Part shown: positions 1 through 31,029 of the stretch, one piece after another
Position numbering within the stretch: position 1 is the first letter of the stretch
Layout: each line of letters begins with the position of its first letter
IMG/VR virus record: IMGVR_UViG_3300021364_000949
Span: 1 to 31,029 of that record
Origin: a virus
Reading direction: 5' to 3' (one strand)
DNA length: 31,029 bases
Notes under the pieces: generated by a model
What the model was told of the DNA's origin: nothing
Databases searched by the model: none
Seen by the model: only the letters and a program-made list of their open reading frames with translations
Translations under genes and position numbers: made by a program

Positions 1-3000
1 GTGGGGGGTGCTGATACTGAAATTGTTATTGATGATACTAATGGAACTCCCGTATTAAGATTTAGAAATAATGGTTCCACAGGCGGTACAATTGATTTAA
101 CTTCATCTAATGATTTATTTTTTAGAGCAGGAGGAACTACAGAAAGACTTCGTATAAAATCTGATGGTAATATTGGTATCGGGACTGATAATCCAAGTAG
201 AAAACTTGTCGTTGAGGATTCTGTAAGTACTTTCGTATCAGTTAAAGCAGGAACTACGGATGATGTTGGTGTAATCTTTGGTGATACTGATAATGATGCC
301 AGAGGATTGATTAGGTATGCGAATAACGGAGATTCTCTTAGACTCTGGACTGCGGGTTCAGAGAAAGTTCGTATAGCTTCTGATGGTTTAGTCGGAATCG
401 GAACTGATAATCCAGACACACTTCTGCACTTACAGTCTAATAATCCTATCCTTAAAATTACAGATGCGAATCAAGCAACAGATAATAAGAGTTGGAATAT
501 TGGTGCCGGACAAACTCAATTATTAAGAATTCAAGCAATTAATGATTCCGGTACAGGTGGTGGAAAACTATTTGATTTTTATAGAGATGGTACTCAGGTT
601 GAAAAATTCTTAGGAAGAAGTGGAACTGACTATTGGTTTGTAGTTAATAATAGTACCGAACGAGTTGGTATCGGAACTGAAAATCCAACAACAAAACTTG
701 AAATTGCTGGGACTGGATCTCCTTCATTTAAAATTTCTGATTTAGATGGAACCGATCAATTTGGACGAATTCTTGCAAATAATGGTACTTTTGTAGTTGA
801 AAGTAGAGATGATACTTCTACTGGTCAAATTATTTTCCGTGGTAGAGATGGTTCTGGTACTGTTGAGTATGGAAGATTTGATTCAAATGGTGATTTAGGA
901 ATCGGAATTGCAGATCCGCAAGAAAGATTACATGTAAGTAGTGTTATCCTGGCAACTGGCGAAACACCACAAATTAGATTAAATTCTAGTGCCACTGATG
1001 CATCGGATAATGATAGATCAATTCTTGGTCAGTCAACGAGTGTTAATAATTTTGTAAGCGGTTCTGCTGTTGGTGATACTGTATTAAGAGGTACTTCAAC
1101 CGGCAATTTATTATTTGGTACTGGTACATCGGAAAGACTTCGTATAACTTCCAGTGGTTTTGTAGGTATCAATGAGACTACTCCTCTTACTGGTTTATCA
1201 ATTAATAAATTCGGAACTCAACCAGTTTCAAATACAAATACATATCCATATCCTGCTGGAAACTGGGTCACTAATTGGGTTACAGCAACCAGCAATAGTA
1301 ATGACTATTGGGCAGGATTTGGTGGTAGTGGTTACCTTACATCTAGTGCCACTGTAAACATAGCACTAGCACCAAATCATGCAGACATTGATGATCAAGC
1401 AGGCATGTATATTGCTGGTGAAGCAACTTCCTCAACCACATCAGTATTCACTATTGGTAAGATTGTCGGTGGTAGTGCAACGGGTTCTTCAAGTTCAGCA
1501 GGAACTCAAAGGGCAACAAAAGATGAGTTATTCCGCATAACTAATCTTGGAAATGTTGGCATCAATACCACTGCTCCAAGAGAAAAATTCGATATTAGTG
1601 CTGGAAGAATTATTTTAGATGAAGATTATCAATTTACCTGGGCAAATGGAACAACTAATAGGGCAAGAATATATGGTGATAGCGGAGATAATTTTATAGT
1701 TGAAAATGGTTCATCAAATACAGAAAGATTTCGTATTGGTTCTGCTGGACAAATTGGTCTTGGTGGTGCTAGTAATGGAAACAGTGGTCAGGTATTAACC
1801 TCTAATGGATCTACTAGTGCTCCTACATGGCAAAATGCCACTGCTTTAGTAAATGCTGCCGATGAGTCTACTGATACAACATGTTTCCCATTATTTGCTA
1901 CTGACGCTACAGGAACAATAAGTATCAAAACTGATGCAAGTGGATTAACATATAATTCCGCTGATGAAACTCTTTCAGCAACAACATTCTCTGGTTCTAC
2001 ATTAGTTTCTACTGTTTCAACAGGAACTGCACCTCTTACAGTTACTTCTACAACATTAGTATCGAATTTGAATGCTGATTTACTTGATGGTCAACAAGGT
2101 TCTTTTTACCTCAACACTGGAACTACCTTTGGTGGTGACGTATCTGGAACTTATAATGCTATTGCAATTACAAATGATTCTCATACTCATCAATTTAATA
2201 ATTTAACATCAAAAGAACTTGGAACTGGATTGTATTCAACAACTGGTAACCTAGAGTCTGGTAGAGGATCTGGTGGTGTTGCACTTACCATTAATGATGG
2301 ATATGGTAATGCAAACGTAACATTTAACCATAGAAGTGGAACTCCAGAACAGAACGGTAAGGCGGGAAGAATTGAAGTTAACACTGACCTTACTGGTGGT
2401 GGTGATGCCACTATGAGTTTTGAACTTGGTGATGCTACATCTGGAGTTGCAGCAGGTATCAATCAAATTCTCAACTTAAGTACTGGTACTTCTGTATTTA
2501 CTGGCAATGCAGGACTGACTTTCAACAACAGACCAGCATTCAACGGTGGTGCAACTGGATCAACACCACCTTTCACAGTTGATAGTACTTTTGTAGTTAC
2601 TAACTTAAATGCTGATTTACTTGATGGTGAGGGGGGAACTTTTTACACAAATGCATCTAATATAGATGCAGGAACACTGGCAATTGCTAGGGGTGGTACT
2701 AATGGATCGGCAACACCAACTGCCGGTGGCGCTGCTTACGGCACAGGAACTGCATATGCATTTACCGCTGCTGGAACTAGTGGTCAGGTCTTAACTTCTA
2801 ATGGTGCATCTGCTCCTACATGGCAAAATGCTACTGCTGCAGTAAATGCTTTTGATGAGTCTACGGATACAACATGTTTCCCATTATTTGCAAATAATGC
2901 AACTGGATCAATAGTTATTAAAACTGATGCAAGTGGATTAACATATGATTCTGCTAATGAAAGATTACAATCTACTGATGTTGCAGTTAAAGGTGCCGTA

Positions 3001-3090
3001 AGAGTTGAAAACTCAGGATCTACCGAAAGATTTGAGATACTATATAATGAAACCACTGATTCTTTAGACTTTACCTATAGCGCATCATAA
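1..3090 (+). CDS. Large repeat-rich tail-fibre/structural protein (5' end cut off)
   Basis: The reading frame is open from the first base to the stop at 3090 (1029 codons), so the real start probably lies upstream and the GTG at base 1 need not be the initiator. The N-terminal half carries repeated units ending in a GIGTxNPxxKL-type motif (near residues 58, 132, 223 and 300), common in long phage fibre proteins and in regions preceding intramolecular chaperone domains. The C-terminal half has two copies of a NADLLDG motif (about 690 and 869) and two copies of a roughly 65-residue module beginning QVLTSNG (597 and 929). No enzymatic motif or membrane segment is visible; composition is rich in G, S, T, N and D, as expected for a beta-structured fibre. 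It is followed after 2 bases by another adhesin-like gene. Assignment as a virion fibre component is inference from composition, repeats and neighbours; which T4 fibre it replaces cannot be told. Confidence 0.75.
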   Translation: MGGADTEIVIDDTNGTPVLRFRNNGSTGGTIDLTSSNDLFFRAGGTTERLRIKSDGNIGIGTDNPSRKLVVEDSVSTFVSVKAGTTDDVGVIFGDTDNDARGLIRYANNGDSLRLWTAGSEKVRIASDGLVGIGTDNPDTLLHLQSNNPILKITDANQATDNKSWNIGAGQTQLLRIQAINDSGTGGGKLFDFYRDGTQVEKFLGRSGTDYWFVVNNSTERVGIGTENPTTKLEIAGTGSPSFKISDLDGTDQFGRILANNGTFVVESRDDTSTGQIIFRGRDGSGTVEYGRFDSNGDLGIGIADPQERLHVSSVILATGETPQIRLNSSATDASDNDRSILGQSTSVNNFVSGSAVGDTVLRGTSTGNLLFGTGTSERLRITSSGFVGINETTPLTGLSINKFGTQPVSNTNTYPYPAGNWVTNWVTATSNSNDYWAGFGGSGYLTSSATVNIALAPNHADIDDQAGMYIAGEATSSTTSVFTIGKIVGGSATGSSSSAGTQRATKDELFRITNLGNVGINTTAPREKFDISAGRIILDEDYQFTWANGTTNRARIYGDSGDNFIVENGSSNTERFRIGSAGQIGLGGASNGNSGQVLTSNGSTSAPTWQNATALVNAADESTDTTCFPLFATDATGTISIKTDASGLTYNSADETLSATTFSGSTLVSTVSTGTAPLTVTSTTLVSNLNADLLDGQQGSFYLNTGTTFGGDVSGTYNAIAITNDSHTHQFNNLTSKELGTGLYSTTGNLESGRGSGGVALTINDGYGNANVTFNHRSGTPEQNGKAGRIEVNTDLTGGGDATMSFELGDATSGVAAGINQILNLSTGTSVFTGNAGLTFNNRPAFNGGATGSTPPFTVDSTFVVTNLNADLLDGEGGTFYTNASNIDAGTLAIARGGTNGSATPTAGGAAYGTGTAYAFTAAGTSGQVLTSNGASAPTWQNATAAVNAFDESTDTTCFPLFANNATGSIVIKTDASGLTYDSANERLQSTDVAVKGAVRVENSGSTERFEILYNETTDSLDFTYSAS
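1789..1986 (+). repeat. First copy of a ~65-codon internal module in the fibre gene
   Basis: It encodes residues 597-662, beginning QVLTSNG and containing the stretches APTWQNAT, DESTDTTCFPLF and IKTDASGLTY. The same module recurs at 2785-2979 with one residue fewer near its start (GSTSAPTW against GASAPTW). Both copies follow a NADLLDG- or fibre-like segment, so they look like duplicated structural units. Confidence 0.85.
2785..2979 (+). repeat. Second copy of the ~65-codon internal module
   Basis: It encodes residues 929-993 and matches the 1789-1986 copy at most positions, including the DESTDTTCFPLF and IKTDASGLTY stretches. The copy lies close to the C terminus, after which only a short ERFEILYNE-type tail remains. 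Confidence 0.85.
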
Positions 3091-3092
3091 TT

Positions 3093-5258
3093 ATGGCAAA
3101 CGCAGGAAGACTTTCAAATGCAGGAGAACTGTTTGCATTTGAATTTGATGATGATAATCATGGATCGTTTAGCGTTAGTAAAGAGTCCACTGTATTTTCA
3201 AATGAATTTGATGAAAATACTTCTACAGATATAGGTCTAGATCAAAGGATGAGCAATACTTCTGGTGGAAATCTTATTGTTTTAGATTCTATCAATGAAG
3301 TAGATACATTTGATGATATTCCAACTTCAAATTTGGAACTTCATCTAGATGATGAATTTCTTACTGAAGGAACTCCACAAGGACAACAAGTTTTCACTTC
3401 TAGTGGAACATTCACAGTTCCTACAGGTGTAACACAAGTATCTGCCGTTGTCGTTGGTGGCGGTGGAGGTGGTGCTGGATCTGATGGTGATAGAAATGAA
3501 GGAAACACTGGTGGTGGAGGAGGTGGTCTCGCTTATGGAACATTTACAGTAAGTCCTGGTGAAAGTTTGACCGTAACCGTTGGTGCTGCTGGTGCTGCTG
3601 GACCCAGTGGTGATGATGGTGGTGCAGGTGGAACTACTACAATCGCTCGGGGTGCTACTACGTTACTAAGTGGCGGTGGCGGTCAAGGTGGTCAAGAAAG
3701 AGAAACTGCTGCTCGTGCTGGTGGTGCCTCTGGAGGAACTGAAAGAGATGGTGGTGGAACTGGAGGTTCTAGTGGATCTGCTACTAATGACAACTCTGGA
3801 TCTGGTGGAGGCGGTGCCGCTGGTTATTCTGGTAATGGTGGTGCTGGTGGTAGTAATGGTGGAAGTGGATCTGCCGGATCTGGAGGTGGTGGAGCAGGAG
3901 GAAATTCTGCTACAACTGGAACCGCTGATGGTGGAGGTGGTGTAGGTCTTTTAGGTGAAGGTTCTAACGGTGCTGCCTCAGGTGGTGGTGGAAGTGGTGG
4001 TGCCAATAACTCTGGATTTAATGCAGGAAACTATGGTGGTGGCGGCGGTGCCCGTGATGATGATAGTGCTGGAGGTGGTGGTGCTGGAGGTGCCGGTGCC
4101 GCTAGAATTATTTGGGGAACAGGTAGGTCTTATCCATCAACACTTACAGCAGATCAAACTCCAAGTTCACAAACAAATTTTTGGAAAGATCTTAGTGGTA
4201 ATGATAGGCATTCAAGAATTACTGATACTTGGGAACCGTATAATTCTACTAATCCATCTGCGTCAACTACAAATCCATTCATTAGCTATAATTTAATAAA
4301 TTTCACAAATACCATAGAAGTTGGTCAAACTGCTGTAATTCCAGAAATACAAGCTCTATCTGGAATTACGACTAATACATATGAACTTTATAACCTTCCA
4401 GGTAATGGTAGCGTAAATAGTGGTGGTAATGTTTTATATAACTCCGTAACTCAATCTCCTGTAGTTGGTCCCATTGGAGTTACTATTGGAACAAGAGAGT
4501 TCTTTAGATTTGAATCTGGTGGTTCTGCGGACGGTGTTAAAAATGTAACTTTAAGAATACCGCCTCAGCAAGTACCGTATACTGCAGTGAAGACTACTCA
4601 TGAAAATGATGGTACTACTTTATTTCCTATAGTTCCACGTCCATCTTCATCAATTGAAAATAACCGTGGATCTGTTCTAAATGTTCCGTTTGAAAGTTCA
4701 GCTTCTCGTCTTTGTGTTTGTGATGGTACTGGTAGTGCCTCTGCATATACTGGAGTCACTGGAACTGCCGCAAGAACAGTTATACTTGGTGTTAAGGTTC
4801 CTGCTAGTCCTTCAACCAGTTACACTATATTTTCTTATGGTGCAAATTCTGCTGGACAAAGATTTAATATTAGATTGCAGTCTACAGGAGTAATTCAAAT
4901 AGCATTTGGTAGTAGTTTTGCTAATATACCAGTATCAGCAATTGATGATCGTAATGACTTTTTAGTTATTGCAGTAACTGTGCCTGCCAGTGGAACTGTA
5001 TCTGATGTAAGAGTATGGTTAAATGGTAATGAAGTAACCAGTCAACTTATTGTAAACAATGGATCGACTTCTATTAACACAAGTAGTGCTAACAATGTAA
5101 CTATTGGCGGAAGTAGTCATGGTACTGTAGAATATTTGGATGATTCAGTCATTACGAAAGTTATGATATATAGTACAGTCTTAAGTGATTTAGAAATCAA
5201 ACAGATTTATCAAAGTATAATTCCAGACATTTATCCATTCGTGGAAAGAGCATCATAA
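3093..5258 (+). CDS. Glycine-rich adhesin-like tail protein with a LamG-like domain
   Basis: 721 residues, ATG two bases after the previous stop. Residues 1-80 are an acidic N-terminal part. Residues about 119-338 are extremely glycine-rich, with many GGGG blocks separated by short S/T/A/N runs and a FTVSPGESLTVTVG strand pair. This is the pattern of the glycine-rich domains of phage tail-tip adhesins, where such runs are known to pack as polyglycine-II helices. Residues about 364-721 resemble a LamG/concanavalin-type beta-sandwich, with WKDLSGN near 364 and a VMIYSTVLSDLEIKQIYQ-type final strand and helix, as in the laminin-G_3 family. The likely role is recognition of the host surface. No known catalytic motif is seen. 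The fragment LELHLD at 81-86 normally sits next to the DLSGN strand in such domains, so the glycine block may be an insertion (see findings). Confidence 0.75.
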   Translation: MANAGRLSNAGELFAFEFDDDNHGSFSVSKESTVFSNEFDENTSTDIGLDQRMSNTSGGNLIVLDSINEVDTFDDIPTSNLELHLDDEFLTEGTPQGQQVFTSSGTFTVPTGVTQVSAVVVGGGGGGAGSDGDRNEGNTGGGGGGLAYGTFTVSPGESLTVTVGAAGAAGPSGDDGGAGGTTTIARGATTLLSGGGGQGGQERETAARAGGASGGTERDGGGTGGSSGSATNDNSGSGGGGAAGYSGNGGAGGSNGGSGSAGSGGGGAGGNSATTGTADGGGGVGLLGEGSNGAASGGGGSGGANNSGFNAGNYGGGGGARDDDSAGGGGAGGAGAARIIWGTGRSYPSTLTADQTPSSQTNFWKDLSGNDRHSRITDTWEPYNSTNPSASTTNPFISYNLINFTNTIEVGQTAVIPEIQALSGITTNTYELYNLPGNGSVNSGGNVLYNSVTQSPVVGPIGVTIGTREFFRFESGGSADGVKNVTLRIPPQQVPYTAVKTTHENDGTTLFPIVPRPSSSIENNRGSVLNVPFESSASRLCVCDGTGSASAYTGVTGTAARTVILGVKVPASPSTSYTIFSYGANSAGQRFNIRLQSTGVIQIAFGSSFANIPVSAIDDRNDFLVIAVTVPASGTVSDVRVWLNGNEVTSQLIVNNGSTSINTSSANNVTIGGSSHGTVEYLDDSVITKVMIYSTVLSDLEIKQIYQSIIPDIYPFVERAS

Positions 5259-5261
5259 ATA
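5254..5261 (+). promoter_or_regulatory. Possible late promoter box CATAAATA
   Basis: It matches the T4 late consensus TATAAATA at 7 of 8 positions and overlaps the stop codon of the upstream gene. Only 13 bases separate it from the ATG at 5275, which would leave a very short leader with no Shine-Dalgarno. It is therefore weaker than the other boxes in the window. Confidence 0.35.
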
Positions 5262-5274
5262 CAAGAAAAATATT

Positions 5275-6570
5275 ATGGCAGAGTTAAAGTCTACTAAAGC
5301 ATTTGGCGATTTTGCAGTTGATGGTATTTTGTACGATAGTTTCGGCAACTCTGGAACTTCTGGACAAGTATTAAAATCTACTGGTACTGGAACACAATGG
5401 GGTAGTGCCCCTACTGGTGGAAGTGGTATATCTTATGTAACAGGGACATCAAATTCTAATCCAGGCACATCAAGTTTTACATTAAGTGGACTTCAGCCAG
5501 GAGATTTCGTTCTTTATTTTGGTGCCGAAGATCTCGCTAGTCTGAATACACCCACTGGTGAAAACTGGACTGCTGTGCCAGGATTAAGTACTCAACCTGA
5601 TAATAATAGTAATCCGAATAGTGCAGCATTTTATGTTTTTGCTGCTGGAACATCAGTAACGGCAAGTGGATTAGCAACTGGGCAGGCCGAGGTCCATGTC
5701 ATGATTGCATTTAGAAATGTAAATCCTGTAAATCCATTTGATGTGAATGCTGTTGGAAATTCTGCCACTTCTGGTGTACCCAATCCACCATCAATTACTC
5801 CAGTCACTGATAATTCTATGATTGTTGCTGTGGGTCTTCTGGATGATGAAAACATTGCAAACAGTATCAGTCCTCCAACTGGATATACAACGGCATTAAA
5901 TATGGATTCTCTGGGTGGAGCAAATAATGCTGGTCTTGGTGGTGCAACCATTATGACTGCATACAAATTCTTAGCAACTGCAGCAGCAGAAAATCCTGGT
6001 GCCTTTGTATCATCTAATTCTAGTGCTGGTGATCCTAACAAGGGAATTACAATAGCACTTAGACCAAAAACAACTGCTGTGAGTGCTTACCTTTTAGCAA
6101 ATGGTGGTGGTACTGATGATAGAATAGAAAACACAGATACAACGGCAACTGGTGTTGATGACAACTGGTTAAATCCTACATGGTTAAGTACATCACAAAC
6201 CAGTGACAACATATCAGGATTTGATCAACCTACCACGACTCAAGTTACTGTTCCTGCCACTGGAATTTATATTGTTAATGTTAATTTAGAAATTAATACT
6301 GGTGGAGCAGGAACAAATGATAGATTGGGTCCTGAGGTTGTTCTTCTTGTAAATTCCACAAGAGAAGCGTATCGTGCCTCAAATTCTTATCTCAGATCAA
6401 CTGGTGGACATGAAGAAACCAGTTCAAATCAATCAACTATTTTATCATTGACTGCTGGTGATACAGTTGCTATTCAATGGAGACCTACATGTACTGGAAG
6501 AAATAATGCTAATGCAGATTCAGTTATGGATAATGATCGTAGTTTTATAGATTTAATTAGAATTGCATAG
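5275..6570 (+). CDS. Modular tail-fibre paralogue 1: beta-sandwich middle, C1q/TNF-like C terminus
   Basis: 431 residues. The N terminus (1-45; MAELKSTK, then a GNSGTSGQVLKSTG stretch) is shared in pattern with the two genes that follow (MAKLKQTK and MAKFKTKT, each followed by a G-G/T-SGQ segment), suggesting a common attachment tag. Residues about 53-263 have the look of a phage adhesin beta-sandwich (FTLSGLQPGDFVLYFG, PPTGYTT and ITIALRP strands). Residues about 270-431 resemble a C1q/TNF-type jelly roll: TVPATGIYIVNVN, then an ILSLTAGDTVAIQ strand and a final SFIDLIRIA strand, a layout used for trimeric fibre tips. There is no recognisable Shine-Dalgarno before the ATG, so translation may be coupled or leader-short. 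Function as a receptor-binding or fibre protein is inferred. Confidence 0.7.
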   Translation: MAELKSTKAFGDFAVDGILYDSFGNSGTSGQVLKSTGTGTQWGSAPTGGSGISYVTGTSNSNPGTSSFTLSGLQPGDFVLYFGAEDLASLNTPTGENWTAVPGLSTQPDNNSNPNSAAFYVFAAGTSVTASGLATGQAEVHVMIAFRNVNPVNPFDVNAVGNSATSGVPNPPSITPVTDNSMIVAVGLLDDENIANSISPPTGYTTALNMDSLGGANNAGLGGATIMTAYKFLATAAAENPGAFVSSNSSAGDPNKGITIALRPKTTAVSAYLLANGGGTDDRIENTDTTATGVDDNWLNPTWLSTSQTSDNISGFDQPTTTQVTVPATGIYIVNVNLEINTGGAGTNDRLGPEVVLLVNSTREAYRASNSYLRSTGGHEETSSNQSTILSLTAGDTVAIQWRPTCTGRNNANADSVMDNDRSFIDLIRIA

Positions 6571-6580
6571 GAGTTAAATT

Positions 6581-8275
6581 ATGGCAAAATTAAAACAAAC
6601 AAAAATTTATGGTGATCTTGAATTAGATGGACCGTTTATTGATGGTAGTGGTGATGCAGGAACGACTGGACAAATGTTAAGTTCTACTGGAAGTAGTTTA
6701 CATAATGAAATTAAAATAACTGCTTCCGATGTTAGCCAAACTGGAAATCAAACTGATGTAAATTTTAGTGAAGGAGTTGCTATAGGAAATGGTAAAATAG
6801 TTATTGGTGCTCCTAAAACATTTATTGGCAGTGCTGGTTCCTATGGTGCAATATACATTTATAACTTAGATGGAACTAATGAAATTAAAGTACTAGCATC
6901 TGATTCTGATATTGATGATGATTTTGGATTTTCAGTTGGAGTAGCAAACAACAAAATAGTTGCGGGTGCTCCTTATAATGATGACACATTGAGTAATGAA
7001 GGTGCTGTATATGTTTATGACCTTGATGGAACTAATGAAAGTAAAATAACTGCTTCTGATGGTGCTGCTCAAAATCGATTTGGGAATTCAGTTGCTATAG
7101 GACATAATAAAATAGTTGTTGGTGCTCCTTTTGCTGAGGTTAGTACTTTAGCTAATGCTGGTGCAGTATATGTTTATAATTTAGATGGAACTGGTGAAGT
7201 TAAAATAACTCCTTCTGATCCTGAGTCTACTGCATATTTTGGATTAGAAGTTGCTATAGGGGACAATAAGATTGTCGTTGGTGCTCCTGGCGATGCTACT
7301 GATGCGGGTGCTGTATATGTTTATGACCTTGATGGAACTAACGAAACTAAAATAACTGCTTCTAATTCCAGTTCTTTAGATGAGTTTGGTGGGGCAGTTG
7401 CTGTAGGAGATGGTAAGATAGTTGTTGGTGCTAAGTTTGAAGATACTGGTAGTTCAAATTCCGGTGCTGCATATGTTTATAATCTAGATGGAACTGATGA
7501 AATTCTGCTGAAAGCTGATGATAATGATAGTGGTGATAATTATGGAAGTTCAGTTGCCGTAGGATATGGTAAAATAGTAGTTGGTGCGGATCAAGATAAT
7601 GCAAGTGGAACTAATGCTGGTGCAATTTATGTTTATAATATAGATGGAAGTGGTGAAACTAAAGTAGTGCCATCTGATACTAATTCTCCTGATGAATTTG
7701 GGTATTCATGTTTTATAGGAGATAATAGAATTGTTGTAGGTGCTTTACGTGAAAATTCAGAAAATGGAGCAGCATATGTTTATGAGTTAGGTGGAACTAA
7801 TTGGATTAATGGTCCTTCTGGTAATTCACTTTCTATTAACACTTATGCACAATTTTCTGGAGCAGGAGAAACCAATCAAGATGTTCATATAGCAACAGAA
7901 GCAGAAATTGATTGGATGAATCCGACTGCAACATTTTCTAGTGGCACCTGGTCAAATAATGGTACACGAATAACCGTACCTAATACTGGAATATATTTGG
8001 TCATGACAAATTGGTATTTTAGTGGTACTGGAAGAAGACCAGCAGTTAGACTTAGAGTTGCAGTAAATGGCACTGGAATTAATGAATTCTGTAGACATAC
8101 TTACATTAGAAATGGTGCGAGTCACTTGAACTCATCGGGTAATTGGCAAACTTTATTGTCATTAACTGCTAGTGATCAAATTTCTATTATGTGTGTTAAT
8201 GATGCAGGAGATCAAACTCCTACACAAACACTAGATAAAGATCAGAGTTCAATTTCTATAGTACAATTAGCATAA
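6581..8275 (+). CDS. Modular tail-fibre paralogue 2: seven-bladed FG-GAP propeller plus jelly-roll tip
   Basis: 564 residues, preceded by AGGAG overlapping the upstream stop. Residues 1-41 are the shared N-terminal tag. Residues about 42-406 contain seven units of about 48-58 residues, each of the form NExKITASD...FGxxVAxGxxKIVVGAP...GAxYVYxLDGT, the FG-GAP pattern of integrin-alpha-type beta-propellers. Seven units is the classic closed propeller number. Acidic/Asn loops between KIVVGA and GAVYVY (for example YNDDTLSNEG) are where FG-GAP folds usually bind calcium. Residues about 410-564 are a C1q/TNF-like jelly roll (TVPNTGIYLVMTN and LLSLTASDQISIM strands, ending SSISIVQLA), homologous to the tips of the neighbouring genes. 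The likely role is virion adhesin binding host surface protein or polysaccharide; the ligand is unknown. Confidence 0.75.
   Translation: MAKLKQTKIYGDLELDGPFIDGSGDAGTTGQMLSSTGSSLHNEIKITASDVSQTGNQTDVNFSEGVAIGNGKIVIGAPKTFIGSAGSYGAIYIYNLDGTNEIKVLASDSDIDDDFGFSVGVANNKIVAGAPYNDDTLSNEGAVYVYDLDGTNESKITASDGAAQNRFGNSVAIGHNKIVVGAPFAEVSTLANAGAVYVYNLDGTGEVKITPSDPESTAYFGLEVAIGDNKIVVGAPGDATDAGAVYVYDLDGTNETKITASNSSSLDEFGGAVAVGDGKIVVGAKFEDTGSSNSGAAYVYNLDGTDEILLKADDNDSGDNYGSSVAVGYGKIVVGADQDNASGTNAGAIYVYNIDGSGETKVVPSDTNSPDEFGYSCFIGDNRIVVGALRENSENGAAYVYELGGTNWINGPSGNSLSINTYAQFSGAGETNQDVHIATEAEIDWMNPTATFSSGTWSNNGTRITVPNTGIYLVMTNWYFSGTGRRPAVRLRVAVNGTGINEFCRHTYIRNGASHLNSSGNWQTLLSLTASDQISIMCVNDAGDQTPTQTLDKDQSSISIVQLA
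6704..7798 (+). repeat. Seven FG-GAP blade repeats (paralogue 2)
   Basis: Seven in-frame repeats of roughly 145-175 bases, recognisable at DNA level by recurring GGTAAAATAGTTGTTGGTGC-like and TATGTTTATAAtTTAGATGG-like segments. The blades here are more divergent from one another than those of the next gene. Confidence 0.85.
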
Positions 8276-8279
8276 AATT

Positions 8280-9974
8280 ATGGCAAAATTTAAAACAAAA
8301 ACAACAGTAACTGAGTCTTTAGAAGTTTCTGGAAATATCGTTGACTTGAGTGGAGATGTCGGAACTTCGGGACAGATTTTAACTGCAGTTGAATCTGGAG
8401 ATAATGAAGTTAAAATTACTGCTTCTGATGGTGCTGCTAATGATCTATTTGGATTTTCGGTTGCCGTAGGACATGATAAGATTATTGTTGGATCTTATCA
8501 GGATGGCTCTCAGGGTTCAGTATATGTTTATAACTTAGACGGAACCGGTCAATCTAAAATCACTGCTTCTGATATTGCTACTTCTGATCAGTTTGGGTAT
8601 GCTGTTGCTATAGGATCTAATAAAATTGTTGTTGGTGCATTTGGAGATGATGATAATGGAAATTCATCTGGTTCTGTATACGTTTATGATTTGAGTGGGT
8701 TTAATGAAGTCAAAATAACTGCATCTGATGGTGCTGCTGATGATCGTTTTGGACAATCAGTCGCAGTAGGCGACAATAAGATTGTTGTTGGTGCTCCTCG
8801 TGAGGATAATAGTAATGGTACTGAGTCTGGTGCAGCATACATTTATGACTTAGATGGGACCAATGAAACTAAAATAACAGCATCTGATGGTGCTGCTAAT
8901 GATCGATTTGGAAATAAAGTCGCAGTAGGAAACGGTAAAATAGTTGTTGGTGCTTCCGGTGATGGAGGTAGTTCTGGTTCTGTATACGTTTATGATTTAG
9001 ATGGTACTAATGAAGTCAAAATAACTGCATCGGATGCTGCTGGTGGTGATATTTTTAATACTGTTGCTGTAGGAAATAATAAAATAGTTGTTGGTGCTTC
9101 CGGTGATGATGACAATGGTCTTACTTCTGGATCGGTATATGTTTATAACTTAGACGGAACTGGTGAAACTAAGATCACTGCATCGGATGGTGCTGCTAAT
9201 GATAATTTTGGATCTGCAATTGCTATAGGAGACAGTAAAATAGTTGTTGGTGTATTTGGAGATGATATTGGTTCTAATGCTAATCAAGGTTCTGTATACG
9301 TTTATGATTTAGATGGTACTAATGAAGTTAAGATCACTGCATCGGATGGTGCTGCTGATGATCAATTTGGAGTTGCAGTAGCAGTAGGAAATGGTAAGAT
9401 TGTTGTTGGTGCTCATCTTGATGATGACAATGGTCTTACTTCTGGATCAGCATATGTTTATGATTTGGCTGGTACTAATTGGAAAACTATTGGTGGAGGT
9501 GCCAGTACAGGAATTACTAACTATATAAAGTGTGTTTGTGCATCGGCAACTAATTTAAACGGTTCTGGAACTGCATCTACATTAAGTTGGATGAATACAA
9601 CACCTTCTTTTAGTAATGGATTTTCTGCTCCAACTGCAACGACCATAACAGTTCCAAACGATGGGCTTTATTTAATTGGTTTGAATCTTGATGTAAATCA
9701 AACAAATACTGGTAATAATGCTAGATATAATCATGGATTTGAAATTGCAATAAATGGAACTGCAATTGGTGGTGCTGAAATTCGTCATAATTATATTCGT
9801 GGTGCAGCAAATAATTCAAATCATCTTGATAGTAGTGCTAATGCAATGAAAACTCTTGCACTTAGTGCCAATGATACCATAACAATTTCTCAAAGAAGAC
9901 TTACTGGCAACGCTGCTACCAATACACTTCAATTAACAACAAATTCATCTATTTTTGTAGTACAAATAGCATAA
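8280..9974 (+). CDS. Modular tail-fibre paralogue 3: second seven-bladed FG-GAP propeller plus jelly-roll tip
   Basis: 564 residues, ATG four bases after the previous stop with no clear Shine-Dalgarno, so it probably depends on translational coupling. Residues 1-41 form the shared tag (MAKFKTKT, then SGDVGTSGQILT). Residues about 42-399 hold seven NEVKITASDGAA...FG...VAVGxxKIVVGA...GSVYVYDLDGT blades. Loops such as FGDDDNGNSSG and HLDDDNGLTSG are strongly acidic, in keeping with calcium-binding FG-GAP loops. Residues about 400-564 form the jelly-roll-like tip (TVPNDGLYLIGLN, TLALSANDTITIS, final SIFVVQIA). The blades are far more alike than those of the gene upstream, and DNA identity shows a recent duplication (see repeats). 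Together with its neighbour it is inferred to be a host-recognition protein. Confidence 0.75.
   Translation: MAKFKTKTTVTESLEVSGNIVDLSGDVGTSGQILTAVESGDNEVKITASDGAANDLFGFSVAVGHDKIIVGSYQDGSQGSVYVYNLDGTGQSKITASDIATSDQFGYAVAIGSNKIVVGAFGDDDNGNSSGSVYVYDLSGFNEVKITASDGAADDRFGQSVAVGDNKIVVGAPREDNSNGTESGAAYIYDLDGTNETKITASDGAANDRFGNKVAVGNGKIVVGASGDGGSSGSVYVYDLDGTNEVKITASDAAGGDIFNTVAVGNNKIVVGASGDDDNGLTSGSVYVYNLDGTGETKITASDGAANDNFGSAIAIGDSKIVVGVFGDDIGSNANQGSVYVYDLDGTNEVKITASDGAADDQFGVAVAVGNGKIVVGAHLDDDNGLTSGSAYVYDLAGTNWKTIGGGASTGITNYIKCVCASATNLNGSGTASTLSWMNTTPSFSNGFSAPTATTITVPNDGLYLIGLNLDVNQTNTGNNARYNHGFEIAINGTAIGGAEIRHNYIRGAANNSNHLDSSANAMKTLALSANDTITISQRRLTGNAATNTLQLTTNSSIFVVQIA
8976..9016 (+). repeat. 41-base direct repeat, copy A (blade 4/5 junction)
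   Basis: This tract, beginning GGTTCTGTATACG and ending TAATGAAGT, is identical base for base to 9288-9328. It codes for the GSVYVYDLDGTNEV junction between blades. The offset between copies is 312 bases, two blades. Confidence 0.9.
9288..9328 (+). repeat. 41-base direct repeat, copy B (blade 6/7 junction)
   Basis: Identical to 8976-9016. A further 29-base identical pair (9105-9133 and 9420-9448) lies at an offset of 315 bases, so both pairs report the same two-blade duplication. Confidence 0.9.
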
Positions 9975-9978
9975 TACC

Positions 9979-10521
9979 ATGTACATTAAAGCATACTTGA
10001 CTCATGTAGATACTGGCATTGGAGCCACAGACTCTGCATCTTATTCTGATCAAAGATTTAAATACAGAGAACCTAATTTTCCTGGTATTACCATTGTACA
10101 TCGAATGGATGTTGATGGTCCTATTCCATACTTTTTATGCACTGCAGCAGATGATTATGATATGGATACTGAGGATCCTTTAACCGGGATAACATCCATG
10201 ACTCAATCTGAATGGGATAATATCATCAATACTTACGATTCTGAACAAGAATCTGAAAGATATATTCGTGTCAGAGAAATGCGAAATGATGCTCTTGATG
10301 AATCTGACATGTATGTAATCAAACAAATTGAATGTAGTGTTCCTATTACTACAGAATTTAGAACTTGGAGACAAGAACTGAGAGATCTTCCCAATGGAGA
10401 TAGTTTTCCAATTAATTGGCCAACTCCACCTTCAAACATTACTGTCAGTATGACTCAAGAGGAGTATAGATCTACACTAAGGAATATTCCCATGATCAAT
10501 GATCCAATACCAGCAGAATAA
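9979..10521 (+). CDS. Probable tail-fibre assembly chaperone
   Basis: 180 residues. The centre and C-terminal part (about 85-155) contain RYIRVREMRNDALDESDMYVI, then TTEFRTWRQELRDLP, then INWPTPPS. This is the layout of the phage tail assembly chaperone family (RNxLLxxSDW...WxxYRQxLRDLP...WPxxP; PF16778-type). Members usually sit directly downstream of the fibre gene they help to fold or trimerise, which is the position here after three fibre paralogues. N-terminal residues 1-80 are not recognisable. It is probably not part of the mature virion, although that cannot be judged from sequence. Family call is by motif only. Confidence 0.65.
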   Translation: MYIKAYLTHVDTGIGATDSASYSDQRFKYREPNFPGITIVHRMDVDGPIPYFLCTAADDYDMDTEDPLTGITSMTQSEWDNIINTYDSEQESERYIRVREMRNDALDESDMYVIKQIECSVPITTEFRTWRQELRDLPNGDSFPINWPTPPSNITVSMTQEEYRSTLRNIPMINDPIPAE

Positions 10522-10528
10522 TTAGTAT

Positions 10529-10536
10529 CATAAATA
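10529..10536 (+). promoter_or_regulatory. Late promoter box CATAAATA upstream of gene 13
   Basis: It matches TATAAATA at 7 of 8 positions and lies 22 bases before the gp13 ATG in a short intergenic gap. This position fits a gp55-directed late promoter opening the neck/packaging operon. Confidence 0.65.
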
Positions 10537-10558
10537 CTTAAAAAAGTAGGTTGCAATA

Positions 10559-11365
10559 ATGGCACAACCAGCAAGTAGAACTGAATTTACTGATTATTGT
10601 TTGAGGCGTTTGGGTGCCCCTGTCCTTGAAATTAATGTAGATGATGATCAAGTTGATGATTGTGTAGATGATGCTATTCAATTCTTTCAAGAGAATTGCT
10701 ACAATGGCATGGAGAGATGTTACCTTGCATATGAATTAACTGCTGATGATATTACAAGATTTGGCACTACATCAAATGCACCTATTGCTGCAGATTCTAC
10801 ACAATGGGTTGAAGATAATAACTATATTCCAGTTCCACCACATGTAGTTGGTATAAGTAAAATTTTTGGTATTGTTGGTAGTAATATTAGATCTAATTTA
10901 TTTGGTATTGAGTACCAATTATTCTTGAATGATATCTATAGTTTTGGATCTATTGATATTCTTAGTTATTACATGGTCAAATCTTATCTTGAAACATTAG
11001 ATCAAGTTCTTAATAATGGATCATTTCAACAATTTAGATATACCATGCGTCGTGATAGACTTTATTTGGATGTCAATCAAAAGTTTTTAGATGAGGGTAA
11101 TTATCTTTTAATTGAAGCACATCGTTTATTAGATCCTAACGATGCAACAGAAATGTATAATGATATGTTCTTAAAAAGATATGCAACTTCTTTAATTAAG
11201 AAGCAATGGGGTCAAAATTTAATTAAATTTAATAACGTTCAACTTCCTGGCGGTATTACAATGAATGGAAGGCAGTTGTACGAAGATGCTCTATTAGAAA
11301 TACAACAAATTGAAGGTGAAGTTCTTAGTAAGTATGCTGTTCCACCATTAGACATGATAGGATAA
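10559..11365 (+). CDS. 13: Neck protein gp13
   Basis: 268 residues. The N-terminal RTEFTDYCLRRLGAPVLEIN segment followed by DDQVDDCVDDAIQFFQENCYNG is the conserved gp13 opening in T4-like phages and cyanophages. gp13 forms part of the head-tail connector collar with gp14, closing the filled head and providing the tail-docking site. The gene begins a run of 13-14-15-16 spaced by one base or by small overlaps, as in T4. It has its own late-type box upstream and a weak AGTAGG ribosome-binding site. No unusual feature is seen. Confidence 0.9.
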   Translation: MAQPASRTEFTDYCLRRLGAPVLEINVDDDQVDDCVDDAIQFFQENCYNGMERCYLAYELTADDITRFGTTSNAPIAADSTQWVEDNNYIPVPPHVVGISKIFGIVGSNIRSNLFGIEYQLFLNDIYSFGSIDILSYYMVKSYLETLDQVLNNGSFQQFRYTMRRDRLYLDVNQKFLDEGNYLLIEAHRLLDPNDATEMYNDMFLKRYATSLIKKQWGQNLIKFNNVQLPGGITMNGRQLYEDALLEIQQIEGEVLSKYAVPPLDMIG

Positions 11366-11366
11366 A

Positions 11367-12257
11367 ATGCCAACAAGTCACTATTTTCCACAGTACCATA
11401 AAGGATTTTCTGGTGAGCAAAGTCTTTATCAGGATCTTGTAGATGAGCAAATAAAATTATATGGGTCAGATATTTATTACCTTCCTCGTAAAGTAATATC
11501 TGATGGAGTTTTAGATGATATAATTAGATCCGAATTTAATTCTCAATTTCAAATTGAGATGTTACTTCAGAATGTAGAAGGTTTTAATGAAAATAGTGAG
11601 TTTATAAGTAAATTTGGATTACGTATAACCGATGAGATTATATTCAGAGTTTCTCGTAGACGTTGGGAGTCCTCAGTACAAGAATATAATTCAGATGATA
11701 TTGATGTCTTATCACGACCTAATGAAGGAGATTTATTATATTATCCGTTGACTCAAGATTTATATGAAATTAAATTTGTAAATAAAGAAAATCCATTCTA
11801 TCAGTTTGGAGAAATACAATTCTTCAAATTAACTGCTGAATTATATGAAATGGGTAGTGATGAATTTAATGTTCCAATTGGTGAAATTGTTGAAAGTGAA
11901 CTTGAACTTGATCCATCAATTACATTAGTCCTTCAAGAATTAAATGGAACTGGTACATATGAGGTTGGTGAAATTGTAACTGGGTCTACCTCTGGAACTA
12001 CTGGACGAGTTGCAAGTTGGGATGGTACAACCTTTAAACTTGAAACTATAAATAATAGTGGAGATTTTACTGTTGGAGAAACTATTACAGGATCTAGTAC
12101 TAATGCTGCCTATACTCTAACTTCGTTTGATACGTTAAGTATAGATAACACAAACTACGATCAGAATAGAGAACTTGAAGACAGTGCCGATGATATTATA
12201 GATTGGACAGAGAATAATCCATTTGGTGAATATGGTAATTTTACGGGTAGTATCTAA
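11367..12257 (+). CDS. 14: Neck protein gp14
   Basis: 296 residues. The opening TSHYFPQYHKGFSGEQSLYQDLVDEQIKLYG and the following YYLPRKVI segment are the hallmark of gp14 family neck proteins. gp14 acts with gp13 in the connector after packaging. Residues about 190-255 contain two copies of a short element (FEVGEIVTGSTSGTTGRVASWD-like and FTVGETITGSSTNAAYTLTSFD-like), an internal beta-rich repeat common in marine phage structural proteins and probably exposed. The ATG is one base after the gp13 stop, and the stop overlaps the gp15 start by one base (TAATG), indicating coupled translation. Confidence 0.88.
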   Translation: MPTSHYFPQYHKGFSGEQSLYQDLVDEQIKLYGSDIYYLPRKVISDGVLDDIIRSEFNSQFQIEMLLQNVEGFNENSEFISKFGLRITDEIIFRVSRRRWESSVQEYNSDDIDVLSRPNEGDLLYYPLTQDLYEIKFVNKENPFYQFGEIQFFKLTAELYEMGSDEFNVPIGEIVESELELDPSITLVLQELNGTGTYEVGEIVTGSTSGTTGRVASWDGTTFKLETINNSGDFTVGETITGSSTNAAYTLTSFDTLSIDNTNYDQNRELEDSADDIIDWTENNPFGEYGNFTGSI

Positions 12258-13099
12258 TGTTAGGAACACATTTTTATAACAAATCAACTAATAAAGTAAT
12301 TGTTGCTTTTGGTACAATCTTTAATAATATAAAGTTAAAGACAGAAGATCCAAATGGATCTGTCGTAACTGTTCAAAAAGTTCCCTTAGCATACGGTCCT
12401 AAACAAAAATTTTTAGCACGTCTTGAGCAAAACAATCAAAATAGAAAGACAGCAATAACTCTTCCTAGATTGTATTTTGAGATGACAGGAATTTCATATG
12501 ATTCTTCAAGAAAACTTACGCCATGTAAGCAGATAACAGAAATTAAGCAAGATGATGGTACTTCAATTCAAACTCAATATGTACCTGTCCCATATAATTT
12601 AACTTTTGAAGCAGGAATTATTGCAAAATCTCAGACAGACGCATTACAAATTTTAGAGCAGATTTTACCTTTCTTTCAACCATCATTTAACGTAACGATT
12701 AAATTTGTTCCTGATATGCAGGAAGCAAAGAGAGATATTCCGATAGTTTTAGATAGTATTACGTATGATGATACTTGGGAAGGAGATTTTAAAGATCGTA
12801 GATACATAGTATATACTTTATTCTTTACTGCTAAATCTTACTACTATGGTCCTAAGACCGATAGTTCAGTCATCAGAGAAGCAATTACTAAAGAGTATAC
12901 AAGTACAAATCTAGAATCCCCAGGTAGGTATCGTCAATATAGTGTAACACCAAAAGCACTCACAGATACTACAAGTGATCCTAATGGTCCTGATGCTGGA
13001 GCACCAGATGGTGTTATTGATTCTTTTGATAATGATGCATTGACTGGAGATGACGATTTTGGATTTAATGAAATTGTAACTTTTGCTGAGGATGTATGA
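12257..13099 (+). CDS. 15: Proximal tail sheath stabiliser / tail terminator gp15
   Basis: 280 residues. The LGTHFYNKSTNKVIVAFGTIFNNIKL start and the central ILEQILPFFQPSFNVTIKFVPDM segment are typical of gp15. The protein caps the tail tube and sheath as a hexameric ring and joins the tail to the neck. The C-terminal 40 residues are an acidic, probably disordered tail (DPNGPDAGAPDGVIDSFDND). It starts on the gp14 stop and overlaps the gp16 start by four bases (ATGA). Confidence 0.9.
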   Translation: MLGTHFYNKSTNKVIVAFGTIFNNIKLKTEDPNGSVVTVQKVPLAYGPKQKFLARLEQNNQNRKTAITLPRLYFEMTGISYDSSRKLTPCKQITEIKQDDGTSIQTQYVPVPYNLTFEAGIIAKSQTDALQILEQILPFFQPSFNVTIKFVPDMQEAKRDIPIVLDSITYDDTWEGDFKDRRYIVYTLFFTAKSYYYGPKTDSSVIREAITKEYTSTNLESPGRYRQYSVTPKALTDTTSDPNGPDAGAPDGVIDSFDNDALTGDDDFGFNEIVTFAEDV

Positions 13100-13524
13100 G
13101 CGACAACTACGATGGTATAGAGGAAACTCTTAATGTAGATACTGAAATAGTTTCTACAGAACAGGCACCAAAACCTAAAAAAAGAACTGAAAGAATAATT
13201 GATATTGACAAAGATATCAAAAAAGATTATGACTATACCAGAGGGCAATTGTATGATGTCATAGAGAAGGGTCAGGAGGCGCTCTCAGGCATCCTGGACG
13301 TGGCAAATAACACTGACCACCCCAGAGCATATGAAGTCGCAGGACAACTCGTCAAGAGCGTTTCTGACGCTACTGAGAAACTGATGGCACTTCAGCAGAA
13401 GATGCAGGATCTTGAAGAAGGTCCCAAGTCCAAGCAAAAGGTTACTAATAACAATGCCTTGTTCGTTGGGTCAACTGCAGAGTTGTCTAAACTAATTAAG
13501 CAAGGTCTTTTAGATAATAAATAA
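13096..13524 (+). CDS. 16: Terminase small subunit gp16
   Basis: 142 residues, overlapping gp15 by four bases. A KPKKRTERIIDIDKDIKKDYDYTRGQLYDVIEKGQEAL segment is followed by a predicted helical pair (about 55-112: LDVANN, PRAYEVAGQLVKSVSDATEKLMALQQKMQDLEE) that would form the oligomerising coiled coil typical of gp16. The small subunit recognises DNA and stimulates the ATPase of gp17 during headful packaging. The stretch 13255-13440 is noticeably more GC-rich than flanking DNA. Its stop codon is embedded in a late-box-like sequence serving the next gene. Confidence 0.85.
   Translation: MSDNYDGIEETLNVDTEIVSTEQAPKPKKRTERIIDIDKDIKKDYDYTRGQLYDVIEKGQEALSGILDVANNTDHPRAYEVAGQLVKSVSDATEKLMALQQKMQDLEEGPKSKQKVTNNNALFVGSTAELSKLIKQGLLDNK
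13516..13523 (+). promoter_or_regulatory. Possible late promoter box AATAAATA after gene 16
   Basis: It matches TATAAATA at 7 of 8 positions and overlaps the gp16 stop codon. It lies 19 bases before the ATG at 13543. Position and composition fit a late promoter for the small genes and terminase that follow. Confidence 0.45.
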
Positions 13525-13542
13525 ACATAAAGCTTTATTCCG

Positions 13543-13821
13543 ATGGTATACACAATTAAGTCCAGTGCTGTCGCACTGTCAGACACACCAAGCACTGTAA
13601 GTAATGCAAATCGTGTTCTTATCCAACACAATGCAAATGCTGGCACTTCTCATTTAGTTACTCTTAAGAGTGATACTACTGCTGGTGGTCCTGCAATTGT
13701 TGGAACTTTCTTTATTCACCCAGGACAAGATATCATAATTAAAAAAGATAGATTGTTTACTCTTGAAGTTCCAAATGGCACTACTGATGTATTTGCAACC
13801 TATATCGGATTGGAAGGATGA
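13543..13821 (+). CDS. Small beta-rich protein of unknown function
   Basis: 92 residues, not recognised as a T4 gene. It contains alternating hydrophobic strands (VLIQHNANAGTSHLVTLKS, AIVGTFFIHPGQDIIIKKD, RLFTLEVPNG, VFATYIGLEG) consistent with a single small beta-sandwich, and no cysteine or charged catalytic motif. The length and strand pattern would suit a capsid decoration or minor structural protein, but nothing in the sequence proves that. It lies between the small and large terminase genes. There is no obvious Shine-Dalgarno before its ATG, and it ends in a four-base ATGA overlap with the next gene. Confidence 0.75.
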   Translation: MVYTIKSSAVALSDTPSTVSNANRVLIQHNANAGTSHLVTLKSDTTAGGPAIVGTFFIHPGQDIIIKKDRLFTLEVPNGTTDVFATYIGLEG

Positions 13822-14099
13822 AAACTTTTAAAGAATTTTGTACACAACTTGACGAAGCAGCATGGACGAAAAAAGCAGGACAGAACAAAGAAGGTGGACT
13901 CAACGAGAAGGGCAGGAAGTCCTACGAGAGGGAGAACCCTGGCAGCGACTTGAAAGCACCAACCAAGAAGAAGGACAGTCCCAGAAGAAAATCCTTCTGT
14001 GCTCGGATGCGTGGGATGAAGAAAAAACTTACAAGTAAGAAAACTGCAAGAGATCCAGATAGCAGGATCAACAAATCATTACGAAAGTGGGACTGTTAA
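13818..14099 (+). CDS. Small basic protein of the DUF6321-like type
   Basis: 93 residues, very basic. The conserved core runs AWTKKAGQNKEGGLNEKGRKSY, then PGSDLKAP, then RRKSFCARMRGMKKK, ending SLRKWDC. This pattern (GLNxKGRxSY...PGSxLKAP...RKSFCARMxGM...LRKWxC) is familiar from small proteins of T4-like phages of marine bacteria and matches what I recall as DUF6321; no function is known to me. The N terminus MKTFKEFCTQLDEA resembles short leader-like segments of phage prohead-associated proteins. The charge and single-domain size suggest nucleic acid or protein binding, which is inference. It overlaps the previous gene by four bases. Confidence 0.75.
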   Translation: MKTFKEFCTQLDEAAWTKKAGQNKEGGLNEKGRKSYERENPGSDLKAPTKKKDSPRRKSFCARMRGMKKKLTSKKTARDPDSRINKSLRKWDC

Positions 14100-14102
14100 T
14101 TT

Positions 14103-14255
14103 ATGTTGACACCATCTGAAAAACTTAAAATATGTGAATCTTGTGAATTTTATAAAAAAAATTTAAAGCAATGTAGATTATGTGGTTGTTTTATGCCACT
14201 TAAAACATTATTTCCTGGACAAAAATGTCCAGATTGGCCTCCGAGATGGGAATAA
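14103..14255 (+). CDS. 50-residue cysteine-knuckle (zinc-ribbon-like) protein
   Basis: A short ORF starting at ATG 14103, three bases after the upstream stop, and ending one base before the gp17 ATG. It codes for 50 residues with CESC at 11-14, CRLCGC at 24-29 and CPDW at 42-45. This gives six cysteines arranged as CxxC...CxxCxC...C, with a K34 between, as expected of a small metal-binding ribbon. Similar tiny Cys-rich proteins occur beside terminase genes in T4-like phages. Tight fit between two genes supports it being real. Function is unknown; a DNA- or terminase-associated role is only a guess from position. Confidence 0.75.
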   Translation: MLTPSEKLKICESCEFYKKNLKQCRLCGCFMPLKTLFPGQKCPDWPPRWE

Positions 14256-14256
14256 T

Positions 14257-15960
14257 ATGAGTGATGTAAAATTAAATCAAAATCAAATTTATCTTGGTAA
14301 TCCCAATCTAAAAAAGGTTGGTGTACCTATTAATTTTACCAAGAATCAAATTAAAGAATATTTAAAATGCAAAGAAGATCCTGTCTATTTTGCTAAAAAT
14401 TATTGCAAGATTGTTTCACTAGATGAAGGTCTTGTTCCATTTAAATTATATGATTTCCAGGAAGATATGGTTCGCCGCTTCCATGCAAATCGATTCAATA
14501 TTGCTAAGTTACCACGACAGACTGGCAAATCAACAACTGTTGTTGCATATCTTATGCATTATGCAATATTTAATGATAATGTCAATATTGGTATACTAGC
14601 AAACAAGGCACCGACTGCGAGAGAACTTCTCGGTAGGTTACAACTTGCTTACGAAAACTTGCCTGTATGGTTACAGCAAGGTATAATAGCATGGAATAAA
14701 GGTTCTATGGAGTTGGAAAATGGCAGTAAGATATTGGCATCTTCTACATCTGCGTCTGCTGTCCGAGGCATGTCGTTTAACATCATCTTCCTCGATGAGT
14801 TTGCGTTCATTCCAAACCATGTTGCAGAACAATTCTTTGCCTCTGTTTATCCTACTATTTCTTCTGGTAAAAGCACAAAAGTCATCATCATCTCAACGCC
14901 GAACGGGATGAACATGTTCTACAAGTTATGGCATGATGCCGAACTTGGTAGAAACGAATATGTTACCACAGAAGTTCACTGGTCACAAGTTCCAGGAAGG
15001 GATGATGCATGGAAACAACAAACTATCGCAAACACATCTGAACGACAGTTCACACAAGAATTTGAATGTGAATTTCTAGGATCAGTAGATACATTGATCT
15101 CAGCAACTAAGTTGAGATCAATGGTTTATGAGGAACCAATCAGACAAGGTTCAGGTCTTAAAACATATGAAGATCCAATAGAAGATCATGAATATTTGAT
15201 GACTGTTGACGTAGCAAGAGGTACTAATAATGATTACTCAGCATTTATTCTATACGATATTACAACAGTTCCATACAAAGTAGTAGGCACTTATAAGAAC
15301 AACCAAATTAAACCTATGTTGTTCCCTAATATTATTAATCAAGTATCTTTAAACTATAACAAAGCATTTGTATTATGTGAAGTTAATGATATCGGAGATC
15401 AGGTAGCATCAATCCTTCAATATGATTTGGAGAATGAAAATCTATTGATGTGTTCTATGAGAGGCAGAGCAGGACAAATTGTAGGACAAGGATTCTCAGG
15501 TACTAAAACTCAACTTGGAGTTAAAACTAGTACAACAGTAAAGAAAATTGGTTGTTCTAATTTAAAACAATTAATTGAAGCAGATAAACTTCTTATAAAT
15601 GATTATGATATTATCTCAGAATTAACTACATTTATTCAGAAAAAGCAATCATTTGAAGCAGAAGAAGGTTGTAATGATGACCTTGCAATGTGCTTGGTAA
15701 TTTTTGCGTGGTTAGTTGCACAAGATTACTTTAAAGAGATGACAGATAATGATGTTCGTAAAAGATTATATGACGAACAAAAGAATCAAATTGACCAAGA
15801 CATGGCACCTTTTGGATTTATTGATAATGGAATTGATGAAGATGTTCAAGTTGATAATGAAGGTAGTGTTTGGTACATTACACAAGATGGTAAGGGATCT
15901 TATTCAGATTCTTATCCCAGTGAATATGGTGACATGAATTACATGTGGGAATACCGATGA
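14257..15960 (+). CDS. 17: Terminase large subunit gp17
   Basis: 567 residues from ATG 14257. A longer in-frame start at 14182 would overlap the Cys-knuckle gene and is not preferred; the chosen start has GAGATGGGA upstream and the usual MSDVKLNQNQ opening. N-terminal ATPase: Walker A LPRQTGKST at about 85-93 and Walker B IIFLDE at about 176-181, followed by a coupling motif STPNGMN. The C-terminal RNase H-like nuclease has TVDVARG (Asp near 318) and NDDLA (Asp near 474-475) as metal-binding acids. The protein is the DNA packaging motor, docking on the portal gp20, and makes the headful cut. It is shorter at the N terminus than T4 gp17 (610 residues), as in cyanophages. In T4, 16 and 17 overlap; here three small genes lie between them. 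Confidence 0.95.
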   Translation: MSDVKLNQNQIYLGNPNLKKVGVPINFTKNQIKEYLKCKEDPVYFAKNYCKIVSLDEGLVPFKLYDFQEDMVRRFHANRFNIAKLPRQTGKSTTVVAYLMHYAIFNDNVNIGILANKAPTARELLGRLQLAYENLPVWLQQGIIAWNKGSMELENGSKILASSTSASAVRGMSFNIIFLDEFAFIPNHVAEQFFASVYPTISSGKSTKVIIISTPNGMNMFYKLWHDAELGRNEYVTTEVHWSQVPGRDDAWKQQTIANTSERQFTQEFECEFLGSVDTLISATKLRSMVYEEPIRQGSGLKTYEDPIEDHEYLMTVDVARGTNNDYSAFILYDITTVPYKVVGTYKNNQIKPMLFPNIINQVSLNYNKAFVLCEVNDIGDQVASILQYDLENENLLMCSMRGRAGQIVGQGFSGTKTQLGVKTSTTVKKIGCSNLKQLIEADKLLINDYDIISELTTFIQKKQSFEAEEGCNDDLAMCLVIFAWLVAQDYFKEMTDNDVRKRLYDEQKNQIDQDMAPFGFIDNGIDEDVQVDNEGSVWYITQDGKGSYSDSYPSEYGDMNYMWEYR

Positions 15961-16190
15961 GTGATTTTCAAGAAGATCAATATGAATTAGAACATTTACT
16001 TTTTAATGAAAGGCGTTGTAGAACTTGTAATGTTACTAAAGATCTTCTTGTAGATTTTTATCTAATTAGAAAAAATAAAAAAGGATTTCCTTCTTCGTAT
16101 TCATATGAATGCAAAGAGTGTACGAAGAAAAGAGTTTTAGAAACAAAGCGTAATAAAAATATCAATAAGTGGGAATATCCTGATTGGTAA
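15957..16190 (+). CDS. Small zinc-ribbon protein downstream of terminase
   Basis: 77 residues from ATG 15957, which overlaps the gp17 stop by four bases (ATGA); an in-frame ATG at 15945 is less likely. Two CxxC pairs, CRTC at 21-24 and CKEC at 52-55, are separated by a KDLLVDFYLIRKNKKG segment. This is the N-terminal zinc-ribbon pattern that precedes the HNH nuclease domain in many cyanophage endonucleases. Here the protein ends soon after the second pair (KNINKWEYPDW), with no HNH motif. It may be a freestanding DNA-binding protein or a remnant of an endonuclease gene. Translational coupling to gp17 suggests a packaging link, but that is inference. Confidence 0.75.
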   Translation: MSDFQEDQYELEHLLFNERRCRTCNVTKDLLVDFYLIRKNKKGFPSSYSYECKECTKKRVLETKRNKNINKWEYPDW

Positions 16191-16215
16191 AGGGTTCATG
16201 CACGGTTTCCCCTTT

Positions 16216-16263
16216 AAAGAGTGTCGAAATAATAAATAGATTTAGAAAATATGACACTTTTTT
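16216..16263 (+). promoter_or_regulatory. Hairpin with a late promoter box in its loop, before gene 18
   Basis: Bases 16216-16225 pair with 16253-16262 in a ten-base-pair stem with one G-U pair (AGTGTC against GACACT at its core), and the 3' arm runs into TTTTTT. The 27-base loop contains the late box AATAAATA (16231-16238). The AGGAG Shine-Dalgarno of gene 18 begins two bases after the stem. RNA reading through from gene 17 could form the hairpin; RNA started at the late box would lack its 5' arm. Confidence 0.55.
16231..16238 (+). promoter_or_regulatory. Late promoter box AATAAATA for gene 18
   Basis: It matches TATAAATA at 7 of 8 positions, 36 bases before the gp18 ATG, within the 84-base gap after the zinc-ribbon gene. 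A strong late promoter is expected here because sheath protein is needed in more than a hundred copies. Confidence 0.6.
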
Positions 16264-16274
16264 AGGAGATAAAA

Positions 16275-19070
16275 ATGGTTGCATTACGCTCACCAGGAGT
16301 GGTTGTTAGGGAGAAAGACCTAACAACAGGAAGAGCTGATATTACTAGTGGTAATATCGCAGGTTTTTCTGCTCCTTTTACTAGAGGACCTCTTGAGGTT
16401 GCAGTAAATATTACAAGAGAATCCGAATTAATTGAAGCATTTGGGGAACCAACTTCTGCAAATTCAAAATACTTTTTATCAGCATCAAACTACCTTTCAT
16501 ATGGTGGAACTCTTTCAGTAAGCAGAGTTAACTCTAGTGTTCTCAAAAATGCTACTGCAAGACTTGGACAATCTTTAGATACAGTAACTTTGGGTACGCC
16601 TGGAGGAAAGTATATTGGTTCTCCAAATGTTACTGTTTCTGCACCTGACCTTGCTGGTGGTGTTAATGCAGAAGTATCTGCACAAATTAATATCGCAACT
16701 GGAGCAGTAGAAGCATTAGAAGTTACCTTAGCAGGTTCAGGATATTCATCCCCACCAACAATTACTGTTGATCCTGTAGGAAACCAAGCAACTCTTAATG
16801 TTGTACGTGGCACTCAAGCAGTACTGACAACAATCCCTGGTTCTGGTCCTGGATCAGTTAGTGGAGGTGCAATCACTCTTGGTACTATTAGTGCTATTGA
16901 TGTCCCAGGTTCTGGTTATAGAGATGGAGCAAATGTTCCAGCAGTTACAATTACTGGTGGCGGTGGAAACGATGATGCTACAGCAGTTGCAGTTGTCACG
17001 AATGGTCAAATAACTGGAATTGAAATTACTGGTGGTGGAACTGGATATACCGGTGCATACACAGTAACTATTGATGCTCCTGAAGGTGTTGTTGTAACTG
17101 TTGCTAATGAAGGAACAAATTATGATCCTGGAACTACCTATGCTGTTGACGTAGACATTAGTGGAGGAACCGAAAACGTTGCTTTTGCTGCAACTGCAAC
17201 CATAGGTACTGGTGGTGTTGTTAGTGGACTTACCGTTACTGAATTTGGAGACTACACTTCTTCGGGAACTCTGACTGCAACTATTCCTGCACCAGGAACA
17301 ACTGCTACAGGAACTCCTGTAATGAAGTCAGAAGCTACTCTTATTACTAATGATGCTGCATATGAATCAGCATATGCTTCAACTAATAGTTCTGGTTTCT
17401 TCTTTGCTGCAAGATCTGCTGGTAAATGGGGTAATAATTTAAGAGTTTGTATTGTTGATCATGGTCCTACTCAATCATTGTATTTTACATCAACTCTCCC
17501 CACAGTTAATGTTGGAACCATTATTAGTCAAGGTTCAGTAAAAGGTAAGGTTATCGACACCGGTACTGGAACTGCTGGTACAATTCTTCATGTAGTAATT
17601 CTTGATTCTTCAGATGCATACATTGCATCTCCTACTGCAGGTCAAAAATTTGTATCTGGATCTCAGGTTACTGTAAATTCAGCTCAATATGATCTAAGAT
17701 CAGGTAATGATGCAGTTGACGATGGTTCTGCTTGGTACGAATCAAAAGAACTGTACTCTGGATCTAATCTTAAGTGGAATTCTATTGCAGCAAGACCACT
17801 TACAACTGCAGATGCTGAAGGATTTTCTAGTGCTGGCGAAAACGCTAAAGATGCAGTTCACGTTGCTATCGTTGATGAAGATGGTGGAATTACCGGTGCT
17901 AAAAATACTATTGTAGAAACATTCACGTATCTTTCTAAAGCAAAAGATGCAAGAGGTCCTCAAGGTGGATCAAACTACTATAAAAACTTTGTTTCTGATT
18001 CAAGTGCTTATGTATATGCTGGAGATACTGTTTACAACGGTTATGCAACTGCAGTAAGAACTTCAAGTTTTGAACCAGTAGGATCAAAAGATTATGCTCT
18101 AACCTCAGGAGCAGATTATAATCTTGTAACTGGAGCTGAAAACAACGGACTTTTTAATGTTACTGTAGGTGAACTTAACGCTGCTTATGATTTGTTTGCT
18201 GACACTGAGACCATAACTGTAGATTATTTAATAATGGGTCCTGGACTTTTTGACGAGAATCAAACAAAACAAAAAGCTTCCTACATCGCATCAATTGCAA
18301 AAACTAGAAAAGACTGTATTGCTGTAGTTTCTCCTCATGAAGGAAATATTCTTTCAACTTCAGGAGTTCCTAGAACAAATATTGATATTGTAGACAATAT
18401 TAAAAATTTCTATTCTACAATTGGAAGTAATTCCTATTGTGTATTTGATTCTAACTATAAGTATGTTTATGATCGTTGGAACGACGTATACTGTTACATT
18501 CCTTGCAATACTGATATTGCTGGATTAATTGCAGATACCTCGATTAGAAACGAACCTTGGTTCTCTCCTGCTGGGTTATCTAGAGGTGGCATTCGTAATA
18601 TTGCAAAACTTGCCTGGAATCCTACAAAGGCAAATAGGGATGAACTTTATTCAAATAGAATCAATCCTATCGTATCATTCCCTGGTCAAGGTGCTGTTCT
18701 CTTTGGAGATAAAACTGCACTTTCCAATCCATCGGCATTTGATAGAATTAACGTTCGTAAACTTTTCCTTGTTTTAGAAAAAGCAATTGAACAAGCAGCA
18801 AAAGCACAGTTGTTTGAAATCAACGATGAAACTACAAGAAATGTCTTTAGATCCATTGTTGAACCCTTCCTTCGTGATGTTCAAGCAAGAAGAGGAGTTA
18901 CTGAATTCTTAGTTGTTTGTGATGACACAAATAATACTCCAGCAGTTATTGACAACAATGAATTTGTTGCTGAAATTTATGTGAAACCTGCACGCTCTAT
19001 CAACTTCATTACCTTGACATTCACCGCTACGAGAACTGGAATCTCGTTTAGTGAAGTAACTGGTAGATAA
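16275..19070 (+). CDS. 18: Tail sheath protein gp18 with a large inserted repeat domain
   Basis: 931 residues, AGGAG six bases before the ATG. The N-terminal VALRSPGVVVREKDLT segment and the C-terminal part (NIAKLAWNPTKANRDELY, INPIVSFPGQGAVLFGDKT, then FLVLEKAIEQAAKAQLFE and RRGVTEFLVVCDD) are canonical contractile-sheath sequences; the latter forms the conserved core that contracts to drive the tube through the envelope. T4 gp18 has 659 residues. About 250 extra residues at roughly 95-348 hold at least five copies of a GSGYxxPPxVTV-like beta unit rich in glycine; sheath sequence resumes at TLITNDAAYE. The insert probably forms a domain on the outer face of the sheath. Two small perfect hairpins lie in codons 13-32. 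Confidence 0.93.
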   Translation: MVALRSPGVVVREKDLTTGRADITSGNIAGFSAPFTRGPLEVAVNITRESELIEAFGEPTSANSKYFLSASNYLSYGGTLSVSRVNSSVLKNATARLGQSLDTVTLGTPGGKYIGSPNVTVSAPDLAGGVNAEVSAQINIATGAVEALEVTLAGSGYSSPPTITVDPVGNQATLNVVRGTQAVLTTIPGSGPGSVSGGAITLGTISAIDVPGSGYRDGANVPAVTITGGGGNDDATAVAVVTNGQITGIEITGGGTGYTGAYTVTIDAPEGVVVTVANEGTNYDPGTTYAVDVDISGGTENVAFAATATIGTGGVVSGLTVTEFGDYTSSGTLTATIPAPGTTATGTPVMKSEATLITNDAAYESAYASTNSSGFFFAARSAGKWGNNLRVCIVDHGPTQSLYFTSTLPTVNVGTIISQGSVKGKVIDTGTGTAGTILHVVILDSSDAYIASPTAGQKFVSGSQVTVNSAQYDLRSGNDAVDDGSAWYESKELYSGSNLKWNSIAARPLTTADAEGFSSAGENAKDAVHVAIVDEDGGITGAKNTIVETFTYLSKAKDARGPQGGSNYYKNFVSDSSAYVYAGDTVYNGYATAVRTSSFEPVGSKDYALTSGADYNLVTGAENNGLFNVTVGELNAAYDLFADTETITVDYLIMGPGLFDENQTKQKASYIASIAKTRKDCIAVVSPHEGNILSTSGVPRTNIDIVDNIKNFYSTIGSNSYCVFDSNYKYVYDRWNDVYCYIPCNTDIAGLIADTSIRNEPWFSPAGLSRGGIRNIAKLAWNPTKANRDELYSNRINPIVSFPGQGAVLFGDKTALSNPSAFDRINVRKLFLVLEKAIEQAAKAQLFEINDETTRNVFRSIVEPFLRDVQARRGVTEFLVVCDDTNNTPAVIDNNEFVAEIYVKPARSINFITLTFTATRTGISFSEVTGR
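16312..16368 (+). other. Two small tandem hairpins at the start of gene 18
   Basis: GTTGTTAGG at 16312-16320 pairs perfectly with CCTAACAAC at 16329-16337 (eight-base loop). GATATTAC at 16348-16355 pairs with GTAATATC at 16361-16368 (five-base loop). Each alone could be chance in AT-rich DNA; they are listed because they are adjacent and close to the start codon. Confidence 0.4.
16554..17319 (+). repeat. Beta-repeat insertion coding region within gene 18
   Basis: Codes for about 255 residues with repeated GSGYSSPPTITV, GSGYRDGANVPAVTI, GGTGYTGAYTVTI, GTNYDPGTTYAVDV and FGDYTSSGTLTATI units, absent from the T4 sheath layout. Boundaries are approximate, set by where canonical sheath sequence stops and resumes. 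Confidence 0.7.
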
Positions 19071-19078
19071 TTTTTTAC

Positions 19079-19086
19079 AATAAATA
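19079..19086 (+). promoter_or_regulatory. Late promoter box AATAAATA for gene 19
   Basis: It matches TATAAATA at 7 of 8 positions, in the 37-base gap after gene 18 and 21 bases before the gp19 ATG. It is followed by a good GGGAG ribosome-binding site. Confidence 0.65.
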
Positions 19087-19107
19087 TTTAAACGGGAGAT
19101 AACAACA

Positions 19108-19761
19108 ATGGCAAACATTATCGATTTCAAATCTAGATTAAAGGGCGGCGTTCGCCCTAATCTATACCAGATTGAAATTCCATTTCCAGAAATAAATTTC
19201 GATCTTGGTAGAGGACCAGGAATACAAGATTTAGTAAAGAATACTAAATTTCTCTGCAGATCTGCACAGATTCCTGCAACAAATCAAGGACTCATTGAAG
19301 TTCCATTTAGAGGACGTTTTTTAAAGGTTCCTGGCGATAGAACTTTTGAAGCATGGACTGCAACTTTCTACAATACATCAGATTTTGATTTAAGAGCAGC
19401 ATTTGAGCAGTGGATTAATGTTGGTAATAAAACCGACGAAAATCTTGGAACTTTTGACTTTGGTTCTGCAGGTGACTTTGGGGGATACTTTAAAGATATT
19501 ACTATCAGACAATTAGACAAAAATATTGAATCTGATGGAATTAGAGCAGTTGCAACTGGTCAAAAAGAAGATCCCAATAAAGTTCTTAGAGTTTATAAAT
19601 TGATTGGTGCATGGCCAACTAGTGTTGGTGCTATTAATTTATCATATGATAGTAATGATCAGATTGAAGAATTTGATGTAGAATTCCAGTACCAATATCT
19701 TGATGCAGATCAAGAAGAGTTTAGTGCAGGTAAAGGTGAATTTACCAGTTTTAATAGTTGA
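19108..19761 (+). CDS. 19: Tail tube protein gp19
   Basis: 217 residues with GGGAG about ten bases before the ATG. The opening IIDFKSRLKGGVRPNLYQIEIPFP and the LCRSAQIPATNQGLIEVPFRGR segment are diagnostic for the gp19 tube family; WTATFYNTSDFDLRAAFEQWIN is the conserved central stretch. Hexameric rings of gp19 stack to form the inner tube through which DNA passes and which the sheath drives into the cell. It is somewhat longer than T4 gp19 (163 residues), with an extended C-terminal region. A bulged 12-base-pair hairpin (19134-19164) lies in codons 9-19. Confidence 0.93.
   Translation: MANIIDFKSRLKGGVRPNLYQIEIPFPEINFDLGRGPGIQDLVKNTKFLCRSAQIPATNQGLIEVPFRGRFLKVPGDRTFEAWTATFYNTSDFDLRAAFEQWINVGNKTDENLGTFDFGSAGDFGGYFKDITIRQLDKNIESDGIRAVATGQKEDPNKVLRVYKLIGAWPTSVGAINLSYDSNDQIEEFDVEFQYQYLDADQEEFSAGKGEFTSFNS
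19134..19164 (+). other. Bulged 12-bp hairpin at the start of gene 19
   Basis: TAGATTA at 19134-19140 pairs with TAATCTA at 19158-19164, and GGGCG at 19143-19147 pairs with CGCCC at 19153-19157, leaving an AA bulge and a five-base loop. It is GC-rich against an AT-rich background and lies 26-56 bases downstream of the ATG. Confidence 0.6.
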
Positions 19762-19771
19762 TATTTAGTTT

Positions 19772-19779
19772 ACTAAATA
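19772..19779 (+). promoter_or_regulatory. Possible late promoter box ACTAAATA for gene 20
   Basis: It matches TATAAATA at 6 of 8 positions, in the 43-base gap between genes 19 and 20, 25 bases before the gp20 ATG. The same variant occurs before the gp67-like gene, which supports its being functional. Confidence 0.45.
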
Positions 19780-19804
19780 GATTAAAGGTACGTTCATATT
19801 TGGA

Positions 19805-21403
19805 ATGGCGAAGTTATTTGGATTTTCAATAGATAAAGAAGATCTTAAACAGGGGGCGAAATCACCTTCGTCCCCTGTTCCACCTACTGATAATGATGCA
19901 ACATCCGCCATAACTCCATATGGCGGATGGTTTGGTCATTATGTAGATCTTGACGGAGTTAAACATAGAGATGAGTTAAATCTCATCCGAAAATATAGAG
20001 AAATGGCATTGTCCCCTGAGGTAGATAGTGCTATAGAAGATATCACAAATGAGGCAATTGTTTCTGATAAAGATGACAGTCCGGTAGAATTAGAACTGTC
20101 AAATTTACAAGTTTCAGACTCTATTAAAACTAGCATGAGAAATGAGTTTGAGCATGTCAAACGTTTGCTAGATTTTGATAAAAATGCACATCAAATTTTT
20201 AAACGTTGGTATGTTGATGGAAGAATTTACTATCATAAAGTTATAGATCTAGATGATTCTTCCAAAGGAATTTTAGAACTTAGATATATTGATCCTTTAA
20301 AAATTAAAAAATATAGATACGTTCAAAAACCACCACAAAATTCAGACGAATTTAATAGGTATGATTATGGTGCAGTTACTGAATTTTATGTTTATAATAA
20401 TAAAGGAATAAACAGTAGCAATCAGGGAATTAAGATTGCAAAAGATGCCATTGCATCAGTAACTTCTGGCATTACCGACCAAGGTAGAAATATTACTTTA
20501 AGTCATCTTCATAAAGCAATTAAATCTTTAAACCAACTTAAAATGTTGGAAGATAGTATTGTAATTTATCGTTTATCAAGAGCACCTGAACGCCGCATCT
20601 TTTATATTGATGTTGGTAATCTTCCAAAAGTAAAGGCAGAACAATATCTTCGTGATGTAATGTCACGTTACAGAAATAAACTTGTCTATGATTCCTCAAC
20701 TGGAGAAATGCGTGATGATAAAAAACACATGTCAATTTTAGAAGATTATTGGTTGCCTCGTCGTGAAGGTGGACGTGGTACAGAAATTACTACACTTCCT
20801 GGTGGACAAAATCTTGGTGAACTGACAGACATTAAGTATTTTCAAACTCAAGTTTACAAGGCACTTAACGTACCTTCTTCCAGACTTGAAAGTGATAAAT
20901 CATTTGATCTTGGAAAGTCTGAAGAAATCAACAGAGATGAAATTAAATTTACTAAATTTGTGGGTCGTCTCCGTAAAAAGTTTTCTGATCTTCTCCATGA
21001 CTTATTAAAAACTCAATTAATATTAAAAGGAGTTATTACATATTCAGATTGGGAAGAGTTTAAAGAGCATATTCAATACGATTTTCTTTATGATAATCAA
21101 TTTGCCGAAATGGCAAATCTTGAAATGCTTGAAAAGAAAATGGAAGTATTAGATAAAGTTGATCTTTATGTTGGTAAATACTTCTCTCAAGATTATGTTA
21201 TGAGACAACTTCTTCAATTTACAGAACAAGAAATTGAAGAAATGAAATCTCAGATAAATAATGAAATTAAGGCAGGTCAAGTTATTGATCCTCTTAATGT
21301 TGTGGATCAAGAAAAGCAAAGTGCTGAACTTGATCTGGAAACTAAAAAAGTTTCCGTAAATAATATGAAAAATCCAACTGCACCAACACCAGTAGGAAAC
21401 TAA
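19805..21403 (+). CDS. 20: Portal vertex protein gp20
   Basis: 532 residues (T4 gp20 has 524). The MAKLFGFSI opening, SPVPPTDND, and the HYVDLDGVKHRDELNLIRKYREMALSPEVDSAIEDITNEAI segment are characteristic of the cyanophage portal. Later hallmarks are SRAPERRIFYIDVGNLPK, YRNKLVYDSSTGE, EDYWLPRREGGRGTEITTLPGG and LNVPSSRLE. The portal forms a dodecamer at one vertex, nucleates the prohead, and is the channel onto which gp17 docks. The start has only a weak, distant AAAGG upstream, in keeping with a low copy number. Codons 15-42 carry two strong tandem hairpins (separate entry). Confidence 0.95.
   Translation: MAKLFGFSIDKEDLKQGAKSPSSPVPPTDNDATSAITPYGGWFGHYVDLDGVKHRDELNLIRKYREMALSPEVDSAIEDITNEAIVSDKDDSPVELELSNLQVSDSIKTSMRNEFEHVKRLLDFDKNAHQIFKRWYVDGRIYYHKVIDLDDSSKGILELRYIDPLKIKKYRYVQKPPQNSDEFNRYDYGAVTEFYVYNNKGINSSNQGIKIAKDAIASVTSGITDQGRNITLSHLHKAIKSLNQLKMLEDSIVIYRLSRAPERRIFYIDVGNLPKVKAEQYLRDVMSRYRNKLVYDSSTGEMRDDKKHMSILEDYWLPRREGGRGTEITTLPGGQNLGELTDIKYFQTQVYKALNVPSSRLESDKSFDLGKSEEINRDEIKFTKFVGRLRKKFSDLLHDLLKTQLILKGVITYSDWEEFKEHIQYDFLYDNQFAEMANLEMLEKKMEVLDKVDLYVGKYFSQDYVMRQLLQFTEQEIEEMKSQINNEIKAGQVIDPLNVVDQEKQSAELDLETKKVSVNNMKNPTAPTPVGN
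19848..19879 (+). other. Strong 13-bp RNA hairpin inside the gene 20 start region (hairpin 1)
   Basis: AACAGGGGGCGAA at 19848-19860 pairs with TTCGTCCCCTGTT at 19867-19879, with a six-base loop (ATCACC) and a single G-U pair. It lies 43-74 bases downstream of the portal start codon and uses unusual GGG and GCG codons. No T-run follows, so it is not a classical terminator. Confidence 0.75.
19902..19929 (+). other. Perfect 11-bp RNA hairpin inside the gene 20 start region (hairpin 2)
   Basis: CATCCGCCATA at 19902-19912 pairs without mismatch with TATGGCGGATG at 19919-19929 across a six-base loop (ACTCCA). It is 22 bases downstream of hairpin 1 and has the same loop length. Confidence 0.75.
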
Positions 21404-21406
21404 AAC

Positions 21407-21414
21407 ACTAAATA
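21407..21414 (+). promoter_or_regulatory. Possible late promoter box ACTAAATA before the gp67-like gene
   Basis: It matches TATAAATA at 6 of 8 positions, 17 bases before the ATG at 21432. A GAGG ribosome-binding site lies between. Confidence 0.45.
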
Positions 21415-21431
21415 ATAAACGAGGTTAAATT

Positions 21432-21629
21432 ATGGAACCTAATAAAATTGTTGATATGGTTATGAAGGATCAACTTTCTGATGCTTCAGATGCCGTGAAA
21501 GATATGATTATGAATAGAGCAGCATCAATCCTTACTCTTGAAAAAGAGAAAGTTGGTGCAAATTTATTCTCAGATTTAGACACCGAACCAGAAGAAACAG
21601 AAAATGAAACTGATAACGGAACAGATTGA
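21432..21629 (+). CDS. 67: Prohead core protein, gp67-like
   Basis: 65 residues. A short predicted helix pair (IVDMVMKDQLSDASDAVKDMIMNRAASILTLEKEKVGANLF) is followed by an acidic tail (SDLDTEPEETENETDNGTD). T4 gp67 (Pip) has the same size class, the same helical part followed by an acidic tail, and sits at the same place between 20 and 21. T4 gp67 is a prohead core component cut by gp21; the T4 neighbour gene 68 is not seen here. The stop lies 26 bases inside the gp21 frame. Similarity is by layout and a few residues, so homology is probable and not proven. Confidence 0.7.
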   Translation: MEPNKIVDMVMKDQLSDASDAVKDMIMNRAASILTLEKEKVGANLFSDLDTEPEETENETDNGTD

Positions 21630-22254
21630 GAGCGTAGAATTTTTAATCGAAGATAATGGATCTGGAAAGACCCATTTTATTGAAGGTGTTTTCCTTCAAT
21701 CCGAGATTAAAAATAGAAATGGAAGAGTTTATCCTATGAATGTTCTTGAAAAAGAAGTTCAAAGATACACTGAATCTTTTATTTCTAAAGATCGTGCATT
21801 AGGAGAGTTAGGTCATCCCGAAGGTCCTACTGTAAATTTAGATCGCGTATCTCATAAAATTGTTTCTCTCAAAAGAGAGGGAACAAACTTTATCGGTAAA
21901 GCAAAAATTCTTGAAACCCCTATGGGTAAAATTGCAAAGAATTTGCTTGACGAAGGTGTAAAACTAGGTGTTTCATCTAGAGGTGTTGGATCTATTTCTG
22001 AAAGAAATGGTGCAAGTTATGTCCGCGATGACTTTATGCTTTCTACTGCTGCTGACATTGTAGCAGATCCTTCTGCTCCTGATGCTTTTGTTGAAGGAAT
22101 TATGGAAGGTAAAGAATGGATTTGGAACAACGGCATTCTTACCGAACGTCATATTGAAACTTTTAAGAAAGAAATTGACTCGGCAACTTTATACAATCTC
22201 CAAGAGACTAAAGTTTCCGCGTTTGCAAAATTCTTAAAAGGAATAGAATTATAA
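21604..22254 (+). CDS. 21: Prohead maturation protease gp21
   Basis: 216 residues (T4 212). NGRVYPMNVLEKEVQRY, GELGHPEGPTVNLDRVSHKI (catalytic His near 71) and LGVSSRGVGSI (nucleophile Ser near 124 or 125) are the conserved S77/U9-family herpes-like serine protease motifs. It digests scaffold and trims gp23 during head maturation, cutting after Glu in (L/I)xE sites. The start overlaps the upstream gene by 26 bases with only weak upstream purines, so coupling is likely. An eight-base-pair perfect hairpin (21679-21700) lies at codons 26-33. The stop codon is part of the late box of gene 22. Confidence 0.93.
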   Translation: MKLITEQIESVEFLIEDNGSGKTHFIEGVFLQSEIKNRNGRVYPMNVLEKEVQRYTESFISKDRALGELGHPEGPTVNLDRVSHKIVSLKREGTNFIGKAKILETPMGKIAKNLLDEGVKLGVSSRGVGSISERNGASYVRDDFMLSTAADIVADPSAPDAFVEGIMEGKEWIWNNGILTERHIETFKKEIDSATLYNLQETKVSAFAKFLKGIEL

Positions 22255-22257
22255 ATA
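22250..22257 (+). promoter_or_regulatory. Perfect late promoter box TATAAATA for gene 22
   Basis: An exact match to the T4 late consensus overlapping the gp21 stop, 42 bases before the gp22 ATG. An AAAGGAG ribosome-binding site follows at 22285-22291. Confidence 0.8.
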
Positions 22258-22299
22258 AATTATAGCAAATTACTAGACTATATTAAAGGAGAATAAAAC

Positions 22300-23334
22300 A
22301 TGTCAGCATCGGTTGACCAGAAATTTGAAACTTTCGTAGAGGAAACTCTTGAAGAGAAGGCACCAACCGATGGTGCTGGCAAGGCAGATCCAATGCAAAA
22401 ATTGGATACTCCTGCTCCTCAAGATACATCTAAGGAAGATCTGGGCGGTCCTACCAACCAGAACTACAAGAATGACAACAACTCTGCAAAGATTGCTAAC
22501 AAGGGTACATCCCAAGTTCACGATCAAAATACTAAGAGTGCCACACCTGGCGACTCTGCTGCAAAGAAAATGAAAGAAGAAGGAGAGGTTGAAGGTGAAG
22601 TAGTTGCTGAAACTACTGAAACCGAATCTTTCTCAGTCGATGAAGATGTTACCGCACTCTTGACTGGCGAAGAACTTTCCGAAGAATTCCAAGAAAAGGC
22701 ACGTACAATCTTCACCGCAGCAGTCACTTCTAGACTTGCTGAAGAAACCAAGAAGATTGAAGAGTCTTACGAGGCACGTTTTTCTGAGCAAGTTGAAGAG
22801 TTCAAAACTGAACTTGCTGAGAAAATGGATAAGTTCCTCAACTATGTTGCTGAGGAATGGAAAAAGGAGAACGAAATCGAACTCCATAACGGCATCAAAT
22901 TAGAGATGGCGGAAAATATGATGCTTAAAATGAAGCAACTTTTTGAAGAAAATTATGTAGAAATCCCTGAAGAGAGATATAATGTTATGCAAGAGATGAC
23001 AGACAAATTAGATGAGATGGAAGAAAAGCTCAATGAGCAAATTGAAGTAAGTATGTCACTTCACGCTGAGAAGTCTGCTCTTGTAAAAGAGCGTATGATC
23101 TCAGAAGCATCGAAGGGTCTTGCTCAAACCCAAGCAGAGAAGCTTGCTTCTCTTGCAGAAGGAATTGAGTTTGATTCTGAGGAATCCTTTACAGAAAAAC
23201 TTACTACCGTTAAGGAAAGTTATTTCCCTAAAGAAGAAGTTCAACTGAAGGAAGATATTGCAACTGATGTTGCAAAAACTATTGATGATCCACGTATGGC
23301 AGCATACGTAAGAGCAATTAATGCTCAACGCTGA
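22300..23334 (+). CDS. 22: Prohead scaffold core protein gp22
   Basis: 344 residues with AAAGGAG upstream. The N-terminal third is a charged, low-complexity segment (TDGAGKADPMQKLDTPAPQDTSKEDLGG), followed by long acidic coiled-coil helices (about 125-290, with LAEETKKIEESYEARFSEQVEEFKTELAEKMDKFL-type heptads). The C terminus ends MAAYVRAINAQR, the conserved gp22 ending. gp22 assembles inside the prohead as the scaffold around which gp23 polymerises and is then digested by gp21. It is longer than T4 gp22 (269 residues), mostly because of the N-terminal segment. An inverted repeat (22307-22315 with 22364-22372) encloses a GAAA-loop mini-hairpin near its start. Confidence 0.92.
   Translation: MSASVDQKFETFVEETLEEKAPTDGAGKADPMQKLDTPAPQDTSKEDLGGPTNQNYKNDNNSAKIANKGTSQVHDQNTKSATPGDSAAKKMKEEGEVEGEVVAETTETESFSVDEDVTALLTGEELSEEFQEKARTIFTAAVTSRLAEETKKIEESYEARFSEQVEEFKTELAEKMDKFLNYVAEEWKKENEIELHNGIKLEMAENMMLKMKQLFEENYVEIPEERYNVMQEMTDKLDEMEEKLNEQIEVSMSLHAEKSALVKERMISEASKGLAQTQAEKLASLAEGIEFDSEESFTEKLTTVKESYFPKEEVQLKEDIATDVAKTIDDPRMAAYVRAINAQR
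22307..22372 (+). other. Long-loop inverted repeat at the start of gene 22
   Basis: CATCGGTTG at 22307-22315 is the exact reverse complement of CAACCGATG at 22364-22372; outside it, CAGC can pair with GCTG across a three-base bulge. The 48-base interior contains AGAG-GAAA-CTCT, a short stem with a GNRA loop. Its function is unknown, and the long loop makes it less certain than the gene 20 hairpins. Confidence 0.4.
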
Positions 23335-23377
23335 TCTTCAAATTATACACACTTACTAATTAAATCCGGAGAAAAAA

Positions 23378-24826
23378 ATGTTAGGTATTTCCCAACAACT
23401 CCAGGAAAAATGGAATGATGTTCTGTCCGCTGAAGGTGCAGAACCAATTACAGATCCTTATAAGAGAGCTGTTACTTCCGTCCTCCTGGAAAATCAACAA
23501 AAGGTAACCGACGCTGAAAGACAGATCCTGTCTGAGGCAGGTGCAACCATCACCACTGGTTCAAACGCTGCTGCTGGTGCAGGTACAGGCATCGCTGGTT
23601 TCAGTTCTGACGCTGCTGTTGGCGGTCCTGTTGCTGGTTTCGACCCTGTACTGATCTCAATGATCCGTCGTTCGATGCCAAACCTGGTCGCTTATGACCT
23701 CGCAGGCGTTCAACCAATGTCTGGTCCTACTGGACTGATCTTTGCAATGCGTGCGAAGCTTGATGACCAAAGCGGTGCTGAAACCTTCTACGATGAAGTT
23801 AACACCAACCAGTCTGGTCTTGGTGGTGCTGAAGATGTTTCTGGTGCTGGTCCTACCAACACTGGCGACAACCCTGCAGTATTGAATGACGTTTTTGGCG
23901 ATAACGAAGCAACTCGCCAGGCACGTTACACCACTGGTGTAGGCATGGGTACTGACGTTGCTGAAGGACTCGACAGCGACGGTGCTAACCCTGATTTCAG
24001 AGAGATGGGATTCGGTATCGAGAAGGTCTCGGTAACCGCTAAGTCACGCGCTCTGAAAGCATCCTACAGTCTTGAGCTTGCACAAGACCTGCGTGCTATT
24101 CACGGTCTTGATGCTGAGTCGGAACTGGCAAACATCCTTTCTGCTGAGATCCTTGCTGAGATCAACAGAGAAGTTGTCAGAACTGTTTACAAGTCTGCTA
24201 CTCGTGGTGCTCAAATTGACACTGCAAACCCAGGAATCTTTGACATGGACGTTGACTCCAACGGACGTTGGTCTGTTGAGAAGTTCAAGGGTCTCATGTT
24301 CCAAATCGAGCGTGACGCAAACGTAATCGCACGTCAAACTCGTCGCGGAAAGGGCAACATCATCATGTGCTCTGCTGACGTTGCATCTGCACTTGCTGCT
24401 GCTGGTCAACTCGACTATGCACCTGCTCTGGAAGGCAACAACCGTCTCCAGGTAGATGACACTGGTAACACCTTCGCTGGTGTTCTCAACGGTCGCTATC
24501 GCGTCTATATCGATCCTTATGCAACCATCACTCGTGGTGGAACTGGATCTGCTTCTGGTAACAACTACTACGTTGTTGGTTATAAGGGCACTTCTGCATA
24601 TGACGCTGGCATGTTCTACTGCCCATATGTACCTCTCCAGATGGTACGTAGCGTTGGCGCTGAAGACTTCCAGCCACGTATCGGGTTTAAGACTCGTTAT
24701 GGCATGGTACTCAACCCATTCGCTAAGGGTGCAACTGATGTTACTGCTAATGCAGATCCTCTGGCAGCAGGTAACCTCGGTACTAACGTATACTACAGAA
24801 GAACTTCTGTTGCAAACCTCATGTGA
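23378..24826 (+). CDS. 23: Major capsid protein gp23
   Basis: 482 residues with CCGGAG upstream. MLGISQQLQEKWNDVLS, DPYKRAVTSVLLENQ and the FDPVLISMIRRSMPNLVAYDLAGVQPMSGPTGLIFAMRA block are hallmarks of T4-like gp23. A maturation cut after Glu53 is expected (ILSE-AGA, the (L/I)xE-A gp21 consensus), releasing a 53-residue propeptide. gp23 hexamers build the elongated or isometric head; no gp24 gene is present here, as is usual in cyanophages. The gene is visibly more GC-rich at third codon positions than all neighbours (AAC, GAC, TTC, ATC preferred), consistent with selection for very high expression. No clear TATAAATA box is seen directly upstream. A strong terminator follows. Confidence 0.97.
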   Translation: MLGISQQLQEKWNDVLSAEGAEPITDPYKRAVTSVLLENQQKVTDAERQILSEAGATITTGSNAAAGAGTGIAGFSSDAAVGGPVAGFDPVLISMIRRSMPNLVAYDLAGVQPMSGPTGLIFAMRAKLDDQSGAETFYDEVNTNQSGLGGAEDVSGAGPTNTGDNPAVLNDVFGDNEATRQARYTTGVGMGTDVAEGLDSDGANPDFREMGFGIEKVSVTAKSRALKASYSLELAQDLRAIHGLDAESELANILSAEILAEINREVVRTVYKSATRGAQIDTANPGIFDMDVDSNGRWSVEKFKGLMFQIERDANVIARQTRRGKGNIIMCSADVASALAAAGQLDYAPALEGNNRLQVDDTGNTFAGVLNGRYRVYIDPYATITRGGTGSASGNNYYVVGYKGTSAYDAGMFYCPYVPLQMVRSVGAEDFQPRIGFKTRYGMVLNPFAKGATDVTANADPLAAGNLGTNVYYRRTSVANLM

Positions 24827-24848
24827 TCCTCTTGCATCACATTATATC

Positions 24849-24873
24849 AAGGGACCTTCGGGTCCCTTTTTTT
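24849..24873 (+). terminator. Intrinsic terminator after gene 23
   Basis: AAGGGACC at 24849-24856 pairs perfectly with GGTCCCTT at 24861-24868 across the extra-stable UUCG tetraloop and runs into seven T residues (24867-24873). It is placed 22 bases after the gp23 stop and would end the capsid transcript before the next promoter. Confidence 0.95.
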
Positions 24874-24878
24874 ATGCC

Positions 24879-24886
24879 TATAAATA
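24879..24886 (+). promoter_or_regulatory. Perfect late promoter box TATAAATA before the gene 3 / uvsY / uvsW operon
   Basis: An exact late consensus only five bases after the T-run of the gp23 terminator and 21 bases before the ATG at 24908. A GAAGGA ribosome-binding site lies between. Terminator followed at once by promoter makes this a clean operon boundary. Confidence 0.8.
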
Positions 24887-24907
24887 GAATTGTGAAGGAC
24901 TCTACCA

Positions 24908-25456
24908 ATGCCAGATTCAACTTATAACCCTAATTTTTTATCACCAACCGCATTCTGTCTCAGTCTGCCAGGTTTTAGTGAAGTAAGTTATCAGGTTCAA
25001 AGTGCAAATATTCCTGGTATTGATATGAATGGTCCTATTCAAGCAACACCATATAATGATTTTCAACTTGGAGGTGACAAATTAAATTATCAAGATCTAA
25101 CAATAGAATTTTTAGTTGATGAAAAATGCGTCAACTATTCTCTAATACATGACTGGATGGTTGGCATAACATACCCACAAAAATCTACACAATGGAGAGA
25201 TTTTGTACAAAAACAAGTTGATAAAGAATTTGCAAACGTATGGAATATTGATCAAGTACAAATTACTTTAGCAATATTAAATAGTAATTACAATACATCG
25301 TTTAAAGTAGATTTTGTAGATGCATTCCCAGTATCCTTATCAACGCTACAATTTAATACAAATACTAACGATATTCAATACCTAACAGCAACTGCTGTAT
25401 TCAAATATACCTATTTTAAATTACTTGACAAAAACAATAAACAATTGACTTTATGA
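24908..25456 (+). CDS. 3: Tail-tube-fold protein, probable tail completion protein gp3
   Basis: 182 residues. It reads as a member of the gp19-like tube fold group: FLSPTAFCLSLPGF, YQVQSANIPGIDMNGPIQATPYNDFQLGG, LTIEFLVDEKCVNYSLIHDWM, and a final YFKLLD strand. This pattern (VQSANIPGI followed by a LxxxFLVDExxxNYxxIxxW stretch) is shared with the tube and its terminating proteins. In cyanophages of this type the gene between 23 and uvsY is generally assigned to gp3, the tail completion protein at the proximal tube end; T4 gp3 has a similar length (176). The gene 3 assignment rests mainly on position, size and fold. An alternative is another tube-like protein such as gp54. The stop overlaps the uvsY start by four bases. 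Confidence 0.65.
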   Translation: MPDSTYNPNFLSPTAFCLSLPGFSEVSYQVQSANIPGIDMNGPIQATPYNDFQLGGDKLNYQDLTIEFLVDEKCVNYSLIHDWMVGITYPQKSTQWRDFVQKQVDKEFANVWNIDQVQITLAILNSNYNTSFKVDFVDAFPVSLSTLQFNTNTNDIQYLTATAVFKYTYFKLLDKNNKQLTL

Positions 25457-25866
25457 ATTTATATCAGGAATTTTTAGATGAGTGGAGAAAAGATGCTGTT
25501 ATGGGAGATGACTTATGTGATGAAGCAAGAAAAATTCCTATACTGCATTCCAAATGGTTAGACAAGTATTTAAAAATACAACTAATAAAAAAAGAAAAAG
25601 AGTATAGTCACAATAGATTATACTTACAAAAATATAGTTATTATATGGGCAGAGAAGAAACTGCTCCTGAAGATAGAATCATTAAGACTGAAGTACCAAT
25701 TTATATTAAAGGTGATTCAGATTACATTAAATCTCAAGCAACTTTAGATCTATATGAAAAGGTAGAAAGCACTTTAAAAGAGATTCTAAATAATATTAAC
25801 AATAGATCATTTCAAATTAAAAATGCTATTGATTGGTTAAGATACTCAAGGGGTATAGATGAATAG
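25453..25866 (+). CDS. uvsY: Recombination mediator UvsY
   Basis: 137 residues, the same length as T4 UvsY. The sequence LYQEFLDEWRKDAVM, a basic KYLKIQLIKKEKEYSHNRLYLQKYSYYMG stretch that would contact ssDNA, and IKNAIDWLRYSRGI at the C terminus are the conserved UvsY features. UvsY loads the recombinase UvsX on ssDNA coated with gp32, forming hexamers. The gene starts on the stop of the previous one (ATGA), and its end overlaps uvsW by eight bases, so the three are coupled and expressed from the late box at 24879. Confidence 0.92.
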   Translation: MNLYQEFLDEWRKDAVMGDDLCDEARKIPILHSKWLDKYLKIQLIKKEKEYSHNRLYLQKYSYYMGREETAPEDRIIKTEVPIYIKGDSDYIKSQATLDLYEKVESTLKEILNNINNRSFQIKNAIDWLRYSRGIDE

Positions 25867-27328
25867 TGATGTCATTATCAAGAAAAAAAATGAAGTATAT
25901 CTTCAACTAAAAACTCCTCCACATATTGCATACGAATTATCTGACCATTTTACTTTTGAAGTAGAAGGTGCAAAGTTCATGCCTGCATACAGGCAAAAAT
26001 ATTGGGATGGTAAAATTAGATTGTATTCTCCAGGAACTGGAGAAATTTATGCTGGACTAAGAGAATACATTGAACAATTTTGCGAAGAACGTCATTACAC
26101 ATATGATTATGTGGACAACGAATTCTTTGGTATGCCTGATGAAGAAGATGAATTAGTATCTCTAGATGGTGTTAAATCTTTTGCTAAAAAATTCTCACCA
26201 ATTAAGGCAAGAAATTATCAATACAAAGCAATCTATGAGGCACTAAGAAAGAAACGTAAATTGATTGTCTCTCCAACTGGATCTGGCAAATCATTTATGA
26301 TTTATTGCATTGTTCGTTTTCTTCAGGAGACTGGACAAAAGATTCTTATTGTAGTCCCAACTACATCTCTTGTTGAGCAGATGTATAAAGATTTTGAAGA
26401 TTATGGTTGGATGGCAGAAGATTTTTGCCATAAAGTTTATGCTGGTCATGAGAAGTTATCTTCTAAACCAGTAACAATTACTACATGGCAATCTATATAC
26501 AAACAACACAGAAAATATTTTGAAAAGTTTTCTGCAGTAATCGGAGATGAAGCACATTTGTTCAAAGCAAAATCTTTGACAGATATTTTAACTAAATTAC
26601 ATCATGCAAAATATAGGGTAGGGTTTACCGGCACCCTAGATGGAAGCAAAACAAATAAATTAGTATTGGAAGGTTTATTTGGACCACATGAAAAAATTAC
26701 AAATACAAATGAATTAATTAAACAAGGACATTTGTCTAGATTGAAAATTAAAATTCTTTCATTAAGACATCATCATATTAAATTTGATAACTATCAAGAA
26801 GAAATAGATTACTTAGTATCTCATCCAAAGAGAAATAATTTTATTAAAAATCTTACTTTAGATTTAGGTGGTAATACTCTAGTTCTTTTCAACTATGTGG
26901 AAAAGCATGGTGAACCACTTTACGAATTGATAAATAGCAGTGTAAGAAGTAATCGAAAAGTATTTTTTGTACACGGTGGAGTCGATGTAAAAGATCGTGA
27001 AGAAATTCGATCTATTACTGAAAATGAATCTGATGCAATTATTATTGCAAGTTATGGTACTTTTTCCACAGGTATTAATATAAAAAATTTACATAACATT
27101 ATCTTTGCATCTCCATCAAAATCAAGAGTAAGAAATTTACAATCTATTGGTAGAGTACTTAGAAAAGGTGAAAATAAAAATATGGCAATTCTTTATGACA
27201 TTGCTGATGATACATCAAAGGATAGTACTAATCCCAATTACACATTGAAACATTTATTTGAAAGAGTTAAAATTTATAATCAAGAAAATTTTGATTATGA
27301 AATAATAAACATTAAAGTAAAAAACTAA
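25859..27328 (+). CDS. uvsW: RNA-DNA and DNA helicase UvsW
   Basis: 489 residues. Superfamily 2 helicase motifs: motif I PTGSGKS at about 139-145, motif II GDEAH at about 229-233, motif III GFTGTL, and motif VI QSIGRVLRKG near 428-437. The N-terminal domain (KFMPAYRQKYWDGKIRLY, then GEIYAGLREYIEQF) is the UvsW nucleic-acid-binding part. UvsW unwinds R-loops at origins and D-loops, shifting replication from origin-dependent to recombination-dependent mode late in infection. The late expression expected in T4 fits the operon here. The gene overlaps uvsY by eight bases and is two bases from the next gene. Confidence 0.95.
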   Translation: MNSDVIIKKKNEVYLQLKTPPHIAYELSDHFTFEVEGAKFMPAYRQKYWDGKIRLYSPGTGEIYAGLREYIEQFCEERHYTYDYVDNEFFGMPDEEDELVSLDGVKSFAKKFSPIKARNYQYKAIYEALRKKRKLIVSPTGSGKSFMIYCIVRFLQETGQKILIVVPTTSLVEQMYKDFEDYGWMAEDFCHKVYAGHEKLSSKPVTITTWQSIYKQHRKYFEKFSAVIGDEAHLFKAKSLTDILTKLHHAKYRVGFTGTLDGSKTNKLVLEGLFGPHEKITNTNELIKQGHLSRLKIKILSLRHHHIKFDNYQEEIDYLVSHPKRNNFIKNLTLDLGGNTLVLFNYVEKHGEPLYELINSSVRSNRKVFFVHGGVDVKDREEIRSITENESDAIIIASYGTFSTGINIKNLHNIIFASPSKSRVRNLQSIGRVLRKGENKNMAILYDIADDTSKDSTNPNYTLKHLFERVKIYNQENFDYEIINIKVKN

Positions 27329-27330
27329 GT

Positions 27331-27786
27331 ATGGAATCTTTTTTCGCAAATATAAAATTATCTAGTGGTGAAGAATTATTATGCATTGTAACAGAAACTA
27401 ATTTAGAACAAGACTACATAAAAATTCAATATCCAATAGAGATAGAAGAGATTGAAATTCCTGGAGTTATCCATGGATTAAAAATAAAATATTGGTTAAA
27501 AACTTCTAGAAAAGATAATTTTATTATTAATGGTGATTCTATTGTTTCATTCACTGAAATCAATGACGAGGCAATAGAGTTCTATAAGGAAAGTTTATTT
27601 AAACTTGAGACAGGCGAGACACCATCAAATAAAAAATATAAAAAAAGAAAACGTTCTGACGACGGGCGAGTTTCTATTGATAAACAAATGGGTCTCATTT
27701 CCTCTATTGAAGATGCTAGAACACTACTAGAAGAACTATTTCTATTAGACTCATCTGATAAGAAGGACTCTAAAGACTCTAAGTAA
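27331..27786 (+). CDS. Small protein of unknown function, possible Sm-like N-terminal domain
   Basis: 151 residues, not recognised. The N-terminal 85 residues have the strand order of a small barrel (FFANIKLSSGEELLCIVTETNLEQDYIKIQYPIEIE, KIKYWLKTS, NFIINGDSIVSFTEIN). The SGEELLCIV start and the NGDSIVSF end resemble Sm/Hfq-like domains. This is followed by a helix, a lysine-rich linker (about 100-112), and an ISSIEDARTLLEELFLLDSSDKK helix with a charged, repetitive tail (DKKDSKDSK). T4 has uvsW.1 at this place, but I see no clear sequence match. The gene is two bases after uvsW and last in the operon. RNA binding would be only a guess from fold resemblance. Confidence 0.7.
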   Translation: MESFFANIKLSSGEELLCIVTETNLEQDYIKIQYPIEIEEIEIPGVIHGLKIKYWLKTSRKDNFIINGDSIVSFTEINDEAIEFYKESLFKLETGETPSNKKYKKRKRSDDGRVSIDKQMGLISSIEDARTLLEELFLLDSSDKKDSKDSK

Positions 27787-27844
27787 TGTATAAAGCCTTA
27801 AAGCTGTCCCTTTAACCCTGACCGAGTTATCCTAGTCGAAATCG

Positions 27845-27879
27845 GACAACTTGTCAAGCCCTGTAATCTATGCTATTGT
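27845..27879 (+). promoter_or_regulatory. Sigma-70-like promoter with an operator-like palindrome before gene 55
   Basis: TTGTCA (27851-27856, 5 of 6 to TTGACA) and TATTGT (27874-27879, 4 of 6 to TATAAT) are separated by exactly 17 bases, with an extended -10 TG before the -10. The palindrome GACAA-C-TTGTC (27845-27855) overlaps the -35 element. The gene 55 ATG follows at 27907. A host-polymerase promoter is expected here, because gp55 has to be made before late transcription. No late box is present. Confidence 0.55.
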
Positions 27880-27906
27880 AGGTAAAGAAGACAAACTAAA
27901 ACTATA

Positions 27907-28371
27907 ATGTCAAAACAAAAAGAACATTACGTAAACAACAAAGACTTCTTACATGCAATTGTTGAGTATAAGAAGAGAGTAGAAAAAGCAAAAGAAACTG
28001 GCGACAAAAAACCACCAGTTGGAGAATACATTGGTGGATGTTTTTTGAAGATCGCTCAACATCTCTCATATAAACCAAACTTTGTTAACTATATGTTCAA
28101 AGACGATATGATAGGTGATGGTATTGAGAACTGTATTACATACATTGATAATTTTGATCCATCAAAATCTACAAATCCATTTGCATATTTTACTCAAATT
28201 ATTTACTATGCATTTTTACGTAGGATCCAAAAAGAAAAGAAGCAGGTAGATATTAAGAACCGGATGATTGAGAAGTCTGGATATAGTGAAGTATTTACTG
28301 GTGATGAGCATGGATGTGAGGCATCTTATGAAGGAATTAAAAACTCTCTTGAGCAAAAAATGAGGTATTGA
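27907..28371 (+). CDS. 55: Late transcription sigma factor gp55
   Basis: 154 residues (T4 gp55 185). HYVNNKDFLHAIVEYK, then PPVGEYIGGCFLKIAQHLSYKPNF, MFKDDMIGDGIENCITYIDNFDPSKSTNPFAYFTQIIYYAFLRRIQKEKKQ is the divergent sigma region 2 layout of gp55 and other T4-like late sigma factors, with NPFAYFTQI the most diagnostic part. It directs host RNA polymerase to TATAAATA boxes, with gp33 and gp45 as helpers in T4, and so controls most of the genes upstream in this window. The gene starts after a 120-base gap with a sigma-70-like promoter and overlaps the gp47 start by one base (TGATG). Confidence 0.93.
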   Translation: MSKQKEHYVNNKDFLHAIVEYKKRVEKAKETGDKKPPVGEYIGGCFLKIAQHLSYKPNFVNYMFKDDMIGDGIENCITYIDNFDPSKSTNPFAYFTQIIYYAFLRRIQKEKKQVDIKNRMIEKSGYSEVFTGDEHGCEASYEGIKNSLEQKMRY

Positions 28372-29411
28372 TGAAAGTCGCTATTATTACAGACCAGCAC
28401 TTTGGTATGAGAAAAGGTAGTCAAATTTTTCACGACTACATGAAGAAGTTTTATGACGAGGTATTCTTTCCTTTCTTAGATAAGAATAAAATTACTACAG
28501 TGCTTGATCTTGGTGATACTTTTGACAATAGAAAGTCAATTGATTTCTGGTCATTGGATTGGGCAAAAACCAATTACTACGACCCTCTTGCTCTTAGAGG
28601 AATTAAAATCTATACACTGGTTGGTAATCATACTTCTTACTATAAAAATACTCTTGGTATCAATGCTATCAAACTACTACTGCAAGAATATGGAAATGTG
28701 AATTTGATTGAGAGACCAGAAACTATTAATATAGGTGGTCTTGACATTTGCTTCATTCCTTGGATTTGTGTAGATAATGAGACAGAAACTTATGATGAGA
28801 TCTCAAATACTACTGCAAATATTTGCATGGGTCATCTTGAACTGTCTGGATTTGAGGCACATGTTGGATATTATATGGATCATGGAATGAGTCGAGAAAT
28901 ATTTTCTAAATTTAAGAAAGTATTTTCAGGTCATTTTCATCATAGATCAAATTCTGATAATATTTACTATTTGGGTAATCCTTACCAAATGTACTGGAAT
29001 GATTTTGGGGACACGAGAGGGTTTCATTTGTTTGATACTCAAACTACTAAACTTAAATTTATTAAGAATCCCTTTGTTATGTTTTCTAAAATTTACTATG
29101 ATGATACTACTAACGATCCAGATAATATAAAAGTGAATGACTATGCAGATAGATTTGTAAAACTTATTGTAGAGAAACGTACTAACTATTATAAGTATGA
29201 TGAATTTATTGAGAAATTATATAAAGTTGGTGTTCACGATTTAAAAATTATTGATAATTCTCAAGAAGAAATAAATCCTTCTGGAGATATTGAAGTTGAA
29301 GGAACTCTATCTTTCTTAGAAAAATACGTAGAAGAGATTGATTATGAAGACAAAGATACACTTAAATCAATTATTGGATCAATATATTCCGAATCAATGC
29401 AAATAGAATAA
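28371..29411 (+). CDS. 47: Recombination nuclease subunit gp47 (Mre11/SbcD-like)
   Basis: 346 residues from ATG 28371 on the gp55 stop; an in-frame TTG one codon earlier is rejected. Calcineurin-type phosphoesterase motifs are in order: TDQHFG (Asp8, His10), DLGDTFDNR (Asp46, Asp49), GNHT (85-88), GHLE and GHFHHR (about 187-192). The protein forms a complex with gp46 and degrades DNA ends and hairpins to expose ssDNA for UvsX, a role tied to recombination-dependent replication and to host DNA breakdown. The length is close to T4 gp47 (339). The stop overlaps the next start by one base. Confidence 0.95.
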   Translation: MKVAIITDQHFGMRKGSQIFHDYMKKFYDEVFFPFLDKNKITTVLDLGDTFDNRKSIDFWSLDWAKTNYYDPLALRGIKIYTLVGNHTSYYKNTLGINAIKLLLQEYGNVNLIERPETINIGGLDICFIPWICVDNETETYDEISNTTANICMGHLELSGFEAHVGYYMDHGMSREIFSKFKKVFSGHFHHRSNSDNIYYLGNPYQMYWNDFGDTRGFHLFDTQTTKLKFIKNPFVMFSKIYYDDTTNDPDNIKVNDYADRFVKLIVEKRTNYYKYDEFIEKLYKVGVHDLKIIDNSQEEINPSGDIEVEGTLSFLEKYVEEIDYEDKDTLKSIIGSIYSESMQIE

Positions 29412-29674
29412 TGTATATCTTAACTTTAAAGGGGAAAGAAACTGAGGGAGCATACGCTCCTTCAATTGGAACTGATAACATCCTGTATCTTTTTGAAGAG
29501 GAGGAAGATGCTGAGAGGCATTGTGGACTTTTAGCAGCAGATGACTATCCTGAATTGATACCTGTTGAAGTAGATGACGAAACTGCTATTGACGTGTGTC
29601 AACAGAATGGATATTCTTATTGTATAGTAACACCTAACGACATTATTATCCCACCAGCAGAACCCGATGATTGA
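29411..29674 (+). CDS. DUF3110-like small protein between genes 47 and 46
   Basis: 87 residues, ATG on the gp47 stop (TAATG). The sequence DNILYLFEEEEDAERHCGLLAADDYPELIPVEVDDETAIDVCQQNGYSYCIVTP...IIPPAEPDD follows the cyanobacterial DUF3110 pattern (vLmFExxDDAxRxxxxLxAxDFPxxxVexid...FCxxxGYxxxxV...PP). This family is nearly restricted to cyanobacteria and their phages, to my knowledge, and its function is unknown. The gene overlaps the gp46 start by eight bases, so it is embedded in the recombination nuclease operon and co-translated with it. A host origin is plausible. The family call is by pattern only. Confidence 0.75.
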   Translation: MYILTLKGKETEGAYAPSIGTDNILYLFEEEEDAERHCGLLAADDYPELIPVEVDDETAIDVCQQNGYSYCIVTPNDIIIPPAEPDD

Positions 29675-31029
29675 ATTTAAGACTATTAAATGGAAGAATT
29701 TTTTATCTACTGGAAATAATTTTACTAAAATAAATTTAAACACTCACAATAAAACTTTAATCGTGGGTGAAAATGGAGCGGGAAAATCTACTATTTTAGA
29801 TGCTCTGTGTTTTAGTCTTTTCAACAAACCATTTAGAAAAATTAATAAACCACAACTAGTCAACACTGTAAACCTTGCAGACTGTGTAGTTGAGGTTGAA
29901 TTTTCTATTGGTAAAATTGATTGGAAAATTAAACGTGGAATGAGACCGACTGTTTTTGAAATATACAAAGATGGAAACATATTAGATCAAAGTGCATCTT
30001 CTGCAGACCAGCAAAAGTGGTTAGAGCAAAATGTTTTAAAACTTAATTATAAATCATTTACACAAATTGTTGTTCTTGGTTCATCTACGTTCATTCCTTT
30101 CATGCAACTTCCAGCAGCAGGACGCAGAGAAGTTATTGAAGATATCTTAGATATTAGAATTTTTTCTACTATGAATTCTATTTTAAAAGATAGAGTTAAA
30201 GAAAACAAAGAAGCAGTATCTGATATAGATTATTCTATTTCTATTTTAAAAGAAAAAGTAGAAGTTCAAAAAAGATTTATTGTTGATTTAAAGAAACAAA
30301 GTGAAGAGAATGTAGTTCTTTGGGAAGAAGAGATTGCTAATATGCAACGAGACATTGATTCTAATCAACTTGAACTTGAGAAACATATGGTTGAAATTGA
30401 TACGATGACTAAGCAAATGAATGCTTATCCAAATCCTCAAAAAGAACTAACTAAACTAAATGAGTTTTACATTAAGTTTAAGTCTAAGATAAAAGATATG
30501 GAGAAGGAAATTAATTTTTTAACTTCTAATGATACATGTCCAACATGTAATCAAGATATCACTAAAGATTTTAGAGAACTGAATGTTAATAAAAATAAAC
30601 AAAATATTGAAAAATTAGATGATGCTTTGCTTGATATTAAATCAAAACAAACAACTCTAAATGAGAGTCTCACTCAACGGAATATCATTCAAAAAAATAT
30701 CAATCAATCGCAAAACAAAATTAATAACTGTTTTAGCACGATTAATTGGAAGAAGGACAAAGTTAAAGATACTCAAGATAAAATTCAATCATTAAAGGAT
30801 AATACTGATAATATTGATAGAGAAAAGGAAAAGATGAAAACTCTTATAGATCAAGGAAAGGGTCAGGAACTTCAACGTCGTCAAATTGCTAAGCGATCTA
30901 CTGAGTTAAAAATTGTTGCAGACATCCTCAAGGATGGCGGAGTTAAAAGTACAATTATTAGAAAGTATCTCCCTGTGATGAATACTTTAATTAATAAACA
31001 TCTGCAAGAACTTGAGTTTTATGTTAACT
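29667..31029 (+). CDS. 46: Recombination nuclease subunit gp46 (Rad50/SbcC-like), 3' end cut off
   Basis: 454 codons are visible from ATG 29667 with no stop before the window end. The start MIEFKTIKWKNFLSTGNNFTKINL leads to the Walker A motif VGENGAGKST at about 33-42 and the Q-loop region after YKSFTQIVVLGSSTFIPFM. A long coiled coil from about 190 is broken by the zinc-hook CPTC near residue 290 (TCPTCNQDI). The visible part ends inside the return segment (VADILKDGGVKSTIIRKYLPVMN), before the signature and Walker B motifs. gp46 powers gp47 by ATP-driven rearrangement. It overlaps the DUF3110-like gene by eight bases. Confidence 0.95.
   Translation, partial: MIEFKTIKWKNFLSTGNNFTKINLNTHNKTLIVGENGAGKSTILDALCFSLFNKPFRKINKPQLVNTVNLADCVVEVEFSIGKIDWKIKRGMRPTVFEIYKDGNILDQSASSADQQKWLEQNVLKLNYKSFTQIVVLGSSTFIPFMQLPAAGRREVIEDILDIRIFSTMNSILKDRVKENKEAVSDIDYSISILKEKVEVQKRFIVDLKKQSEENVVLWEEEIANMQRDIDSNQLELEKHMVEIDTMTKQMNAYPNPQKELTKLNEFYIKFKSKIKDMEKEINFLTSNDTCPTCNQDITKDFRELNVNKNKQNIEKLDDALLDIKSKQTTLNESLTQRNIIQKNINQSQNKINNCFSTINWKKDKVKDTQDKIQSLKDNTDNIDREKEKMKTLIDQGKGQELQRRQIAKRSTELKIVADILKDGGVKSTIIRKYLPVMNTLINKHLQELEFYVN

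Follow-up and report, generated by a model that had tools for sequence, protein, structure and literature searches.

The downstream loop of alphaviruses is a eukaryotic example of an intragenic mRNA hairpin located close to a start codon, which it marks and from where it tunes translation. Paired promoter-proximal hairpins are found in the put RNA of phage HK022, a processive antitermination element that acts via conserved sequence contacts with RNA polymerase. Closer to the viruses treated here, a hairpin was described in the 5'-UTR of the psbA transcript of cyanomyovirus S-PM2, which carries a late-promoter site, and a role in mRNA stability was proposed for it (PMC5931967).

The element concentrated on in the following sections lies at the start of gene 20, encoding the portal vertex protein, in marine cyanobacterial T4-like viruses. 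With the alphavirus loop it shares a stable hairpin in the coding region of a viral structural gene soon after the start codon, but it belongs to a bacterial virus translated by 70S ribosomes, its stem sequence varies between lineages, and its effect on translation is a putative one. As in put, paired promoter-proximal hairpins occur in a phage transcript; unlike those of put, the stems of gene 20 lie within the coding region and are not conserved in sequence. GC-rich stems are also shared with intrinsic terminators and attenuators, from which the gene 20 stems differ in lacking a U-run and in belonging to a gene that must be read through. The psbA hairpin likewise resides on a late-promoter transcript of a cyanomyovirus; in contrast to that of gene 20, it is situated in the non-coding leader of a host-derived gene, outside codons (PMC5931967).

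Two hairpins at the start of a cyanophage portal gene

The window, i.e. the whole stretch of 31,029 nt that was analysed, comes from an IMG/VR record and represents a T4-like cyanophage contig of 31 kb, on which genes 18-19-20-21-22-23 follow one another in this order. Its features around the start of gene 20 are summarized in Table 1. Hairpin 1 (hp1, 19848-19879) reads AACAGGGGGCGAA-AUCACC-UUCGUCCCCUGUU and includes one G-U pair; hairpin 2 (hp2, 19902-19929) reads CAUCCGCCAUA-ACUCCA-UAUGGCGGAUG and is formed by Watson-Crick pairs only. Both have six-base loops, 22 nt separate them, and their pair probabilities range from 0.75 to 1.00 when the entire beginning of the message is folded. Folding was computed at 37 °C; at marine temperatures, the stems would be more stable. 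The hairpin codons precede, or sit at the edge of, the gp20 residues alignable to solved T4 portal chains, and amino-acid changes are probably cheap there.

Table 1. Features at the gene 19-20 junction of the window
Feature	Position	Strand	Basis and remarks
Gene 19 (tail tube)	19108..19761	+	ORF list; gene order matching annotated cyanophages; Shine-Dalgarno strong, -7.4 kcal/mol
CTAAATA, predicted T4-type late promoter core for gene 20	19773..19779	+	[AC]TAAATA upstream in 297/297 relatives; S-PM2 late consensus
Weak ribosome-binding region TTTGGA, gene 20	19799..19804	+	-4.0 kcal/mol in the window; median -0.6 in relatives
Gene 20, portal vertex protein, 532 aa	19805..21403	+	ORF list; T4 gp20 structures match residues 35-497
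hp1 5' arm, codons K-Q-G-A-K	19848..19860	+	Sequence, folding
hp1 3' arm, codons P-S-S-P-V	19867..19879	+	Sequence, folding; clade stem pairing; 13 bp, -21.5 kcal/mol
hp2 5' arm, codons T-S-A-I	19902..19912	+	Inverted-repeat search, folding
hp2 3' arm, codons Y-G-G-W	19919..19929	+	Inverted-repeat search, folding, relatives; 11 bp, -17.4 kcal/mol

The two hairpins had been noticed in a sequence-only reading of this DNA, whose coordinates, pair counts, G-U pair, loops and spacing were all reproduced. Its impression that the stems use rare codons was borne out as well, GGG accounting for 3% of Gly and GCG for 3% of Ala codons in this phage, and so was the lack of a T-run in the window sequence after either stem (19879, 19929). 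An intrinsic terminator was rejected as a candidate, neither stem being followed by a U-run.

The stability of this segment exceeds what base composition and codon usage provide. None of 200 dinucleotide shuffles of 19780-19980 was as stable (z -5.43), and under shuffling of synonymous codons, with the phage's own codon usage as null, none of the other windows among the 883 coding ones is as extreme as the 120 nt at 19835 (z -7.76; the next gene reaches -5.28). The proposed comparison with codon-shuffled versions hence placed the folding energy far outside the shuffled distribution, in the window as in its relatives. The rarity claimed earlier for perfect 11-bp, short-spaced repeats was overstated, as two others with 10-nt spacers, AT-richer and also inside coding genes, are present at 15092-15123 and 21210-21241; what stands out at gene 20 is the stability, GC content, tandem placement and conservation. 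Elsewhere in the window, the next strongest synonymous-shuffle signal belongs to the scaffold gene 22 (22720-22930, z about -5), and several stretches of the major capsid gene 23 (23678-24370), GC-richer than the rest, beat codon shuffles with z -4 to -5.

Conserved position and replaced stems among relatives

Relatives were drawn from IMG/VR and isolates; 300 genes were left once those with more than 95% similarity in their first 240 nt had been discarded. Over codons 11-43 of gene 20 (nt 31-129), the mean synonymous-shuffle z of these non-redundant genes is about -4.9, with 86% below -3. The signal is confined to the gene start: 99-nt windows beginning at nt 0, 30 and 60 show mean z of -3.4, -4.9 and -2.7, and those further downstream lie at background level, between -0.4 and -1.75 (n=300). 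Permutation of codons within the first 60 only still yields a mean z of -3.66, at most 1 of 60 shuffles being as stable in 84% of the genes. The same stretch is ordinary in the neighbouring genes (gene 19 mean z -1.86, gene 21 -1.58), so that the signal is specific to gene 20. The beginning of gene 20 ranks first among 998 windows covering 41 kb in S-SM2 (z -8.7); its signal in S-PM2 is of moderate strength (z about -3) and is exceeded elsewhere. The most extreme of 918 windows in S-PM2 is a 99-nt window starting 30 nt into gene 3 (L493:25858-25957, z -9.8), with a possible pairing of CTATCTATCTCC with GGGGGTAGA.

The hairpin of marine cyanomyoviruses (Kyanoviridae) is found at about nt 35-100 after the start codon, mostly with -15 to -29 kcal/mol. 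A very stable hairpin at the start of the portal message is present in nearly all marine cyanobacterial T4-like viruses sampled, either kept or rebuilt with other letters. Little signal was seen in some genes (ACG-2014f, part of the P-HM2 group, and L060, a class I gene in which the stem is lost, -5.6 kcal/mol); L037, of the window clade, has lost hp1 and retained hp2. Sixteen T4-like genes obtained by a T4-type search, from phages of mainly enteric hosts, gave no gene 20 signal (mean z -0.7), and codon-shuffle folding detected none at the gene 20 start of Vibrio, Aeromonas and Acinetobacter phages. The pelagiphage HTVC008M, placed in the same family, shows only a moderate stem in gene 20 and a strong Shine-Dalgarno (SD) sequence. 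Its gene 19-20 gap (L521:5397-5418) harbors an inverted repeat, ATAGCGG-tctccggg-CCGCTAT, abutting the late promoter TATAAATA upstream of the portal gene, and this repeat possibly replaces the intragenic hairpin. The hairpin region matches no Rfam family at gathering score, and in the open-access literature searched, nothing relevant was found on a hairpin in gene 20 or on portal-mRNA structure.

The pairing partners vary by lineage, with at least four unrelated stems (class labels were assigned in this analysis from peptide motifs). The paired codons are those for KEGQ and PVPP in class I (S-PM2, S-RIM32), SPVP and NEDG in class II (S-SM2, P-SSM2), RAKKVP and KGPSFV in class III (S-SM1, P-RSM1), and KGAK and SSPV, plus hp2, in class IV, the window clade; the remaining group (P-HM2 and others) is weaker, with a mean z of about -3. 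Neither a loop, nor a stem sequence, nor an internal-loop pattern is common between the classes. Lineages have kept the position of the hairpin but have repeatedly exchanged the sequence of its stem. The tandem arrangement emphasized earlier holds for the window clade, where hp2 is clear, and is class-specific, hp2 being weaker elsewhere. Two further signals in gene 20 are restricted to single classes: a second region at nt 600-699 in class III only (e.g. L089; z about -3.1) and a weak one at nt about 165-240 in class II (z about -2).

Covariation and the selected molecule

Since stems shift register, RNAalifold was unusable on the whole of classes I and II, and a fixed-register subset of 34 distinct stems was used for class I instead. 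Here, 91.7% of the cells are paired, and 39 cells are changed on both sides compared with a shuffled mean of 11.8 (0/500). The covariation score of 0.345 drops to 0.128 or less when the partner columns are displaced by 1-3 positions; when class I arms are re-dealt between genes, pairing falls from 0.795 in the natural combinations to 0.722, with 0.741 as the highest value. Examples of paired changes are Q to L (CAG to CTG) with CCT to CCA, TTG with CCA plus V to I (ATC), G to A (GCA) with GTC to GTG, and E to A (GCG) with CCT to CCG; many of the compensatory changes in this class alter the protein. Covariation is weaker in class II (pairing 0.761 versus at most 0.729 re-dealt). In the window clade (22 members), the consensus stems are paired in 97% of the cells versus at most 73% in synonymous shuffles; hp1 is almost invariant and hence uninformative on covariation. 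In hp2, CCGCC/GGCGG is changed to CCACC/GGTGG in relatives (G-C to A-U), and others with nearly the same protein form a shifted stem, ACCATCACTCC/GGGGGATGGT. The alignment of relatives called for by the sequence-only reading thus revealed stems that are conserved, or replaced with covariation, and together with the codon-shuffle nulls it strongly supports that reading's suspicion of selected RNA structure in early gene 20.

The hairpins might also be a by-product of the protein sequence and codon bias, i.e. of a Pro/Gly-rich linker whose SPVPP and GGN codons are rich in C and G. This is extremely improbable: synonymous shuffles with the genes' own codons and permutations of the first 60 codons fail to reproduce the stability, and codons as well as amino acids change in a compensatory manner. 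A programmed frameshift or overlapping gene was rejected, as a second open frame across the hairpin is not consistently kept in relatives.

The strand on which selection acts was addressed by null-corrected folding. The sense strand beats its complement in 80% of the genes, and the averages of all classes point the same way. The overall p is 2e-32, computed as if the sequences were unrelated; as they do share ancestry, such p-values overstate independence. This comparison was used in place of counting GU against AC from Watson-Crick-only reference structures, which is confounded by register slips (0.84 in class I, 27.7 in class III). Better folding of the sense strand indicates that the mRNA is selected rather than a DNA cruciform or an antisense RNA, and both of these are disfavoured. 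A feature at the DNA level, such as a cruciform or a packaging or recombination site, would fit with the inverted repeats being present in the DNA and with the head genes lying near the terminase genes; it is very improbable, since a cruciform would not require the preference for sense over complement. The structure at the start of gene 20 is almost certainly selected in the mRNA.

Setting of gene 20 and possible effects on portal synthesis

A predicted late-promoter core, [AC]TAAATA, occurs at most 100 nt upstream of the gene 20 start in all relatives with enough upstream sequence, in nearly all of these 297 at -30 to -45. It matches the late promoter consensus of S-PM2, NATAAATA (PMC2984593). 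Such late-promoter-like cores are also located within 100 nt upstream of the window genes at 5275, 10559, 13543, 16275, 19108, 19805, 21432, 22300, 24908 and 25859. A dyad around the gene 20 late promoter gave a weak signal (mean z -0.7 to -1.6). The SD sequence of gene 20 is almost absent in relatives, 8% reaching -4 kcal/mol or below; that of gene 19 has a median of -7.2 kcal/mol, with 93% at or below -4. A strong stem near the start (codons 12-33) combined with a weak ribosome-binding site is present in most relatives.

T4-like phages face a real assembly problem in balancing a 12-copy portal against hundreds of capsid and tail subunits. The main reading, to which a probability of about 0.48 is assigned, is that the start-proximal mRNA hairpin and the weak ribosome-binding site together limit portal translation, acting as a mechanical throttle independent of sequence. 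A ribosome initiated at the weak gene 20 start would meet the stem within about 10-17 codons and pause at its foot, still over or just past the start region. Further initiation would be slowed, few ribosomes would load, and the portal (12 copies per virion) would be made far less than gp19 and gp23, though all are late genes. Of the roles suggested earlier, attenuation or pausing that keeps the portal low fits the context best, i.e. the gene's own late-promoter core, the near-absent SD sequence and the strong hairpin; the effect itself is inferred. Against a throttle, translating ribosomes can unwind such stems, the class II stem begins 54-62 nt after the start, a long distance for blocking initiation directly, and some genes, named above, have little signal. 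Alternatively, the hairpin and the weak SD sequence may compensate for each other.

A positive element would use the downstream stem to hold the small subunit or keep the start region open, marking the start codon where the SD sequence is almost absent. The co-occurrence of weak SD sequence and hairpin in most relatives and the weaker stem of HTVC008M, with its strong SD sequence, are in line with this role. It is nevertheless quite unlikely, because the stems begin 35-62 nt after the start, past the downstream reach of an initiating 30S subunit (about 19 nt), and because the window combines a moderate SD sequence with very strong stems.

The hairpin may alternatively be an operator, bound by gp20 or another phage or host RNA-binding protein that represses or times portal synthesis. 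Autoregulation of this sort is known for other phage and ribosomal proteins, and a strong conserved hairpin near a weak start is a typical operator layout. As loop, stem and internal-loop pattern differ between classes, however, the binding protein would need to change along each time, which makes an operator unlikely. The lack of any stem or loop sequence common to the lineages favours a mechanical role over sequence recognition, and the sequence-specific binding site proposed earlier has become less likely.

Similarly unlikely is an RNA stability element blocking 3'-to-5' exonucleases, by which read-through gene 18-19 messages would have their ends some 100 nt beyond gene 19 and be stabilized, resulting in high gp19 and low gp20. 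The location of the window hairpins about 85-165 nt past the gene 19 stop, the gene 19-20 gap (median 35 nt) and the inverted repeat that HTVC008M carries in this gap instead are consistent with it. Yet non-coding DNA would accommodate such an element more easily than codons, where keeping it costs amino-acid changes, gene 20 has its own promoter core, and ribosomes on gene 20 would disrupt the hairpin. Another option named earlier, RNA processing between genes 19 and 20, has no direct support.

Going beyond the throttle itself, it is tentatively proposed that the RNA element is specified by where it lies instead of by its sequence and has arisen anew in each cyanomyovirus lineage with other codons and even other amino acids, and that it may be a limiter of portal dosage dictating part of the N-terminal linker. 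Marine cyanophage diversity has classically been assessed with gene 20 as the marker, and a structured mRNA element at the start of this gene is undescribed in the open-access literature searched. RNA structure here steers protein evolution in a virion protein and biases codon use in a marker gene. The conserved hairpin suggests that the mRNA itself helps to set the amount of portal protein, and it provides a concrete cis-acting candidate for the balance of portal dosage.
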